Position numbers and translations under genes: made by a program. From Anaerolineaceae bacterium (GTDB lineage Bacteria > Chloroflexota > Anaerolineae > Anaerolineales > Anaerolineaceae), in contig JAENZI010000001.1 in the NCBI GenBank assembly GCA_016841365.1, positions 62,001 through 126,000 on the forward strand: DNA of 64,000 nucleotides, in the 5' to 3' direction. Every line of letters begins with the position of its first letter. The stretch's first letter is position 1. Under the pieces are notes generated by a model. That model saw only the letters and a program-made list of their open reading frames with translations. It made no database searches and was not told where the DNA came from. Of this stretch, positions 1-64,000 are shown in pieces.

Positions 1-6
1 AAAATT

Positions 7-43
7 CTCGCTGACCGGGTGAGGGGGGCACCCGGCCAGCGAG
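7..43 (-). terminator. Strong hairpin, probable terminator of the sigma-factor operon
   Basis: Two 7-bp arms (7-13 with 37-43, and 15-21 with 29-35) stack with a single A/C mismatch around a 7-base loop, giving a nearly perfect 15-position stem. On the minus strand the hairpin is followed by AATTTT up to the window edge. It lies about 70 bases downstream of the last minus-strand gene of the operon, so terminator is the simplest reading; the T-tract is short and may continue outside the window. Confidence 0.65.
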
Positions 44-114
44 TAATTGTATTAAACCACTTATATTGTGAAATGTCAACGAATTAGTTTATACAATTTT
101 AATTTTCTTGCGTT

Positions 115-966
115 TTATTCCTCATGTGTCAGTGTGACGTTGCCAACGGCGATATCGAGGTTGATGGTGAGGGTATAGCCTTCGACCATGGTGGTATAGG
201 TGTCATCCGTCACCAGCCAGGTGCCCTTGGTGTTGATGTTGCTAATGGTACCCTCGTTATTGACCACAGCCCTGGTGGCCGCCGGCACAATGATCTTTAG
301 GTTGCTGACGCCTGCTTTGATGTTGACGACAACATCGCGGGAGAGGGTGCCGCCGAAATCAAGGGTGTAGTCTCCTGCACCGGCTGAAATGGTCATCTCC
401 TGAAAGTTGGCATTTGCCAACCCATAAAGTTCTGCAGAGGAAGCGCCTGTGGTAAAGATGAACTCATCCATCAAGGCAGGGTTGGGGAGGTCAAACCGGA
501 TGGTTGTGTCGCTCGCACCCTGAACAACCTTGAGATTGGTCAATTGCAGACCGGAGAAATCGAAGGTGTTTTCGCTTGCGCCGCCCTCGATCGCCAGGTT
601 GAGGGGCACCTGGTTTGTCACATACAGCTCCCAGTTGTTGATGATATCGCCGGTGGGGATGCCGGAGATCCGGTAAGGATTGACCTGCTTGATGGCAAAG
701 TGATTGCTGCTGCGAGTGAATTCTGGCTCCCATTGTTCAACATTATAGGTGATGGTGCCATTCACCAGGCCCTCAGCGCCAGGGGAAAGTGAGAATTTCC
801 CGCCAGACATCTGAAATTCAAGCTCAGCCTCACCGCTGTCTGCAGGCAGCGGTTCATTGATCATCACGATCTGGTTGTCGATGGTTTCCATCTGTACGTT
901 TTGAATTGAACAAGCAAAGCTTGCAAATATCAGTGCGATCAACATAAAGATCACTTGTTTTTTCAT
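115..966 (-). CDS. Lipoprotein with toast-rack / LiaF-like beta domain
   Basis: A 283-residue exported lipoprotein. The N-terminus is a lipoprotein signal: basic MKK, a hydrophobic stretch, then the lipobox FASFAC with the acylated Cys near residue 19. The rest is rich in beta strands with repeated Gly/Ala-Gly turns (for example GAGDYTLDFGG), as in the toast-rack N-terminal and DUF2154/LiaF-like families found in envelope-stress proteins. It is the last gene of a minus-strand operon with an ECF sigma factor, an anti-sigma factor and a bactofilin-like protein, so it may be a surface sensor or structural part of that response. The family assignment is by strand pattern and is moderate; the role is inference. 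Confidence 0.7.
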   Translation of the reverse strand: MKKQVIFMLIALIFASFACSIQNVQMETIDNQIVMINEPLPADSGEAELEFQMSGGKFSLSPGAEGLVNGTITYNVEQWEPEFTRSSNHFAIKQVNPYRISGIPTGDIINNWELYVTNQVPLNLAIEGGASENTFDFSGLQLTNLKVVQGASDTTIRFDLPNPALMDEFIFTTGASSAELYGLANANFQEMTISAGAGDYTLDFGGTLSRDVVVNIKAGVSNLKIIVPAATRAVVNNEGTISNINTKGTWLVTDDTYTTMVEGYTLTINLDIAVGNVTLTHEE

Positions 967-1019
967 TTTTCTCTCCTGCTCCTATTGGTTACCTGTAAAG
1001 CTGGTCAATTTTACCAAAT

Positions 1020-2162
1020 TTAAGCGTTTTCATCTTCACTGTCATCACTGGCGTCCTCAATACTTTCAGCGCCATCCGTAGAAGGAACCTCTGGGGGTTC
1101 ATTTTGTGGTTCTTCTGCAGGTGGGGGACTAATCACTGCGGCATCTTCAGCCTTCGATTTTGTTCCATCAACCAGCACTTCTTGCTGTGGTTTTTGACGC
1201 ATTTGACCGCGTGGGTAGGACTGTGTGCCGAATAAAGTTACTACAGCCATCCCCAGGCTGAACAGCATGGCCGCAAAAATCGGGATCCACCCAATGCAGG
1301 GGATAAACTCCAGGCCGGCAGCGACCAGAAAGAGCACGAGGTTGCCGAGCACGGCTGAAAGGACGGGATGCCATTTCGTTTTGAAGAGATCCTCAGCCAT
1401 TCTTTTCCCAAGCTCATAGCCGAGCACCAGCCATCCGGTGATAATCCCGATGCCGGTGATCATTAATGCCAGAATCGCAACTGGGATCAGGCAGATGGTG
1501 ATGGCCAGAAGGACACTTCCGATGAGGACGACCAGCAAGGTCAGCGCGCCATAGCCTAAGATGTGCCAGGGTTCTGCCCTCAATGCAGCAGCCATGGTAT
1601 CAGATGATTTTGGCATGATCAGCAGTAAAAGTGCCGAAAGGGCGAGCATGACAAATAGTGTTGCAATACCCCTGCCGATCCTGTTAATGATGGGGACGAA
1701 ACGGACCTGGGTTGTGCGGTGGGGCATCGACCAGAATGTGGGGATGTTGATGTTCTCCATAGGTGCTGACCAGCTCTCGATGATATCTCCCTGAACTTGT
1801 GCGCCGGGTTTTTGTTTGACATAACTGGCTGGAGACACTAAATCACCATTGATGATGGCATGTTCTTCGAGTGTGACGGTTCCGCCGATCACGGTCAGGT
1901 TGCCTTCGATGATGCCGTCGATATCTACCAGGCCGCCAACGACAAACATATCGCCGTTGACGGTGGCATTTTGTTCAATTGCCACGACGCCCCCAATCAC
2001 ATTTAAGTTGCCGTCGAGGATGCGGCCGCTTTCTAATGTGTAGGATGACCCAAAAATGTTGCGGTCATCGGGTATCGGTGAGGCGGAAACATTGCTGGGT
2101 AACGCCAAACAGATTACCATAACGAGTGTGAATGCCAGAGCGAAATTTCTTAAGTGTTTCAT
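1020..2162 (-). CDS. Membrane protein with bactofilin-like polymer-forming domain
   Basis: A 380-residue protein in three parts. A signal peptide (residues 1-27, ending SNVSA) is followed by a right-handed beta repeat of about 100 residues. In this repeat short Gly-Asn/Asp turns recur every 17-18 residues (NLNVIGG, DMFVVGG, NLTVIGG), the signature of polymer-forming bactofilin-type domains. The middle holds about four to five hydrophobic helices (residues 165-325) and the C-terminus is an acidic Pro/Glu/Asp tail. Start ATG overlaps the anti-sigma stop codon (ATGA), so the two are translationally coupled. Secreted bactofilin-like domains joined to membrane helices often occur beside sigma/anti-sigma pairs; here it is probably an envelope-stress effector. 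Exact function unknown. Confidence 0.75.
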   Translation of the reverse strand: MKHLRNFALAFTLVMVICLALPSNVSASPIPDDRNIFGSSYTLESGRILDGNLNVIGGVVAIEQNATVNGDMFVVGGLVDIDGIIEGNLTVIGGTVTLEEHAIINGDLVSPASYVKQKPGAQVQGDIIESWSAPMENINIPTFWSMPHRTTQVRFVPIINRIGRGIATLFVMLALSALLLLIMPKSSDTMAAALRAEPWHILGYGALTLLVVLIGSVLLAITICLIPVAILALMITGIGIITGWLVLGYELGKRMAEDLFKTKWHPVLSAVLGNLVLFLVAAGLEFIPCIGWIPIFAAMLFSLGMAVVTLFGTQSYPRGQMRQKPQQEVLVDGTKSKAEDAAVISPPPAEEPQNEPPEVPSTDGAESIEDASDDSEDENA

Positions 2163-2710
2163 TTGATTGTTACTCCTTCTTGCACAGGGCTAAATAGTTT
2201 ATACATTGAACCGAGCCATGTGATGAACAACGCGCCCAGCGCTGCCAGCATGCCGACCCCACAGGTAATAATGATTGGAAGTATGATGGGGAAATTCTTG
2301 ATAAAAGCTGTTGAAACGGTCCAGATCTTGTTGACGCGAACCGCAAATAGGCTAAAATTGGCAATCACCTGGCTCATTTCATAGAACATGTTTCTTGAAG
2401 CCTGGTTGTAGATTATCAATACCAGTGCGATGATCCCAGCCAGGAAAAACAATCCAAGGGTGAACAGCCACATTTTTTGTTGTTGACGTTGTTTTTCACG
2501 AAGAGCTAACCTGTTGTGCCAGCGCTGAGTGAACCCTGGTGCGGGTTCAAGGGTCTGGCTGATGGCAATCGTTTCGCTGATCTCCATCCAGGCGTTTGAG
2601 ATGGTGCTGCAATCTTCGCATCCCTCAAGATGTATTTCAAGCGCCTGTTGTTGGTCAGGCTCTAAGGGTTCGTCAGATAAAATCCAATTTTCAAAAGGCT
2701 GGTGACTCAT
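2159..2710 (-). CDS. Anti-sigma factor with zinc-finger (ZAS-type) N-terminus and two membrane helices
   Basis: A 183-residue protein. Residues 25-38 contain H-x3-C-x2-C (HLEGCEDC), the zinc-binding motif of anti-sigma factors that hold ECF sigma factors inactive at the membrane. Two hydrophobic helices follow (about 80-103 and 144-168), separated by a short outside loop. The gene overlaps the end of the sigma gene by 20 bases and the start of the bactofilin-like gene by 4 bases, fixing it as the middle of one operon. Signal sensed is unknown; proteolysis of the anti-sigma factor is the usual release mechanism in this family but cannot be seen here. Confidence 0.85.
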   Translation of the reverse strand: MSHQPFENWILSDEPLEPDQQQALEIHLEGCEDCSTISNAWMEISETIAISQTLEPAPGFTQRWHNRLALREKQRQQQKMWLFTLGLFFLAGIIALVLIIYNQASRNMFYEMSQVIANFSLFAVRVNKIWTVSTAFIKNFPIILPIIITCGVGMLAALGALFITWLGSMYKLFSPVQEGVTIK

Positions 2711-3287
2711 GCGTCCTCCTCTTTTTTACAGATTCGCTGTCAGGGCTTGCCGCCCATGCTTCAGCAAGTGCTCTGCGGGCACGAAATAAACGGCTTTTGA
2801 CTGCACTGACTGTCAGATCCAGCGACTCCGCAATTTCGACTTCCGAATACTCGTGCCAGTAACGCAAGACGATTGCCGCCCGATCGGTAGGTTTGAGTGT
2901 CATCAAGGTGTTCTGAATCCGTTTTTCCTTTTCATTTTGCCGTAATTCCCTTTCTGGGTTCGGTGCGTTGTTGTCGGCGATGATTTCTGCGGGCAACACA
3001 TCTGTTGAAACAGTCGCCAGGCGCCGCTTACGCATCTGGTCAATACAGTAGTGCGAAGCAATTGAGAGCAACCATGTGGCAAATGAGCGGGTGGGATCGA
3101 ATTTTTTAAGGTTGGTATAAGCCCTGATGAAGCTCTCCTGTGCAGCGTCTTCTGCATCGTTGCTGTTGCCGAGCATGCGATAGCATACGCTGAAGACAGG
3201 TTTCCGATAAGCGTCCACCAAAAACCCAAATGCTGTTTGATTGCCTTGCAGAGCCTGTTCGATCCAGCGTGCTTCTTGCTCGCTCAA
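2691..3287 (-). CDS. RNA polymerase sigma factor, ECF (sigma-70 family, SigW/RpoE type)
   Basis: A 198-residue ECF sigma factor. Region 2 carries ...SVCYRMLGNSNDAEDAAQE... followed by RAYTNLKKFDP and SFATWLLSIA, and region 4 carries LKPTDRAAIVLRYWHEYSEVE and LTVSAVKSRLFRARR, the helix-turn-helix that reads the -35 element. The start is a TTG preceded by AAGGAGA at a spacing of five bases; no better ATG exists upstream of region 2. It heads an operon with its anti-sigma factor, a bactofilin-like protein and a lipoprotein. It probably activates its own promoter in the roughly 200-base upstream gap, where I could not pick out a confident ECF-type promoter by eye. Confidence 0.92.
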   Translation of the reverse strand: MSEQEARWIEQALQGNQTAFGFLVDAYRKPVFSVCYRMLGNSNDAEDAAQESFIRAYTNLKKFDPTRSFATWLLSIASHYCIDQMRKRRLATVSTDVLPAEIIADNNAPNPERELRQNEKEKRIQNTLMTLKPTDRAAIVLRYWHEYSEVEIAESLDLTVSAVKSRLFRARRALAEAWAASPDSESVKKRRTHESPAF

Positions 3288-3499
3288 ATTGTCTCCTTGC
3301 TTTTCCTCTATATTGATATACGGTAAATTTGGATTAAAGTTGCACCAAGTCGGGAATCTATTACACGCGAGTAGTGAATTAATTATAAATCAAGCAGATT
3401 GGGCTAGTAGAACGGTAAGCGATCATTGCTTATTTTAATCAATCAATGATGGTGTCCTTCAAGTTGTTGGCCCCCTGTAACCTCAAGCTGCTATGGTGC

Positions 3500-4135
3500 T
3501 CAGAACACCATTTCTTCCCGTCCGCTTAGCTTTTCCTGGATGCGCTGAACAACAATATCCAGATGCTGGGCTTTGTGGACGAAGTCGAGGTCGTCACTCC
3601 GTATTGTGAGCACGGGGCAGAGATCAAACCCTTGAATCCATTCTTCGTAAAACTGGTCAAGTAGTCCGAGATACGCTTCGTCAATCCCCGTTTCAATGTT
3701 CCTGGCTCGTCGTCTGATCCGTTCCATCAGGACGGGTACAGGCGCTTGCAGGTGGATCAGCAGGTCGGGTTTGGGGAGGTGCTGGATGATCAGGTCATAC
3801 AAGCGCAAATAGGCGTGAAAGTCTCTTTCGGTCATGTTGCCCATGTGGTGAAGCGCTCGAGCGAAGATGTGCGCATCTTCATAGATGCTGCGGTCAATAA
3901 TGGCTGATTCGGCGATTTGGGATAAATGGATATGTTGTTCTGCGCGGTGCCCGAGGAAGTAGATTTGCAGGTGAAAGGACCAATCCTTCATGCTCTCATA
4001 AAAATCAGGCAGGTAAGGGTTGTCAACGACAGATTCATAGGCTGTCATCCAACCCAACCTTTCACCGATGCGGTCGGTCAGTGATGTTTTACCGGCGCCG
4101 ATATTTCCCGCCATCAGGATCAAGCGTTTCGTCAT
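3500..4135 (-). CDS. Deoxynucleoside kinase (dGK/dAK/dCK family)
   Basis: A 211-residue kinase phosphorylating deoxynucleosides to monophosphates for DNA-precursor salvage. Visible motifs: P-loop GNIGAGKTS at residues 10-18; DRSIYEDAHIFA, the D/E-R-S motif of the family; and a lid-like basic segment ERIRRRAR before the C-terminal helices. Length fits the roughly 200-220 residues of bacterial dAK/dGK enzymes. Which base it prefers cannot be decided from sequence alone. It lies upstream of no other salvage gene here, but a thymidine kinase and a hypoxanthine phosphoribosyltransferase are in the same window at 29.1-30.3 kb. Confidence 0.85.
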   Translation of the reverse strand: MTKRLILMAGNIGAGKTSLTDRIGERLGWMTAYESVVDNPYLPDFYESMKDWSFHLQIYFLGHRAEQHIHLSQIAESAIIDRSIYEDAHIFARALHHMGNMTERDFHAYLRLYDLIIQHLPKPDLLIHLQAPVPVLMERIRRRARNIETGIDEAYLGLLDQFYEEWIQGFDLCPVLTIRSDDLDFVHKAQHLDIVVQRIQEKLSGREEMVF

Positions 4136-4181
4136 GAGAGGCGTCCCTTCTTTATGGCTTGTGGAGTATCAACAATAATTT

Positions 4182-5006
4182 TTAGGCGGTTAGATTGCGT
4201 TTCAGGAAGAGCCGCACCATGGTGAGGTAGGGTTGATACTGCTCATACCGCACACAATGCCCGGCGGCGCTGATATGGCCAAATTCACCTTTGTGAAGGC
4301 GTTCAATCGCTTCCACACCCAGTTCAGGGGTGACAATGGCGCCCCTTTCGTTGTCTCCAGTGATGATCAGCGTGGGCACCTTGATGGCTTTTACCTGCTC
4401 GCGCCAATCCGTGTTATCAATGTGTAAGTGGTCAAAAACTGCCGGGTCCAAATCCAGTTTTGACTGTGCCCACTCTGGCAAAATGGCTTCTTCCCAGTTA
4501 GGCGCGGATTTATGCTGGCTTTTGATCAATTCTTTGGCAGTTTTCTGTTTGGCGGCGATGTTCTGCTTCTTCCACTCTTGCATGGTTGCCTTCATTTCTT
4601 TATCACTGACGGCTTTATCCATCCAGGGCGGGTCTTCGAGAATGAGCACAGAAAGCAGGTCTGGATATTTTGACGCAAAACCAGCCGCTGTTGCTGCGCC
4701 CATGGAGTGCCCCATGATGCCGGGTTTCTCTAATTTAAGTTCATCAATCAGGTCGCGCAGGTCTTCAATCAGGTCAAACCGTTTGTCCGGGTCTATCCGG
4801 GAGGATTTCCCATGGCCGTATGCATCATACATGATCAGGTCGTAATTGGCTTCTAGATCAGCAGCCAACTGATGCCAGCATAGGCCATTGTCTGTCAAAC
4901 CGTGGGCGAGGATCAGGGTGGGTTTATCGCCCTGCCCGGTTCGGGTGTAAAAAAGTTCAATTCCATCATTAACGATGACAGTATTTTGTGTCCATTCTTG
5001 TTTCAT
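4182..5006 (-). CDS. Alpha/beta hydrolase
   Basis: A 274-residue cytosolic alpha/beta-hydrolase. The oxyanion-hole strand LILAHGLTDN, the nucleophile elbow GHSMG (Ser about 98), a late acid in ITGDNE and the catalytic His in AAGHCVRYE are all present in order. The cap region (residues about 130-195) is rich in Lys and Glu helices. Start ATG at 5006 is preceded by GGAGG with eight-base spacing. Substrate is unknown; the family covers esterases, epoxide hydrolases and haloperoxidase-like enzymes. It appears monocistronic, being separated from nrdJ by a terminator. Confidence 0.8.
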   Translation of the reverse strand: MKQEWTQNTVIVNDGIELFYTRTGQGDKPTLILAHGLTDNGLCWHQLAADLEANYDLIMYDAYGHGKSSRIDPDKRFDLIEDLRDLIDELKLEKPGIMGHSMGAATAAGFASKYPDLLSVLILEDPPWMDKAVSDKEMKATMQEWKKQNIAAKQKTAKELIKSQHKSAPNWEEAILPEWAQSKLDLDPAVFDHLHIDNTDWREQVKAIKVPTLIITGDNERGAIVTPELGVEAIERLHKGEFGHISAAGHCVRYEQYQPYLTMVRLFLKRNLTA

Positions 5007-5043
5007 CAGTTTTTACCTCCGAGGTTCACAATTGATTGACCTA

Positions 5044-5074
5044 ATTATACATAAAGACCTATTATTTTTGGCAA
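5044..5074 (-). promoter_or_regulatory. Possible promoter of the alpha/beta hydrolase gene
   Basis: On the minus strand a perfect -10 TATAAT (5044-5049) lies about 40 bases before the hydrolase start. The only -35-like hexamer, TTGCCA (5069-5074), is at a long 19-base spacing, so confidence is limited. Confidence 0.4.
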
Positions 5075-5152
5075 GAATTATGTTCTTATGCCCTTCATTC
5101 TAATATCATACCACTCACTGAAGCCATCCTGTAGAATACTTGGTGGTTAAGT

Positions 5153-5181
5153 AAAAAAAAGGGCAAGATGATCTCGCCCTT
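5153..5181 (-). terminator. Intrinsic terminator after nrdJ
   Basis: On the minus strand the arms AAGGGC and GCCCTT (5176-5181 with 5159-5164), extended inside by AGAT/ATCT, are followed by a run of eight T. It sits 20 bases after the nrdJ stop codon. Confidence 0.85.
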
Positions 5182-5201
5182 ATCGTTGGATTAATACTGG
5201 T

Positions 5202-7778
5202 TTAGCATTCGCTATAACCACAGCTATAGCATTTTCGGCATCCCTCTTCATTGATGAAGGATGCCATACCGCATTCCGGGCAGAGTTCACCGATCTGGCG
5301 GGTGGCATTGCTTTCTGAACTTTCAAGATCGGCAAAGGGCAGCGTGAGTGCATCACTGGAGATATTTTCCTGCGGTGTTTCCTCTTCCCACTGCCGGCTG
5401 AAGAGATAGTCATACAGGGCTTTGGCTATTCCATCAGGAAGCGAACGGATCCGGTTTGCGCCAAACCCCAAAGACCGTCCGCCGCCAATGCCAGCCAGTT
5501 GGTCAATCACGGTTTTCAGCCGCTTACGCGGTTCGATCGGTGATGCGATGCGCAAAACGTATGAAATCAACCTGCCAATTGCCTCAGAATGGGCTGCGGT
5601 TTCAGAGCCGGCTTTGGCAGCGGTAATAAAGACTTCAAAGGGTTGGTTTCCGCCGTTTTCATTGACAGTCACGAAAGTTTTGCCAAGCGGGGTTTCAATG
5701 GAATAAGTGAAGCCCTTAAGATACTGGGGGCGGGGTTTTTTAGTTTCAAGCCAAATCGGCAGTTGCCCAGTTGTTGGCTTTTGGTCGTTTACAGAATCTG
5801 TTTTTTCTGCCGCTGTATTCTGTGTTTCGAGCACCACCTGTTCGCGGGAACCTGTCACATAGACTGTGATACCTTTGCAACCTAACTTCCAGGCGAGCAG
5901 GTAAGCATCGGCGACATCTTGTGGTGTTGCATCGGCTGGGAAGTTAATGGTTTTGCTCAAGCTGTTGTCTACAAAGGCTTGCAATGCTGCCTGCATACGG
6001 ACGTGTTCTTCGGCTGTGATATCGGAAGAGACAGCAAACACGTTTTGGATGGTTTTAGGCAAATCATCAATGTTCTGGCAGGTGCCCGTTTTCATGACTT
6101 CGCTGATGATTTCTTCGCGCACATCCGGTTCGATGTTTGCGCTTTCGAGCGCTTTTTGAAATTGCGGGCTGACATAATTGAGCTGCAGATCTTTACCGTT
6201 GTCGTTAACGTGGCGGATGTATGCCAGGGCAAACACGGGCTCGCATCCATAACCTTCACAACCTGCCACGGTGGCGATAGTGCCGGTAGGGGCAATGGTT
6301 GTTTGTGCTGCGTTCCTGATGCCAAATCGTTTGATATCTTCAACGATATCCTGCCAGTTGACCTCTGGGCGATTGTAATTGTGCTTATATTTTGAGATCG
6401 GCTTTGGCGGCTGCCAAGTGAGGTTTTGGGGATCGTAAATGCTGCTTTTGGTGGCTGGGAAAGCCCCGCGCTGTCTTGCCAGCTCAATGCTGGTGCGCAT
6501 GGCATGGTAGCGGATGAATTCCATCACCTGTGCAGCGAATTCCTGTCCTTCATCGCTGCCGTAGCGGATCTGGACGTGGTAGAGCAAATCCGCCAACCCC
6601 ATTATCCCCAATCCGATGCGGCGTGCACGTTTTGCCGCCTCCTCAAGCTGGGAGACAGCCGGCACATAGGCATTGGCATCCACCACATCATCCAGGAAGA
6701 TTGTGGCGGTTTCAACAGTTTTTCGCAGTTCTTCCCAATCAACGCTGCGATCTTCTCCAAAATGTTCAGCCAGATTGATTGAAGCCAGGCAGCAGTTTTC
6801 ATAAGGGCCGAGCCATTGTTCACCACACGGGTTAGTGGACTCAAGCCGATAGAGATGGGGAACGGGGTTATCGCGGTTGGCCGCATCGATAAATAGCATT
6901 CCCGGTTCGCCGTTGTGGTGAGCTTGTTTGACAATCTGGTCAAAGAGCTCGCGCGCTCTGACGACCTTGTGGGTTTTGATAGGGAACCCTTGTTTGACGG
7001 CATCTTCAAAGTCACCATTGAAGTCCTGGTAATTGGGGGAGGTTTCATCCGGGAAGCGCAAAGGCCAATCTTCATCGGCTTCGACCGCTTGCATAAATGC
7101 ATCGGTGATACCGACGGAGATATTGAAGTTTGTGATCGCGTTTTCGTCCGTTTTGCTGTGGATGAACGCCTCGATATCCGGGTGATCCACACGCAGCACA
7201 CCCATATTTGCACCGCGACGGGTGCCACCCTGAGCGATCTCACCGAAGGCTTTATCGTACACGCGCAGGAAGCCGACTGGGCCTGTCGCTTGACCGGCTG
7301 ATTTACGCACGCGAGAACCGCTTGGACGTAAGCGGGAGAAGCTGAAACCGTTGCCGCCGCCGGTTTGCTGAATGAGGGCAGCATTTCTTAAGGTCGAAAA
7401 TATGCCATCCTCCTTGCGTCCCATATCATCGGAGATCGGGAGCACAAAACATGCTGCCAATTGCCCGAGAGGTGTACCGGCACCAGTAAAAGTGGGGGAG
7501 TTGGGGAAGAACTTTTTGGAGGTTAACAAGTGGTAGAAATCTTTCGCACGCTGCTCTACATCCTGATCAAAGGCTTCTTCTGCCTTGGCGACATGATAAG
7601 CCACCCGCCAAAACATTTCTTCCACGGTTTCTTGAGGTGTGCCATCTTTTGCCTTGCGGAGGTAGCGGCGGGTGAGCACGGCGCGGGAATTATCGCTGAG
7701 GTCAATGACTGGCAAGTCATCGGGCATCGTTGGGGTTGGCAAAAAGCCTGTGTCTTTGTTGTTGTCTTTTTCGGCCAT
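5202..7778 (-). CDS. nrdJ: Adenosylcobalamin-dependent (class II) ribonucleotide reductase
   Basis: An 858-residue class II ribonucleotide reductase making deoxynucleotides with coenzyme B12 instead of oxygen or an iron cofactor. Seen: the redox Cys in [13 protein letters not shown]; the loop [17 protein letters not shown]; the active-site segment STNPCGEQ with CCLASINL just after; [16 protein letters not shown]; and a C-terminal zinc-ribbon-like tail with CPECG and [12 protein letters not shown] carrying the shuttle cysteines. I choose ATG at 7778 (MAEKDNN), which has AAAGGAG six bases upstream; the longer reading to 7859 would run into nrdR. It follows nrdR by 25 bases in one transcript, the usual pairing of repressor and target. 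B12 dependence fits an anaerobe or microaerobe. Confidence 0.95.
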
Positions 7779-7803
7779 GAATAACTCCTTTGAGGGTCTA
7801 CGA

Positions 7804-8259
7804 CTAAGATTCTTCGGATAATAAATGGTCAATTTCGGTTCGAATGGATTGGAGGTCATCTAACTGTAAATAGACGGTTGCGTAACGGATGTAAGCAACA
7901 TGATCCAGCTCTTTTAATCCCTGGATGGCCATATCACCGATCACGCGGGAGGAGACTTCCGCCTTCCCGATCCGCTGAAGGGTTGATTCGATTTCGCCGA
8001 TCAGCCGTTCGATATCCGCTGCGGAAACTGGTCTTTTGGTGCAGGCGATCCTGATGCCGTGCATCAGCTTATCCCGGTTGAATTCTTCCCGGGTGCCATC
8101 CTGCTTGATCACCAGTGGTGTCGCTAAGATAGGTCGTTCAATGGTGCTGAACCTTTCGCCGCATTTCAGGCATTCTCTTCGCCGGCGGATTCCCCCGGTT
8201 GCGTTTTTGGTGGTATCGACTACTTTAGATTTGTCATGCTGACAAAAAGGACAATACAT
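7804..8259 (-). CDS. nrdR: Transcriptional repressor of ribonucleotide reductase genes, NrdR
   Basis: A 151-residue NrdR, starting at the conserved MYCPFC; the reading frame is open further upstream but those residues are not NrdR-like and the conserved zinc ribbon begins at this ATG. The zinc ribbon has CPFC (residues 3-6) and CLKCGERF (about 31-38), followed by an ATP-cone domain ([10 protein letters not shown] onward) that senses ATP/dATP. NrdR represses RNR operons when dATP is high. It is first in the operon with nrdJ, so it should control its own transcription; I did not see a clear pair of NrdR boxes at the promoter, so the operator remains unplaced. Confidence 0.95.
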
Positions 8260-8293
8260 ATAGAAACCCTTCTGATACTTGGTGCGAATTTCT

Positions 8294-8333
8294 GAGCAAC
8301 GACCCCCAGATGTGGGGGTTAGGTGAATTGCTC
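8294..8333 (-). promoter_or_regulatory. Two-tier hairpin in the nrdR-nrdJ 5' leader
   Basis: In transcript sense an outer stem GAGCAA/UUGCUC (8328-8333 with 8294-8299) encloses an asymmetric internal loop (8 and 2 bases) and an inner 7-bp stem ACCCCCA/UGGGGGU (8313-8319 with 8302-8308) with a 4-base loop. It lies between the promoter and the nrdR start codon, which leaves about 35 bases to the ATG. The leader is about 90 bases, too short for a standard cobalamin riboswitch. Possible RNA regulatory element; function unknown. Confidence 0.5.
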
Positions 8334-8357
8334 CCCCTACCTGTAAGGATACGTTCC

Positions 8358-8386
8358 ATTGTAACACAGAAGAATTATGTATTCAA
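8358..8386 (-). promoter_or_regulatory. Promoter of nrdR-nrdJ
   Basis: Minus-strand -35 TTGAAT (8381-8386) and -10 TACAAT (8358-8363) with a 17-base spacer and a TG one base before the -10 (extended -10). It places the start of transcription about 90 bases upstream of nrdR. Confidence 0.75.
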
Positions 8387-8492
8387 CGAAAAACAGGTGC
8401 TTATCCTTAAAATATCGGGAAAAATGTAATATTTTAACGTAGGCTGGTTGAGAGGTGTTTATTAAATTATTGTCTTTATCTTGCGATAGACA

Positions 8493-8539
8493 AAGAAAAG
8501 ACCCTGGGCTGAATTTAGCTTCGGGCAGGGTCTTTTCTT
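8493..8539 (-). terminator. Terminator after the MscS-type channel gene
   Basis: A perfect 14-bp stem (8493-8506 with 8526-8539) containing AGACCCTG/CAGGGTCT encloses a 19-base loop that can fold further. On the minus strand the T-rich 3' arm is followed by TGTCT. It lies 18 bases past the channel gene stop. Because the arms are A/T-rich at their ends, it could work in both directions. Confidence 0.8.
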
Positions 8540-8556
8540 GATCTTTTTTTATTGTG

Positions 8557-9843
8557 TCACTGTAGTGTTTGTTGGATTGGGCTTTCTTCGAGCATCGGCA
8601 GGAGGTTTGATGTGGGCGTTAGTGTGCGAATATCCAGGCCGGAGGGATTTTGATAGGCTGCCAGGTCAAATTCGGGCATAATGGCGAGCAAATGATCGAA
8701 GATTTCAGCCTGAATTTCCTCAAAAAGTTCCCATTGTTTTTCAGTGCAAAAGGCATAAATTTCTAAGGGCAAACCGATCTGGGTCGGTGCCAGCAGCCGA
8801 ACCAGGATTTCCATTTCCTGGTTGATTTTGGGATGATTGTGCAAATAACCGGTGATGTAGTTACGGAAAGCACCCAGGTTGGTGATGCTATGCCCGAGAA
8901 CATGCGCTTCAAGGTTGATGTGGTGAGATCGTTCATCTTTTGCAACCCGGTTTTCGTTCTCTTGCAAATAGTCTGCCATGTATTTAATGCTTTTGAGGTG
9001 GCTTATTAATGGCGGATCGCAAAACCGAATGCTATTGAGGTCAAGATGGAGTGCCCGTTTGATGCGCCTTCCGCCCGACATCTCCATCCCGCGCCAGTTC
9101 TTAAAAGAATTCGCCATCAGGGCATAAGTTGGAATCGTTGAAATGGTTTTATCCCAATTGGAGACTTTGACGGTATTGACGGTGATGTCAAATACTTCGC
9201 CATCCGCATTGTATTCTGGCATCTCAATCCAATCGCCAATCCGCACCATGTCGTTGGTTACAAATTGGACGCTGGCGAATAGCCCCAATAAGGTATCTCG
9301 AAAGACCAGCAGGAGCACGGCAGAAAAGGCGCCCAGACCGCCGAGCAGTAGCAGAGGGGAATAGCGCAGCAGCGCTGAGGTCATCAATATCAGCGTGCTT
9401 AACCACAGGAAGATCTTCCCAACCTGGAGATAGCCTTTGATCGGCTTGCTTTTTGCGATGGCATAGTCATCGTAGATATCGTTGATCGCTGTCAGTGCGG
9501 CTTCCAACGCGAATGCGCTGAAGAGGGCGATCAATGCCAGCGAAATCCGCTGGATCCAATCCGTCAGGTCTGGCAGCCAGCCAGCCGAAAAATAGAGCAA
9601 GATAATGGGGATAAGATTGCCTAAGCGTGAGAAGAAGTCGCTGCGGTAGATGATGTCATCCCACATGGTGCTCGTATCTTCAATCCATTTGCTGAGCACT
9701 CGTTTGATGAGCAGGCGGATCAGCCTTTGAAGAACCCAAACTGCCAATAAAATAAGGATGAGGATGATAATCTGACTGCCGATGAGCGCCGTTTGCGTCT
9801 TAACCCCGAGGGATATTAACCAGGTCTGAATAGGTAGATACAT
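8557..9843 (-). CDS. Mechanosensitive ion channel, MscS family (YbdG-like)
   Basis: A 428-residue inner-membrane protein. Five hydrophobic segments occupy residues about 20-205; the last one (AFSAVLLLVFRDTLLGLFASVQF) corresponds to the pore helix followed by the MscS beta domain, with the family motif MVRIGDWIEMPEYNADGEV and VSNWDKTISTIPTYALM. The C-terminal half is a long cytosolic domain. It releases solutes on osmotic downshock. Start ATG at 9843 is backed by GGAGG at six bases and a good promoter, so the gene stands alone. Confidence 0.9.
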   Translation of the reverse strand: MYLPIQTWLISLGVKTQTALIGSQIIILILILLAVWVLQRLIRLLIKRVLSKWIEDTSTMWDDIIYRSDFFSRLGNLIPIILLYFSAGWLPDLTDWIQRISLALIALFSAFALEAALTAINDIYDDYAIAKSKPIKGYLQVGKIFLWLSTLILMTSALLRYSPLLLLGGLGAFSAVLLLVFRDTLLGLFASVQFVTNDMVRIGDWIEMPEYNADGEVFDITVNTVKVSNWDKTISTIPTYALMANSFKNWRGMEMSGGRRIKRALHLDLNSIRFCDPPLISHLKSIKYMADYLQENENRVAKDERSHHINLEAHVLGHSITNLGAFRNYITGYLHNHPKINQEMEILVRLLAPTQIGLPLEIYAFCTEKQWELFEEIQAEIFDHLLAIMPEFDLAAYQNPSGLDIRTLTPTSNLLPMLEESPIQQTLQ

Positions 9844-9868
9844 GTGGAACCTCCGATTGTTTTCATCT

Positions 9869-9898
9869 ATTATATACTAATTAGATAAAAATTATCAA
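9869..9898 (-). promoter_or_regulatory. Promoter of the MscS-type channel gene
   Basis: Minus-strand -35 TTGATA (9893-9898), 18-base spacer, -10 TATAAT (9869-9874), about 25 bases before the start codon. Confidence 0.75.
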
Positions 9899-9940
9899 TA
9901 ATCTATTTGAGCAATCGAAGTTTTCGTTGGGAATCAACCG

Positions 9941-9972
9941 AAAAACGCAGGTGTGTTTCCACCTGCGTTTTT
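9941..9972 (-). terminator. Terminator of the division/cell wall cluster (after ftsZ)
   Basis: A perfect 12-bp stem, AAAAACGCAGGT pairing with ACCTGCGTTTTT around an 8-base loop. Palindromic A/T ends make it usable in either direction. It is the first strong terminator past ftsZ, about 175 bases downstream. Confidence 0.85.
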
Positions 9973-10146
9973 CATTGCAACCCAAATCCATGGGTAATGA
10001 GTCAGGTTACCCAAATAGATAAAGGTTAACCATTTGGCATACCCCAAGCACACCAGATTTTGGGGTGATGCTCACCGCTAAAAGCAGCATCAAATTCCAG
10101 AGGAGCAATGTTTATTAATAATATCGTCCTTAATGTAATTTATAGG
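9973..10146 (-). other. Non-coding stretch after ftsZ with one hairpin
   Basis: Together with the channel promoter and the terminator this completes the 303-base gap between ftsZ and the channel gene. The only structure is a hairpin at 10037-10071: arms ACCCCAA/TTGGGGT extended by GCAT/ATGC with one bulge, loop of 12 bases and no T-tract. It could protect the ftsZ mRNA 3' end. I see no reading frame with a ribosome site. Confidence 0.5.
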
Positions 10147-11307
10147 TTAGTTTTGATTGCGTTTTCGTAAAAACGCCGGCACATCCAGGTCGTCGGTGTT
10201 GATCCGGGTGGGGAATTCGTAGGACTCAGACCCCTGACCGGAAACTTCAGCGCCTTCCTGTTCTTCTTCATCGATGCCGAGCAAGCTGGGCAGTGGTTGT
10301 TGCTTTGCGCTTGAGCTTTGACGGGCTTCAACCTTCTTGATAGCAGTATTGACGCTCGTGCCTTCAAAACCCGTGGCGATGACGGTAACGCGCAAGTTCT
10401 CGCCCATTTTCTCGTCGATGACCGCACCAAAGATCAGGTTCACATCGGGATGCGCTGTCTCTTTGATGATGGCTGCTGCTTGATTGACCTCGAACAGCTT
10501 GAGATCTTCACCGCCGGTTACATTGAACAGGATGCCGCGAGCGCCATCGATGGTAACATCCAGAAGCTGGTTCGAGATTGCGATTTCAGCCGCTTTGGCA
10601 GCACGGTCTTCGCCGCTTGCCTGGCCGACAGCCATCAACGCTGCGCCGCCTTCGGACATAATCGTGCGCACATCTGCAAAGTCCAGGTTGATCAAACCGG
10701 GGATGGTGATCAATTCGGAAATACCCTGAATACCTTGCCTGAGGACGTCGTCAGCAACTTTGAAAGCGTCTTGCAAGCCAGCCCGTTTATCCACGATCTG
10801 GAGCAGTCGGTCATTTGGGATGATGATCAACGTATCGGCATGTTCCTTGAGGGCAGCTGCGCCTTCTTCAGCCGATTTTGAACGGTGCGTGCCTTCGAAT
10901 GTGAAGGGACGGGTGACGACACCGATGGTTAATGCGCCGATCTCTTTGGCGATTTGTGCCACGATAGGTGCGCCGCCGGTGCCTGTCCCGCCGCCCAGCC
11001 CTGCGGTAACAAAGACCATGTCGCTGCCTTTGAGCACTTCATACAGTTCTTCGGCTGATTCTTCTGCTGCCAGACGACCGATGCGGGGATCGCCGCCTGC
11101 GCCGAGGCCGCGAGTGGATTTTTCACCAATGCGAACCCTTATTTTGGCTTTTGAGAATTGCAGTGCTTGTGAATCGGTGTTGACTGCGATGAATTCGATG
11201 CCGGAAAGCCCTTCATCGATCATCCGGTTGACGGCATTGCAGCCGCCGCCCCCTACGCCAACAACTTTTATTCTTGCGAATGACTCGGGTTGTAAATTGT
11301 TATCCAT
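10147..11307 (-). CDS. ftsZ: Cell division protein FtsZ
   Basis: A 386-residue tubulin-like GTPase that forms the division ring. Seen: [15 protein letters not shown] near the N-terminus; the tubulin signature [10 protein letters not shown]; the T7 region [11 protein letters not shown]; and the C-terminal tail [12 protein letters not shown] that binds FtsA. I choose ATG at 11307 (MDNNLQ), which has GAGGAG seven bases upstream; the frame is open further up but those residues are not FtsZ-like. It is the last gene of the cluster, 52 bases after ftsA, and is followed by a strong terminator. Confidence 0.98.
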
Positions 11308-11359
11308 GGTTAACTCCTCTTTTTGATGACTCGTGTAATTAATATTGATGCTGTAGATC

Positions 11360-12589
11360 TCAGGGTAATAAACGCCTGAGTAGATCCTTAAGTTGATCGG
11401 ACCAGTTATTGGTATGTTTTGGTCCATGCCGTTCAATGTGTTGATTCGCATCGCTCATCAGCATTGCCCACTCCAGCAAACCGACGCTGGTGGAGTATGC
11501 CGGGGAATCCAATTGATCGGTTAAACCCACCAGGTTTTGTGGTTTGGCGATGCGTGTGGGTAACCCCATCACCTGTGATGCTAACTGTCGCGCACCGGGC
11601 ATCAGGCTTGACCCGCCGGTGAGAACGACCCCTGCCGGCAAAAGCCCGTCGTATCCGGATCGGCGAATTTCCTGCAAGACCAGATAAAAAATCTCTTCCA
11701 TCCTGGCTTCGATGATGTTTGCCAGTTCGATCCGGTCGATGCGGGTGGGTGTGTCGCCGCCGAAACTGCGGATGGTGAATTGCTCTTCTGGGTTGACCTC
11801 CGATTGCATGGCGTGACCGAATTTAACTTTGATTTCTTCCGCCTGTGAAACCGGCAAGCGCAACCCGTGGGCGATATCGGATGTGACATGGTTGCCGCCT
11901 ACGGCTAAGACCATGGTATGCCATACATCGCCGTCGATGTAGATCGCCATGTCGGTTGTACCGCCGCCTATATCCACCACGGCAACGCCCATCTGGCGCT
12001 CGGTCTCTGAAAGGACGATTTCACCGGATGCGAGCGGGTTGAGCACAAATTGAGAGACCTCGATGCCAGATGCGGCCACGCATTGCCGCAGGTTTTCGAC
12101 GGTGGAGGATGAGGCTGTGATAATGTGGGCTTCCACCTCCAGCCGGTAACCGTGCATGCCGACAGGCGTCCTAATCCCGTCCTGCCCATCGATGATAAAT
12201 CCGCGCTGGATGACATGGATGATCTCACGATTGTGGGGGATGGCAACTGCCTGGGCAGCGTCTAATGCCCGGTCGATATCATCCAGGTCAACGATACCGC
12301 CGGTGATACCAACCACACCACGGCTGTTGATTGATGAAACATGTGACCCTGCCAGGCTGACTAAGGCCGCATTGATTTCAAACCCGGAGGTTCGTTCGGC
12401 TTTTTCAACCGAGCGTGAAATGGCCAGGGCAGCGGCGTTCAGATCAACAACGGTGCCTTTTCTCAACCCCTGGGATGGCTCAATCCCCACGCCAAGGATA
12501 CGTAGATTGTTACCCTCTTCAATCCGGGCAACCAGCGTGCAGATTTTGCTTGTTCCGATGTCGATTCCGACAATTATTGGTTCATCCAT
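11360..12589 (-). CDS. ftsA: Cell division protein FtsA
   Basis: A 409-residue actin-like ATPase that tethers FtsZ to the membrane. ATP-binding blocks are present: [14 protein letters not shown] at the N-terminus, [14 protein letters not shown] in the middle and [12 protein letters not shown] near the C-terminus. The C-terminal end ([14 protein letters not shown]) is a short amphipathic helix as expected for membrane binding. It begins two bases after the ftsQ stop, so both are in the same transcript. Confidence 0.96.
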
Positions 12590-12591
12590 GT

Positions 12592-13614
12592 TTAGTGCTC
12601 CAATCGATAAAACGGTGCATATAAGAATTCGAGGCTGATCAATGCGGGTGTGAGGTTCTTTTCTTGCAGTGAAGCAGTGATCGATTCGTATTCGATTAAT
12701 TTAAGATCAATATTGCTGATGTCATTTCCAAAATAAACCAGCCAACCCCTTGGGTCTGTCCAGCCCAACCCGAAATCAGGATCGTATTGCAAGCTGGACC
12801 CCTCCGGCACATAATCGCTCAGGGCGATGATGCCCTGCACAAACTCGGGCGTTGTGCGGGGATAGATTGGCTCTGGTGCCAATGCTGATAAAATTTCGAG
12901 CGGCTGCTCGGCTTCGGTCTCAGGTACTTCTTCAGGCTGGACTAAGGCTGCCGCTGGCGGCATGCCATTCGCCAGGACGGTGAAGGCAACTTCACTTTCT
13001 CCCCTGATCGGGAAGGTGACGCCATCAGCATCAATCCACATTGACCCTGACTCTTGCTCCCAGAGGATCACGGGTTGACGTTCGGTGACCCGCAAACTGA
13101 CGGTTGCCGGCAGCCCCACCGAAACTTTGGCGCTGCTCAGGCTCGGGAAGCGTTCCAGGACCTTTTCCTGAATTTCCTGCGGTTTGACTCGGATGATGCT
13201 TGTCCCTGAGAGATCAATTTGAGAGAGAATACTCTCCGGGCTCAGCCTCTGGGCGCCTTCAAGGGCGATGGCATTCACTTTGAAGTTGTTGAGGCTCGAG
13301 AAGCTGATCACAGCGATCAATGCAAGCACGAAGATTGCGCCTGAGATGAAACGCCAGCCGAAATGCAGATTGGGGAAGGCAGGCAGGTGAACTTCTGCGC
13401 CTTTAGACTTGAGCGGCACAGGAATGGTGTTACGGCCGCGGTTGACCATGGGCGGCGGTGAAGTATGACGGCGGGTGACCGGGACATTGCGTTTGGTTTG
13501 CTTACGCGTGGCGCTCACCCGAACCGCTGGCTGCGGGGTCTGTTTTTGGCTCTTCTGCCTGCGGGCTCGAATTTTTTCAGCCCTTCTCGTCTCATCTGCC
13601 TGGCGTTTTGCCAT
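12592..13614 (-). CDS. ftsQ: Cell division protein FtsQ (DivIB)
   Basis: A 340-residue single-pass divisome protein. A long basic, Arg/Lys/Thr-rich cytosolic N-terminus (about 90 residues) precedes one membrane helix (FISGAIFVLALIAVISF). A POTRA domain (FKVNAIALEGAQRLSPESI onward) and an outside beta domain follow. A Pro/Glu/Ala-rich insert, PEEVPETEAEQPLEIL, interrupts the beta domain. I place the start at ATG 13614 (MAKRQ), one base after the ddl stop; an in-frame upstream ATG at 13671 would overlap ddl by 56 bases and is less likely. Confidence 0.9.
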   Translation of the reverse strand: MAKRQADETRRAEKIRARRQKSQKQTPQPAVRVSATRKQTKRNVPVTRRHTSPPPMVNRGRNTIPVPLKSKGAEVHLPAFPNLHFGWRFISGAIFVLALIAVISFSSLNNFKVNAIALEGAQRLSPESILSQIDLSGTSIIRVKPQEIQEKVLERFPSLSSAKVSVGLPATVSLRVTERQPVILWEQESGSMWIDADGVTFPIRGESEVAFTVLANGMPPAAALVQPEEVPETEAEQPLEILSALAPEPIYPRTTPEFVQGIIALSDYVPEGSSLQYDPDFGLGWTDPRGWLVYFGNDISNIDLKLIEYESITASLQEKNLTPALISLEFLYAPFYRLEH

Positions 13615-13615
13615 A

Positions 13616-14719
13616 TTAGCTTCTAAACTCTCTTTCAGTTTTGTCGCGCTGCGCTTTGCGTTCGAATGCAAGATCTATCAGCTTTTCGATCAAATTTGCG
13701 TAAGGCAACCCAGAGGCTTCCCAAAGTTTGGGATACATACTGATCTTTGTAAAACCCGGGATAGTGTTAATTTCGTTAAGATAAAGGTCTCCTGTCTGTT
13801 TGTCGATCAGAAAATCGACCCTTCCCATGCCAGCACAATCTGTGGCTTTGTAGGCTTTGATTGCAAGCTCCTGGATCTGGCGGATAGTGGCTTGGGGAAG
13901 ATCCGCTGGCACAAGCAGTTCTGCCGTATCATTGATGTATTTTTCTGCGAAGGTGTAGAAAATGTCTTTGGGGACAATTTCACCCGGGATCGATGTGACA
14001 GGGTCTTCGTTGCCCAAAACGCTGATCTCGATTTCTTGTGCCTGGTCTACGCCCATTTCAACGACGACGCGCCGGTCATAAAGCGCTGCCTGCATCAAGC
14101 CTTCCATCAAGTCGCTGCGGCTGGTGCACTTGCTGATCCCTACAGAGGATCCGAGATTTGCCGGCTTGGTAAAGAGCGGGTAGGGGGCAATGCTTTCGGT
14201 TGCCTTCAGGCAAGCCTCTAAATCGGCTTCAAGTTCATTGCGGCTGAATACGGTGTAAGGCAGTGTTGGAATGTGATTGGCAATCATCACGTCTTTGAAT
14301 AAACCCTTGTCCATACAAACCGATGATGCCAGCACACCTGCACCAACATAGGCGATATCTGCCAGTTCCAACAGCCCCTGAAGGGTGCCATCTTCGCTGA
14401 AGGTGCCGTGCATCACAGGGAAGATCACATCCAGGTCTGCATAGGGGGTCATTTGCCCATTTTGCCGGGTGTAGATACCAGCATTGTTAGGGACGGGGAG
14501 GAGAACCGCAGGGAGTAAGTCCTCAAAACGTTCTTGTTCCATCTTTTCCCACAGGTTTTCGCCGACCAGCCATTGCCCCTGGCGTGTGATGCCGATCTCG
14601 ACCACATCGAATTTCTCACGATCGATCACCGAAAGCACTGAACGCGCAGACATGAGCGAAACGTCATGTTCGCCAGATCTTCCGCCGTATATAATGCCTA
14701 ATTTCACTTTATCTGCCAT
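13616..14719 (-). CDS. ddl: D-alanine--D-alanine ligase
   Basis: A 367-residue ATP-grasp ligase making the D-Ala-D-Ala dipeptide for peptidoglycan. Start region LGIIYGGRSGEHDVSL, central MHGTFSEDGTLQGLLEL, the ATP-grasp segment TKPANLGSSVGISK, and the C-terminal LYLNEINTIPGFTKISMYP are characteristic. The GFTKISMYP end points to the D-Ala-D-Ala rather than clearly to the D-Ala-D-Lac subfamily, but the distinction rests on few residues. The start codon overlaps the murB stop by one base (TAATG). Confidence 0.95.
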   Translation of the reverse strand: MADKVKLGIIYGGRSGEHDVSLMSARSVLSVIDREKFDVVEIGITRQGQWLVGENLWEKMEQERFEDLLPAVLLPVPNNAGIYTRQNGQMTPYADLDVIFPVMHGTFSEDGTLQGLLELADIAYVGAGVLASSVCMDKGLFKDVMIANHIPTLPYTVFSRNELEADLEACLKATESIAPYPLFTKPANLGSSVGISKCTSRSDLMEGLMQAALYDRRVVVEMGVDQAQEIEISVLGNEDPVTSIPGEIVPKDIFYTFAEKYINDTAELLVPADLPQATIRQIQELAIKAYKATDCAGMGRVDFLIDKQTGDLYLNEINTIPGFTKISMYPKLWEASGLPYANLIEKLIDLAFERKAQRDKTEREFRS

Positions 14720-15639
14720 TAATCAAATTCGCCTATCAGTTCAATTTCGGGCTCAAGCGTGACCCCGAATTTTTCGTAAACAGCCTCCTGCGCAATTTTC
14801 ATCAATTCATAAATCTCTTGCGCCTTTGCGCCTTCGAGATTGACGATGAAATTTGCGTGGACGGGGCTGATGATCGCTCGTCCCACACGACGTCCTTTCA
14901 ATCCTGCGGCTTCGATCAATCTTCCGGCATAATCACCGCTTGGGTTCTTAAACATCGATCCCATTGAAGCGCCAGGGGGCTGGGTTTCTTTGCGGTGTGC
15001 CTGGAATGCCTGAATTTTCTCCCAGGCTGCTTCACGGCTTGTTTTCGTAGCGGTGAAGGTTGCTGAGAGAATCACGACAGGCAATCGTTCTCTTTTGAGA
15101 ACGCTGCTGCGATATTGGTATGCCAGTTGATCGACTGGCCAATCTTGTATGCCTTTATTTTTGTGCAAGATTTTTGCCATTTTCAAACTTTGCTGCATAT
15201 CGCTCCCGTGTGCGCCGGCATTGCCGTAGACTGCGCCGCCGACTGTCCCGGGGACAGGGGCAGCCCACTCCATGCCGCTCAGCCCCCGCAGGGCGGATTG
15301 GCGAGCCACAGTGCCCAAAATTGCGCCTGATTCAGCATAGATGCTGGAAGTTTCGGATTTGGTGTCGATTTTGAGGTTGTGCGCCCGATTGTGCAGGATC
15401 ACTTCGTCAAGCCCGCGATCGCTGACCAGAATATTAGATCCACTCCCCAGCACTTTGAAGGGGATGTCTTGCTGCCATAACGCCTTGGCAGCTTTTGCCA
15501 GGTCTTCAATCGTGTTGATTGAGATCAACGCAGGCACCGTGCCGCCAACCCGGGCAGTGGTGTAATTCGCCATGCTGACATTCTCATGCATTTGCTCACC
15601 AAACATCTCTCTCACTTCATCCAATCGATATTCAGTCAT
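14719..15639 (-). CDS. murB: UDP-N-acetylenolpyruvoylglucosamine reductase MurB
   Basis: A 306-residue FAD enzyme converting UDP-GlcNAc-enolpyruvate to UDP-MurNAc. FAD-binding residues lie in VLGSGSNILVSDRGLDEV. The catalytic Ser region is GASMGSMFKNPSGDYAGRLIE and the C-terminal domain ends EPEIELIGEF, as usual for the type II (shorter) MurB. It overlaps the end of murC by 8 bases and the start of ddl by 1. Confidence 0.96.
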   Translation of the reverse strand: MTEYRLDEVREMFGEQMHENVSMANYTTARVGGTVPALISINTIEDLAKAAKALWQQDIPFKVLGSGSNILVSDRGLDEVILHNRAHNLKIDTKSETSSIYAESGAILGTVARQSALRGLSGMEWAAPVPGTVGGAVYGNAGAHGSDMQQSLKMAKILHKNKGIQDWPVDQLAYQYRSSVLKRERLPVVILSATFTATKTSREAAWEKIQAFQAHRKETQPPGASMGSMFKNPSGDYAGRLIEAAGLKGRRVGRAIISPVHANFIVNLEGAKAQEIYELMKIAQEAVYEKFGVTLEPEIELIGEFD

Positions 15640-17038
15640 GCTGCCCCCCTTTGGACGGATTTGAGTCGCCTGGCAAGCCCCTCAATAATGCCTGGCTAAT
15701 TTTAGTAGCATCGCCTGCGGAAAAGATGATGGCGACATCACCGGGTTCGAGATGAGAGGTTAAAAATTCAATCGCCGCATCAAATTTTGGGATATAAACT
15801 GCCTTATCTTCTGGCAGCGCTGCTGCAATGCTTTCGGCAGAATAACCCGGATCTGCTTCTCGAGCGGCATAGATTTTTAATATCAACACTTGATCTGCCA
15901 AATTAAGGGCAGTGATGAATTCACTTTCTAAGGTTTGCGTGCGTGTATAGGTGTGCGGCTGCCAGATTGCCCAAAGCTTGCTTTCTGGGTAGCGCATACA
16001 AGCTGCTTCGAGTGTCGCCTTAATCTGGGTGGGGTGGTGCCCATAATCGTCAATGATTGTGACGCCATTGTTCTGCCCAAGAACATCAAACCGGCGCCCC
16101 GCACCTTCAAATTTTTCGAGGGCGCCACAGGCTTTATCCATCGGCAGCCCCAAATGATGGCAAACCGCCAGCGTAGCCATAGCGTTAAGCACATTGTGAA
16201 AACCGGGCAGCTTGAGATGTACGCTGCCGAGGTGTTTTGGTTCTGCGCTTTCCGTGTAATGCACCAGATTAAAATGAGGTGATCCCTTAACCACTGTGAC
16301 CTGCTCAGCCCGGTAGGATGCCTCAGGTGTGGTGCCATAGCCAACGATGCTGATTTCGGTAGGCTGGATTTCGTCCATCAGCGCTTTTGCTGCTGGATCG
16401 TCTGTGCAGATCAAAGCCAAGCCATCGGGTCGAACACGCGCAATGAACGCTTTGAAGGCATCCCGGTAATCCGCCATGGTTGGGAAGCAATCAGGGTGAT
16501 CATGTTCAATGTTGGTGATCACCGCAATTTGGGGTGAAAGACCCAGGAACATTGAATCGTATTCATCGGCTTCAATTACGAAGAAGGGCCCAGCGCCATC
16601 TCGGGCATTGCAGTCTAACTGGTTGACCATCCCGCCTACAATATAGCCCGGGTTGGTGCCGAGTTCTTCTAATATCCATGCCAGCATGGCTGTGGTGGTC
16701 GTTTTCCCGTGACTGCCGGCAATGGCCAGGGTGTTTTTGCCACGGGTCAGCTCTTCAAGGAATTCAGATCGTTTGAAGACTGGTACGCCGGCATGAAAAG
16801 CTGCCACAACTTCCGGGTTGTCATCCGGGATCGCGGACGAGCGGATGATAATGTCCGCGCCGATGACTTGCTCTGCACGGTGCCCGATGAATGTGCGTGC
16901 ACCGGCTTCGGTGATGGCTTTGAACAGAGGTGACGGCGCGAGGTCAGAACCGCTCACGGTGTAACCTCTTTCGAGGAGTACGCGAGCGATTGCGGAAAGA
17001 CCGCTGCCGCCAATCCCGATCAAGTGAACGTGTGTCAT
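15632..17038 (-). CDS. murC: UDP-N-acetylmuramate--L-alanine ligase MurC
   Basis: A 468-residue Mur ligase. N-terminal Rossmann motif IGIGGSGLSAIARVL, ATP-binding AGSHGKTTTTAML, central HDHPDCFPT and C-terminal IDDYGHHPTQIKATL are all present. The start ATG at 17038 overlaps the stop of the cvpA-like gene (TGATG); an earlier in-frame start is inside that gene and would add 24 non-conserved residues. It charges UDP-MurNAc with L-Ala, the first peptide-stem step. Confidence 0.96.
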   Translation of the reverse strand: MTHVHLIGIGGSGLSAIARVLLERGYTVSGSDLAPSPLFKAITEAGARTFIGHRAEQVIGADIIIRSSAIPDDNPEVVAAFHAGVPVFKRSEFLEELTRGKNTLAIAGSHGKTTTTAMLAWILEELGTNPGYIVGGMVNQLDCNARDGAGPFFVIEADEYDSMFLGLSPQIAVITNIEHDHPDCFPTMADYRDAFKAFIARVRPDGLALICTDDPAAKALMDEIQPTEISIVGYGTTPEASYRAEQVTVVKGSPHFNLVHYTESAEPKHLGSVHLKLPGFHNVLNAMATLAVCHHLGLPMDKACGALEKFEGAGRRFDVLGQNNGVTIIDDYGHHPTQIKATLEAACMRYPESKLWAIWQPHTYTRTQTLESEFITALNLADQVLILKIYAAREADPGYSAESIAAALPEDKAVYIPKFDAAIEFLTSHLEPGDVAIIFSAGDATKISQALLRGLPGDSNPSKGGQHD

Positions 17039-17568
17039 CAGATAAACACCACCAAAATAAATACAAAGGCTAAAGCAACCGCGATATAAAGTAACGGCGG
17101 CGTCAGCCACTGGGGCGGGAGAATTTTGATCAGCTCAGCCATGTCTTGGCCGATCTCGGTGAGTTGATCAGGTGCTGTGATCCAATCAAAGGGATAGTTG
17201 GCTTCCTTCAAGTAATACCAGGCGGTACCAAAGATCAGATAGCCGTTAATCCCGCCGATGAATATGCCCAAGAGCACGTCTTCAAAGCGATCACGCACAA
17301 ATTTTCCGCTATCCATCAGTCGGCGGAAGTTCGGTGTTTGATAACCAAAGAAGGTCATTAACCCCAGCACTGCGATGCGCACCCAGAAGGAATTTTGTGG
17401 GGTGAGGGAATCACGGATGAAGGGGATGAAGTTTTCCATGATCGTCACCAAAAACAACGCAACGATCACACCCGCTGAAACCAAAATTTCTTTTGCCCAG
17501 CCGCGCATCGCGCCAATGATAGCGAAAAGCACAACATACATCCAGAATAGAACCGAAAGACTGATCAT
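17038..17568 (-). CDS. CvpA-family membrane protein
   Basis: A 176-residue protein with about five hydrophobic helices (residues 5-24, 27-45, 62-78, 100-118, 158-176) and the early Gly/Arg-rich turn GAMRGWAKEILVSAG typical of CvpA/colicin-V-production proteins. Family function is unresolved. It is embedded between murG and murC with 1- to 4-base overlaps on both sides, so it is certainly co-translated with cell wall genes. A role in envelope assembly is inference from position. Confidence 0.7.
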   Translation of the reverse strand: MISLSVLFWMYVVLFAIIGAMRGWAKEILVSAGVIVALFLVTIMENFIPFIRDSLTPQNSFWVRIAVLGLMTFFGYQTPNFRRLMDSGKFVRDRFEDVLLGIFIGGINGYLIFGTAWYYLKEANYPFDWITAPDQLTEIGQDMAELIKILPPQWLTPPLLYIAVALAFVFILVVFI

Positions 17569-18668
17569 GTGCTTGGCCCTCCGATCATTGGCTCTGCCAA
17601 TTCTTTGACCATTCTGGCGATGTTTTCGGCAGCTTTGGGGTTCGTTATTGATTTCATCGCATGACTCATGCGGTTCAATGTTTCAGGATCGGTGATCAAC
17701 TTTTGGATCAGATCGAGAAGTTCGGTTTCAAGGTCTTCATCCTTCAGGATCACCGCAGCGCCGCGATCTGCGAGATAGCTGGCGTTGACTTTCTGATAGC
17801 GCCAGGCATAGGGGTAGGGGATGAGGATGGCGGGCAGCCCGAACAGGGGGTACTCGCCCAGGGTAGATGCGCCAGCCCGTGAGACGATCAGATCGGCAGC
17901 AGCAAAAACAGCGCCAATTTCATGCAAATACGGGAAAGGTGCATAGCGTTTTGCTAAATCCGGTGAAAGAGATTGTGCGTTGGCTTCGACAGCTTCCCAA
18001 TCCAGATGACCGCTGAGATGGATGACCTGCATCTTTTCTAACAGTTCGGGCAAAATATTGATCAACGCCATGTTAATCGACCTGGCGCCTTTACTGCCAC
18101 CTGTGACTGCCAGCGTTGGCAGGTTGGGGTCGAAATCGAAATATGCTAACGCCTTTTCCCGGGTCCAACCTTGAAGATTTGGCCTAACGGGATAGCCCGT
18201 CACCGTCAGCTTAGAGCGGTTGGGGAAGTATTGGGTTGAGGTTTCAGTCGTCAAAGCAATCCTGTCCGCAAACCTGGCCAGGGCTTTCAGCGCTAATCCG
18301 GGTTCGATATCCGGCACATACAGCAAGGAAGGTTTCCGCAGTGCAGCGACAGCCATGGGGAACGCCACATATCCACCAGTGAAAAGCAAAACATCCGGTT
18401 TAAACTTCCGCAGGATTTGGCGCGACTCGATGAAGCCTTTAAGTAGCTGCCACAAATTGCCTGGCAGCCTTTTAAGGCCAACACCGTGAATGCCGGCTGC
18501 TGCGATGGATGCATAAGGGATGTTGCGTCGTGTTACCAATGCTTCCTCCATGCCGCCGCAGCCGCCGACCCACAAAATTGAGTCATTTTCCAAACCCAAT
18601 GTGTCAAGAACGGTCATGGCGGGATACACGCCCCCGCCCGTCCCGCCTGCGCAGATCAACAACCGCAC
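17565..18668 (-). CDS. murG: Lipid II-forming N-acetylglucosaminyltransferase MurG
   Basis: A 367-residue glycosyltransferase adding GlcNAc to lipid I on the inner face of the membrane. N-terminal GGTGGGVYPAMTVLDTL (most bacteria have His where this protein has the third consecutive Gly of GGG), LFTGGYVAFPMAVAA, AVTGGSKGARSINMAL and the donor-site SRAGASTLGEYPLFGLPAILIP follow. The first 65 bases overlap the 3' end of ftsW in another frame. The His-to-Gly change near the N-terminus is noted as a finding. Confidence 0.95.
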   Translation of the reverse strand: MRLLICAGGTGGGVYPAMTVLDTLGLENDSILWVGGCGGMEEALVTRRNIPYASIAAAGIHGVGLKRLPGNLWQLLKGFIESRQILRKFKPDVLLFTGGYVAFPMAVAALRKPSLLYVPDIEPGLALKALARFADRIALTTETSTQYFPNRSKLTVTGYPVRPNLQGWTREKALAYFDFDPNLPTLAVTGGSKGARSINMALINILPELLEKMQVIHLSGHLDWEAVEANAQSLSPDLAKRYAPFPYLHEIGAVFAAADLIVSRAGASTLGEYPLFGLPAILIPYPYAWRYQKVNASYLADRGAAVILKDEDLETELLDLIQKLITDPETLNRMSHAMKSITNPKAAENIARMVKELAEPMIGGPST

Positions 18669-19833
18669 TGTGTGGACTCCTTTCCGATGATTTTTGTAAT
18701 TTTGTCGTTCGAGAAACGTTCATAATAATGCCAATTGCCGTCAACGTGACGACCATGCTTGAGCCGCCTGCACTGACCAGCGGGAGGGCATTGCCCGTGA
18801 AGGGCAGCAACCCCACAATCACCGCCATGTTCATCATCGCTTCGATGGCAATCCAGGCGGTCAATCCGAAGGCCAGCAGCGATCCCAGTTGATCCGGTGC
18901 ATTTTTTGCGATGACCAGGCCGCGCCAGACGAAAACAACAAACAAACCGACAACAAATAGTCCGCCTAAAATACCTGTTTCTTCTGCAATCACGGCAAAG
19001 ATGCTGTCGGTCGGTGCCAGAGGCAGACCGGTGAATTTCGTATCCGCCTGTCCGATCCCGACGCCTAACCAGCCGCCCTTAACCACGGCCTCAAGGCTGC
19101 GCTGAATGTGGTAACTGCTTTCGAGTGGATTATTGAGACTGGTGAGGTAAGAAGTGATACGCTCCCGGCCAGTGGGATAGAGGTACACCAGGGGCAAGCC
19201 CACCAGCAGGGCGATCACCACCACAAGCAGGATGATTTTCCAGTCGCCGCCAGCCAAGAAGAACAACATCACACCGAGGATGAGAACTGTAATGGCGGCA
19301 CTCAGGTCGGGCTGAGCCATGATCGACGCAAATGTGATCCCAAGGATAACGCCCAGCGGGATGTAAGCGATTTGCACATCGTTAATTGAATCAATGCGGT
19401 TATAGAGCCAGAAGGAGAGGTAAATCACAATCACGGCTTTGGCGAGCTCCGAAGGTTGAATGGAGCCGCTCAGCAGCATACGCGAGACCTCGTTCCCGCT
19501 TGGATCATTGAGGATCAGGACAGCAAATAATAGCAGAAGTGTGCCAACCCACATCGGGATAAGGATTTTCTCATAGAGATGATAATTAAAGAAGCTGGCG
19601 ACCGTCGCGCCAATCAAGCCGAGGAAGACCCACAGCACCTGTCGTCCGAAAAGGTAGGTGGACTCTCTGCCCATGGCGATTGAGAAGTCCCAACTGGCGG
19701 AATAGACCATCAGCAGACCAAACACAAGCAGCACGAGCACAGCCAGCATCATCGGCACATCAAACGGAAGCCTGATGGACTTGTTCTTGCTGATCTTTGT
19801 TGTTTGTTCTCTTACGTAAGTTCCTTCACCCAT
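18604..19833 (-). CDS. ftsW: SEDS-family peptidoglycan polymerase FtsW
   Basis: A 409-residue membrane protein with about ten helices, polymerising lipid II at the septum together with FtsI. Characteristic SEDS segments: MVYSASWDFS in the first helix, PDLSAAITVLILGVMLFFLAGG, and the C-terminal TGNALPLVSAGGSSMVVTLTAIGI. The last 20 or so residues are Arg-rich and are read in the overlap with murG. The start overlaps murD by 22 bases. The other SEDS family member RodA is excluded only by cluster context. Confidence 0.93.
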   Translation of the reverse strand: MGEGTYVREQTTKISKNKSIRLPFDVPMMLAVLVLLVFGLLMVYSASWDFSIAMGRESTYLFGRQVLWVFLGLIGATVASFFNYHLYEKILIPMWVGTLLLLFAVLILNDPSGNEVSRMLLSGSIQPSELAKAVIVIYLSFWLYNRIDSINDVQIAYIPLGVILGITFASIMAQPDLSAAITVLILGVMLFFLAGGDWKIILLVVVIALLVGLPLVYLYPTGRERITSYLTSLNNPLESSYHIQRSLEAVVKGGWLGVGIGQADTKFTGLPLAPTDSIFAVIAEETGILGGLFVVGLFVVFVWRGLVIAKNAPDQLGSLLAFGLTAWIAIEAMMNMAVIVGLLPFTGNALPLVSAGGSSMVVTLTAIGIIMNVSRTTKLQKSSERSPHSAVVDLRRRDGRGRVSRHDRS

Positions 19834-21206
19834 TGTGTAAATCGCTTTCCACGTTCTTCAAAATCAATAAACTCATCATAGCTGGTGCCGCCCGGTGAGA
19901 GCAGAACCACATCCCCTGGCTCAACTCGTTGGGCAGCAATTTCGACGGCCTGTGCCAAACCCTCACATCGGTCAACGGTCAGCGGACGTTCAACTGATGG
20001 AGTGTTTCCAAGGGCTTGTTCGATCAGTCCGGCGCATTCTCCAAACAAAACGAGGTGATCCACCTTTTTGTGGATGGTACTGGCAAGCCTCTCCCAGGGC
20101 AGGTTCTTGTCCCGGCCGCCTGCCAGCAATACAATTGGCTGCTCAAAGGATTCGAGTGCCGCGATTGCCCGTTCAGGCGATGTCGCAATCGAATCGTTAT
20201 ACCAATCTGCGCCCTTCCAGGTTCTGACGAACTCAAGCCGGTGAGGCACACCCTCAAATGAAGTGATCCCGTCGTAAATGGCTTGCAACGAGAAGGTTGC
20301 TGCAGCAGAGATGGCAATTGCAGCCAAAACATTATAAAGATTATGCGTGCCGCGCAGGTTGATCAGATCAGCTTTGATGATTTTCGCTGTTTGGCCGCTG
20401 GCTTGCAAGAAAAGTTTGCCCCGTTTGTAATAGGTCGAATCGTGCTTGTCGTAGGGCGGGTTGATCCCGAAGGTGAGGCGTTTCCCTTTGACCTCCGAGA
20501 AAAGCTCGCGCACGTTGGGGTCATCCCGGTTCAGGATGGCAATATCCTCAGGGGTTTGATGGGTAAGGATATGCGCTTTGGCGGAAATGTAGTTCGACAT
20601 CGTTTCATGGCGATCCAGGTGATTGGGCGTCAGGTTGAGCACCGCAGCAATATGCGGTGAGCGGGTCATGATCTCGAGCTGAAAACTCGAGAGTTCCATC
20701 ACCGCCAGATCGCCTTCCTGCATCCTGTCCACATCCTGAATGAGCGGGTTGCCAATATTGCCACCCATCCAAACCGTGTTTTCGGGTTTTCTGATGGCGA
20801 AGTGTTTCTTGGCAATTTCGCCAACCAGCGCAGTGGTTGTGGTCTTCCCTGCTGACCCTGTAATTCCGATCACCGGGCAGGGTGCAGCTTCGAGGAAAAT
20901 TTGCGAATCATTTGAAAGCGGAATATTGCGGTGGGTAGCTTCCTCCACCAACGGCAGGCTCAATGGAACGCCTCCGGAGATGCAGACCAAGTCTGCCCCT
21001 TCAAGGATCTCGACGGGATGCGCACCTGTCACCCAGGTCACTTCCAGGTCGGATAGTTCCTGTTTTGCCTCCACAAGTTGATCGTCGGATCGGCGGTCGT
21101 TGAGAACCACATGAGCGCCTTTTTCTGAAAGGTAACGCGTCAGCGCCAGCCCCTGGCGGGCTGCCCCGATCATGATCACTTTTTTACCAGTCCATTCATT
21201 CATCAT
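19812..21206 (-). CDS. murD: UDP-N-acetylmuramoylalanine--D-glutamate ligase MurD
   Basis: A 464-residue Mur ligase adding D-Glu. N-terminal IGAARQGLALTRYLSEKG, ATP loop GITGSAGKTTTTALVG, LNLTPNHLDRHETM and the C-terminal VLLAGGRDKNLPWERL and LLSPGGTSYDEFIDFEERG identify MurD. Starts four bases after the mraY stop; the first two codons are both ATG and either may be used. Confidence 0.96.
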   Translation of the reverse strand: MMNEWTGKKVIMIGAARQGLALTRYLSEKGAHVVLNDRRSDDQLVEAKQELSDLEVTWVTGAHPVEILEGADLVCISGGVPLSLPLVEEATHRNIPLSNDSQIFLEAAPCPVIGITGSAGKTTTTALVGEIAKKHFAIRKPENTVWMGGNIGNPLIQDVDRMQEGDLAVMELSSFQLEIMTRSPHIAAVLNLTPNHLDRHETMSNYISAKAHILTHQTPEDIAILNRDDPNVRELFSEVKGKRLTFGINPPYDKHDSTYYKRGKLFLQASGQTAKIIKADLINLRGTHNLYNVLAAIAISAAATFSLQAIYDGITSFEGVPHRLEFVRTWKGADWYNDSIATSPERAIAALESFEQPIVLLAGGRDKNLPWERLASTIHKKVDHLVLFGECAGLIEQALGNTPSVERPLTVDRCEGLAQAVEIAAQRVEPGDVVLLSPGGTSYDEFIDFEERGKRFTQWVKELT

Positions 21207-21209
21207 TGT

Positions 21210-22202
21210 TTACACCAAGACTAAAGCGATGCCGAGCATCGTAAAAACCAAACTGACCAGCCAAAAGCGTTGAACCACCTGGGTCTCACTCCATCCAGTA
21301 AGTTCAAAGTGATGATGAAGCGGCGCCATTTTGAAGAACCGCTCACCTTTTGTGGCTTTGAAATATAAGATCTGGATGACCACACTCAGGGCCTCGCTGA
21401 CCGGGATAACGGCGATCAGGGGGATGATCAACCATTGCCCGGACATTAATGCCACCACAGCCAAGGTTGCGCCAAGCGCCAATGAGCCTGTGTCGCCCAT
21501 GATCAGCATGGCTGGATGGACATTGAACCATAGGAAGCCAAACAAGGCACCCATCAGTGAAAAGCAAAATCGTGCCAGGAAATGCTGCCCCTGAACGATG
21601 GCCACAAAGCCAAAGGCGGCAAAGGCTGTTGCCGCAATTAGCCCCGCCAAACCGTCCAACCCATCGGTGAAGTTGACCGCATTCGACATCCCGACGATGA
21701 TGAACACCGCGATGGGGATGTAGAAAGGACCCAGATTGATCACTTCTTCTGAGGTGAACCAGATCAACTGAGGCACCTTGAGGATGTCTCTAAGTGCGAA
21801 GGCGATGACGATCGCTAAGAGCACCTGCAGGAGGAACTTGGTGCGTGCCCGCATGCCTAAACCGCGGCGGGGACCTCGGATGCCTTCCCAGTCGTCAATC
21901 ATGCCCAAAAAGGCATAAGCCCACATGGTCACCACAGGCAGCAGGACGGATCTGCCAAGAAGGTTGAAACCGAAGATGGACACTGCGTTGAATAGCACCG
22001 TCAGCAGGGTGACCGGGATGAGGAACATGACACCGCCCATGGTGGGGATGCCCGTTTTGCCTGTATGCTGATCGGGCATGTCTTCTCGGATGATCTTGCC
22101 GATCCGCCAAGCCTTCAGCAGACGGATGAGAGGTGTACCCCAGATGACGGTCATCATAAAGCTGAGGCCGGTTACGGCAATGGCAACGGAGGTGTTTTCC
22201 AT
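21210..22202 (-). CDS. mraY: Phospho-N-acetylmuramoyl-pentapeptide transferase MraY
   Basis: A 330-residue membrane enzyme with about ten helices, joining the UDP-MurNAc-pentapeptide to undecaprenyl phosphate (lipid I). Catalytic Asp motifs LGMIDDWEG and NAVNFTDGLDGLAG, HTGKTGIPTMGGVMFL near the N-terminus and the FFKMAPLHHHFELTGWSE loop near the C-terminus are diagnostic. Start overlaps the murF stop (TGATG). Confidence 0.97.
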   Translation of the reverse strand: MENTSVAIAVTGLSFMMTVIWGTPLIRLLKAWRIGKIIREDMPDQHTGKTGIPTMGGVMFLIPVTLLTVLFNAVSIFGFNLLGRSVLLPVVTMWAYAFLGMIDDWEGIRGPRRGLGMRARTKFLLQVLLAIVIAFALRDILKVPQLIWFTSEEVINLGPFYIPIAVFIIVGMSNAVNFTDGLDGLAGLIAATAFAAFGFVAIVQGQHFLARFCFSLMGALFGFLWFNVHPAMLIMGDTGSLALGATLAVVALMSGQWLIIPLIAVIPVSEALSVVIQILYFKATKGERFFKMAPLHHHFELTGWSETQVVQRFWLVSLVFTMLGIALVLV

Positions 22203-23623
22203 CAGGCACGCTCCTTGATCGCATCCAAAATCCTGTCCATGCGCATGCTGTTGGATCCCTTGATCAAAACAATATCGTCTTCTTGCAAGATTTGAGCAGC
22301 GGTTTGCGCTGCCTGTGTTGAATCAGGAAACCAATGGAGACATTTTTGAGAAAAACCATTTTCTAAAGCAGTCTCTGCAATTGTTTTTGAACGTTCGCCA
22401 ACCAGGATCAGGATATCGGTTGATGAAGCAGCAGCATGACCAACTTTCTGGTGACCGACTCGTTCATAGCTTCCCAGTTCGAGCATATCCCCAAGGATCG
22501 CCACCCTCCGGCCCGATAGTTCTTTTAGCAGGTCCAGGGCTGCCGTTGTTGATGCTGGCGATGCATTGTATGTGTCATCGATGATGGTGATCCCATTTGG
22601 CAGGGTCAATTGATGCATCCGCAGGTCCACCCGGGCGGTGGAGAGCGCCGATTGGATCGTTTCCCAGTCAAGCCCCTCAGTGAGGGCAACGGCTGTCGCC
22701 CTGAGGATGGTGTAGACAGAAAATTTGCCTAAAAGCGGTGATGTGATCCAGCGCTGCTCCCCTTGATAGGTGAGGTTGCAGGAGATCCCATCCAATCCGT
22801 GAGATTCAATTCCGCTTGCACTCAGGTCAGCCTGCTGGTCAATGCCATAGGTGAGGACGCTTGCATGGGTTTTGTCCATCATCCAGCGCACCCAGGGGTC
22901 ATCGATATTAAGCACAGCGATCCCCTCCGGCGCCGGGGGCAGGGATTGCACGAGTTCTGATTTGCCTTTGGCAATCATTTCTTGTGACCCAGCTCGTTCT
23001 GCGTGCACCGTTCCGATGTTGGTGACCACACCAACTTGGGGTTGGGCAATTTCGCACAAGGTCTGAATCTCGCCGGGGACATAAAAGCCCATTTCCAACA
23101 CAGCGCACTCATGCTGCGGTTCTAACTCAAGCAGTGTCAGGGGTAACCCGATTTCGTTGTTGCGGTTCCCCGGGTTTTTAAGCACGGTATATTTTTGCGC
23201 CAGCACCTGGGCAGTCAGTTCTTTGGTAGAGGTCTTGCCGACACTGCCGGTGATGCCAATCACCCGCAGTGGGTGCTTTTCCCGCCAGAATTGTGCCAAT
23301 TTCTGCAGCGCAGAAAGCGTGTTCTCAACACGCAAACACATTGGCAGGGGAAGAGACAGTGATTCGGGATCAAAATGACCATCGCGTAAGTCAACTACAT
23401 GAAGGCATTCCGGCACATCCTGGTCAATGAAAGCCAGGCAAGCGCCATTGTCGAATGCAGATTGAACGAACTGATGCCCATTGACATTTTCACCCGGTAA
23501 GGCGATGAAAAGGCTGTTTTCACCTGCCTGACGCGAATCGATGACCACGCTGCTGACGCGTACATCAGGCGGGGTGACATCAAAATCGGTCAGTGCTGAA
23601 AAAATATCCTGCAGGTTGATCAC
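22202..23623 (-). CDS. murF: UDP-N-acetylmuramoyl-tripeptide--D-alanyl-D-alanine ligase MurF
   Basis: A 473-residue Mur ligase adding D-Ala-D-Ala. ATP loop VIGITGSVGKTSTKEL, NRNNEIGLPLTLLE, IIDDTYNASPASTTAALD and ILGDMLELGSYE are typical of MurF and separate it from MurE. It follows ftsI by nine bases. No murE lies anywhere between ftsI and murF, although that is its usual place. Confidence 0.95.
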   Translation of the reverse strand: MINLQDIFSALTDFDVTPPDVRVSSVVIDSRQAGENSLFIALPGENVNGHQFVQSAFDNGACLAFIDQDVPECLHVVDLRDGHFDPESLSLPLPMCLRVENTLSALQKLAQFWREKHPLRVIGITGSVGKTSTKELTAQVLAQKYTVLKNPGNRNNEIGLPLTLLELEPQHECAVLEMGFYVPGEIQTLCEIAQPQVGVVTNIGTVHAERAGSQEMIAKGKSELVQSLPPAPEGIAVLNIDDPWVRWMMDKTHASVLTYGIDQQADLSASGIESHGLDGISCNLTYQGEQRWITSPLLGKFSVYTILRATAVALTEGLDWETIQSALSTARVDLRMHQLTLPNGITIIDDTYNASPASTTAALDLLKELSGRRVAILGDMLELGSYERVGHQKVGHAAASSTDILILVGERSKTIAETALENGFSQKCLHWFPDSTQAAQTAAQILQEDDIVLIKGSNSMRMDRILDAIKERA

Positions 23624-23632
23624 AGTCTTCCT

Positions 23633-25426
23633 TTACTCGTTATTGGTTAAACCCATCCGGATGTCATCCGGGGGAATGTTCATTAATACAACCAGTTTCT
23701 CTACCACATCCTTAAAAACAGGTGCTGCCACTTCGGAGCCCCATTTTGAAATGGTTGGTTTTTCAAGCCATACATAGACGACAAATTTGGGGTCATCCGT
23801 CGGTCCCCAACCAACGAAGGATGTGTTGGTCAATTCACTGGTGTAACCAAACTCTGTTGGGATTTCACCAGTGCCCGTTTTACCTGCCAGGCTGTACCCG
23901 CTGACCAGGGCGTTTGAGGCTTCTTCTTCAAGGGCGATCCTCAGCATTTCTGTCAAGGTTTGTGCTGTTTCTGCAGAAATGGGTGAGTTGATCACTTGTG
24001 GCCGGACGTTGTATTGCTGGCCATTGCTCATCACGCTGCGCACAACATGGGGTGTCATCATTCTGCCGTCATTGGCGATGGCCGTAATTGCGGTGACCAT
24101 CTGAATGGGGGTGACGGCAATACCCTGACCAAAAGAGTTGGTTGCCAGATCCAGCTCAACCCACTGGTTGTTTTGCGGTAGTCGCAGCGGGTAGTTGGCT
24201 TCACCTGCCAGGTCAATGCCTGTGCTTCTGCCAAACCCAAATGACTGCACATATTGATAAAAGAGGTCTGGTTTCAACAAGTCAATGGCGATATGTGCCA
24301 GACAAACATTAAGCGAATATTGCATACAACCGGTCATGTCCTGTTCGCCCCATGCGCCCCCATCCCAGTTGTAGATCGGCCAGCTATCGGCGACCCAAAA
24401 TACACCAGTTGAATCGGTGTAGGTCGTTTCCAGATCTGCCACGCCGCTGTCTAACGCAGCAGCCATTGTAATGACCTTGAAGACGGAACCCGGCTCATAA
24501 GCGGTACCGATCGCCCGGTTATAGGGCGTGATCCCGGGGAAGGTTTCCTGGTATTCCCAATATCGATTGGGGTCGAAGTAGGGTGTGCTTGCCATCCCGA
24601 GGATCTCGCCGGTTTCCGGGTCGGCAACAATGATCGTTCCGCCCTCTGCATCCGACCATTCAATGGCTTCTGTGAGAGTTTCTTCAAGCATCGCCTGGAT
24701 TTCTCGATCGATGGTCAGCACAAGGCTGGCGCCAGGCTCGATGTTTTCCTGAACTTCCACCAGGTATGGGTCGTTGGCAAGGTAGACTTCCTGCGATTTG
24801 CCGGTCAGCAGCCGGTTGTAGGCTTCTTCGACGCCATATACACCCTGGGCGGTTTCTCGTGAGAAGTAGTTGTAAAACCCTAAAACATTGGCTGCCAATT
24901 CAGCCTCAGGGTAGGCACGCTGCTGCATCGGCGTCCAGACGAGGCCTTGCAGGCTGGGTTTGGTTGATTCGGTTTCTGCTCTACGTTGAGCGTAGTTCTC
25001 ATTTAATCTTTCAAGTTCATCAATTTTCTCTTTGCTTACATAACTTGAAAGCACATAATACCTGTTTTCGATTTCACGTTTTTCGGTGCTGGCAATGGCG
25101 TAGATATCTGCGTAGTTCAGGTCTTCAAGCAGGTTTGCAGTTGCAAATGCAATTGATTCTGGGTCAATTACAGACTTCAATTCGAGGCCCAGCTCATAAC
25201 CGATCTGGTTGGTTGCCAAAACGTGCCCGCTGCGGTCGTAAATTGTGCCGCGTTCCGGGTAAATGGTCTTGGTGACGCCCTGGTAATCCTGGGCTTTGAC
25301 GATTAATTCCTGTGCATAGGTGTTGTAGTTGATGCGCACCATCTGGATGACGATTGCTGCACCTAAGATGAGGCAAACCGCGGCAACGATGATGTAACGA
25401 GTGTAAAAGGGAGGTTTCATCGTCAA
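23633..25426 (-). CDS. ftsI: Penicillin-binding protein (FtsI/PBP2-type transpeptidase)
   Basis: A 597-residue class B PBP. One N-terminal membrane helix (residues 10-29), a dimerisation domain starting IYPERGTIYDRSGHVLATN, then the transpeptidase with SxxK in YEPGSVFKVITMA, SxN in MQYSLNVCLAH and KTG in LAGKTGTGEIPTEF. No PASTA domains follow, unlike many Gram-positive homologues. Start overlaps the ftsL-like stop (ATGA). Cluster position makes septal FtsI the best call. Confidence 0.93.
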   Translation of the reverse strand: MTMKPPFYTRYIIVAAVCLILGAAIVIQMVRINYNTYAQELIVKAQDYQGVTKTIYPERGTIYDRSGHVLATNQIGYELGLELKSVIDPESIAFATANLLEDLNYADIYAIASTEKREIENRYYVLSSYVSKEKIDELERLNENYAQRRAETESTKPSLQGLVWTPMQQRAYPEAELAANVLGFYNYFSRETAQGVYGVEEAYNRLLTGKSQEVYLANDPYLVEVQENIEPGASLVLTIDREIQAMLEETLTEAIEWSDAEGGTIIVADPETGEILGMASTPYFDPNRYWEYQETFPGITPYNRAIGTAYEPGSVFKVITMAAALDSGVADLETTYTDSTGVFWVADSWPIYNWDGGAWGEQDMTGCMQYSLNVCLAHIAIDLLKPDLFYQYVQSFGFGRSTGIDLAGEANYPLRLPQNNQWVELDLATNSFGQGIAVTPIQMVTAITAIANDGRMMTPHVVRSVMSNGQQYNVRPQVINSPISAETAQTLTEMLRIALEEEASNALVSGYSLAGKTGTGEIPTEFGYTSELTNTSFVGWGPTDDPKFVVYVWLEKPTISKWGSEVAAPVFKDVVEKLVVLMNIPPDDIRMGLTNNE

Positions 25427-25899
25427 TTGCCTCCTTCAGTTGCTGAGCCTGAAGCACTCATCCAAATTTTCTGTACAAACCAATCCCACAGCGAGGATCG
25501 GTATGATGAGCGGATCGAGGGGGATTCTGAAAGCACGTTGACTCGCGGCGGGGCAAGTACCAGAGAGTCTGCAGGATTGAAACCTGGAATTTCTAAGTAG
25601 ACTGCCGTACTGGGGTCGCGCAGTTTGAAGCCCATTTCCTCTGCCCGGGCTTTCATTTTCTCGACAGATTGCTCTTTGGCCAGGTTGGTGGTGAGGTCGG
25701 CAATTTCGTTCTGGATTTCACCGATTTCGTATTCAAGGTTTTGGATGCGCCGGCCGGTGGTCGCTGCCTGCCCGCTGATGTTTAGATACAGCCCGGCAAT
25801 GGATGCAGCAAGCACGAGCCCAAGCAGAAATAGGCCAATCCATTGGATCTGGATTCGCCATGGTGCTTGTTTATAGGCTTGTAAAAAACGCTTTTTCAT
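25423..25899 (-). CDS. ftsL: FtsL/DivIC-like septum protein
   Basis: A 158-residue single-pass protein: short basic cytosolic N-terminus, a membrane helix (IQWIGLFLLGLVLAASIAG), then a coiled coil of about 45 residues (RRIQNLEYEIGEIQNEIADL) and a Pro-rich outside tail with a second weakly hydrophobic stretch. Sequence of FtsL is poorly conserved, so the name rests on architecture and its place between rsmH and ftsI. I choose ATG 25899 (MKKRF), 19 bases after rsmH; the longer frame would overlap rsmH by 86 bases. Confidence 0.75.
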   Translation of the reverse strand: MKKRFLQAYKQAPWRIQIQWIGLFLLGLVLAASIAGLYLNISGQAATTGRRIQNLEYEIGEIQNEIADLTTNLAKEQSVEKMKARAEEMGFKLRDPSTAVYLEIPGFNPADSLVLAPPRVNVLSESPSIRSSYRSSLWDWFVQKIWMSASGSATEGGN

Positions 25900-25918
25900 A
25901 ATGCTAACCTTGCAACTC

Positions 25919-26896
25919 TTATGCCTCTGCAATTTTTTCCGCAACCCGCAGCTTAGCGCTGCTTGATCGTGGGTTTTGCTGCTCTTCTTGTTTTGAAGCC
26001 ACAACCGGCTTCTTTGTGATGATCTTTAAAGAAGCCCGATGCCCGCAAGTGCAGATGGGCTGCTGCGGCGGGCAGATGCAATCTTTGCTTTCTCTTTTAA
26101 AGAACTGTTTGACAATCCGATCTTCAAGCGAATGAAAGCTGATGACCGCAATCCTTGCACCTGGTGAAAGACATTCGATCAATCCCTCTAGCGAAGTGCT
26201 GAGGATCTCCAGTTCCTGGTTGGTCGCAATCCGCAAGGCCTGAAACGTTCTGGTTGCCGGGTGGATGTGCGAATCATAGCCTGGCACTGCGCTGCGGATC
26301 ACTTCTGCAAGCGCCCGGGTCGAATGTAACGGCCTGGCTGCGACGATGGCCCGAGCGATCCTGCGTGAATAACGTTCCTCGCCGTAGCGCCAGATGATAT
26401 CCGCAAGTGCCTCTTCGCTCAGGGTGTTGACCAGATCATCAGCGCTTTTTTGGCGGCCTTGGTCAAAACGCATATCGATGGGGCCATCCTCCATAAATGA
26501 AAACCCTCGTTCGGGTTGATCGATTTGCATGGAGGAGACACCCAGGTCAAGCAAAATGCCTTGCACTTCTTGCCACCCGAGATCTGACAAAACCGCAGGC
26601 GCCTGGCTATAGGATGCCTGGCGGATCAGGGCTCGATCCCCAAATGGTAAAAGACGCTGGCGAGCGATCGCAAGCGCTTCCGGATCCAGGTCAAGACCGA
26701 GCAGTCTGCCATCAGGTGCTGATGCATGCAAGATGCCTTCAGCATGCCCTCCAGCACCGATTGTCCCATCCAGGTATCTTCCATCGGTCTCAGGCATTAA
26801 CGCATCTAAGACGTCTTGGTAAAGAACTGGTTGGTGGGGGAAACGATCGCCGGGGTTGCCGGCGGCGGCTCCCTTCCCATGAGTTTTGCCGTTCAT
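25919..26896 (-). CDS. rsmH: 16S rRNA (cytosine(1402)-N4)-methyltransferase RsmH
   Basis: A 325-residue SAM-dependent methyltransferase modifying C1402 of 16S rRNA. HQPVLYQDVLDALMP, YLDGTIGAGGHAEGIL (SAM site), ILLDLGVSSMQIDQPERGFSF, RTFQALRIATNQELE and ISFHSLEDRIVKQFF are all family hallmarks. Near the C-terminus a Cys/His cluster, CICPPQQPICTCGH, may bind zinc. ATGA overlap with mraZ. Confidence 0.97.
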   Translation of the reverse strand: MNGKTHGKGAAAGNPGDRFPHQPVLYQDVLDALMPETDGRYLDGTIGAGGHAEGILHASAPDGRLLGLDLDPEALAIARQRLLPFGDRALIRQASYSQAPAVLSDLGWQEVQGILLDLGVSSMQIDQPERGFSFMEDGPIDMRFDQGRQKSADDLVNTLSEEALADIIWRYGEERYSRRIARAIVAARPLHSTRALAEVIRSAVPGYDSHIHPATRTFQALRIATNQELEILSTSLEGLIECLSPGARIAVISFHSLEDRIVKQFFKRESKDCICPPQQPICTCGHRASLKIITKKPVVASKQEEQQNPRSSSAKLRVAEKIAEA

Positions 26897-27333
26897 TGCA
26901 GGGTATTTAAATCCAGGGCGCTGAATCTTGTCTCGTTCGCTTCGATATCATTCAGCGAGGTTTGCTGAGCGCGCCAGTTTTCTGGTGACCAGATTTCGAA
27001 GTATTCTCCACTGCCGACAACAATGGCGTTATCTGTGAGATTTGCAGTATCCCTCAGAAACGCCGGCAGGAGAATGCGTCCGGCGGAGTCAAACTTGATT
27101 TGCTCAGCGTTGGCAAAGAGGATACGGCGAAGTCGGCGGCTGTTCGCATCCAAATAACTGATGGACCGCACCTGGTTCGCCAAGAGCTCGAACAATTCGG
27201 ACGGGAATGCCTGAAGGTTGCCATCGAATCCCTGAGTGACATACACCGAACCATCCAACATCTCTCGGAACTTCGAAGGGATGGTGATTCGTCCTTTTTC
27301 ATCGATGGTGTGTTCGTAGCGTCCAAGGAACAT
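26893..27333 (-). CDS. mraZ: Transcriptional regulator MraZ
   Basis: A 146-residue MraZ, with two SpoVT/AbrB-type beta domains. The first is MFLGRYEHTIDEKGRITIPSKFR and the second carries DSAGRILLPAFLRD, the DxKGR signature repeated. MraZ binds repeated short boxes in its own promoter and controls the division cluster. ATG at 27333 begins the conserved sequence; the frame is open upstream into the leader but those codons read through the operator boxes and are not conserved protein. Confidence 0.96.
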   Translation of the reverse strand: MFLGRYEHTIDEKGRITIPSKFREMLDGSVYVTQGFDGNLQAFPSELFELLANQVRSISYLDANSRRLRRILFANAEQIKFDSAGRILLPAFLRDTANLTDNAIVVGSGEYFEIWSPENWRAQQTSLNDIEANETRFSALDLNTLQ

Positions 27334-27361
27334 CTGTTCTATCGCTCCTAATACCAATGGC

Positions 27362-27380
27362 GCGCCGGGGGTTCCGGCGC
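27362..27380 (-). promoter_or_regulatory. GC-rich hairpin in the mraZ leader
   Basis: A perfect 7-bp stem (27362-27368 with 27374-27380, GCGCCGG/CCGGCGC) with a 5-base loop lies between the MraZ boxes and the mraZ ribosome site. There is no T-tract, so not a terminator by itself. Confidence 0.5.
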
Positions 27381-27381
27381 T

Positions 27382-27418
27382 CCACTTTATCCCACTTATC
27401 TCCACTTTTAACCACTAG
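27382..27418 (-). promoter_or_regulatory. Four MraZ boxes at 10-bp spacing (operator of the division cluster)
   Basis: On the minus strand four AGTGG cores occur at an exact 10-base period: boxes at 27412-27418, 27402-27408, 27392-27398 and 27382-27388, the last three reading (A/T)AAGTGG with three-base gaps. This matches the repeated AAAGTG-type MraZ boxes described for other bacteria. They begin 7 bases after the -10 element, covering the transcription start and the early leader, as expected for autorepression. Confidence 0.85.
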
Positions 27419-27425
27419 TGATTAC

Positions 27426-27454
27426 AGTATAATGTACTCGTAGAATAAAATCAA
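27426..27454 (-). promoter_or_regulatory. Promoter of the division and cell wall cluster (Pmra)
   Basis: Minus-strand -35 TTGATT (27449-27454), 17-base spacer, -10 TATACT (27426-27431). Start of transcription would fall at about 27419, within the first MraZ box. Confidence 0.8.
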
Positions 27455-27764
27455 GAGATAAAGGGGGAATTTGTCATATTTTGATTGAATTGGTCTGATA
27501 AACAGGGGATGGATTTTTATGAAACCTTAAACGCTTTCTGATAGATCGTGTCATAACGACTTAAAAAAGTCGAAGCAAAGGTGAACATTCATTGCATTTC
27601 AATTGACGATTATACCTGAAGTGGTTATTGGTTTGGAAACATACCAAATTTATAATATTGCTGGTAAGATCAGGCCTGTCGATTAATCGACGATCTATTT
27701 AAGCTGACTGGGCAATGACGTTCACTTAAGATGTAACAGGGTGCAAATAACCCGTAAAAACCAG
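27455..27764. other. Non-coding stretch between the divergent mraZ and rplU promoters
   Basis: About 310 AT-rich bases with no supported gene or RNA. Small palindromes are present (for example CGATTAATCG around 27679-27688 and a CGACTT/AAGTCG pair near 27560-27580), none followed by a T-tract. I see no further promoter of similar quality. Confidence 0.5.
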
Positions 27765-27793
27765 TTGACTTTTAAGATTGAAAACATTATAAT
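27765..27793 (+). promoter_or_regulatory. Promoter of the rplU-rpmA-rpmE operon
   Basis: -35 TTGACT (27765-27770), 17-base spacer, perfect -10 TATAAT (27788-27793). The best consensus promoter in the window, fitting a ribosomal protein operon. Confidence 0.85.
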
Positions 27794-27804
27794 AATGTTC
27801 CTTG

Positions 27805-27847
27805 CCCCGGCAGGAAGATTGCGCTGGGGTAAAATTGTGTAACCCCA
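27805..27847 (+). promoter_or_regulatory. Two mutually exclusive hairpins in the rplU leader
   Basis: CCCCGGC (27805-27811) can pair with GCTGGGG (27823-27829, one G-U), while TGGGGT (27825-27830) can instead pair with ACCCCA (27842-27847). The shared GGGG makes the two stems alternatives. This suggests a ribosomal-protein leader that responds to L21 or another ligand. Pairing is read by eye. Confidence 0.45.
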
Positions 27848-27910
27848 ACTTTCCCGATCCCTGGCGGTGACACGCGAGCGAGATTGGCTAAGTGAAGATT
27901 GGAGAAAAAA

Positions 27911-28228
27911 ATGAAATTTGTAATTGTCGAACAAGGCGGCAAGCAATACCGTGCTGCTGAAGGTGGGACGATCGAGGTCGATCGTTTGCCCAACGAGGTG
28001 GGTGAGGCTTTATCCCTGGAAGACGTCCTTTTAGCTGTTGATGACGATCAGGTTGTTGTTGGCACCCCGACTATTTCGGGTGCAAAAGTCCAGGCTAAAG
28101 TACTTGACCACTTTAAAGGACGCAAGATTTTGGTCTTCAAATATCGACCGAAACAGCGTTATCGGGTAAAATCCGGACATCGTCAGCAATATACACGTTT
28201 GCTGATCGAATCGATTGAAATGGAGTAG
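27911..28228 (+). CDS. rplU: 50S ribosomal protein L21
   Basis: A 105-residue L21 (bL21). [18 protein letters not shown] at the N-terminus and [20 protein letters not shown] near the C-terminus are diagnostic. ATG at 27911 follows GGAG with six bases; a TTG four codons earlier has no ribosome site. It heads the bL21-bL27-bL31 operon. Confidence 0.98.
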
Positions 28229-28233
28229 GCATT

Positions 28234-28503
28234 ATGGCACATAAAAAAGGCGGCGGCGCATCGCGTAACGGTCGTGATAGCAAAGCAAAACGACTTGGAA
28301 TTAAGAAATATGGTGGTGAATTCGTAATCAGCGGGAATATCCTTGTCCGTCAACGCGGCACCAAGATACATCCTGGTTGGAATGTTGGTATGGGCAAAGA
28401 TCATACGCTTTTTGCCACGACAGAGGGTCTCGTCCATTTTGAGACCATGCCTGGCGGACGCAAGAAGGTGCATGTCGTTACCATTCCTGAAGACGAAAAT
28501 TAG
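28234..28503 (+). CDS. rpmA: 50S ribosomal protein L27
   Basis: An 89-residue bL27. The N-terminus [16 protein letters not shown] shows no Firmicutes-type cleavable extension. RLGIKKYGG and [15 protein letters not shown] follow. It starts five bases after the rplU stop. Confidence 0.98.
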
Positions 28504-28538
28504 TACGTATTCACTTTTGAAAGGATTGTGACGATATT

Positions 28539-29018
28539 ATGAAAAAAGAAATTCATCCCGAATATTATCCGGAAGCGACAGTGATCTGCGGTTCTTGTGG
28601 GAATACCTGGACAACCGGGTCAACCCAGAAGGAAATCCGCACCGAGGTTTGTTCCAACTGTCATCCATTTTATACTGGCCAGCAGCAGCGCATCCTGGAC
28701 CGTGAAGGTCAGGTGGACCGCTTCTATAAACGACTGCAAGCCCGGCAAGAGTACATTGAAGATCAGCAGGCTAAAGAGGAAGAAAAAGTTTCCCCCGACC
28801 GTCCGATCGAGGTACTTGAAATGGGCACACGTGTTGACAACGTTCTGCAAGAAGCAGGCATCAACACGATTGCTGATGTTTTGGAACGGCTTGAGGGCGG
28901 CGAAAAAGCCATGCTCGATATCAGCGGTTTCGGCAGGAAATCGTTGATTGACCTGAAAAAGGCATTACGCCAGCAGGGTTATAAAATCCCTGAAGCGGCT
29001 GAAGAAATCACCGTATAA
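28539..29018 (+). CDS. rpmE: 50S ribosomal protein L31 fused to an RNAP alpha-CTD-like helix-hairpin-helix domain
   Basis: A 159-residue protein, about twice the usual 66-80 residues of bL31. Residues 1-70 are a zinc-type bL31: MKKEIHPEYYPEA, CGSCGNTW and CSNCHPFYTGQQ supply four Cys. A charged linker (70-93) follows. Residues 94-150 (MGTRVDNVLQEAGINTIADV ... ISGFGRKSLIDLKKALRQQG) closely resemble the C-terminal domain of RNA polymerase alpha. The fusion is in one uninterrupted frame with its own ribosome site (AAAGGATTG...). In this position it is the third gene of the ribosomal operon and is followed by a strong terminator. Confidence 0.9.
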   Translation: MKKEIHPEYYPEATVICGSCGNTWTTGSTQKEIRTEVCSNCHPFYTGQQQRILDREGQVDRFYKRLQARQEYIEDQQAKEEEKVSPDRPIEVLEMGTRVDNVLQEAGINTIADVLERLEGGEKAMLDISGFGRKSLIDLKKALRQQGYKIPEAAEEITV

Positions 29019-29050
29019 TTTAATAATTGAAATAAAAAATCCGGTAAACT

Positions 29051-29088
29051 TAACAGGCAGATAAATATCATCTGCCTGTTATTTTTTT
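29051..29088 (+). terminator. Terminator of the rplU-rpmA-rpmE operon
   Basis: Arms AACAGGCAGAT and ATCTGCCTGTT (29052-29080 overall) form an 11-bp stem followed by A and seven T. Confidence 0.9.
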
Positions 29089-29106
29089 ATCATCCAGGAG
29101 AATTAT

Positions 29107-29679
29107 ATGAAACATGATGTGGGTTCAGTTGAGGTAATTTGCGGCTCGATGTTCTGCGGTAAGACGGAGGAATTGATCCGCCGCTTACGCCGGGCGAGGA
29201 TCGCCAAACAAAAAGTTCAGGTCTTCAAGCCGATGATTGACAATCGCTATAATCACAGCAAGGTGACATCGCATTCGGGGATTGACGTGGATGCATTACC
29301 TGTTCAGACCTCAGAGGAAATTCTGGCTGCCCTGGAATCGGACACAACAGTGGTCGGCGTGGACGAGGTTCAATTTTTTGATGACGGTATTGTGGATGTG
29401 GTCGAGCAGCTTGCTGAACAGGGCAAGCGGGTGATTGTCACCGGCTTGGATATGGACTTTCGAGGTGAGCCCTTCGGATGTATGCCGTTGTTGATGGCCA
29501 GGGCGGAACGCGTTGAGAAGCTTCAGGCGATCTGTATGGTATGCGGCGAGGCTGCCAGCCGGACACAGCGGCTCGTGGATGGAAAACCCGCACATTATAA
29601 CGAACCCATTGTTGTGGTAGGCGCGCAAGAAATGTACGAGGCGCGCTGCCGGCAGCACCATGAAGTGCCGCGTGATTGA
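29107..29679 (+). CDS. tdk: Thymidine kinase
   Basis: A 190-residue type II thymidine kinase. P-loop [18 protein letters not shown], the Asp-Glu-x-Gln box [20 protein letters not shown] and [17 protein letters not shown]; the zinc-binding Cys pairs of the family are only partly present (C-x2-C in CMVC plus a late Cys in ARCRQHH). It phosphorylates thymidine and deoxyuridine. It begins a salvage operon with hpt and the nucleotidyltransferase; ATG is preceded by CAGGAG. Confidence 0.95.
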
Positions 29680-29694
29680 GTGAACAGGAGTTTT

Positions 29695-30252
29695 ATGCAA
29701 GATTATCATTCCTTTTTATCAGAGATATTGATCTCCGAAGATGTGTTAAAATCTCGCATCCGCGAACTTGGCGAAGAGATCAGCCGGGATTACAACGGCA
29801 AAGAGATTTTGGCGATCTGCATCTTACGCGGAGGCGTGATGTTTCTCACCGACCTCATCCGCTATATCAAACCCCTGGTTGCGATTGACTTCATGGGTGT
29901 CTCTTCTTATGGTGTGGGCTCGCGCAGTTCGGATGGACAGGTGCGGATCACGTTGGATCTGACAACCAGCATCGCCGGAAAACATGTGTTGATCGTCGAG
30001 GACATCATTGACAGCGGCAATACACTTGCTTCAGTGATTGAGATGCTGCGCACCCGCAACCCTGCCAGCCTTGAGGTTTGCACGTTGTTGAATAAATATT
30101 CGCGCCGCGAGGTACCGGTTGACATCAAATATTGCGGCTTCGATATCCCGGATAAGTTTGTCTTTGGATATGGCTTGGATATGGATGAATACTACCGGAA
30201 TTTACCCTTCATCGGTGTTGTAGACCTGGAAAAATATGAGGATAAAGTTTAA
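29695..30252 (+). CDS. hpt: Hypoxanthine (guanine) phosphoribosyltransferase
   Basis: A 185-residue purine salvage enzyme forming IMP/GMP from base and PRPP. The PRPP motif is VLIVEDIIDSGNTLASV; ICILRGGVMFLTDLIR and MGVSSYGVGSRSSDGQVRI belong to the flexible loop and core. Start ATG at 29695 follows AACAGGAG; the frame extends five codons upstream to a GTG inside the gap after tdk, less likely. It overlaps the next gene by 17 bases. Confidence 0.95.
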   Translation: MQDYHSFLSEILISEDVLKSRIRELGEEISRDYNGKEILAICILRGGVMFLTDLIRYIKPLVAIDFMGVSSYGVGSRSSDGQVRITLDLTTSIAGKHVLIVEDIIDSGNTLASVIEMLRTRNPASLEVCTLLNKYSRREVPVDIKYCGFDIPDKFVFGYGLDMDEYYRNLPFIGVVDLEKYEDKV

Positions 30253-31720
30253 TCCAGAGATCAGAGAACTGCTTGACCTGGTACGGTCGGAGGTTGATGC
30301 CGATCAGGATTTATTTGTTGTGGGCGGAGCTATCCGCGATGGCCTGCTTGGGCGAGATGTTCATGATCTGGATTTCGTGATGCCGAAAGACCCAACACCG
30401 CTGGCAAGAAGGCTTGCCAAAAAGATGGGGGTTAATTATTACGTGCTGGATGATGAACGGCATACCGCCCGGGTGTTATATTATTTGCCGGATGGGAGGA
30501 CATCACCGCTGGATTTTGTGCAGTTCACCGGAGATGATTTGGAACAGGACTTGCGCAACCGGGATTTTACGGTCAATGCAATGGCTGTTTCCGTTCAGGA
30601 TTTAGATAACCTGATTGATCCCCTCGATGGAAGAGAAGACCTTGCAGCGGGTCTCATCCGCCATTGCAGCGCGCATGCGCTGCTGGATGACCCGGTACGT
30701 GTTTTGCGCGGGGTGCGCCTGGCACTGCAATTTAATTTTAGGTATGCTGAGGATCTGCCGGAGATGATGCGGGAAGCCAGCAAGCACATAAATAAAACCT
30801 CTTATGAACGCCAGAGGGATGAGTTCTTTAAGATTTTAGAAGGACCCCGACCCGCGGACGGGATGCGTTATTGCCAGCAGTTTGATATTTTTGCAACGAT
30901 GATCCCCTGTTTGCAAGACCAGTTATTGATCCCAGCATCACCGCCCCACGAGCTGCCGTTGTTCGATCATACGCTGGAGGTTGTCCGTCAGTATGCGTTT
31001 ATGCTTGACAACCTGACCTCAGCCAGGCTGGAGAATGAGGATGATCCTAGGTGGCTGGAGAAATTGATCACGGATCTCGGGGTATTTGCTGATCGGCTTT
31101 TGGAGTATCACCAGGAGGAGATCACCTTAGGACGTACGAAGCGGGGATTGGCTTTGTTAGGTGCATTACTTCACGATGCCGGCAAGCCAAGCACGATGGA
31201 ACTGGGTGATGACGGAAACTTACATTATTATGGCCACGCAGAGATTGGCTCTGAGCTGGCATATCATACAGCAAAGCGGCTGCAGTTGTCCAATGCGGAA
31301 TCCGATTGGGTCCGCACCCTGGTGGAGAATCACATGCAGTTGATCCCCATGGCCAGAGTTGAGACGCCCCCCGATCGGCGAGCTGTCTATCATTTTTTTG
31401 AGCAAGTGGGAGAGGTCGGTGTGGCGATTGCCCTGCATTACCTGGCGGATACGCTGGCGACCTATCAGGATCAACTGGCGCAGCACAAATGGGCGCAAAC
31501 CACACAAACCGTCAGAAGGCTGCTCGAGGGCTGGTTTGAGGAGCGTTACACCATTGTCTCTCCGGCGCTTTTATTGAATGGTGACGACTTGCAAATGATG
31601 TTTGGGCTACAACCGGGCAAGCGCATCGGGCAGATGTTGCGGATGTTAGAAGAAGCGCAAGCCAGCGGTGAGGTTGAAACCCAGGAAGCAGCGATCGCTT
31701 TCATTAAATCTCGCCTTTAA
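30236..31720 (+). CDS. CCA tRNA nucleotidyltransferase / poly(A) polymerase family, with HD domain
   Basis: A 494-residue class II nucleotidyltransferase. Residues 27-48 carry VVGGAIRDGLLGRD then HDLDFV with the metal-binding Asp pair; RDFTVNAMAV, LIDPLDGREDLAAGLIRHC and DDPVRVLRGVRLALQFNF are conserved head/neck blocks. A middle HD phosphohydrolase domain (LLHDAGKPST, later VENHMQLIPM) follows. CCA-adding and poly(A)-polymerase members cannot be told apart by eye; with no other candidate in view, tRNA 3'-end maturation is the first guess. It overlaps hpt by 17 bases. Confidence 0.85.
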   Translation: MRIKFNPEIRELLDLVRSEVDADQDLFVVGGAIRDGLLGRDVHDLDFVMPKDPTPLARRLAKKMGVNYYVLDDERHTARVLYYLPDGRTSPLDFVQFTGDDLEQDLRNRDFTVNAMAVSVQDLDNLIDPLDGREDLAAGLIRHCSAHALLDDPVRVLRGVRLALQFNFRYAEDLPEMMREASKHINKTSYERQRDEFFKILEGPRPADGMRYCQQFDIFATMIPCLQDQLLIPASPPHELPLFDHTLEVVRQYAFMLDNLTSARLENEDDPRWLEKLITDLGVFADRLLEYHQEEITLGRTKRGLALLGALLHDAGKPSTMELGDDGNLHYYGHAEIGSELAYHTAKRLQLSNAESDWVRTLVENHMQLIPMARVETPPDRRAVYHFFEQVGEVGVAIALHYLADTLATYQDQLAQHKWAQTTQTVRRLLEGWFEERYTIVSPALLLNGDDLQMMFGLQPGKRIGQMLRMLEEAQASGEVETQEAAIAFIKSRL

Positions 31721-31746
31721 GCAACTGACCAGGAAGGACTTTTCGG

Positions 31747-32535
31747 ATGAAAACGAAGATCAACGGTATCGATTTTGGATATGACATCACCGGGCAGCAG
31801 GGTCAACCCATTGTGTTAATCCATGGGTTAGGATTGAACCGGAGCATTTGGCATGAGGTCGCTGCAAAGCATCTGGCAAATCACCGGGTGATCTTGCCGG
31901 ATATGCGCGGCCATGGCGAAAGCGAAGCACCACCCGGACCCTACACGATGACGTTGTTGGCAGAGGATATCCTGCGTCTGCTGGATTTTTTTGGCATCAG
32001 TAAGGCGATCGTTTGCGGGCATTCTTTAGGCGGCTATATTGCGCTGGCGTTTGCTGACCAGTTCCCAGATCGGTTGGCAGGTTTGGGATTGATTGCAACC
32101 CACTCCCGGGCAGATTCTGAGGAAAAGCGGGTTAGTCGTCATCAGACAGTGGAGATGATCCGGAAGGATGGGAGTATTGTTTTGGCTGATTCCCTTGCAC
32201 CGAAGCTGTCTTATGACCAAAATATCATCCAACAATCGCATGCAATCATCGCTCAAACCCCGCCAGCGGGATTGATTGGTGTTTTGCCAGGCATGGCTCA
32301 ACGCCCTGACCGCACAACAATGTTAGCGGAAGTCAGCGTGCCCTCACTGGTTGTAGCGGGTGAAGATGACCAGATTGTTGAATTGGAGATCGCCGCCGAA
32401 ATGGCAGACCGCCTGCCTGATTCTCAATTACTCACCATCACGGGGGTGGGGCACATGCCCATGTTGGAAGCACCGGATATTCTGGGTGGCGGGTTGTTGG
32501 ACCTGATCCATCGAGTGGAGAAATCTGCCCATTGA
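31747..32535 (+). CDS. Alpha/beta hydrolase
   Basis: A 262-residue alpha/beta hydrolase. IVLIHGLGLNRSIWHEVA (oxyanion strand), DMRGHGESEAP, nucleophile GHSLGG, acid in VAGEDDQIVELE and His in ITGVGHMPMLEAP are in the usual order. Related families are 3-oxoadipate enol-lactonases and carboxylesterases; the substrate is unknown. It starts 26 bases after the nucleotidyltransferase with AGGAAGGACTTTTCGG upstream and may be co-transcribed. Confidence 0.82.
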   Translation: MKTKINGIDFGYDITGQQGQPIVLIHGLGLNRSIWHEVAAKHLANHRVILPDMRGHGESEAPPGPYTMTLLAEDILRLLDFFGISKAIVCGHSLGGYIALAFADQFPDRLAGLGLIATHSRADSEEKRVSRHQTVEMIRKDGSIVLADSLAPKLSYDQNIIQQSHAIIAQTPPAGLIGVLPGMAQRPDRTTMLAEVSVPSLVVAGEDDQIVELEIAAEMADRLPDSQLLTITGVGHMPMLEAPDILGGGLLDLIHRVEKSAH

Positions 32536-32622
32536 GGGTCAGTATTCTAAAAATCACTAATGCAGTGTTTGGAAGATTTATGTTTATTACCCTTTGAACT
32601 ATGAAAAACGAGGACTGTCCCT

Positions 32623-33141
32623 ATGCTGGAAACCATCTTTGCCCGTCGAAGTATTCGCCGCTATCAGGATAAACCCGTAGAAAAAGAGAAAATTGAGCTG
32701 CTCCTGCAGGCAGCCATGGCTGCGCCTTCAGCCATGAACTTCAAACCCTGGGAGTTTGTGGTGGTGACTGACCCACAGCGTTTGAAAGAGATCCGCAATG
32801 CGCTGACTTTTGGCAAGCACAACGCTCCCGCAGCGATTTCTGTTTGTGGAAATCTCTCGTTCTACAAAAATACAAAGGCAAACAGGTTTTGGGTGCAGGA
32901 CTGCAGTGCGGCAACGGAAAATATTATGTTGGCTGCTGTTGAGCTGGGACTGGGAACGGTCTGGTTGGGCGTTCACCCGATTCATAATTACATCAAACGC
33001 ATTTCAAGGATTTTACACTTTCCTGAACATGTTATACCGTTGAACGTGATCTATGTGGGTTACCCGGCAGAAGAAAAACCGGCCCGCACGCAATATTCGC
33101 CGGACCGAGTTCACTGGGAAACATATGAACGAAATTTTTAA
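32623..33141 (+). CDS. Nitroreductase family protein (FMN-dependent)
   Basis: A 172-residue nitroreductase. The N-terminal FARRSIRRYQDKPV, AAMAAPSAMNFKPWEFVVV and C-terminal VIPLNVIYVGYPAEEKPART are typical FMN-binding blocks. Such enzymes reduce nitro groups, quinones or flavins using NAD(P)H. ATG at 32623 is preceded by GAGGACTGTCCCT, a weak ribosome site. The gene is convergent with the epimerase-like gene at 33158, with 16 bases between stops and no evident terminator. Confidence 0.85.
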   Translation: MLETIFARRSIRRYQDKPVEKEKIELLLQAAMAAPSAMNFKPWEFVVVTDPQRLKEIRNALTFGKHNAPAAISVCGNLSFYKNTKANRFWVQDCSAATENIMLAAVELGLGTVWLGVHPIHNYIKRISRILHFPEHVIPLNVIYVGYPAEEKPARTQYSPDRVHWETYERNF

Positions 33142-33157
33142 ACGATCCTTCCTGTTA

Positions 33158-34162
33158 TTAGTGTTCTATTAGCTTTTGGTACTTGATCAGCAATTCTGTT
33201 TCACGGGCGATATCGATGCCGACTTTTAGCTTTTTTACCGGTGGTCGGGTCTTGATCCAGTCTAATGTGTCGCTGACGGTCTTGGAAAGCGGCCTGAAGG
33301 TCAGACCGGCTTTGAGGGCTTTGTCGATATTGATGTTGTAAAAACCGGAAAATGATGGATCGGTCGAAGGGATCCATAGCGGCAAATCTGTCCATGGCTT
33401 AACGCCTTCATTCAGCAAGAAGGGTTCATCTGCCCAAACAAAGGACGATTCAGACAGGGACGCCTCACGACAGGCAACCAGCAGCGATCCAAAGTTGGCT
33501 GGTTTCTTCGGCCCAGTGACGTTGTAAACCCCCTCCTTCTTCCCCTCAACCATACGGACAATAAATTCAGCCAAATCTCGCACATCAATGAATTGCAGGT
33601 TTGAGCTGGGTGGTGCAGGTGAAAGCACTTTCCCCCCAAGCGAGATGCGCCAGGGCCAATAGGTGAAACGGTCGGTGGGGTCGTTGGGTCCGACGATCAA
33701 CCCCGGGCGGACCACCAGCACCTTGCCCTCAAAATTTTTCTGAATTTCATATTCGCAGAGTGCTTTTAACGGCCCGTAGGAATCCCCAGCATAGTCTTCA
33801 TCTTCGGGGTCTTCCAGCTGAGCCAGTGGATAATCTTCTGAAATATCCGGTGAGGCATAATTGCGATAAACGGAAACAGAGGAAATAAAGACATACTGCT
33901 CGCATTTACCCGAGAGCATCGCAGCGGATTTTTTAACAACCCTTGGAACGAAACCGCTGGTGTCGATCACTGCGTCCCATTTTCTGCGTTTGAGCGCGGA
34001 TAAATCATTTTCCCTGTCTCCGATCAGATTGGTGACTTTTGGAAACAACTCGGGGTTGGTTTGACCGCGGTTGAAAAGTATGGGGGTATGGCCGGCATTA
34101 AGAATTGCTTCAACGAGGGCAATGCCCAGAAATCTTTTTCCACCTAAGATTAATATTTTCAT
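33158..34162 (-). CDS. NAD-dependent epimerase/dehydratase family protein
   Basis: A 334-residue extended short-chain dehydrogenase. N-terminal Rossmann motif ILGGKRFLGIALVEAILNAG, DAVIDTSGFVPR, FISSVSVYRNY and the catalytic Tyr-x3-Lys in DSYGPLKALCEYE are visible. This subfamily resembles plant CSP41-like and bacterial isoflavone-reductase-like proteins; substrate unknown. ATG at 34162 follows AGAGGTG; six extra upstream codons exist in frame but carry the ribosome site. It is 41 bases after the BtrH-like gene and likely co-transcribed. Confidence 0.85.
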   Translation of the reverse strand: MKILILGGKRFLGIALVEAILNAGHTPILFNRGQTNPELFPKVTNLIGDRENDLSALKRRKWDAVIDTSGFVPRVVKKSAAMLSGKCEQYVFISSVSVYRNYASPDISEDYPLAQLEDPEDEDYAGDSYGPLKALCEYEIQKNFEGKVLVVRPGLIVGPNDPTDRFTYWPWRISLGGKVLSPAPPSSNLQFIDVRDLAEFIVRMVEGKKEGVYNVTGPKKPANFGSLLVACREASLSESSFVWADEPFLLNEGVKPWTDLPLWIPSTDPSFSGFYNINIDKALKAGLTFRPLSKTVSDTLDWIKTRPPVKKLKVGIDIARETELLIKYQKLIEH

Positions 34163-34203
34163 TTTCACCTCTTCACGCATCGCAATTTGTTGATTTTGAC
34201 TGG

Positions 34204-35409
34204 TTACCGCCGTGAAACATCGCGTAAACGGTAAGCAGCGCTCATCTCAAGTTCAGAGATCAGTTTGACCTGGCTTGAAAGACGTTCAAATAGCTGATAG
34301 GTTTCATAAGAATTGAGCGGGAAGTTTGCGTTAATCTTTTTTCCCAGTGCCGATAAGTCGGTGATCATTTTTACATAGCTGTCTGTGTCGTGTTTTTGAT
34401 AAGCCTGGTATTTTTTTGTCAGCAGGTTCTTAACCCGGTCAAATGCAGGGATTTTGGATGGCAGGGCATTTTCTGCCAGGCTTGCCCAGTGGTTGGAGAG
34501 CTGAAGGTATTGCCCTGCAATGGCATTCAGTGCGGGGTTGTTCAACACACCGGCTGCTTCATGTAAGAAGTCCGCATAAATCTTGCGCAGTGCAAACCCA
34601 CCGGTCCCGTTGAGTTTGATTGATTCATAGAGGGTACACAACGTCGGGAACAGACCCTTCTGCTCCTTAAATAATTGTGGCCACCCCAGGCGGTTTTGAC
34701 GGTCAACCAATTGTTGCGCCCAGGTTTCGAGGTTGCTGATACCGATGGTTTTCAGCGGGCGGGTAAGCTGTGTAGCACAATCCTGGATCCCCTGGATGAT
34801 CGCCTCGCGCAGTTCTAACGGCGTGAGGTCATTTGATTCGTGATATACCATCGTTAAGAAGTTATTCTGGCTGAGGTTCTCCCTGGCCGCCGTGAAAGTC
34901 TTTTCTCTAACGATAAACGGTTGTGTGCTCATATCGTCAATGTAAAGGCGCCATAATCGCCCATCACGTGCATAAACCGTCACGGGGTGGTTGATGAAAC
35001 CCTTCATTGATTCTGGTAGATGGTGATAGGGTAAAAACGCTTTATCGACCCAAACAATCGCTAATTTGTCCTGTTTGAGTGTTTCCTGGAGGGCGTTTTG
35101 CGCGGTGTTTGATTCTTCAAATTCATAAAAGTCAACGGAAAGCATCAACCGTTCGGCAATATTTTCTAAAAAAACCTGCGTGTTGTTCCACTGATTGCGA
35201 AAGCCCAAAACGAGCATCGGGTTTGGCAGGTGTTTGAATTGAAATAGGATATATCCTGTGTCAAGACCGCCCCCAATCCCTAACAGCATCGCTTCAGAAT
35301 AGGGCTTTTCGCTTACAGGGTCCAAAACACCTTTTTGCCTTAAGATTCTGGCGAGCGCTGCCGTTGGCGGGTGAATTCCAGCTGGACCTTCTGGGAATTC
35401 GATTTTCAT
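34204..35409 (-). CDS. BtrH N-terminal / DUF4872-type protein
   Basis: A 401-residue protein. The N-terminus (CxHxPT-like HPPTAALARILRQKG, EAMLLGIGGGLDTGYILF) resembles the BtrH N-terminal cysteine-peptidase-like fold, in which a Cys near the N-terminus is replaced here by GIHPP. The second half is mostly helical (VKNLLTKKYQAYQKHDTDSY) as in DUF4872. BtrH moves an acyl group from a carrier protein in butirosin synthesis; orphan homologues like this one have no known role. No carrier protein or antibiotic gene is nearby. Assignment by pattern, moderate. Confidence 0.6.
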   Translation of the reverse strand: MKIEFPEGPAGIHPPTAALARILRQKGVLDPVSEKPYSEAMLLGIGGGLDTGYILFQFKHLPNPMLVLGFRNQWNNTQVFLENIAERLMLSVDFYEFEESNTAQNALQETLKQDKLAIVWVDKAFLPYHHLPESMKGFINHPVTVYARDGRLWRLYIDDMSTQPFIVREKTFTAARENLSQNNFLTMVYHESNDLTPLELREAIIQGIQDCATQLTRPLKTIGISNLETWAQQLVDRQNRLGWPQLFKEQKGLFPTLCTLYESIKLNGTGGFALRKIYADFLHEAAGVLNNPALNAIAGQYLQLSNHWASLAENALPSKIPAFDRVKNLLTKKYQAYQKHDTDSYVKMITDLSALGKKINANFPLNSYETYQLFERLSSQVKLISELEMSAAYRLRDVSRR

Positions 35410-35634
35410 AGTTACCTTTCAGGTTTGAGGTGCAGTCCTGGGCTAAATTGCCCCAATGGTGGTTGAAGGACATCCATCAAAATTTTTATCCTGTTAATAA
35501 TTATACAATATGCCGCAAATGAATCAGGCCTGATTTTTCATGGAATATCTGTTTGGTATTAGGGGATCTCTCGCTGGAGGTCAACAAGATACCTTGAGAT
35601 GGCTGTTTGCTTGCGGCGAGCTGTCCTGTTTTTC

Positions 35635-37119
35635 TCAGGGTTGAATCCAGACTGCATTTAGATTTCGGTAATCACCGAAGAAGTCCGACATTAGCAACTG
35701 GTGATTGACAGCAGTTGCGAGATCGTGATGGTAGAGGTGCCTGGCTGTGCGGTATAAAAATCCCGATGAGTCCGGCAGCCAGAGGATCTCAAGGGGGTCT
35801 CCAGCGAGATTGAGCTCTTGGCGGTTTTTCAGCGCGCCATTCAACAAGGTGGCATCGCCATTTCGGTTTATAAGAACAACCCTCTCTCGGCTTGGGGATT
35901 GGGCAAAGATGAAAATCGGCAGTCCGAATGGCGTTTGTGATAGCTCGGCGACTTCAATCAGGATGCTGTCCTGCTCACAATTTAAAAGGATGCGATGCGC
36001 ATCAACGGAAGCAGTCATTGTGCACCGGCCGTCGATTTGCTGTGAGGAGACGACCTGTCCATTGGGCGTACGCACCATCAGGGTGGTGTTCAAATTCTGT
36101 GGGTCATTGTGCAGTGATAATATGTGCGAACTGAAGGCGTAAACACCTGTAAAATCCCCCGGCACGACAAGGGTGGTTTTTAAATCCTGCCTGGTGATCA
36201 GCGAAAAATCTTGCCCGCCCACGAGTTCCCGCTGGTGAATGACTCCGATGTAGTCGTTGCTGAACCAGAAGATTGAAGGCTTTTGGATTGTGGTGGGCAG
36301 TGGGATGGCGGCGGTCGTCCCGTCATCGAGATTGACCAGATAATAGCGGTCATCCTGCCAAACGCCAGGGTCGAAGACATACCCCTTCTTCAGAAGGATC
36401 GTTCCGCCATCTGGCGCAAGCCAGTAATCCTCAACCAGCCCGGGCAGATTTTCAAGCTGCGTGGTCTGCCCAGACTCGATATCGCCGAGGGATAGGTGGG
36501 TGCTGTCTTCGGTAACCCTGCTCACCAACAGCAGGTGATGGTCGCTGGCATGCCAGCGGATGTTCGTGATTGAGGCATTGAACGCCGACTCAATCGACTG
36601 AAGCAAGCCTTCATCTGAATAATCGTGCATGATCACATCCTGAGCGGTTTGTTGGGCTGCCGCTTCAGGTGAGAATGCGTCAATATCGGGTTGCAGGTCG
36701 TTCAGGGGCTGGGTTTGCCCGGTTTTGAGTGAATAAATGTAAAGTCCACCTGCACTGTCTGAAATCAGCAGCTTTAATCCACCAGGCGAAAGGCTGGAGC
36801 GCAGATTGATTTGCGGATTTCCGTCCGGAAAGATAAGCGGTGTGGTGGTTTTGGATTTGATGTCTATGAAATGATAAGCGTCCACATCGGATTGAAGCAG
36901 CAGCAGAGGACCATCGGATACTGGCAAAGCAGATTGGGTGGGATTGGGCTTGATATCAGCGGTTTTCGTGCTTGCTGGAGTTGCCAGAGTATCGGTGGCG
37001 ATTGGCTGACAGGCAGGGATCAATAACATCAGGACAACTGTGAAAAGGAATATCCTGATGAGGTATCTTCTCGGACGATGTTGAATATGGTAGGTGTCAT
37101 TATTTTTTAGGACAGGCAT
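35635..37119 (-). CDS. Lipoprotein with WD40-like beta-propeller repeats
   Basis: A 494-residue exported lipoprotein: 20 N-terminal residues, a hydrophobic stretch and lipobox LIPAC (Cys about 37), then a Thr/Pro/Ala-rich linker. The body shows repeated propeller-blade patterns with Ser-Pro-x-Gly turns (SLSPGGLKLLISD, WLAPDGGTILLKK, WLPDSSGFLYR) as in TolB/WD40-like proteins. Function unknown; perhaps a surface binding protein. The start overlaps the GNAT gene end by 13 bases, so both share a transcript. Confidence 0.7.
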   Translation of the reverse strand: MPVLKNNDTYHIQHRPRRYLIRIFLFTVVLMLLIPACQPIATDTLATPASTKTADIKPNPTQSALPVSDGPLLLLQSDVDAYHFIDIKSKTTTPLIFPDGNPQINLRSSLSPGGLKLLISDSAGGLYIYSLKTGQTQPLNDLQPDIDAFSPEAAAQQTAQDVIMHDYSDEGLLQSIESAFNASITNIRWHASDHHLLLVSRVTEDSTHLSLGDIESGQTTQLENLPGLVEDYWLAPDGGTILLKKGYVFDPGVWQDDRYYLVNLDDGTTAAIPLPTTIQKPSIFWFSNDYIGVIHQRELVGGQDFSLITRQDLKTTLVVPGDFTGVYAFSSHILSLHNDPQNLNTTLMVRTPNGQVVSSQQIDGRCTMTASVDAHRILLNCEQDSILIEVAELSQTPFGLPIFIFAQSPSRERVVLINRNGDATLLNGALKNRQELNLAGDPLEILWLPDSSGFLYRTARHLYHHDLATAVNHQLLMSDFFGDYRNLNAVWIQP

Positions 37120-37589
37120 TTTTCCAGCCGAATTTCATCTCGCAGAGGGATTTTATGATCCCCGATTTCCGGGATCGAGGGTTTGAGCTTACGGGATTGA
37201 TCAACTTGCCCGGGGTAAAGAGCCGCCAGATGGAACCCCCGCCGTTGATAGAACCCCAGGGCGTGTAAATTGTCGTTGGTGGTGATCACGCTGAGCAGAT
37301 TGCAGTTGTTGGCTTTAGCGAAGGCTTCAAGTTCTGAAATTAAAGCTGTTCCGACACCTACTCCTTCGCGCAAACTGGCAAGTGTGATGATTTCACATTC
37401 GTTTTCTTTTATTTCATAATGAAGAAAACCGGCAAGGTCACTGTTAAGAGTTGCCTTCAGACCTGCCAACTCATCAACCTGATAGGCATCACCGTGAACC
37501 ACGATAAAATCATCCCCCCATAGCTCTCGGATATGAGATAAAATCGCCGTTTGATCTTCTTGAGTGATCTCTTCAATTAATAAGGCCAT
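37107..37589 (-). CDS. GNAT-family N-acetyltransferase
   Basis: A 160-residue acetyltransferase. The acetyl-CoA loop is LREGVGVGTALISELEAFA, followed by NCNLLSVITTNDNLHALGFYQRRGFHLAALYPG, a standard GNAT C-terminus. Acceptor unknown. ATG at 37589 has GGAG about seven bases upstream. Confidence 0.85.
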   Translation of the reverse strand: MALLIEEITQEDQTAILSHIRELWGDDFIVVHGDAYQVDELAGLKATLNSDLAGFLHYEIKENECEIITLASLREGVGVGTALISELEAFAKANNCNLLSVITTNDNLHALGFYQRRGFHLAALYPGQVDQSRKLKPSIPEIGDHKIPLRDEIRLEKCLS

Positions 37590-37787
37590 AACGGTTTCTC
37601 CTGAGATTATTATAACGACTCCTGGGGTAAATTTTGTTATTGAAGGCAGAACGTGCTTTTGGATGGTCTTGATAGTGAATATTGTGTGGCTTTACATCTT
37701 GTGAAATGATACAAACCCTCACGCTGATTTCGTTTTGCGGTATGATTAATTGATAACCAATTATTAACCCCCCGGGCACTTAAATTT

Positions 37788-37816
37788 TTGGGAATCTTAA
37801 CAGCGCGTGGTAGAAT
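37788..37816 (+). promoter_or_regulatory. Promoter of ppdK with extended -10
   Basis: -35 TTGGGA (37788-37793), 17-base spacer ending TGG, -10 TAGAAT (37811-37816). It leaves a leader of about 60 bases before ppdK. Confidence 0.6.
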
Positions 37817-37884
37817 TATTTGCTTGAGAGCAATTACACGCGACCCGCGTTTAATAATCATTAGAAACTTAATTAGGAGGCAGA

Positions 37885-40728
37885 ATGTCAGAAAAAAAAT
37901 GGGTTTACTTATTCAACGAAGTTGATAAGGCCGAGGAATACGCTGGCGATTGGGATAGCGTACGCGGCCTTCTCGGCGGAAAAGGTGCAAACCTGGCAGA
38001 GATGTCACGCATTGGCGTCCCCGTCCCCCCTGGATTTACAATTACCACTGAAGCTTGTATCGCTTATCAGGATGATCGATCTTTCCCCGAAGGGATGTGG
38101 GATCAGGCTTTAGATGCACTCAAGGCTGTAGAAGCACAAACCGACAAGAAATTTGGCGATCCATCCAATCCGCTGCTGGTGTCATGTCGTTCAGGCGCGA
38201 AAATGTCCATGCCTGGCATGATGGATACCGTTCTCAACCTTGGTTTGAACGATGAAACCGCAGAAGGTATGGTTGAATTGACCGAGAACGAGCGCTTTGT
38301 GTACGACTCCTACCGCCGGCTGATCCAGATGTTTGGTTCCGTTGTATTGGGAATCTCAGACGAGGCTTTTGAAGGTGTGTTGGAAAGTTTTAAAGAGGAA
38401 AAAGGCGCTGAGAATGATACGGATCTCGATGCAGATGACCTGAAAGAACTGACCGGAAAATTCAAGGCTGTTGTCAAGAAAGAAATGGGCTTTGACTTCC
38501 CGCAGGATCCCGTCAAGCAATTGGAATTAGCGACCAAAGCCGTCTTTAATTCATGGAATGCTAAACGCGCCATTGACTACCGCCGCCGTGCCAATATCCC
38601 AGACGATTTGGGAACGGCCGTCAACATCGTCACGATGGTCTTTGGTAACATGGGCTGGGACTCTGGCACAGGCGTTGCCTTCACCCGCAACCCCGCCACC
38701 GGCGAGAAGAAATTGTTTGGTGAATATCTGATGAACGCCCAGGGTGAGGATGTTGTGGCAGGTATCCGCAACACCAAACCGATCAGCGAAATGCAAGAAG
38801 AATCCCCTGAGGTGTTTGAGCAATTTATGGAAATTACCCAGAGGCTCGAAAAGCACTACAAGGACATGCAGGACGTCGAGTTCACCATTGAGAACGGCAG
38901 ACTGTGGATGCTCCAGACCCGCAACGGCAAACGCACAGCCCGTGCATCAATCATCATTGCCTATGATATGGCGAATGAAGGCTTGATTGACAAAGAAACC
39001 GCAATCATGCGCGTTGAGCCCGAACAGGTCAACCAGATGCTGCACCCGCAATTTGATGCAAACACTATTCAGGCAGCCCGCGATGAGAAAAAATTGTTTG
39101 CTACTGGTGTGAACGCCTCCCCGGGTGCTGCTGTCGGCCAGGTTTACTTCGACGCTGACACTGCAGAACGCATGGCTGTTGAAGAAGGCCAGGATGTGAT
39201 CATGGTGCGCCCCTTCACCAAGCCCGATGATGTTCATGGTATGCTGGCTGCCAAAGGTATTCTGACCAGCGAGGGCGGTGCGACCTCCCACGCAGCCGTG
39301 GTTGCCCGTCAATTTGGAGTGCCCTGTATAGTTGGCGCTTCAATGATGGCGATTGACGCTGAAAAACGCCAGATGCGAGCCGGTAACACCATTGTCAAAG
39401 AAGGTGAGTGGATTTCACTGGATGGTGGGACAGGTGAGGCATTTGTCGGTAAGCTGGAACTGACCACACCTGATCTTGAAGAGCAGAAAGAACTGATGAG
39501 CCTGCTCTCATGGGCAGATGATATCGCCCGGCTGCAGGTTTGGGCTAACGCCGACTACCCGGCGGATGCACGACGAGCACGCACCTTTGGTGCCAAGGGC
39601 ATTGGCCTTTGCCGAACAGAGCACATGTTCTTCGAAGAAGAACGGCTGCCTTTTGTGCAGGATATGATCCTGAACGCTGAAGAAGCCCAAAAATTGATCA
39701 ACAACGTTGAACGTCTGGAAAACTTCATCAAAACTGGCAAGATTGACGGTCAGACCATGCGTGAAGAAGCCCAAGCAGAAGTTGAAGCAGACCTTGCTGA
39801 AGCAAAAGCCAAACTTGAGTCCTCAAAGGCTGTTAGAGTTTATAAGAGCACATTAGAAAAGCTGCTTCCCTATCAGCGTGATGATTTCTATGGTTTGTTC
39901 GAGGCGATGGATGGCTACCCTGTGATCATCCGCCTGATCGACCCACCATTGCACGAGTTCTTACCCTCACAGGAAGAGTTACTGGTCGATGTGACCGAGA
40001 TGCGCACCAAGGGCGAGACCGATGGTTTGGAAGAAAAAGAGATGCTGCTGGATGCTGTCAACAAACTGCATGAGAGCAACCCCATGATGGGGCTGCGCGG
40101 CATCCGCCTGGGCATTGTTTACCCCGACATCATGCGCATGCAGGTGCGGGCGATCTTTGAGGCTGCCAGCGATGCTACCAATAATGGTATCAATGCCAAG
40201 CCTGAGATCATGATCCCCCTGACCGGGCATATCAACGAGCTTAAGCACGTTCAACCTGAACTTGAAGCGATTGCCAAAAAGGTGATGGAAGAAAAAGGTG
40301 TCCAATTTGATTATAAATTCGGCACGATGATCGAGATCCCCCGAGCTGCATTGACGGCAGGTGAGATCGCTGAAGTGGCTGAATTCTTCTCATTTGGCAC
40401 AAACGACCTGACCCAGATGGCATTCGGCTACAGCCGGGATGATGCTGAGCGCAACTTCCTGATCAACTACGTTGATGAAGGCATTCTGCCCCAGAACCCG
40501 TTCCAGGTGCTGGATCGCAAAGGCGTCGGCCGCTTGATGGATCTTGCCGTCAGCGAAGGACGCAAAGTGCGCCCCGACCTCGAGGTAGGTATCTGCGGCG
40601 AGCACGGTGGTGAGCCCAGCTCGATTGAGTTCTGCCACCTGGTTGGCAACAACTACGTTAGCTGTTCACCTTTCCGCGTGCCGGTAGCCCGATTGGCTGC
40701 TGCGCAGGCAAAGATCAATAACGACTGA
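37885..40728 (+). CDS. ppdK: Pyruvate, phosphate dikinase
   Basis: A 947-residue enzyme interconverting pyruvate + ATP + Pi with PEP + AMP + PPi. N-terminal ATP-grasp (LLGGKGANLAEMSRIGVPVPPGFTI; KMSMPGMMDTVLNLGLND); central phosphohistidine domain (EGGATSHAAVVARQ, His about 469); C-terminal PEP barrel (GLCRTEHMFFEEERLP; GICGEHGGEPSSIEF). It is longer than the usual 870-890 residues because of a helical, Glu/Lys/Ala-rich insert at about residues 603-653. AGGAGG lies five bases before ATG. A terminator follows, so it is monocistronic. In anaerobes it can run in either direction between glycolysis and gluconeogenesis; it sits next to pyruvate dehydrogenase genes. Confidence 0.97.
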   Translation: MSEKKWVYLFNEVDKAEEYAGDWDSVRGLLGGKGANLAEMSRIGVPVPPGFTITTEACIAYQDDRSFPEGMWDQALDALKAVEAQTDKKFGDPSNPLLVSCRSGAKMSMPGMMDTVLNLGLNDETAEGMVELTENERFVYDSYRRLIQMFGSVVLGISDEAFEGVLESFKEEKGAENDTDLDADDLKELTGKFKAVVKKEMGFDFPQDPVKQLELATKAVFNSWNAKRAIDYRRRANIPDDLGTAVNIVTMVFGNMGWDSGTGVAFTRNPATGEKKLFGEYLMNAQGEDVVAGIRNTKPISEMQEESPEVFEQFMEITQRLEKHYKDMQDVEFTIENGRLWMLQTRNGKRTARASIIIAYDMANEGLIDKETAIMRVEPEQVNQMLHPQFDANTIQAARDEKKLFATGVNASPGAAVGQVYFDADTAERMAVEEGQDVIMVRPFTKPDDVHGMLAAKGILTSEGGATSHAAVVARQFGVPCIVGASMMAIDAEKRQMRAGNTIVKEGEWISLDGGTGEAFVGKLELTTPDLEEQKELMSLLSWADDIARLQVWANADYPADARRARTFGAKGIGLCRTEHMFFEEERLPFVQDMILNAEEAQKLINNVERLENFIKTGKIDGQTMREEAQAEVEADLAEAKAKLESSKAVRVYKSTLEKLLPYQRDDFYGLFEAMDGYPVIIRLIDPPLHEFLPSQEELLVDVTEMRTKGETDGLEEKEMLLDAVNKLHESNPMMGLRGIRLGIVYPDIMRMQVRAIFEAASDATNNGINAKPEIMIPLTGHINELKHVQPELEAIAKKVMEEKGVQFDYKFGTMIEIPRAALTAGEIAEVAEFFSFGTNDLTQMAFGYSRDDAERNFLINYVDEGILPQNPFQVLDRKGVGRLMDLAVSEGRKVRPDLEVGICGEHGGEPSSIEFCHLVGNNYVSCSPFRVPVARLAAAQAKINND

Positions 40729-40748
40729 TCAGATTAGCAAAAATCACA

Positions 40749-40781
40749 GACCCCCAACGAGATTTCGCTGGGGGTTTTTTG
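40749..40781 (+). terminator. Terminator of ppdK
   Basis: ACCCCCA...TGGGGGT-type stem (CCCCCAACGA with CGCTGGGGG) followed by six T, about 20 bases past the stop. Confidence 0.9.
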
Positions 40782-40854
40782 TATCAATACGTCTAATATT
40801 TGCGTCCTAAAAAGTAATTAATGTGGACAATTTCGCATCAGGTTAGGACAATGC

Positions 40855-40863
40855 TGGTATACT
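40855..40863 (+). promoter_or_regulatory. Possible extended -10 promoter of the dehydrogenase operon
   Basis: TGGTATACT, an extended -10 element (TGN plus TATACT), 80 bases before pdhA. No convincing -35 at 16-18 bases. Confidence 0.4.
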
Positions 40864-40942
40864 TTGATTGTATTAAATAAAAATTGTTGGATGATTAAAT
40901 TATTCGTATAAACCCCGTTTTATCCATGGAGGAATTTTGCGT

Positions 40943-41956
40943 ATGGACAAAAATGAACATCTAAAACTTTATCAGGAAATGGTCATTATCCGCCGGCTGG
41001 AAGAAAGTGCCGCTGAACTATATCAGCAAGGCAAGATCGGCGGATTTTTGCACTTATATATCGGGCAGGAAGCGGTCTGCACAGGCATTTCTTCCGTCCG
41101 TCAACCCAAGGACCGCATCATCACAGCCTATCGGGATCACGGCTGGGCGATCAGCGCCGGTATAGAGCCGAAAATTGTGATGGCAGAGCTGCTTGGCAAA
41201 GCCGATGGCTGTTCGAAGGGTAAGGGCGGCTCAATGCATATGGCAGATACCGAGCTTAATTTCTGGGGTGGTCACGCGATTGTGGGCGCACACATTCCGA
41301 TTGCTGCCGGCTTAGCGCTTGGGGATGTGTACCAGGGCAATGAGGATGCCATTACCATCTGCATGTTCGGCGATGGCGCAACCAACATAGGGTTCTTCCA
41401 CGAAGGCTTGAACCTGAGCAAGGTTTGGAATCTGCCGGTCTTGTGGGTCTGTGAAAATAACCAGTACGGCATGGGTACTGCAGTCAAGCGTGCTTCAGCC
41501 GTTTCCGACATCCGACAAAAGGCGGAAGGGTATGGTATGCCCAACGATCAAATTGACGGCATGGACCTGATGAACGTGCGGGAGAAGGTTTCGAAAGTCA
41601 TGGACCAGATCCGGAAAGAGGGCGGCCCTTATTTATTAGAAATTATGACCTACCGCTATCGCGGCCACTCTATGGGCGACCCAGAACGATATCGCGAAAA
41701 GGACGAAGTCAAAAAGTGGGAGGACGAAGATCCGATCGGTGTCTTCCGTAAGTATCTCATCGATGAAAAGATTGCCACGGATGCTGAGCTTGATGAACAG
41801 GATCAGGAAGCGGAAGCAATTGTTGAGGAAGCTGTGAATTTTGCCGAGTCCAGTCCAAACCCGGCACCGGATACGCTGTTTGACAATATCTATGTTGAGC
41901 CCACACCCATCGAATACCGTGGTTATGAAATGGCACAGGAAAGCGAGGAGAACTAA
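40943..41956 (+). CDS. pdhA: Pyruvate (or acetoin) dehydrogenase E1 component, alpha subunit
   Basis: A 337-residue thiamine-diphosphate enzyme subunit. The ThDP motif begins MFGDGATNIGFFHEGLN and ends in WVCENNQYGMGT; GKGGSMHMAD, GGHAIVGAHIPIAAGLALG and the phosphorylation-loop region TYRYRGHSMGDPERYR are present. It works with the beta subunit at 41958. ATG 40943 (MDKNEH) is 10 bases from GGAGG; a TTG two codons earlier is closer but less likely. Acetoin dehydrogenase AcoA is close in sequence and length and cannot be excluded. Confidence 0.9.
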   Translation: MDKNEHLKLYQEMVIIRRLEESAAELYQQGKIGGFLHLYIGQEAVCTGISSVRQPKDRIITAYRDHGWAISAGIEPKIVMAELLGKADGCSKGKGGSMHMADTELNFWGGHAIVGAHIPIAAGLALGDVYQGNEDAITICMFGDGATNIGFFHEGLNLSKVWNLPVLWVCENNQYGMGTAVKRASAVSDIRQKAEGYGMPNDQIDGMDLMNVREKVSKVMDQIRKEGGPYLLEIMTYRYRGHSMGDPERYREKDEVKKWEDEDPIGVFRKYLIDEKIATDAELDEQDQEAEAIVEEAVNFAESSPNPAPDTLFDNIYVEPTPIEYRGYEMAQESEEN

Positions 41957-41957
41957 A

Positions 41958-42938
41958 ATGGCACGGATGACCATGCGAGAAGCAATATCAAGAGCGCTCT
42001 GGGAAGAGATGGAACGCGATGAAACCGTCTTCATCCAGGGTGAAGAGGTTGGCGTGTGGGGCGGTACCTATGCCGTCACAAAAGGTTTTCTGGATCATTT
42101 TGGCGAAAAGCGCGTGCGCGATACACCCATTGCTGAAGCAGCCATCATTGGCAGCGCCATAGGCGCGGCGATGACTGGCCTCCGCCCGGTTGCAGAATTG
42201 ATGACCATCAACTTCGCTTTTGTGGCAATGGATCATATCGTCAACGAGGCTGCCAAATTGCATTATATGTTTGGCGGGCAATTCAAACTGCCGCTTGTGA
42301 TCCGCACCACCAGCGGCGGCGGACGCCAGTTAGCCGCAACCCACTCCCAAACGCCGGATGCCATCTTTGCGCATTTCCCGGGATTGAAAGTTGTCTCACC
42401 AGGCACACCTGCAGACGCCAAAGGGCTGCTGAAGAGTGCCATCCGCAGTGATGACCCGGTGTTGTTCATCGAAAACGCGACGCTGTATCAGACCCGTGGT
42501 GAAGTGCCCGAGGGGGAGGATGTGCTGGAAGAACTGGGTAAATCCAAGGTGCAGCGAGAAGGCGATGATGTGACCATTATCGCTTATTCCAAAATGGTGC
42601 AGGCAGCACTTGAGGCAGCTGACATGCTGGCTGAAGATGGCATCGAGGCAGAAGTGGTAGACTTGCGCTCCTTGCGTCCGCTGGATATGGGGCCGGTGAT
42701 TAAGTCTTTCAAACGCACCAACCGAGCTGTGGTTGCCGAAGAAGGTTGGCGTTCTTACGGGGTAGGCTCTGAAGTTGCTGCCCGGATTTATGAGTTGGCA
42801 TTTGATTATGTGGATGCGCCGGTGAAACGTGTGGCGCAGGCGGAAGTGCCCCTACCATATAATGCTGATCTTGAGCAGATGGCACTACCGCAGACCGAAG
42901 ATATTTATCATGCTGCGAAGGAGGTTGTCTATGGCTGA
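41958..42938 (+). CDS. pdhB: Pyruvate (or acetoin) dehydrogenase E1 component, beta subunit
   Basis: A 326-residue E1 beta subunit. MTMREAISRALWEEMERDE, VFIQGEEVGVWGGTYAVTKG, the conserved RVRDTPIAEAAIIGSAIGAA and C-terminal VVAEEGWRSYGVGSEVAARI identify it. The start, ATG at 41958, is one base past the alpha stop with GAGGAG upstream; the frame continues upstream out of phase with conserved protein. It overlaps the E2 gene by 8 bases. Confidence 0.93.
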   Translation: MARMTMREAISRALWEEMERDETVFIQGEEVGVWGGTYAVTKGFLDHFGEKRVRDTPIAEAAIIGSAIGAAMTGLRPVAELMTINFAFVAMDHIVNEAAKLHYMFGGQFKLPLVIRTTSGGGRQLAATHSQTPDAIFAHFPGLKVVSPGTPADAKGLLKSAIRSDDPVLFIENATLYQTRGEVPEGEDVLEELGKSKVQREGDDVTIIAYSKMVQAALEAADMLAEDGIEAEVVDLRSLRPLDMGPVIKSFKRTNRAVVAEEGWRSYGVGSEVAARIYELAFDYVDAPVKRVAQAEVPLPYNADLEQMALPQTEDIYHAAKEVVYG

Positions 42939-44259
42939 GTTGGTGACAATGCCCAAATTGGGCTTTGATATGGCTGAAGGAACCCTGGTGCGCTGGGTGA
43001 AAGCCGAAGGTGAATCGGTAAATAAAGGCGATGTGATCGCCGAGATCGAAACCGATAAAGCAACGGTCGAGGTTGAATCCACACATGGCGGTGTGATGTT
43101 CAGGCATGTTGTGGAAGAGGAAACGACCCTGCCCGTAAACGCCCCGATTGCTGTGATCGCAAATGATGGTGAAGAACCCTCTGAGGATGAAATCGAGTCC
43201 CTGGTTTCCGCGGCTGGCGGAAAACCAAAAAAGAAGAAGGCCGAAAGCGCTAAGGAAGAAAAAGGTTCAAAAGAAGAACCCGAAGCGAAGGCTAAGAAGG
43301 AATCCGAGCCTGCTGAACCTGCAGAAAAAGAGGAAGAATCAGGGGTGACGCCTGCGGGTGGTGTGCGATCTTCGCCGTTGGCACGCCGTATAGCTGAAGA
43401 TAAAGACGTCAACTTGAAGAAGGTGGAGGGCAGCGGCCCGCGCGGGCGGATCGTTAAACAGGATATTGAAGAGTACCTTGAGACCATGCGAGAAGAAGGC
43501 CGGGAAGAAGAAGCAGAAGCTGTTGGTAAGGCGCTGCAAACCGTCGCAGGTTTTGCCCCCAGTGAAGTGCCCGAAGATGAGGTGCTCGAAATGAGCCGTT
43601 TGCGGCAGGCGATTGGCCGCCGCATGCAGGATTCCAATCAGAACTTCCCGCACTTTTATCTGACGCGCAGCTACCGCACCGGTGCGTTGATGTCACTTCG
43701 CAAAGAACTCAATCAGCTTTTGCCCGAGTCGGATAAGCTCTCGGTAAATGATTTCATCATCAAGGCAGTTGCTTTAGCCCTGCGCCAATATCCCAACCTG
43801 AATGCTTCGATTGAGGATGAAAAGCACATCCGCCGGCATGGTCATGTGAATATTGGGGTGGCTGTGGCTGTGGAAGGCGGCTTGATGACGGTGGTGGTCA
43901 GTGATGCTGACCAAAAACCCCTGCGCCTGATCGCTCGAGAGGTGCGCGAGATGGCCGGGCGGGCGCGAGATGGCAAGGTGAAAAACGAGGATATCCAGGG
44001 ATCGACATTCTCGATCAGCAACCTGGGTATGTTTGAGATTGACGACTTTGCTGCCATCATCAATCCACCTGAGGCTGCCATTTTGGCAGTTGGTGTGGTG
44101 CAGAAGGTGCCTGTGGTTGAAGGCGGCGAGTTGAAGGTCGGCTCACGGATGAAAGCCACCATTTCGGCTGATCACCGTGTGACCGATGGCGCAGAAGCCG
44201 CCGAATTCATGCAGGTGCTGGCGAATTATCTTGAGGAGCCGATGCGCTTGTTGCTGTAA
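42931..44259 (+). CDS. pdhC: Dihydrolipoamide acyltransferase (E2) of the pyruvate/acetoin dehydrogenase complex
   Basis: A 442-residue E2. Lipoyl domain with the lipoylated Lys in EIETDKATVEVES (residues about 37-49); an Ala/Lys/Glu-rich linker; a peripheral subunit-binding domain SSPLARRIAEDKDVNL ... GSGPRGRIVKQDIEEYL; and a catalytic domain ending in SADHRVTDGAEAAEF with the active-site His. AAGGAGG precedes ATG at 42931. No E3 (dihydrolipoamide dehydrogenase) gene follows, so E3 must be shared from elsewhere. The long charged linker (residues 95-155) is Glu/Lys-rich rather than the more common Ala/Pro type. Confidence 0.93.
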   Translation: MAELVTMPKLGFDMAEGTLVRWVKAEGESVNKGDVIAEIETDKATVEVESTHGGVMFRHVVEEETTLPVNAPIAVIANDGEEPSEDEIESLVSAAGGKPKKKKAESAKEEKGSKEEPEAKAKKESEPAEPAEKEEESGVTPAGGVRSSPLARRIAEDKDVNLKKVEGSGPRGRIVKQDIEEYLETMREEGREEEAEAVGKALQTVAGFAPSEVPEDEVLEMSRLRQAIGRRMQDSNQNFPHFYLTRSYRTGALMSLRKELNQLLPESDKLSVNDFIIKAVALALRQYPNLNASIEDEKHIRRHGHVNIGVAVAVEGGLMTVVVSDADQKPLRLIAREVREMAGRARDGKVKNEDIQGSTFSISNLGMFEIDDFAAIINPPEAAILAVGVVQKVPVVEGGELKVGSRMKATISADHRVTDGAEAAEFMQVLANYLEEPMRLLL

Positions 44260-44280
44260 TCGGTTATTGATTTAAATAAG

Positions 44281-44320
44281 AAAATGGGTTGGCCTACTTT
44301 TGGTCAACCTATTTCTGTTT
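44281..44320. terminator. Terminator between convergent pdhC and lytic transglycosylase genes
   Basis: GGTTGGCC (44287-44294) pairs with GGTCAACC (44302-44309, one G-U) around a 7-base loop, flanked by AAAAT and TATTT. The symmetrical A/T flanks would serve both converging genes. Confidence 0.7.
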
Positions 44321-44353
44321 TAATTAAGAAGTAATGCAGAAAAAGACATAATT

Positions 44354-46798
44354 TTAGTTCACGAGCTCGCCATACAGCCACTTATACACGTAATGGATCT
44401 CGTTGATCAGCTTGATGTAAAGGCGTGTTTCCTCAATGCGTACGACCTCCAGGAACAGGTCCGGGTCGTCAGTGGGGGTCAGCTCTTTCCAGGCGATGGT
44501 ATTGCCCGGGCCGCCATTGTAGGCTGCCAGCATGGCGAATAGATCACCATTGAAGTAATTGAGCTGTTTACGCAGGTAATTAGCGCCGAACACCAGGCTC
44601 ACGTAAGGACGGTTGAGGTCCGCATCGGTGTAATTTTCGGGCCATGCCATCTCGTTTGCCAGTTGGGTGCCAGTGGAGGGGATGATCTGCATCAGTCCGC
44701 GAGCGCCGGCACCGGAGCTGATAAAGCCCTCGTAGGTGCTTTCTTGCCGAATTAACGCCAGCATCAGCAGGGGGGATAGCGATTCGGATTCGGCAACAGG
44801 CAGCAGCCAGTCGAGGTAATAGGCTCCGAAACGGACACGGGAGAAGAACTCTGGTGCATCCAGGGTGGCTGCGCCTTCTAAACTCGCCATCTTGAGCAGT
44901 TCTGTGCTGGCGATCAGGGCGGAGCGGTACAGCCCAATGTCAACCAGGGCAGGGATCAGCCTAAAGGTTTGTGCAGGGTCTGATGCCAGTTCAAGCCGCA
45001 GTGATTCAAACTCAGATTTTGCAGCGGGGTAATCCCCTAATGCCCAATATTCCAGCCCGCGCTGGTAGCGGGGATCGTTGACCAGCAACCCCGGGCTCTC
45101 GAGGTTGATATCCGGTGCCAGGTTGAAAGTTGTGCGCAGCCAGGTTTCGGCTTCCATCCGGTAAGGTGTCAGGTCCGGGTCTAATGTGTAGGATGATGGA
45201 GGTGTGAGCACACCCTGACCGATCAGCAGGTCCTCAGCCCGGATGCTGTAGTGGCCGAAAGGGTCTGCGGTTTGCGCTTGTTTCCATGTGTCGAGGGCGG
45301 TGCTGATGTCACCCAGCGCTTCCTGACATTTGCCAATCCACAGGTAGGCGGCTGCTGTTTGCTCCGTCTCACTGGCTAAAACCAGCGCTCGGGAGAAGTA
45401 TGATTGCGCCGTCGTCCAATCCCCCAGCCTGACCATGGCGATCCCGGCAAAATAGGCACCGCGGAAAGCACCTTCGGATGCGGGGTATTCCTGTGCAATG
45501 CGTGCCCAGGTTTCGGCTGCCTCAACGAGCATCCCGGCGCGTTCAAACGAGCGGCCTGCTAAAAAGAGGAAATTCGGTGACTCGGGATTTTCCGGGCGTT
45601 GTGCCGGAAAGGTCAGAGCGAATTCTGCTGCCCGTTCCGGTTCTCCCAGGTAAGCCCACAGGGTATATTCGATATCTTCCCAGGCATCAATGAAATAGGT
45701 GCTGGTGGGATAATCGAGGATCAATTGCTCCCACAGGGCGATCGCAGCCTCAAATTGCACCTCACGATCGGCGCTATCCAGCGCGCGGGTGGCGAGTGCT
45801 TTAAAGTAGATGGCGGCGTCGGCGGCAATTTCTGCACCAGATGCCAGGTAGCGGTCAAAAGCTTCGATCGCCAGGGCATGATTGCCAACATAATAATTGA
45901 TCAACCCGCGCTGGTATTCGTTGACTTCGACCCCGGCTTCAACCAGGGTCACCAGTGCGGAATAGGCGTCATAGGTGAAGGGGTAGTTGGTGGCGGCATC
46001 CTGGAAGTAGGCATAAGCCTCTTCGGGCTGTTCGCGTTCGAGGTAGATGCGCCCGATCCGCAAGTCCATTTCTGCCTTCGTATAGTCATTATCGGCAGAT
46101 ACCAGGATGTCCTGATAAAGCCGCAAAGCAGTGTCCTGTTGGCCGGATTGCTGATAGGCGACGGCAACTTTGACTTCGAGGGCGGTCGTGCCGCCGGAGG
46201 GTTCAGCAAGCGCGGCTTCTTCGTAAGCGGTGACCGCCTGTGCCGGGTCGCCCATAGTGGTGAGCAGGTCACCGCGCAGTTCATGCACGTGCGAATCGAG
46301 CAAATTGGGGCGCAGCGTCAGGTAGGCGTCATAAGCTTGGATGGCTTCGGAATAGCGTTCAAGACGGGTGTAGGTTTTGCCCAGCATATACTGGGCGCGG
46401 GCAGCTATCACTGGGTCCTCTGCAGCCGCAGCCTGTTCAAAGTGATCACGGGCCAGTCCGTAGGCTTCTTGTTCGTAAAGCGCCTGACCCATCCCCAATT
46501 GGCTGGCAGCCATCACCAGTGGATCATTGGTCTGAGCAAGGGTGGATTGGAATATCTCGTAGGCGGTCTCGTAATCGCCAACGAACAGGGCAACTTCACC
46601 ATCATTCACCAGGTTTTCTGGCGTTTTGGTGGGGGTTGGCGTGGGCGTTGGGGTGAGGGTTGCGGTGGGCGCAGGGGGAAGGGTGGGCGTTGAAGATGGC
46701 GCTTGCGGTTGGCTTTCTGGGGCACCAAGCATCGTGCAGGCGGACAGGATCAGCGTTAGGATTAAGGTTAAAAGGATCGCTTTGTTTTGCTTTTTCAT
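44354..46798 (-). CDS. Soluble-type lytic transglycosylase lipoprotein with TPR repeats
   Basis: An 814-residue envelope enzyme cutting glycan strands to leave 1,6-anhydro-MurNAc. Lipoprotein signal with lipobox LILSAC (Cys about 21), a Pro/Thr linker (PTPTPTPTKTPENLVNDG), then a long series of tetratricopeptide-type helices (residues about 60-600). A C-terminal SLT domain has the catalytic Glu in ALIRQESTYEG, SGAGARGLMQI, NRPYVSLVFGANYLRKQL and AAYNGGPGN. It matches Slt70-like enzymes but is membrane-anchored. Weak A/G-rich ribosome site. Likely acts in wall turnover. Confidence 0.9.
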   Translation of the reverse strand: MKKQNKAILLTLILTLILSACTMLGAPESQPQAPSSTPTLPPAPTATLTPTPTPTPTKTPENLVNDGEVALFVGDYETAYEIFQSTLAQTNDPLVMAASQLGMGQALYEQEAYGLARDHFEQAAAAEDPVIAARAQYMLGKTYTRLERYSEAIQAYDAYLTLRPNLLDSHVHELRGDLLTTMGDPAQAVTAYEEAALAEPSGGTTALEVKVAVAYQQSGQQDTALRLYQDILVSADNDYTKAEMDLRIGRIYLEREQPEEAYAYFQDAATNYPFTYDAYSALVTLVEAGVEVNEYQRGLINYYVGNHALAIEAFDRYLASGAEIAADAAIYFKALATRALDSADREVQFEAAIALWEQLILDYPTSTYFIDAWEDIEYTLWAYLGEPERAAEFALTFPAQRPENPESPNFLFLAGRSFERAGMLVEAAETWARIAQEYPASEGAFRGAYFAGIAMVRLGDWTTAQSYFSRALVLASETEQTAAAYLWIGKCQEALGDISTALDTWKQAQTADPFGHYSIRAEDLLIGQGVLTPPSSYTLDPDLTPYRMEAETWLRTTFNLAPDINLESPGLLVNDPRYQRGLEYWALGDYPAAKSEFESLRLELASDPAQTFRLIPALVDIGLYRSALIASTELLKMASLEGAATLDAPEFFSRVRFGAYYLDWLLPVAESESLSPLLMLALIRQESTYEGFISSGAGARGLMQIIPSTGTQLANEMAWPENYTDADLNRPYVSLVFGANYLRKQLNYFNGDLFAMLAAYNGGPGNTIAWKELTPTDDPDLFLEVVRIEETRLYIKLINEIHYVYKWLYGELVN

Positions 46799-46901
46799 GC
46801 ATTAAAGTGTAACATAAGGGCGCGTGAACAGGTAGTTTTCGATTTTTAGGGATCGGCAATGGAAATTGCTTAACCTGTGTTAGATCAATGTTGTTCGATT
46901 C

Positions 46902-47621
46902 TCAATCAACCCGCTCACCGCCAAAACTGCGGCTGACTTTGCAACCTTGTTCTTCAGATGTGATATTTCCCATCAAAAAATCTGCGGTAGACGGATCAGA
47001 GATATTCGTAAAGACAATTTCGTAGTGGATTTCAACGCCCGACCCTGGTGGGGTGTAATAGCCATCATAGAACGATCCGCCTGGCCCTGAATTTAAGAGA
47101 AAGAAGAATATCTCAGGTGCTTCTCCCATGCCCTGTACGATCAAGGATGCCGCTTCTGCGCCAAGTGTTATCGTGACTTGTTCTGGCGGTGATGCCTCAA
47201 AAGGCATTGAGATATTTGGACAGGTGATTGTCCCTTCATCGTGATTGATCATCCAGTTTGAAGTTCCTTCTGGTGGGAAGATTGTGTCTGGCGCATCAGG
47301 ATCTTCTGCAGGGTTGTCCTCGGGATCTTCGTCAGGAATTTCTTCATCCGCTTCTGAGTCATCCTCTTCCTCCGTAAAATCAAAACCAGGTTCAGATTCC
47401 TGTGGTGATACCTCATCTTCAGAAAAAACCATTCCCTCTTCACCACCAGGCTCTGAGGCTTCTTCTTCGCTGAATTCCATGCCTTCACTATCATCCTGAG
47501 CAGCAGCATCATCTTCAGTGAAGTCAAAACCGCCTTCAGATGTGTCTGCCATCCCGCCAGCGCATGCGGTTAATAGCAGCACCCCAACCAACAATAAGCC
47601 GACCAATCTTAATTTATTCAT
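46902..47621 (-). CDS. Lipoprotein with acidic F-x-F/S-E-E-type repeats
   Basis: A 239-residue lipoprotein: MNKLRLVGLLLVGVLLLTAC signal with the acylated Cys at about 20. Residues 27-115 are very acidic and built from an imperfect repeat: GGFDFTEDDAAAQ, GMEFSEEEASEP, GMVFSEDEVSPQ, PGFDFTEEEDDS. The rest is a folded, beta-rich domain (EQVTITLGAEAASLIVQG; IHYEIVFTNISDPS) with three Cys. I do not recognise a family. The repeat could act as a spacer or a cation-binding arm; that is a guess. Confidence 0.7.
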   Translation of the reverse strand: MNKLRLVGLLLVGVLLLTACAGGMADTSEGGFDFTEDDAAAQDDSEGMEFSEEEASEPGGEEGMVFSEDEVSPQESEPGFDFTEEEDDSEADEEIPDEDPEDNPAEDPDAPDTIFPPEGTSNWMINHDEGTITCPNISMPFEASPPEQVTITLGAEAASLIVQGMGEAPEIFFFLLNSGPGGSFYDGYYTPPGSGVEIHYEIVFTNISDPSTADFLMGNITSEEQGCKVSRSFGGERVD

Positions 47622-47744
47622 TTGATTTCCGATCACTTATATTTGGATATATCAGATATTATATATCATATTAATCAGTATTTCAATCAGCAATGATTGG
47701 TTTTTAACTTGATCGAGGCGCTGTGATCAAGCTTGGACGGGCTT

Positions 47745-47759
47745 GGGACATGGTATGAT
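47745..47759 (+). promoter_or_regulatory. Possible extended -10 promoter of the amphi-Trp gene
   Basis: TGGTATGAT at 47751-47759 has the TGN plus TATGAT layout; a TTGGAC lies 15 bases upstream of the -10, a short spacing. The start codon is 58 bases further on. Confidence 0.4.
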
Positions 47760-47817
47760 AGGAACAGGGTTGAAAATGATATTTGTGTGACACTGACATC
47801 TTAGAAAGGAGATCTTC

Positions 47818-48147
47818 ATGGCGAAAAAGAAAACAAAATTATTTAGGCACAAGGCACGCATGTCACAAGCGGAAGTGAGTGAATTCTTGGGGCAATTGGG
47901 GCAAAAGATCGGTGAGGGGCAGGTTGTGCTGCGCCAGACGCCGGAAGACCTGGTGCTCGAGATGCCGCGCCACATGCGGATGACGGTCAAAGTGAGTAAG
48001 AAGCAGAAACCCGCTAAGGGCACACGCCATCAGATGACGGTCAAGCTCACCTGGTATGACGAGGATCACCAGGAGGATCCAATGGCGTTAGGGTTAGAGG
48101 ATAGGTCGGGTGCGTTCGCAACCGGAATGCACAACGCGAATAAGTGA
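47818..48147 (+). CDS. Amphi-Trp domain-containing small protein
   Basis: A 109-residue cytosolic protein, Lys/Met-rich, with an amphipathic pattern around residues 15-80: RMSQAEVSEFLGQLGQKI, VVLRQTPEDLVLEMP, HQMTVKLTWYDED, matching the amphi-Trp family found beside redox genes and in archaea. Its function is unknown. ATG at 47818 has AGGAGA eight bases upstream. The following small membrane protein starts close by, so they are probably co-transcribed. Confidence 0.7.
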   Translation: MAKKKTKLFRHKARMSQAEVSEFLGQLGQKIGEGQVVLRQTPEDLVLEMPRHMRMTVKVSKKQKPAKGTRHQMTVKLTWYDEDHQEDPMALGLEDRSGAFATGMHNANK

Positions 48148-48188
48148 AAATCAATGGATCACCCTTACATATTGCTGAAAGGATTACT

Positions 48189-48593
48189 ATGCAAACATTA
48201 CAAAAATCAAGGAGAAGGATCGGCTTGCTGCGCTGGGTTGCCAGGGTGTGGAGTATTCTGGCATTGCTGTTTGCCGTGGTATTGTTGATTTCCATTTTGT
48301 TGGCTGACACAAGCGATCTGACCGGCTTCTACTGGGTTTTGTTTGGTTTGTGGTTTGCAGCGGTACTGGGTGTGGCGGCGGGTTGGCGTTGGGAGTTGGG
48401 CGGTCCGATCGTGGCGATCACTGCGCTGGTGTCGCGAGAAATGGTGTATTACTTTCTGAGCGGACGTATTCTGGTTGATTTTTGGATCGTCTGGCTGCCG
48501 GTCTTGCCCCCGGCAATGCTATTCATTTTTATTTACAGGAAAGAACACCCCAGAAGATCGGAAGACGATCAGTATCCTGGTTATGGATGGTGA
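48189..48593 (+). CDS. Small membrane protein, four helices, unknown function
   Basis: A 134-residue protein with four hydrophobic stretches (about 18-38, 47-66, 73-92, 100-120) and a charged C-terminus (KEHPRRSEDDQYPGYGW). I do not recognise a family. ATG 48189 (MQTLQKS) follows AAAGGA; a GTG start at 48144 overlaps the amphi-Trp stop and would add 15 residues. Its stop codon directly abuts that of the convergent VTT-domain gene. Confidence 0.6.
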   Translation: MQTLQKSRRRIGLLRWVARVWSILALLFAVVLLISILLADTSDLTGFYWVLFGLWFAAVLGVAAGWRWELGGPIVAITALVSREMVYYFLSGRILVDFWIVWLPVLPPAMLFIFIYRKEHPRRSEDDQYPGYGW

Positions 48594-49190
48594 TCAACTG
48601 AATATGAGCTGGCTTAAGCTCGCACCAAAGAATGCCAGGATAAATGAGTCAATACCATACACGAGCAGCGTGGTCCACAGGTAGCAGTTAAAATCAACCT
48701 GGTAAGTGCCGCACACATAGCTGAAGCCGCGTTTGCCAAAGGGGATGTATCGGCATGCGATCAATAAGAGGGGGGAGGAGAGGGGGAGATTTCCAAGTCC
48801 GAAGGGCAGGCGGCTCTTTTTTTCTTTAAAATCAAACACATCGCCCATTGTTTGCCCGATTTTGTAATGGATGAGCGCGGCGAGGGTATTGCCGATGGTG
48901 GCGAGGAGAGCCGCTTGGAGCGGGGTTAATAAAACAGCCAGAAACAGTGTCAGGGGGATTGCAGGGATGAACGTGAATCCGATAAGGATATATGTAAAAA
49001 TACTTATGAGGGCAGCCTGTGGTCGGTGGTTTCTGATGTAGCTTTGGACACCGGATAGATCAAAATAGAGGTAAATGAGAATAACGATCAGTATAGAAGC
49101 CACCAAGATGATGAAATTGATGGTTTTTTTATTTTCCAGAGATTTAAATAATAATTTCTTTCGGTTCATGGGATTGAAGGATGAATTCAT
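48594..49190 (-). CDS. VTT-domain (TVP38/TMEM64-type) membrane protein
   Basis: A 198-residue membrane protein with five to six helices. The VTT/SNARE-associated domain appears as IFTYILIGFTFIPAIPLT, then ATIGNTLAALIHYKIGQTMGDVF, followed by LLIACRYIPFGKRGFSYVCGTY, with the conserved small-residue and Pro turns. The family includes phospholipid scramblase-like and DedA-related proteins. Start ATG at 49190 or eight codons later. Role in lipid movement is a family-level guess. Confidence 0.75.
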   Translation of the reverse strand: MNSSFNPMNRKKLLFKSLENKKTINFIILVASILIVILIYLYFDLSGVQSYIRNHRPQAALISIFTYILIGFTFIPAIPLTLFLAVLLTPLQAALLATIGNTLAALIHYKIGQTMGDVFDFKEKKSRLPFGLGNLPLSSPLLLIACRYIPFGKRGFSYVCGTYQVDFNCYLWTTLLVYGIDSFILAFFGASLSQLIFS

Positions 49191-49291
49191 TTTGGATTAT
49201 GTAATTATATACCTAAGATACGACCTAAATAATTGACAATACGGGATATCCTCTGGGTTTCATGTCTATTTCATATATTATTCTAATAAAT

Positions 49292-49326
49292 ATACTATTG
49301 ACAAATATAGAATAGTATGAGATAAT
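49292..49326 (+). promoter_or_regulatory. Promoter and inverted-repeat operator of the padR gene
   Basis: -35 TTGACA (49298-49303), 17-base spacer, -10 GATAAT (49321-49326). A perfect 8-base inverted repeat, ATACTATT (49292-49299) and AATAGTAT (49311-49318) with an 11-base centre, covers the -35 and spacer. This layout (ATAC...GTAT) is typical of PadR operators and suggests autorepression. Confidence 0.75.
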
Positions 49327-49354
49327 GATATCATCTTGAATAGAAAGGTGTAAT

Positions 49355-49735
49355 ATGCCAAGACATAAACGAGGTTGGGCGATCAATGAGGATGGTCATC
49401 GCAGAAAGCGGCGAACGCCATTGACGGTTGCTCTGGTTGAGCCTGCGCTGCTGATTTTGATCCAACATCACGCACGACACGGCTATGCCTTACATCATGC
49501 ACTGAAGTCTCTCGGCATCCGTCCAATCCATCCCAGCGTTGTATACCGAACGTTGAAGCAGATGGAAGAATTGGATTGGATCCAGGCAGATTGGGACACT
49601 GACGCAGGTCAGGGGCCGCCCAGGAAGATTTTTTCCCTCACGCAATCAGGTGAGGAGGCATTGCGCACCTGGCAAGATGAATTGGTAAAAGCTCAGAAGA
49701 GCATCGAGCATTTGCTTGAGCTTGAAGAGGATTAA
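49355..49735 (+). CDS. PadR-family transcriptional regulator
   Basis: A 126-residue PadR regulator. A basic N-terminus (MPRHKRGWAINEDGHRRKRR) leads into the winged helix: ALLILIQHHARHGYALHHALKSLGI ... VVYRTLKQMEELDWIQADW ... GPPRKIFSLTQSGEEALRTW. Downstream is a His/Arg-rich protein and upstream is its own dyad operator. The inducer is unknown. ATG at 49355 is preceded by AAAGGTGT. Confidence 0.88.
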   Translation: MPRHKRGWAINEDGHRRKRRTPLTVALVEPALLILIQHHARHGYALHHALKSLGIRPIHPSVVYRTLKQMEELDWIQADWDTDAGQGPPRKIFSLTQSGEEALRTWQDELVKAQKSIEHLLELEED

Positions 49736-49856
49736 AGGAAAGGAGTAAGGATGTAGAAATGAAATCGCTAAGTAATGGACAGATGTCAATAACGAGGGAC
49801 TGGGAAGTCCACAGTAAATTACAAATAAAAATATACGTTCAAAGGAGAATGAGTAT

Positions 49857-50282
49857 ATGACCTTTAGAGAAAAAAATAAAAATTACCGAAAAGAAAATCC
49901 CATGAGACCACATCGCAGGGGATATGAACGTGGCACCAAAGATAGTGAATGTTTTGAGCGAACACCAAAACACATTGGGGCTGAGAGAATGCACCCCGGC
50001 ACAACGGAGCGCCCCAACCGATTTCAAACACCTGGTTTTGAAGGTGTAAGGGAAAATCGTCGTAGAAAAGCGAGATTACATCGCCATCACCACAGCATGC
50101 ACGGTACTCACGAATTTAGTGAGCGTCATTATGATCGTAGGCCAAGAGTCACAACCCGTGAATTGCTGCATGAAAGACACCGGCTTGAGCAGCGGATAGA
50201 TTTTCTCAGACCCCGGCTCTGCCGAATTAATCACCGGTTGCATCACCGATTTGCACATCATCGCAATATGGCTGAAAGATAG
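49857..50282 (+). CDS. Small His/Arg-rich protein of unknown function
   Basis: A 141-residue, strongly basic protein: about 15% His and more than 20% Arg by eye, with runs such as RLHRHHHSMHG and HHRFAHHRN, and only two Cys. No signal peptide, membrane helix or recognised domain. A good ribosome site (AAAGGAG) before ATG 49857 and position behind the padR gene argue that it is real and PadR-controlled. It could bind nucleic acid or metal; there is no direct evidence for either. Confidence 0.55.
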   Translation: MTFREKNKNYRKENPMRPHRRGYERGTKDSECFERTPKHIGAERMHPGTTERPNRFQTPGFEGVRENRRRKARLHRHHHSMHGTHEFSERHYDRRPRVTTRELLHERHRLEQRIDFLRPRLCRINHRLHHRFAHHRNMAER

Positions 50283-50330
50283 GATAGTACTGAGAAATTA
50301 AACAAAAGGTTGTAAAAGGTAGATTCGGCA

Positions 50331-50361
50331 AACAAGGGCCCGTTCTGGGCCCAGATTTGTT
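50331..50361 (+). terminator. Hairpin after the His/Arg-rich gene, possible terminator
   Basis: AACAA + GGGCCC pairs with GGGCCC + TTGTT around a 5-base loop with a 4-base bulge. The following bases are TAAAGGG, so the T-tract is weak. Confidence 0.45.
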
Positions 50362-50495
50362 TAAAGGGATTGTTTAATCATGATATTTGGGTTGATGTTG
50401 ATAGTAGATTAAAGGGGTACAATTGGTCAGTAATTTTCTGTAGAGAACTTGCAATCGCGTAATTTTTCTTTCGGTGACTAATAGGAGTTTTGAGG

Positions 50496-52949
50496 ATGAA
50501 AGTAGTAATTGTTGGTGGTGTGGCGGGTGGTGCCAGTACGGCGGCACGTTTACGGCGGATGGATGAGCAAGCTGAAATTGTGATGCTGGAGCGCGGGCCG
50601 TACATTTCATTTGCGAACTGCGGTTTGCCCTATCACGTTGGTGAAGTGATCCAGGATCGTGAGCGGTTATTGGTTGTTACGCCTGAAAGCTTGAAAGCGA
50701 TGCTCAACATCGATTCGCGGGTAAAGCACGAGGTGACTAAGATCAATCGTGATGCCAAGACCGTCACTGTCAAGAAACTGGATACCGGTGAAGTTTATGA
50801 GGAAAGCTATGACAAGCTGGTGCATTCCCCTGGTGCTGGACCGATCGTTCCACCCCTACCTGGTGTGGATCTGCCTGGTGTGTTTACGCTGCGTAATCTG
50901 CCAGACATGGACCGGATCAAGGCTTTTGTGGATGATCAAAAACCAGCGCGTGCCGTGGTGGTTGGCGGTGGTTTTATCGGGCTGGAAATTGCAGAGAACC
51001 TGCAGCACCGCGGTGTTCAGGTGACCTTGATTGAGATGCTCAACCAGGTGATGGCGCCCATTGATTATGAGATGGCATCGCTGGTGCATCAGCATCTGAT
51101 CTTCAAAAAGATCCGGCTTGCATTAGGAGATGGGCTGAAGTCCATTGCTGAAGGGGAACCTGGCTGGCTGCAGGTCAGCCTGAGCAGCGACCGCAAGGTG
51201 GACGCACAATTGGTGATCCTTTCGATCGGCGTGCGACCTGAGAATCAGTTGGCAAAGGATGCTAACTTGGCGTTGGGCGTGCGCGGCACAATCAAGACCA
51301 ATGAACACATGCAGACCTCCGACCCTGATATCTATGCCGTGGGCGATGTCGCCGAAGTAACCAGCCTGATCACCGGTGAGCCGACCGCATTGGCATTGGC
51401 AGGTCCTGCCAGCCGGCAGGGAAGGGTGGTTGCAGATCACATTGCTGGGCGGGATGCACGGTTCAAGGGTGTGGTAGGCACTTCGGTGGTGAAGGTGTTT
51501 GATTTGACCGTCGCCTCGGTAGGGATGAACACCCGTCAGCTTGAGGCTGCGGGTCTGCCCTTCCAGAATGTGATCATCCATGCCTCTAATCACGCGGGAT
51601 ATTACCCGGGCGCATCCCCGATGGCGCTCAAATTGCTCTTCAGCCCTGAAGGTAAGATCTACGGCGCACAAGCCGTCGGGGTCGAGGGGGTGGAAAAGCG
51701 GATTGATGTGATTGCTACAGCCATCCAAGCAGGTATGACGGTATATGACCTCGAGGAACTGGAGCTGGCATATGCCCCACCATTTAGTTCATCACGTGAT
51801 CCTGTGAATATTGCCGGTTTTACGGCTGCGAATGTGCTACGAGGTGATGCAAAGGTGATGACCTGGGACAAGGTCAATCAACTTGACCGGCATGAAATCA
51901 GCCTGGTGGATGTCAGGCTGGCCGAAGAACTGGGTTTGGGTATGATTGATGGTTCGGTCAATATATCGTTGCAAGAAATCCGTCAACATCTGAACGAAAT
52001 CCCCAAAGATCGCCCTGTGCTGGTGTATTGCCAGACAGGCCAGCGATCCTATTTTGCTGCGCGGGCGCTCAATCAACTGGGTTATGATGCCTATAACCTG
52101 ACCGGCGGCTATAAGACCTATTCACACGCCATCGGGCGCCAATCCAACTTCGATGTGTTTGAGCATGTGACCATCTCAAGCCGTGAAGAGATTACGGAGA
52201 TCCCGCCTTATTCGAACAGCATTGCTGCCGAAGTGACAGTGGATGCTTGCGGTTTACAATGCCCTGGGCCAATCCTCAAACTTTATAACCAGATCAAGGA
52301 AGTGAATGAGGGTGATATTGTCACCGTGAAAGCCACGGATTATGGCTTCACCAGTGATGTTGAAGCCTGGGCGCAATCCACAGGTAACCGATTGTTATCG
52401 CTGGATACAGAAAAAGGTGTTATCGTTGCCCGAATTCAGAAGGGTGCCCCTAAGGAAGACGCTGCAAGCGGGACGATGGGAAAAAATAAAACCATGGTGA
52501 TCTTCTCGGGCGATCTGGATAAAGCCATCGCGGGATGCATCATCGCCAACGGTGTGATTGCCTCAGGCCACAAAGCATCGATGTTTTTCACTTTTTGGGG
52601 GTTGAATCTGCTGCGTAAGAATGAACCTGTGAAGGTAAAAAAGAACCTGGTTGAGAGGATGTTCGGCTGGATGTTGCCGCGCGGCACCCAAAAAGCCAAG
52701 CTTTCACAGATGCATATGGCCGGGATGGGCACGGCGATGATCAAGAGCATTATGAAGAAGAAGAACGTGGATTCTTTGCCCGAAATGCTACAAACCGCAA
52801 TTGACAATGGTGTGCGCATTCAAGCCTGCCAAATGTCAATGGATTTGATGGGCATCAAACGTGAAGAGTTGATTGATGGGATCGAAGTGGTCGGTGTGGC
52901 GAGCATGCTGGCAGATTCTGATGAGTCTAATGGCGTTATCTTCATTTAA
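50496..52949 (+). CDS. CoA-disulfide reductase-type oxidoreductase fused to rhodanese, TusA and DsrE-like domains
   Basis: A four-part protein of 817 residues. Residues 1-445: FAD/NAD-dependent disulfide reductase (VIVGGVAGGASTAARLRR; active-site Cys in FANCGLPYHVGE; VVVGGGFIGLEIAENLQ; YAVGDVAEVTS). Residues about 455-550: rhodanese with catalytic Cys in VYCQTGQRS. Residues about 575-645: TusA with DACGLQCPGPILKL. Residues about 660-817: DsrE/DsrF-like (TMVIFSGDLDKAIAGCIIA; a candidate Cys in IQACQMSMDLMG). ATG at 50496 follows AGGAG; a TTG two codons earlier is not needed. It likely moves sulfane sulfur from persulfide to carrier domains; the substrate is unknown. Confidence 0.92.
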   Translation: MKVVIVGGVAGGASTAARLRRMDEQAEIVMLERGPYISFANCGLPYHVGEVIQDRERLLVVTPESLKAMLNIDSRVKHEVTKINRDAKTVTVKKLDTGEVYEESYDKLVHSPGAGPIVPPLPGVDLPGVFTLRNLPDMDRIKAFVDDQKPARAVVVGGGFIGLEIAENLQHRGVQVTLIEMLNQVMAPIDYEMASLVHQHLIFKKIRLALGDGLKSIAEGEPGWLQVSLSSDRKVDAQLVILSIGVRPENQLAKDANLALGVRGTIKTNEHMQTSDPDIYAVGDVAEVTSLITGEPTALALAGPASRQGRVVADHIAGRDARFKGVVGTSVVKVFDLTVASVGMNTRQLEAAGLPFQNVIIHASNHAGYYPGASPMALKLLFSPEGKIYGAQAVGVEGVEKRIDVIATAIQAGMTVYDLEELELAYAPPFSSSRDPVNIAGFTAANVLRGDAKVMTWDKVNQLDRHEISLVDVRLAEELGLGMIDGSVNISLQEIRQHLNEIPKDRPVLVYCQTGQRSYFAARALNQLGYDAYNLTGGYKTYSHAIGRQSNFDVFEHVTISSREEITEIPPYSNSIAAEVTVDACGLQCPGPILKLYNQIKEVNEGDIVTVKATDYGFTSDVEAWAQSTGNRLLSLDTEKGVIVARIQKGAPKEDAASGTMGKNKTMVIFSGDLDKAIAGCIIANGVIASGHKASMFFTFWGLNLLRKNEPVKVKKNLVERMFGWMLPRGTQKAKLSQMHMAGMGTAMIKSIMKKKNVDSLPEMLQTAIDNGVRIQACQMSMDLMGIKREELIDGIEVVGVASMLADSDESNGVIFI

Positions 52950-52975
52950 TGCCTAACATTAACGCGAATGATTTT

Positions 52976-53002
52976 CACTGCCCGGTCATTGACCGGGCAG
53001 TG
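52976..53002 (+). terminator. Terminator after the sulfur-trafficking fusion
   Basis: Perfect 12-bp stem CACTGCCCGGTC/GACCGGGCAGTG with a 3-base loop; followed by TGTTAATAATTT rather than a pure T-tract. Confidence 0.75.
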
Positions 53003-53102
53003 TGTTAATAATTTAAGGATTCTATGCGCACTTCAACCTTGGGTTTTTTGAGAAACCAATGTTTTTAAATGTGAACATAAGCAAGAATTCAGTGAAGTTG
53101 TA

Positions 53103-53111
53103 TGGTATCAT
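53103..53111 (+). promoter_or_regulatory. Possible extended -10 promoter of the ammonia-lyase gene
   Basis: TGGTATCAT, with the TGN extension, 32 bases before the start codon. No good -35 seen. Confidence 0.4.
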
Positions 53112-53142
53112 TTGCCTGGAATGATTATATAAGGAGGAAAAA

Positions 53143-54393
53143 ATAGTTACCCCACCCCCAATTACATGGATTGCAAACGATCGAGCTCGTTCAATAGAGA
53201 AAAGTCAGGCTGTTGAGGGACTCTTCCCTAAAAATATTTTCCAGCAGACACGTGCCTTTCATCGTCAGATCCCTGATTATCACATCAGTCCGCTGAAAGG
53301 TTTGCCCAACCTGGCAACCATGCTTGGGTTGGGTGGGATCTGGGTTAAAGACGAGTCCTCGCGTCTGAGTTTGAATTCATTTAAGGTATTAGGCGGGTCT
53401 TATGCGATCTATCGCTATCTCAAGCAGACCCTGGCAGATGACTCCATTGACATATTCTCAGAAGATGGGCTGCAAAGGGCGAAGGAGAAATTAGGGGAGG
53501 TGACCTTTGCTGCGGCTACAGACGGCAATCATGGCCGGGGTGTGGCCTGGTCTGCTTCACAGCTTGGCTTTCGTGCGCTGATCTATGTTCATCAAAACAC
53601 TTCACAGGCGCGGATCAGGGCGATCGAAAGAGACGGCGCAGAAGTTGTTGTGGTTAAAGGCACCTATGATGACGCTGTAGATCAGATCAAGGTAGATGCA
53701 GAGAAGAATGGCTGGCAGATCATCTCCGATACCTCCTGGCCTGGGTATGAGGATGTGCCGCGCTGGGTGATGCAGGGCTACACCACAATGTTCTCTGAGA
53801 CGCAGCAACAGCTTGCCGCGCAGGGGATCATCAAGCCCAGTCATATCTTTGTGCAGGCTGGTGTGGGTTCTTTGGCGGCAGCCACATTGGGCTTCTATGC
53901 CCAGCTTTTCGGCGCAGAACGTCCGCGAACGGTGATCGTTGAGCCGGATAAGGCGGCTTGTTTATATCTTTCGGCTGAAATTGGGGATGGCGATCCGCAT
54001 CATTTTGAGGGCGATCTGGATACGATCATGGCTGGCTTGGCGTGCGGCGACCCTAACCCACAAGCATGGAAAGCGCTTTGGGACACAACAGATGTGTTCA
54101 TCAAGTGCCCCGATTATGTCGCTGCAAAAGGGATGAGGGTGTATGGCGTTCCACTGTCTGGTGATCCGTTTGTTGTTTCAGGTGAATCGGGTGCAGCGAC
54201 CCTCGGCGCATTGATGTTCATCATGCAGCGACCTGAATACGAACCCTTGCGAGATAAACTTGGGTTAGACCGCCACTCCGAAGTGTTGTTGATCAATTCC
54301 GAGGGCAACACCGATCCGGATGACTTCCGTAAGGTGGTCTGGCTGGGCCGGCATCCTGTTCCAGAAGAATATGCCGATACGATTGAGAGCTGA
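53143..54393 (+). CDS. Diaminopropionate ammonia-lyase-like PLP enzyme with apparent ATA start codon
   Basis: A 416-residue PLP enzyme of the fold-type II lyases, closest in pattern to diaminopropionate ammonia-lyase (YgeX). The family N-terminus (GLFPKNIFQQTRAFHRQIPD) and the PLP Lys in LNSFKVLGGSYA, then ATDGNHGRGVAWSASQLG and QAGVGSLAAA follow in order. AAGGAGG (53131-53137) ends five bases before ATA at 53143; reading upstream from there, an in-frame TGA is at 53122 and no ATG/GTG/TTG occurs until 53302. A start at that TTG would remove about 53 conserved residues. So either ATA is the start or a former ATG has been mutated. Threonine/serine dehydratase is the alternative family. Confidence 0.8.
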   Translation: MVTPPPITWIANDRARSIEKSQAVEGLFPKNIFQQTRAFHRQIPDYHISPLKGLPNLATMLGLGGIWVKDESSRLSLNSFKVLGGSYAIYRYLKQTLADDSIDIFSEDGLQRAKEKLGEVTFAAATDGNHGRGVAWSASQLGFRALIYVHQNTSQARIRAIERDGAEVVVVKGTYDDAVDQIKVDAEKNGWQIISDTSWPGYEDVPRWVMQGYTTMFSETQQQLAAQGIIKPSHIFVQAGVGSLAAATLGFYAQLFGAERPRTVIVEPDKAACLYLSAEIGDGDPHHFEGDLDTIMAGLACGDPNPQAWKALWDTTDVFIKCPDYVAAKGMRVYGVPLSGDPFVVSGESGAATLGALMFIMQRPEYEPLRDKLGLDRHSEVLLINSEGNTDPDDFRKVVWLGRHPVPEEYADTIES

Positions 54394-54569
54394 ATAGAAA
54401 AATCCAACCTAAACCATTGACATAGTTACGAATGATTATCTCGCCTGTGGGATCTCTTAGGTATTTAATCCAGACTAATCGCACAGATATTCGGAACTAT
54501 CCCTGCAAAGAGAACTTAATGATTTAAAAGTGAAGGATGGTGTTCTGTTTCCCCCTAAACGCAAATTGG

Positions 54570-54842
54570 TTAACCCTGAATATCCACACGGTCCACAATG
54601 CCAACGATCACGGAAATGATGCACCCATCAGGCAGGTTTAACACTTGGCGTGCCCCATTGCCCTCCCGGTTGACGAGGACAGTGTCGCCAATCCCTGCAT
54701 GTGTGTGATCTACAGCGATGAAGTCTGCGTCGTCATCATCCTCTTCAGTCACCATTGGCTGAACAACCAGCAGACGGCGGTTGTCAAAGTGGGGGTGACT
54801 GATGGTCGTAACGACTGTGCCGACAACTTTCCCAAGAATCAT
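54570..54842 (-). CDS. Microcompartment vertex protein, EutN/CcmL family (third copy)
   Basis: A 90-residue BMC-P protein closing the fivefold corners of a protein shell. MILGKVVGTVVTTISHP at the N-terminus, LLVVQPM, HTHAGIGDTVLVNREGNGAR and IVGIVDRVDIQ at the C-terminus follow the family. An acidic run EEDDDDAD in a surface loop sets it apart from its two neighbours. Last gene of the shell operon, preceded by GGAG; 12 bases after the second vertex gene. Confidence 0.93.
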   Translation of the reverse strand: MILGKVVGTVVTTISHPHFDNRRLLVVQPMVTEEDDDDADFIAVDHTHAGIGDTVLVNREGNGARQVLNLPDGCIISVIVGIVDRVDIQG

Positions 54843-54854
54843 TTACAACTCCGA

Positions 54855-55175
54855 TTAGGTAAACCGGTTTTCGCCGGGGCGTAACTTGTAATCAAAATCA
54901 CCATGGGGGCGCACATCCAGTTCATCCACAATGCCTACAAGGGCTAAATCAACTGGCACAAAAGTGATCTCCGGCATGGCAAGGGCTGCCTCACGCGACC
55001 TGACCATCACACACAGGTCACCAACCCCAGCTTGCACCACATCAGCAGCCACTTGCAGCTCGCCAACAGGCTCAAGCTGCTTATTGAGGGGTTGTACAAT
55101 CAGCAATTTAATGCCCTCAACACCGGGGTATTTGACAGTACACACGGCTGTACCGTGAACACGTCCAAAAAGCAT
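54855..55175 (-). CDS. Microcompartment vertex protein, EutN/CcmL family (second copy)
   Basis: A 106-residue BMC-P: MLFGRVHGTAVCTVKYPGV, KLLIVQPLNKQ, VQAGVGDLCVMVRSREAAL and VGIVDELDV. It is longer than its paralogues because of a C-terminal tail (RPHGDFDYKLRPGENRFT) that may reach inside or outside the shell. Three paralogues in one operon suggest heteromeric or alternative vertices. Starts three bases after the 119-residue protein gene. Confidence 0.92.
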   Translation of the reverse strand: MLFGRVHGTAVCTVKYPGVEGIKLLIVQPLNKQLEPVGELQVAADVVQAGVGDLCVMVRSREAALAMPEITFVPVDLALVGIVDELDVRPHGDFDYKLRPGENRFT

Positions 55176-55178
55176 GGG

Positions 55179-55538
55179 TTAGCTCATTCTTACGTTGTTA
55201 AGCACACGGGTGATGATGGTATCTAATAATTTGTCATCAATCTGATCACCCAATTTTGCTTTAACGGCTGAACGAATGCGCTGCCTGAGGAGCTCATCAT
55301 CTGAAGCTTTGTCAGTTATAGGTGCGCTGTTTGCTGCGGATTTGACGGGTTCAGACAAATAGGGACGGATAGGTGCTGAAGGTGGATGCTGATGAGGTTG
55401 GATCAATTTGACACCCAGCCGTTCAGCCTTTTCAAATGCGAGCTCCGTCAACACAACATCTTCACCCACGGTGAGCGTATACTTGCCGCCCGCTGCCATA
55501 TCTTCAATGTCGCGCTCAGTATAAAATTTCTTGGCCAT
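55179..55538 (-). CDS. Microcompartment-associated small protein with possible encapsulation helix, unknown function
   Basis: A 119-residue protein. Residues 1-46 (FYTERDIEDMAAGGKYTLTV ... TELAFEKAERLGVKL) resemble the opening of EutQ/EutT-type proteins, where a helix and strand lead to AxxxGVKL. A flexible Pro/Ser/Ala-rich linker (47-80) follows, then two C-terminal amphipathic helices, the last being DKLLDTIITRVLNNVRM. This end fits an encapsulation peptide, so it may be lumen cargo or a scaffold. No catalytic motif recognised. AAGGAG is six bases before ATG. Confidence 0.8.
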   Translation of the reverse strand: MAKKFYTERDIEDMAAGGKYTLTVGEDVVLTELAFEKAERLGVKLIQPHQHPPSAPIRPYLSEPVKSAANSAPITDKASDDELLRQRIRSAVKAKLGDQIDDKLLDTIITRVLNNVRMS

Positions 55539-55569
55539 AAATTGCTCCTTATCATTCTTCCCCAGATTA

Positions 55570-56196
55570 TTATCCGGGAATGCCTTCCAGTTCTTCTAAT
55601 GCACTGATCGCAGCATTTTTTGCGGTATTGATCTCTGCTTCGCTTCCAGAAAGCCACATCCTGCCGAATCTGCCAACGGAAGAAACGTGAATGATCTTGA
55701 TGGACGCTTTCTTTTCAGCCTCGTTGCATGCGTAATTGATATAAGCCGCCGGGGCACATTCGAGCACCAATAATGTTTCGCCCGGGACGAGGATGCTGCC
55801 CTTGCGGAACCGGTTGAGAAGCTGTGCCTGATAGGAATCAACATTGGTGATGACCTGGGTCGAAACCACCTGGGGTTTGATGCGGTCTTCTACCTTGAGT
55901 CCAAGCCTTTCCAACACGACACGTCCGGCTTCTTTGACCGCCGCCTGGTTGAGCGAATGCACCTCAAACATACCAAATTCGCGTTCGACAATCTGCGCGC
56001 CCGGTTTAGCCTCAGTGGCTTTGACGGCAATATCTACCACCCGGAACACTTCATTGCCTGGCGCCATTTCAACATAGAGCGACGCCATCCCTTCCACCGG
56101 CAGGTCACCCTGGGTCACCGTGCCGATGAAAGCAGAATATTGGGCTTGCATACGGTCAATAAAACAATAACATCGTAATGAGAAGTCTTCTGCCAT
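55570..56196 (-). CDS. Microcompartment trimeric shell protein (tandem BMC domains, BMC-T)
   Basis: A 208-residue protein with two BMC-type halves. The first half (about 8-100) has a Cys-x-Cys pair (RCYCF) and strand ASLYVEMAPGNEVFRVVDIAVK. The second (about 105-205) has KGSILVPGETLLVLECAPAAY and AEINTAKNAAISALEELEG. The N-terminal half differs clearly from the usual hexamer domain, so the trimer may have a wide or gated pore. AAGGAG precedes ATG. Direct pore residues cannot be placed by eye. Confidence 0.88.
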   Translation of the reverse strand: MAEDFSLRCYCFIDRMQAQYSAFIGTVTQGDLPVEGMASLYVEMAPGNEVFRVVDIAVKATEAKPGAQIVEREFGMFEVHSLNQAAVKEAGRVVLERLGLKVEDRIKPQVVSTQVITNVDSYQAQLLNRFRKGSILVPGETLLVLECAPAAYINYACNEAEKKASIKIIHVSSVGRFGRMWLSGSEAEINTAKNAAISALEELEGIPG

Positions 56197-56212
56197 ATTT
56201 TCTCCTTATTTT

Positions 56213-57085
56213 CTAATTCATCCAGTCATGCATGGCGATCCCGAGCGGGGTGATGAACAGCGGATTGCTGGGAACCCGGGTGGGCAGGCTTGTGATCTCT
56301 GAAATAACCTCCGAGATGCCCGGGAAGAGGGGTGTGCCGCCAACTAAGATGATTGACCTGGCACCGCTGCCACGAATGTGCTTTTCCACTATTGTTCCCA
56401 TTTTCTCCATCACCAGCCGCACAATCGGAAAGAGTCGAGACTGCTCAGCAGGGTCTTTCTTCAGTGCTTCTGCTTCTTCGAACGAAATGTCGTTCGCCCC
56501 GGCGATCACCAGGGAGAGGTGCGTGCCGCCTGTAGCTTCATCTGCTGTGTAAACGACCTCGCCATTTTCAAAAATCGCAATGCCTGTTGTGCCGCCGCCA
56601 ATGTCGACGATGACGCCATCCTGTATACGCAGAACATTATTTGCGGCGGTCGGTTCATCGATCAAACCCTGGCATGCCATCCCTGCTGCTTCGATCACAT
56701 GGGCTGTTGCGGCACGCTCTGCCTGCGGGACGCCAGGTGGATACCCACTGGCGGCATGGGATAATGTTCTCCCAAGTTTCGCTTGCAACCGCTGCTTCAT
56801 CGCCCGTAAGAGGTCTACAGCCCCGATGAAATCAACCACCAAACCATCCCGCACAATCTGAGTGAATTGATATTCGCCGACGATGGGTTCGCCTTTTTCA
56901 TTCAACACAACCATCACCGTATAGGCTGTGCCAAGGTCCACCCCAACTTTAAAGCTGCCATTGGAGGGCAAATCATCAACGGCGTGTGGGGTACTGTCGC
57001 TCAGTGATATAACTTGTTGTGCCTTTTCAAGCAGCTGTGCAGGCTCAGACCATTTGTGGTTTGATCTCGATTCCGTCAAAGACAA
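56213..57085 (-). CDS. EutJ-like Hsp70/actin-fold protein of the microcompartment operon
   Basis: A 290-residue actin-fold ATPase related to EutJ and DnaK. FKVGVDLGTAYTVMVVLNEKG (phosphate-1), [18 protein letters not shown] (phosphate-2) and IILVGGTPLFPGISEVI (adenosine) are clear. The first 40 residues include a short amphipathic helix (PAQLLEKAQQVISL). The start is TTG at 57085 with AAGG six bases upstream and 8 bases past the hexamer stop; ATG within the conserved fold would be too late. Role as an assembly or enzyme-reactivation chaperone is known only by analogy. Confidence 0.88.
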   Translation of the reverse strand: MSLTESRSNHKWSEPAQLLEKAQQVISLSDSTPHAVDDLPSNGSFKVGVDLGTAYTVMVVLNEKGEPIVGEYQFTQIVRDGLVVDFIGAVDLLRAMKQRLQAKLGRTLSHAASGYPPGVPQAERAATAHVIEAAGMACQGLIDEPTAANNVLRIQDGVIVDIGGGTTGIAIFENGEVVYTADEATGGTHLSLVIAGANDISFEEAEALKKDPAEQSRLFPIVRLVMEKMGTIVEKHIRGSGARSIILVGGTPLFPGISEVISEITSLPTRVPSNPLFITPLGIAMHDWMN

Positions 57086-57093
57086 ACCCGGCC

Positions 57094-57411
57094 TTATTTA
57101 CTCTCTTTTACGAAGGCACCCTTTTCGCTCTTCGGCAGGATCATTTCCACATCTTCGTGCGGTCTTGGGATGACATGGACGGAAACCAGTTCGCCGACGC
57201 GTTTTGCAGCAGCAGCGCCTGCATCCGTTGCAGCCTTGACTGCACCGACATCGCCGCGGCACATGACGGTCACGAATCCGCCGCCGACATATTCAGAGCC
57301 GATCAAAACCACGTTTGCGGATTTGACCATTGCGTCGGCTGCTTCGATTGCGCCAACCAGCCCTTTTGTTTCGATCATCCCTAATGCAATTAATTTTGTG
57401 TCTACAGCCAT
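57094..57411 (-). CDS. Microcompartment hexameric shell protein (BMC-H, PduA/EutM type)
   Basis: A 105-residue single BMC domain: [21 protein letters not shown], pore-region residues [12 protein letters not shown], then [23 protein letters not shown] and [11 protein letters not shown], all typical of PduA/EutM. A short charged C-terminal tail follows. It is the only hexamer in this window, so it should make the facets. AAAGG lies before ATG. Confidence 0.97.
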
Positions 57412-57444
57412 TTTGTTATCCTTTCGTTAAATAACAATGTTTTA

Positions 57445-58902
57445 CTAGAGTCTCAATAAATCTTCAACCACACTGCGAACAGCCTTCTCAATTTCTTGAG
57501 GTGAAGGCCCGGGTTTTAGCTGCCCAGGAACCATTGCTGCTGCAGGTGGGGGAGATATTTCATAAGCAAGGCGTTTGATGTTCATCAGGTGCGTGGTTGT
57601 GACATTGTCACCCGTAATTGAGCCGCCCACGCCTCCCGCGCCTAATGTTAACGATGGCATAACGCCCGTTGTTAAGCCAATGGCACCCAGTGTGCCCATG
57701 GTATTCACTGCGATGCGGAAAACAGGTTTTTCTAAGCCAAATGCCATGATGACATCTTCATCCGTCGCATGAATGATCAGGCTGTGGCCCCGGCCGCCGA
57801 ATTGAATGAGTTCGATGCAACGTTCGCATCCGGCTTCCCAACCTTCTTCTTCGTACCATCCGAGGACAGTGGTGAGCTTTTCCCTTGAGAGCGGTTCTTC
57901 TTTGCCGGTCTTTTTAATAGGTGTCACCAAGATCCTGGTACCCTTGGTTATCTCAAACCCTGCCATGCCAGCCACATATTCAGCCGGTTTCCCAACAACC
58001 GCAGTGTTCATGCTGCCATCCGGATAAAACAGGAGATTGCGCAAGAGATCCGTTTGCTGTGGATCTGTGAAATATGCGCCTTCGCGTTCCATTAAACTGC
58101 GCAGTTGGGCTGCGATGGGTGCATCAGCCACCACCGATTGTTCAGTGGCACAAATCGTTGAGCAATCAAAGGCTTTGCTGGCTGTGATAAACCTGGCTGC
58201 TTTTTCGATATCTGCAGAGCGGTCCACATATGCTGGGACGTTTCCGGGTCCAACACCAATGGCTGGTTTACCGGTGGAATGGGCGGCGCGCACCATTGGG
58301 GTGCCGCCGGTTGCCAATATCAGTGCTACGTATTTATGGTGCATCAGTGCCTGGGTGCCTTCCAGGCTGATATGCTGCATACAACTGATCAAGCCTTCAG
58401 GCGCACCGTTTTCAATCGCGGCTTGAGCCATTATGCGGGTTGTTTCGTAGCAGCATTTTGCTGCTGCGGGGTGGGGTGCAATGACGATTGCATTGCGGGC
58501 TTTGATTGCCACTAAAATTTTATACATAACCGTTGAGGTCGGGTTGGTGCTCGGGGTCAACCCGGCGATCACGCCGACCGGCCAGGCGATCTCATAGAGT
58601 TTGTGGTCGACATCATGCCTGATCACGCCAACTGTTTTCAGGTCTTTGATGCTTTCCCAAACGTTTTTGGAGGCAAACTCGTTTTTAAGGCGCTTGTGCT
58701 CCGGCACACCATACCCGGTTTCTTCATGTGCCAGAATGCCCAATCGTTCAGAAGCGTCGAGGGCAGCGGTCGCCATTGCCGCGCAAACACGATCGACCTG
58801 TTCTTGAGTCGCTGTAGACCATTCCTTCCAGGCTGCAAAAGCCTGCCCTGAAAGATCCCTGGCCTCCTGAATGGATTGTAGATCTTTATCGATTGCTGGC
58901 AT
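57445..58902 (-). CDS. Acylating aldehyde dehydrogenase of the microcompartment
   Basis: A 485-residue CoA-acylating aldehyde dehydrogenase, turning aldehyde, NAD+ and CoA into acyl-CoA. The catalytic Cys is in FDCSTICATEQSVV; WPVGVIAGLTPSTNPTSTVM and GVGPGNVPAYVDRSADIEKA are substrate and cofactor blocks. The C-terminus has a Pro-rich linker (PPPAAAMVPGQLKPGPS) and then the helix QEIEKAVRSVVEDLLRL, a classic encapsulation peptide. With DeoC supplying acetaldehyde, acetyl-CoA is the expected product. Gap to the hexamer is 33 bases. Confidence 0.95.
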   Translation of the reverse strand: MPAIDKDLQSIQEARDLSGQAFAAWKEWSTATQEQVDRVCAAMATAALDASERLGILAHEETGYGVPEHKRLKNEFASKNVWESIKDLKTVGVIRHDVDHKLYEIAWPVGVIAGLTPSTNPTSTVMYKILVAIKARNAIVIAPHPAAAKCCYETTRIMAQAAIENGAPEGLISCMQHISLEGTQALMHHKYVALILATGGTPMVRAAHSTGKPAIGVGPGNVPAYVDRSADIEKAARFITASKAFDCSTICATEQSVVADAPIAAQLRSLMEREGAYFTDPQQTDLLRNLLFYPDGSMNTAVVGKPAEYVAGMAGFEITKGTRILVTPIKKTGKEEPLSREKLTTVLGWYEEEGWEAGCERCIELIQFGGRGHSLIIHATDEDVIMAFGLEKPVFRIAVNTMGTLGAIGLTTGVMPSLTLGAGGVGGSITGDNVTTTHLMNIKRLAYEISPPPAAAMVPGQLKPGPSPQEIEKAVRSVVEDLLRL

Positions 58903-58907
58903 ATGAA

Positions 58908-59198
58908 TTAGCCTTTCTCGAAGGTGATTTCTCCATCTACTTCCAAACTGTCGATCATGGCCATGATCACCGCATCGACCGGGCGTTTATCAGTGATTGT
59001 GGTTTGGCGTGCGCTGGAACCGTGCGCTGTGAGCACCAAGTCGCCGATGCCAGCGTTAACTGTGTCTACAGCAACGTAGGGCTTGCCGATCGGGTTGCCA
59101 TGTTCATCCGTCTGACGGAGGATGAGCAGCTTGCGTCCGGTGATCTTTTCATCTTTAATAGTTGAAACTGTTGTACCAATGACTTTGGCGATCAACAT
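58908..59198 (-). CDS. Microcompartment vertex protein, EutN/CcmL family (first copy)
   Basis: A 96-residue BMC-P: MLIAKVIGTTVSTIKDEKI, KLLILRQTDEHGNPIGKPYV, VNAGIGDLVLTAHGSSARQT and VIMAMIDSLEVDGE. It sits between the aldolase and aldehyde dehydrogenase genes rather than with its two paralogues at the operon end. GGAG precedes ATG. Confidence 0.95.
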   Translation of the reverse strand: MLIAKVIGTTVSTIKDEKITGRKLLILRQTDEHGNPIGKPYVAVDTVNAGIGDLVLTAHGSSARQTTITDKRPVDAVIMAMIDSLEVDGEITFEKG

Positions 59199-59213
59199 GA
59201 GATTTTTCTCCGA

Positions 59214-60134
59214 TTAATAAGACGAGGTTTTTTCTGTTTTTTGATTTGACGGTGTGTCATCTGCCTGGATGATTTTGATGCCCGCACTGGCACCGATCCG
59301 TGTTGCGCCGGCAGCAATCATCTGTTCTGCTTCTTCATGGGAATGAATGCCGCCTGCTGCCTTCACGCCCAGGCTCGGGCCGACAGTGCGCCGCATCAGG
59401 GCAACATCATGCACCGTTGCACCACCGCTGGAAAAGCCTGTTGAAGTCTTCACAAAATCGGCACCAGCCTCTTTTGCCAGCAAGCATGCAATCACTTTTT
59501 CTTCATCGGTTAATAAGGCTGTTTCAATAATTACTTTCACCAGCGCATTAGCATCATGAGCTGTCTTAACGACACCGCGAATATCCCGGGCGACCAGTTC
59601 GCTATCCCCGGCTTTTAGTGCGCCGATATTGATGACCATATCGATCTCGGTAGCACCGTTTTCGAGGGCGTCTTTGGTTTCAACCACCTTCACCTCTGTG
59701 GTCGTTGCCCCAAGGGGGAAACCTATCACGGTGCAGACTTTGACATCAGAACCCCTCAGCAATTCTGCGCATAATTTGACGTTTGTGGGGTTGACGCACA
59801 CCGATGCAAAATGATATTTCTTGGCTTCGTAACAGAGTTGGGCAATCTGGTCTGCGGTTGCGTCTGGCTTGAGGAGGGTATGATCGATTGTGCTTGCCAG
59901 GGATTTGTCATCCGGGATGATGCCGACTGTGGAAGTGAGGCGTTCAGCACCAGCACTGATGACATGCCCGGCGTTATCAAAACAGGTTTTAACTTTGACG
60001 CCTTCTGCTGCTTCCAACAGGCAATAAGCGCCTTCTGGTAGATTGGCGTGCTCCTCGTGCTCAGCAATAGCCAATAGCACCTCGCGAGTGATAACCTCAA
60101 CTAAAGTCTCTATTGTTTTTTTATCTGGTGTCAT
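59214..60134 (-). CDS. deoC: Deoxyribose-phosphate aldolase with N-terminal extension
   Basis: A 306-residue aldolase splitting 2-deoxyribose-5-phosphate into acetaldehyde and glyceraldehyde-3-phosphate. The barrel starts about residue 80 ([12 protein letters not shown]) and keeps the key residues: Asp in EIDMVIN, Schiff-base Lys in [10 protein letters not shown], Lys in GVKAAGGI. The roughly 80-residue extension holds an amphipathic helix ([17 protein letters not shown]), the likely encapsulation peptide, and a small domain with two Cys. The start is ATG 60134 (GGGAAG upstream) or the GTG at 60140 that overlaps the rpiB-like stop (GTGA). Usual DeoC is 215-260 residues. Confidence 0.95.
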
Positions 60135-60136
60135 GA

Positions 60137-60715
60137 TCACTTCCCATCTTTAGAAAAGCGTTGTTCAATTGCAGTAATTTTATCGACCCGCCTGGCGTGA
60201 CGGTCGCCGCCGAAATCCGTCGCGAGCCAGGTGTTCAAGATTTGTTTTGCTAGATTCGTGCCAATTAAACCTGCGCCGAGGGTTAATACATTCGCATTAT
60301 TGTGTTCTCGGCTGTTTACAGCAGTGGCATAATCATAACACAAGGCGGCGCGTATGCCAGGTACTTTATTGGCTGCCATGCATGACCCAATGCCAGCACC
60401 ATCAATGATAACGCCGCGCCATGCCTGACCGGAGGCGACGGCTTCAGCAACTGCAAGGGCTATATCGGGATAGTCCACCGATTCCTTGGTGTGCGTGCCA
60501 ACATCGATGACTTCATAATTATTCTCAATTAAATTCTGTTTCAGGATTTCTTTAAGGTCTACACCACCATGGTCCGTTCCAATTGCGACAGTTTTCTTTT
60601 TTGTAGGTGGTTTTTGTTCGCTGGATTGGATTGAGTTTGCATTTTCATGCATGGATTGACCCACAATGCGTTGAACAATGTCATGAAGTTCTTGACCTGA
60701 TATGTCATTATTCAT
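60137..60715 (-). CDS. RpiB/LacAB-family sugar-phosphate isomerase, divergent, with N-terminal encapsulation helix
   Basis: A 192-residue isomerase. Residues 1-40 are an extension with helix [16 protein letters not shown] and a Ser/Gln-rich linker. The core has [36 protein letters not shown] and [19 protein letters not shown], as in RpiB. In classical RpiB a Cys precedes the GTGIG loop; here that position is Asp (IIDGAGIG). It is the first gene of the shell operon. It probably isomerises a phosphorylated pentose, but the substrate could differ from ribose-5-phosphate. Confidence 0.88.
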
Positions 60716-60960
60716 ACCCTGCTCCGTTCGGTTATGCGCTGATTTGGATGCATAAAAGCTTTAATAATGACTGAATGGAAGCATCCGGAAGGTGACACCT
60801 GTTTATGATGCTCTTAAAACAACACCTATATCATCAAAATTCTATCTATTATTAAACCATGATTGGGTAAAAATCACAAATAGGAAGTTGTTGATTATTT
60901 AAGGAAGAGGTGCCTGTTGGGTCTGGTCAATCAGTGTGAGTCAAAGTATGATTAGGAAGG
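60716..60960 (-). promoter_or_regulatory. Shell operon control region
   Basis: With the mtnA promoter side this fills the 346-base divergent gap. A possible minus-strand promoter is TTGTGA (60874-60879), 17-base spacer, TTTAAT (60851-60856). Repeated AGGTGT words occur twice (near 60797 and 60825), 27-28 bases apart. GGATGC (60746-60751) and GCATCC (60781-60786) could form a large leader hairpin. No regulator gene lies in the operon. Confidence 0.4.
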
Positions 60961-60970
60961 CGTTTGATTT

Positions 60971-60999
60971 TTGACAAAGCGCACGCGCAATGGTAGACT
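60971..60999 (+). promoter_or_regulatory. Promoter of mtnA-PfkB kinase-ahcY
   Basis: -35 TTGACA (60971-60976), 17-base spacer ending TGG, -10 TAGACT (60994-60999), with extended -10. Transcription would begin near 61006. Confidence 0.8.
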
Positions 61000-61019
61000 G
61001 TGACCGCAAAGAAGTTGTC

Positions 61020-61041
61020 ACGCCCTTTTGGGCGTTTTTTT
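61020..61041 (+). terminator. Intrinsic terminator (attenuator-like) in the mtnA leader
   Basis: ACGCCC pairs with GGGCGT around TTTT, followed by a run of six T. It lies after the promoter and 20 bases before the mtnA start, so it would stop transcription after about 35 bases unless read through. Confidence 0.75.
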
Positions 61042-61061
61042 ACGAAAACGGGAAGTGAAAC

Positions 61062-62105
61062 ATGAGAACGATTGTCTGGAATGACGATAAACAAGTGATG
61101 GAAATGATCGATCAACGGTTGCTTCCCCAGGAATTTATCATCAACGCCTACGACAATCACAAAGACATTGCCGATGCCATCCGGTCTATGGTTGTGCGCG
61201 GCGCGCCGGCGATTGGGGCCGCGGCTGCCTTTGGCATGGCGCTGGCAGCCTTGAATGCTAAGGCATCTAACACCGAAGCGATGCTTGTTGAGTTGAAGGG
61301 AGCGGGTGAGGTGCTTAACCAAGCCCGGCCGACGGCAGTCAATCTCGCGTGGGCAGTCAAACGGATGTTGAAATCCGCCGAGACCTTTGAAGGGTCTGTG
61401 AAAGACCTGCGCGAACATCTTTTAGATGAAGCGAAAACCATCGCTGACGAGGATGTGGCAACCAATAAACGCATGGCTGAATTCGGCGCAGCACTGATAG
61501 ATGACGGCGACCATATTGTCCATCACTGCAACACGGGCGCGTTAGCGACGGTAGATTGGGGAACCGCCCTCGGTGTGATTCATATGGCGCATGAGCAGGG
61601 CAAGCGCGTCCATGTTTTTGTGGATGAGACCCGGCCGCGTTTGCAAGGCGCACGATTGACCGCCTGGGAGCTGGAACAATACGGCATCCCCTATGACATC
61701 ATTACCGACAATTCATCCGGTTACCTGATGCGTAAAGGGATGGTGCAGAAAGTGATCTTTGGTGCGGATCGTGTGGCAGCCAACGGCGATGTTGCCAATA
61801 AGATCGGCAGTTATATGGTGGCTTTAGCCGCGTATGATAACGGCATCCCGGCTTATTCTGCCTTCCCGATCTCAACGGTTGATTTTGACCTGGCGCGCGG
61901 CGAACTGATCCCGATCGAAGAGCGAACCGAGGATGAAGTGCTGGATCTGACCTTAATGGGGCAGAAAGTTGCGCCTCAAACGGCTTCAGCGCGCAACTTC
62001 GCCTTTGATGTGACGCCGTTTCGCTTAATCTCGGCTTGGATCACTGAAAAAGGTGTGATCTACCCGCCGTTTGACAAGAACCTGCGAATCGCAATGAAAG
62101 GTTGA
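61062..62105 (+). CDS. mtnA: S-methyl-5-thioribose-1-phosphate isomerase
   Basis: A 347-residue isomerase turning methylthioribose-1-phosphate (or 5-deoxyribose-1-phosphate) into the ribulose form. GAPAIGAAAAFGMALA, RPTAVNLAWAVKRM, HHCNTGALATVDWG with the catalytic Cys, VDETRPRLQGARLTAWEL and IFGADRVAANGDVANKIG with the catalytic Asp are conserved. GGAAGTGAAAC precedes ATG. Next gene begins at once. No other methionine-salvage genes (mtnB, C, D) are visible. Confidence 0.96.
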   Translation: MRTIVWNDDKQVMEMIDQRLLPQEFIINAYDNHKDIADAIRSMVVRGAPAIGAAAAFGMALAALNAKASNTEAMLVELKGAGEVLNQARPTAVNLAWAVKRMLKSAETFEGSVKDLREHLLDEAKTIADEDVATNKRMAEFGAALIDDGDHIVHHCNTGALATVDWGTALGVIHMAHEQGKRVHVFVDETRPRLQGARLTAWELEQYGIPYDIITDNSSGYLMRKGMVQKVIFGADRVAANGDVANKIGSYMVALAAYDNGIPAYSAFPISTVDFDLARGELIPIEERTEDEVLDLTLMGQKVAPQTASARNFAFDVTPFRLISAWITEKGVIYPPFDKNLRIAMKG

Positions 62106-62113
62106 ATACAAAT

Positions 62114-63082
62114 ATGAGCATTATTCTAACAGGGTCGATCGCGTTTGATTATCTAATGCGTTTCCCGGGTCATTTCAAAGATCATATTCTGCCGGAGCAT
62201 CTTGATTCGATCAGCCTTTCCTTCCTGGTGGACGACATGGTCCGCAGACCTGGCGGCGTGGCAGCGAATATCGCCTACTCCCTGGGGCTACTGGGAGAAC
62301 GACCGCGTCTTGTGGCGACGGCTGGCGTGGATTTTGAGGAATATCGGAAGAATTTAGAGGCAGCAGGTGTTGACGCCAGCGGTGTAAAAATCATTGAGGA
62401 GAAGTTCACTGCCTCGTTCTTCGTCAACACAGATCTTTCCAATGCGCAGATCGCCAGTTTTTATGCGGGTGCCATGGCGGACGCAGGCCAAATTTCGATG
62501 AAGGAACTTGATCTCTCATCTGATGACCTGGTGATGATTTCGCCAAATTCACCTGATGCGATGATCGATTATGCCCTGGAATGCCAGGAGATCGGTGTGC
62601 CTTATATCTTTGACCCCAGCCAGCAGATCGTGCGATTGGATCAGGCTGGGCTGACTGACGGCATTACCGGCGCATATGCGCTGTTTGCCAACATGTATGA
62701 GTTTGAACTCTTACAGAAGCACTGTCACCTGAGCGCAGAGGAAATTTTGCGTGATTTAGAATTTGCTGTGATCACCCTTGGTAAAGACGGTTCGCGTGTT
62801 TATCAACATGGCGAGTTGCAAGGTGTTGTGCCGATCTTCCCGCCAAAACGGATTGTTGACCCGACAGGGGTTGGAGACGCGTTCCGGGCAGGCTTTTTGA
62901 AAGGTTACCTGAACGACCTGGATATTGTGCTGTGTGCACAAATGGGTTCTTTGGCAGCGACCTATTGTTTGGAAGAAAAGGGAACACAAACCCATTCTTA
63001 TAAGATGAAAGATTTCGTGACCCGTTTCCGGACCGAATTTAACGACGACGGAGCACTGGATGTGCTAATTGAGGGTGCGTAA
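62114..63082 (+). CDS. PfkB-family kinase, adenosine kinase-like
   Basis: A 322-residue ribokinase-fold kinase. IILTGSIAFDYLMRFPG and MVRRPGGVAANIAYSLGLLG form the substrate site; RIVDPTGVGDAFRAGFLKGY supplies the catalytic Asp and anion hole. The pattern with FPGHFKDHILPEHLDSISLSF is that of bacterial adenosine kinase-like members. Adenosine would come from the following SAH hydrolase. ATG 62114 is nine bases after the mtnA stop; a TTG at 62102 overlaps it. Thioribose or other nucleosides remain possible substrates. Confidence 0.88.
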   Translation: MSIILTGSIAFDYLMRFPGHFKDHILPEHLDSISLSFLVDDMVRRPGGVAANIAYSLGLLGERPRLVATAGVDFEEYRKNLEAAGVDASGVKIIEEKFTASFFVNTDLSNAQIASFYAGAMADAGQISMKELDLSSDDLVMISPNSPDAMIDYALECQEIGVPYIFDPSQQIVRLDQAGLTDGITGAYALFANMYEFELLQKHCHLSAEEILRDLEFAVITLGKDGSRVYQHGELQGVVPIFPPKRIVDPTGVGDAFRAGFLKGYLNDLDIVLCAQMGSLAATYCLEEKGTQTHSYKMKDFVTRFRTEFNDDGALDVLIEGA

Positions 63083-63111
63083 TCACCAGCGTTGCACTGC
63101 AACGACTATGA

Positions 63112-64000
<889 letters not shown>

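Follow-up and report, generated by a model that had tools for sequence, protein, structure and literature searches.

The window, a 64,000-nucleotide stretch of an Anaerolineaceae genome, contains an operon-like row of genes on the minus strand in which rpiB is accompanied by genes for DeoC, an acylating acetaldehyde dehydrogenase (AldDH), a EutJ-like protein, three BMC-P proteins, a BMC-H protein, a CcmP-like BMC-T protein, and an uncharacterized protein. The RpiB homolog (60137..60715; 192 amino acids with an ATG start) was identified as an open reading frame with a match to the PF02502 profile, and its end shares 4 nucleotides with the open reading frame of deoC. DeoC (59214..60140) is a class I deoxyribose-phosphate aldolase with an N-terminal extension (291 bits for TIGR00126). 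Also on the minus strand, profile matches identified a BMC-P vertex protein of the EutN/CcmL family (58908..59198), a BMC-H shell hexamer protein (57094..57411), a EutJ-family protein (56213..57085), and two more BMC-P vertex proteins (54855..55175 and 54570..54842). AldDH (57445..58902), which has a C-terminal amphipathic helix, scores 568 bits against TIGR02518, below the cutoff of 620, and the tandem-domain CcmP-like BMC-T shell protein (55570..56196) scores 256.6 bits against NF053796 (CcmP), below the cutoff of 340. The uncharacterized protein, which we call hyp119 (55179..55538), matched no family profile.

Judging by its gene content, with DeoC (pfam01791) and RpiB (pfam02502) alongside shell genes, the locus is a BMC of the sugar-phosphate utilization (SPU) type. 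In the available text of Sutter et al. 2021 (PMC8217296), the SPU type is defined by these two Pfams, and the Anaerolineae are named as carriers of subtype SPU6. The type was first described by Axen et al. 2014, who report an aldolase-isomerase fusion in Marinimicrobia in the part of their paper that is available (PMC4207490). As far as the accessible portions of both papers describe them, SPU BMCs share with the window their shell proteins, a DeoC-type aldolase, an RpiB-type protein, and an acylating AldDH.

The deoC of this BMC is the only deoC in its genome. Because deoB and a pyrimidine-nucleoside phosphorylase are also present, the sugar of deoxynucleosides appears to run through the BMC in the window. 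We did not find the phosphotransacylase PduL (PF06130) in this genome, which is 98% complete. This differs from the described SPU BMCs, and it implies that the usual cofactor-cycle step from acetyl-CoA to acetyl-phosphate must run otherwise. The genome also encodes two Cys-type RpiBs, one of which adjoins transketolase.

Divergent from the BMC operon, on the plus strand (61062-63999), are genes for MtnA (methylthioribose-1-phosphate isomerase), a PfkB-type nucleoside/ribose kinase-like protein, and an S-adenosylhomocysteinase-like protein. From what they putatively encode, these genes are a nucleoside/SAM salvage cluster that adjoins the pentose organelle.

Fold and active site of the BMC-type RpiB

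The RpiB in the window clearly belongs to the LacAB_rpiB family (PF02502; E = 7e-56, 188 bits versus a cutoff of 24.7), and it scores above the cutoff for the rpiB equivalog TIGR01120 (157 versus 138.65 bits). Its nearest named relatives are from Anaerolineaceae and Brevefilum MAGs (75-91% identity over the RpiB core). We compared an AlphaFold2 model, which is a monomer without ligand for a family whose active site spans two subunits, to solved structures. The best match was RpiB from Clostridium thermocellum (3he8; TMt 0.98, rmsd 0.7 Å).

The model (mean pLDDT 93.6) has a helix at residues 7-26 (60638..60697, minus strand), a flexible linker at residues 27-41, and then the RpiB fold. By block, the pLDDT is about 89-90 in the helix and drops to 67 in the linker. 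The helical moment of this helix is 0.42, and 2.7% of shuffled sequences were equally high. The helical moment for AldDH is also above most of its shuffles, and that for DeoC is borderline. The predicted helix and linker are consistent with an encapsulation peptide. N-terminal extensions of at least 20 amino acids are found in 97% of the proteins that share the active site described below, versus 24% of other RpiBs. An earlier note on this DNA had called the RpiB encapsulated, and the gene's place within the shell operon, together with the predicted helix and low-confidence linker, argues that it probably is.

We aligned the RpiB in the window with the structures from E. coli (1nn4), C. thermocellum (3he8), and Mycobacterium tuberculosis (2vvo, against which we verified the M. 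tuberculosis sequence); positions below are numbered as in E. coli. Where canonical RpiBs read C-G-T-G-[IV]-G, this protein reads D-G-A-G-I-G-S-C. Asp105 (codon 60401..60403, minus strand) lies exactly at Cys66, Ala107 (60395-60397, minus strand) at Thr68, and Ser111 (60383-60385, minus strand) at position 72, which is Glu75 in M. tuberculosis; position 73 is Cys. The protein resembles all three RpiBs in its fold and in Asp9, His10, Asp42-Tyr43-Pro44, His99, Asn100, Arg133, and Arg137, but it differs from them at four positions (Asp replaces Cys66, Ala replaces Thr/Ser68, and positions 72 and 95 are Ser and Asn) and in its N-terminal extension. Thus, besides Asp66, three more positions have switched (Thr68 to Ala, 72 to Ser, and 95 to Asn).

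To examine how widespread these changes are, we gathered relatives of RpiB in three ways: from 396 genomes of the same class; from a scan of genome contigs, in which four of the 80 loci are Gemmatimonadota records and one is an Acidobacteria record; and from 297 genomes of the phylum of that Acidobacteria locus. To counter a bias towards close relatives, we also fetched 60 further matches from the class, mostly from the lower-scoring tail. The BMC-type RpiBs in this collection span three phyla (Chloroflexota, Gemmatimonadota, and Acidobacteriota).

All 153 non-identical BMC-type RpiBs have Asp at position 66, all 37 non-BMC RpiBs have Cys, and no third residue occurs. At position 68, the BMC-type proteins have Ala (150/153), Val (2), or Met (1), versus Thr or Ser in ordinary RpiBs. 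Position 72 is Ser in all 153, versus Met, Val, Ile, or Ala, and position 95 is Asn, versus Met, Arg, Gln, or Lys. At these four positions, the residues of the two groups do not overlap. The pocket has changed elsewhere as well: Tyr91 is replaced by Ala or Ser, and Arg110 is Gly in 73% of the BMC-type proteins. Other positions are conserved. Asp9, His10, Tyr43, Asn77, Lys78, Asn100, Asn103, Arg133, His134, and Arg137 are present in 153/153 of the Asp set, and Asp42 and the ring-opening His99 are each present in 152/153.

In terms of the features expected of ribose-5-phosphate isomerase (EC 5.3.1.6), the BMC-type RpiBs have neither known base (Cys66, or Glu75 of the M. tuberculosis type), as all of them combine Asp66 with Ser72, and they lack the Thr/Ser68 that transfers a proton between O1 and O2. 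They do have the ring-opening His99, Asp9, and the phosphate-binding Arg133 and Arg137. The earlier note's reading that the classical Cys is replaced by Asp is borne out by both the structural alignment and the 153 BMC-type sequences, and a different base, substrate, or reaction is likely; the note had proposed a different base or substrate. The alignment with characterized RpiBs offers no other conserved candidate base, given that position 72 is Ser and Cys73 can be replaced by Ala.

We considered several simpler explanations. The split of 153/153 versus 37/37 rules out Asp66 as a chance event, a sequencing error, or a local oddity. Cys73 (in IGSC) is not a relocated catalytic cysteine, because this position is Ala or Ser in 31/153, and a base of the M. 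tuberculosis type is ruled out because position 72 is always Ser. The pattern for the contig scan included the peptide IGSCMAAN, which could have biased the sample, but the split between Asp and Cys holds in the whole-genome protein searches and in the low-scoring tail.

In a phylogenetic tree built without the four diagnostic columns, and without the M. tuberculosis RpiB and the protein from locus L185, a single branch separates the Asp type from all other RpiBs (support 100/96). A tree that includes those two proteins, which are both long branches, requires two changes of label. These sequence comparisons place the RpiB in the window in a branch of its family that arose once, is dedicated to BMCs, and has an active site rebuilt at its C1/C2 end (D66, A68, S72, N95). 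We found no member of this branch among the RpiB-like genes in the IMG/VR viral set, which have Cys66 in 80/80 cases, with Thr or Ser at 68. The plasmid collection also had no member, as judged by identity (all matches were below 60%).

The available parts of the SPU papers label this protein ribose-5-phosphate isomerase and do not mention the loss of Cys66 and Thr68, both of which are missing from the RpiB in the window. More broadly, the accessible literature on SPU BMCs and RpiB yielded no mention of the switch in the active site, whereas the presence of DeoC and RpiB in SPU BMCs was already known.

Association with DeoC and the shell

The fetched DNA contains deoC near 138/153 Asp-type genes versus 0/37 Cys-type genes, and shell genes near 95/153 versus 0/37; these counts are lower bounds, as many of the fetched loci are short. 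Among the 396 genomes of the class, BMC-P vertex proteins are encoded by 100/103 genomes with the Asp type (a few dozen of which were assigned from a high score, with residue 66 unread) versus 0/27 genomes with the Cys type only. At 15 Asp-type loci, the fetched DNA does not include deoC. Where the Asp-type gene is apart from shell genes or deoC, both BMC-P genes and deoC are present in the genome (16/16 cases checked). In three loci from Acidobacteriota-phylum genomes (L205, L206, and L215), RpiB and DeoC are fused, with RpiB first, in proteins of roughly 470-480 residues. On this genomic evidence, the BMC-type RpiB consistently accompanies the encapsulated aldolase DeoC.

The earlier note had argued that the RpiB is not simply one step before DeoC. 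This does not fit the tight linkage to DeoC, the three fusions, and the retention of the ring-opening and phosphate-binding residues. Because the RpiB has kept both its link to DeoC and the residues for opening a furanose ring and binding phosphate, a non-isomerizing step just before DeoC, namely ring opening, is a live option.

Some other features of the proteins of these loci are worth recording. The N-terminal 45 or so residues of hyp119 (55179-55538, minus strand) resemble a domain that is fused to the Asp-type RpiBs of some Acidobacteriota (L216, L217, and L218; E = 2e-4 for one pair), and these RpiBs lie outside the shell operon. Perhaps this domain is an assembly or targeting module. 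The N-termini of some BMC DeoCs (L127, L132, and L205) have a Cys-rich linker, with CxxC and CxxxC pairs, that connects the putative targeting helix to the aldolase domain and looks capable of binding metal. Finally, DeoC in the window (59214-60140, minus strand) reads KTSTGF, with Phe at the position of Lys172 in E. coli DERA, which reads KTSTGK. Lys172 has been suggested to aid ring opening in E. coli. The Phe is a hint only, and it is also found in other DeoCs, such as 6d33.

Ring opening or isomerization

The roles of the switched and retained residues are known from relatives. Cys69 of the trypanosomatid enzyme abstracts the proton from C2, Thr71 shifts a proton from O2 to O1, and both C69S in the Leishmania enzyme and C69A in the T. 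cruzi enzyme are inactive (PMC4783025). In LacAB, Cys65 contacts O1, Thr67 contacts O2, His96 opens the ring, and Met92 of LacA (position 95) lines the pocket; the T67A mutation in LacB reduces activity by about 20-fold (PMC3755991). RpiB from M. tuberculosis uses a carboxylate base instead, Glu75, at position 72 (PMC3755991).

Given these roles, the Asp type has lost both of the residues that move hydrogens between C1/O1 and C2/O2 (the Cys66 base for C2 and the Thr68 shuttle) and has kept those that bind phosphate and open the furanose. Because the Cys and Thr act on the C2 proton and O2, the lost residues are the ones that a C2-deoxy substrate cannot use. As an internal control, paralogs found among genes of triose or tetrose metabolism, such as the third RpiB of this genome (L002), have the opposite pattern: L002 retains Cys66 but has Ser at the ring-opening His, as well as Glu at His10. 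L002 adjoins two dihydroxyacetone kinase-like genes and a triosephosphate isomerase gene, which suggests that it may be a short-chain (triose or tetrose) phosphate isomerase. Ser likewise replaces this His in RpiB from Coccidioides, for which shorter substrates were proposed (PMC3212906).

We tentatively favor the explanation that the BMC-type RpiB is an encapsulated openase, which would convert the furanose form of 2-deoxyribose-5-phosphate (dR5P) to the open aldehyde for DeoC. The furanose would be bound via the retained phosphate site (Arg133 and Arg137), the retained His99 would protonate the ring oxygen, and Asp66, at the place where the canonical Cys contacts O1, would act as the general base on the O1 hydroxyl. 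The ring would then open to the free aldehyde, the form required by the Schiff-base lysine of DeoC. As dR5P has no C2 hydroxyl, no isomerization would follow, and both the Cys66 base for C2 and the O2-O1 shuttle Thr68 would be dispensable. Such an openase or mutarotase would sit beside DeoC, sometimes fused to it, with the acylating acetaldehyde dehydrogenase coming next. The earlier note had pointed out a logical gap, in that an aldose-ketose isomerase cannot act on dR5P. That point stands, since the C2 hydroxyl is absent, and a ring-opening activity would resolve the gap. If the proposal is true, this would be the first phosphosugar openase that we know of, and the first encapsulated one.

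There is a precedent for an openase that serves an aldolase. YhcH, a demonstrated openase whose gene occurs in many operons for sialate catabolism, provides the sialate aldolase with open-form sialate; both YhcH and NanM are N-acetylneuraminate anomerases (PMC8141875). However, these proteins are not in the RpiB family and YhcH contains zinc, so the analogy is functional only. Also, their substrate, free sialic acid, opens slowly, while sugar phosphates open fast. The GalM-type aldose 1-epimerases, which have an unrelated fold and act on free hexoses, open hemiacetals with a carboxylate/His pair, much like the proposed Asp66/His99.

It is less obvious that dR5P needs help to open. The furanose form makes up 99.8% of dR5P. 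Because phosphorylated furanoses open at 40-100 per second, it was argued that opening is not rate-limiting for DERA, and DERA was suggested to perhaps open the ring itself (PMC5975929). Using published constants for DERA, and assuming that DeoC takes the open form only and that it is at millimolar concentrations inside the shell, we estimate that spontaneous opening at 40-100 per second would reduce the flux by 2-4-fold at 1 mM DeoC and by 14-34-fold at 10 mM. Provided that the open form is the sole substrate of DeoC, the argument from fast spontaneous opening is valid in dilute assays but fails at millimolar DeoC. A broader claim, which we hold with a little more reserve than the openase itself, is that the entire BMC-dedicated branch of RpiB consists of dR5P ring-openers, derived from an isomerase that lost its isomerization chemistry but retained its ring-opening half; they would be required because spontaneous opening becomes limiting when the aldolase is densely packed.

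Nearly as likely as the openase is that Asp66 is a plain replacement base in a ribose-5-phosphate (R5P) isomerase. The BMC would then handle the sugars of both RNA and DNA, and Ala68, Ser72, and Asn95 would accommodate or tune the carboxylate. This also counts against an openase: a carboxylate can be the base of an isomerase, as in RpiB from M. tuberculosis, although there at position 72, and the replacement of Thr68 by Ala together with Ser72 could simply make room for Asp. An isomerase would also fit the RpiB fold (0.7 Å from 3he8), the score above the TIGR01120 equivalog cutoff, and the retention of nearly all binding and ring-opening residues, and the available text of Sutter et al. 2021 assumes that R5P is isomerized in SPU BMCs (PMC8217296). 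Yet the Thr68 shuttle, whose equivalent matters so much in LacB, is gone as well, R5P and Ru5P are off the route from DeoC to AldDH and yield no aldehyde, and the genome already has its two other Cys-type RpiBs. Nor does R5P isomerization give a reason for the strict pairing or fusion with DeoC.

We consider it less likely that the protein catalyzes a different reaction on another cyclic sugar phosphate, as an epimerase, a dehydratase, or an unusual isomerase of deoxy or longer sugars, and so makes or uses the substrate or product of DeoC. The changes at positions 91, 95, and 110 suggest an altered shape of the pocket, and enzymes of this family or fold catalyze diverse reactions (LacAB, tetrulose-phosphate isomerase, and 4-deoxy-L-threo-5-hexosulose-uronate ketol-isomerase). 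On the other hand, Arg133 and Arg137, which bind pentose 5-phosphates, are invariant, and there is no other sugar enzyme in the gene context. Because DeoC makes G3P, triose isomerase activity comes to mind too; triosephosphate isomerase (TIM) likewise uses a carboxylate base, and one SPU locus from Atribacteria includes a TIM gene, according to the accessible part of Axen et al. (PMC4207490). But G3P cannot cyclize, and yet His99 is nearly invariant and the phosphate-binding residues at pentose distance are invariant, while family members beside triose or tetrose genes (L002) have lost His99, so triose isomerization is very improbable. Least probable of all is a non-catalytic scaffold or assembly factor, that is, a pseudo-enzyme that helps to package DeoC. 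The loss of the known catalytic Cys, the encapsulation-type helix at the N-terminus, and the fusions to DeoC would suit such a role, but a scaffold would drift, whereas the other active-site residues are conserved almost absolutely and the replacements are invariant or nearly so.

Implications for SPU organelles

SPU is among the most widespread types of BMC, with more than 280 loci in 26 phyla, according to the available text of Sutter et al. (PMC8217296), yet the function ascribed to RpiB, one of its two signature enzymes, comes from an annotation that its active site contradicts. Residue 66 provides a one-residue marker for SPU cargo. With the sequence rule that Asp66/Ala68/Ser72/Asn95 indicates the BMC type, a whole class of enzymes would be annotated more correctly, and the puzzle of an isomerase beside DeoC becomes testable.
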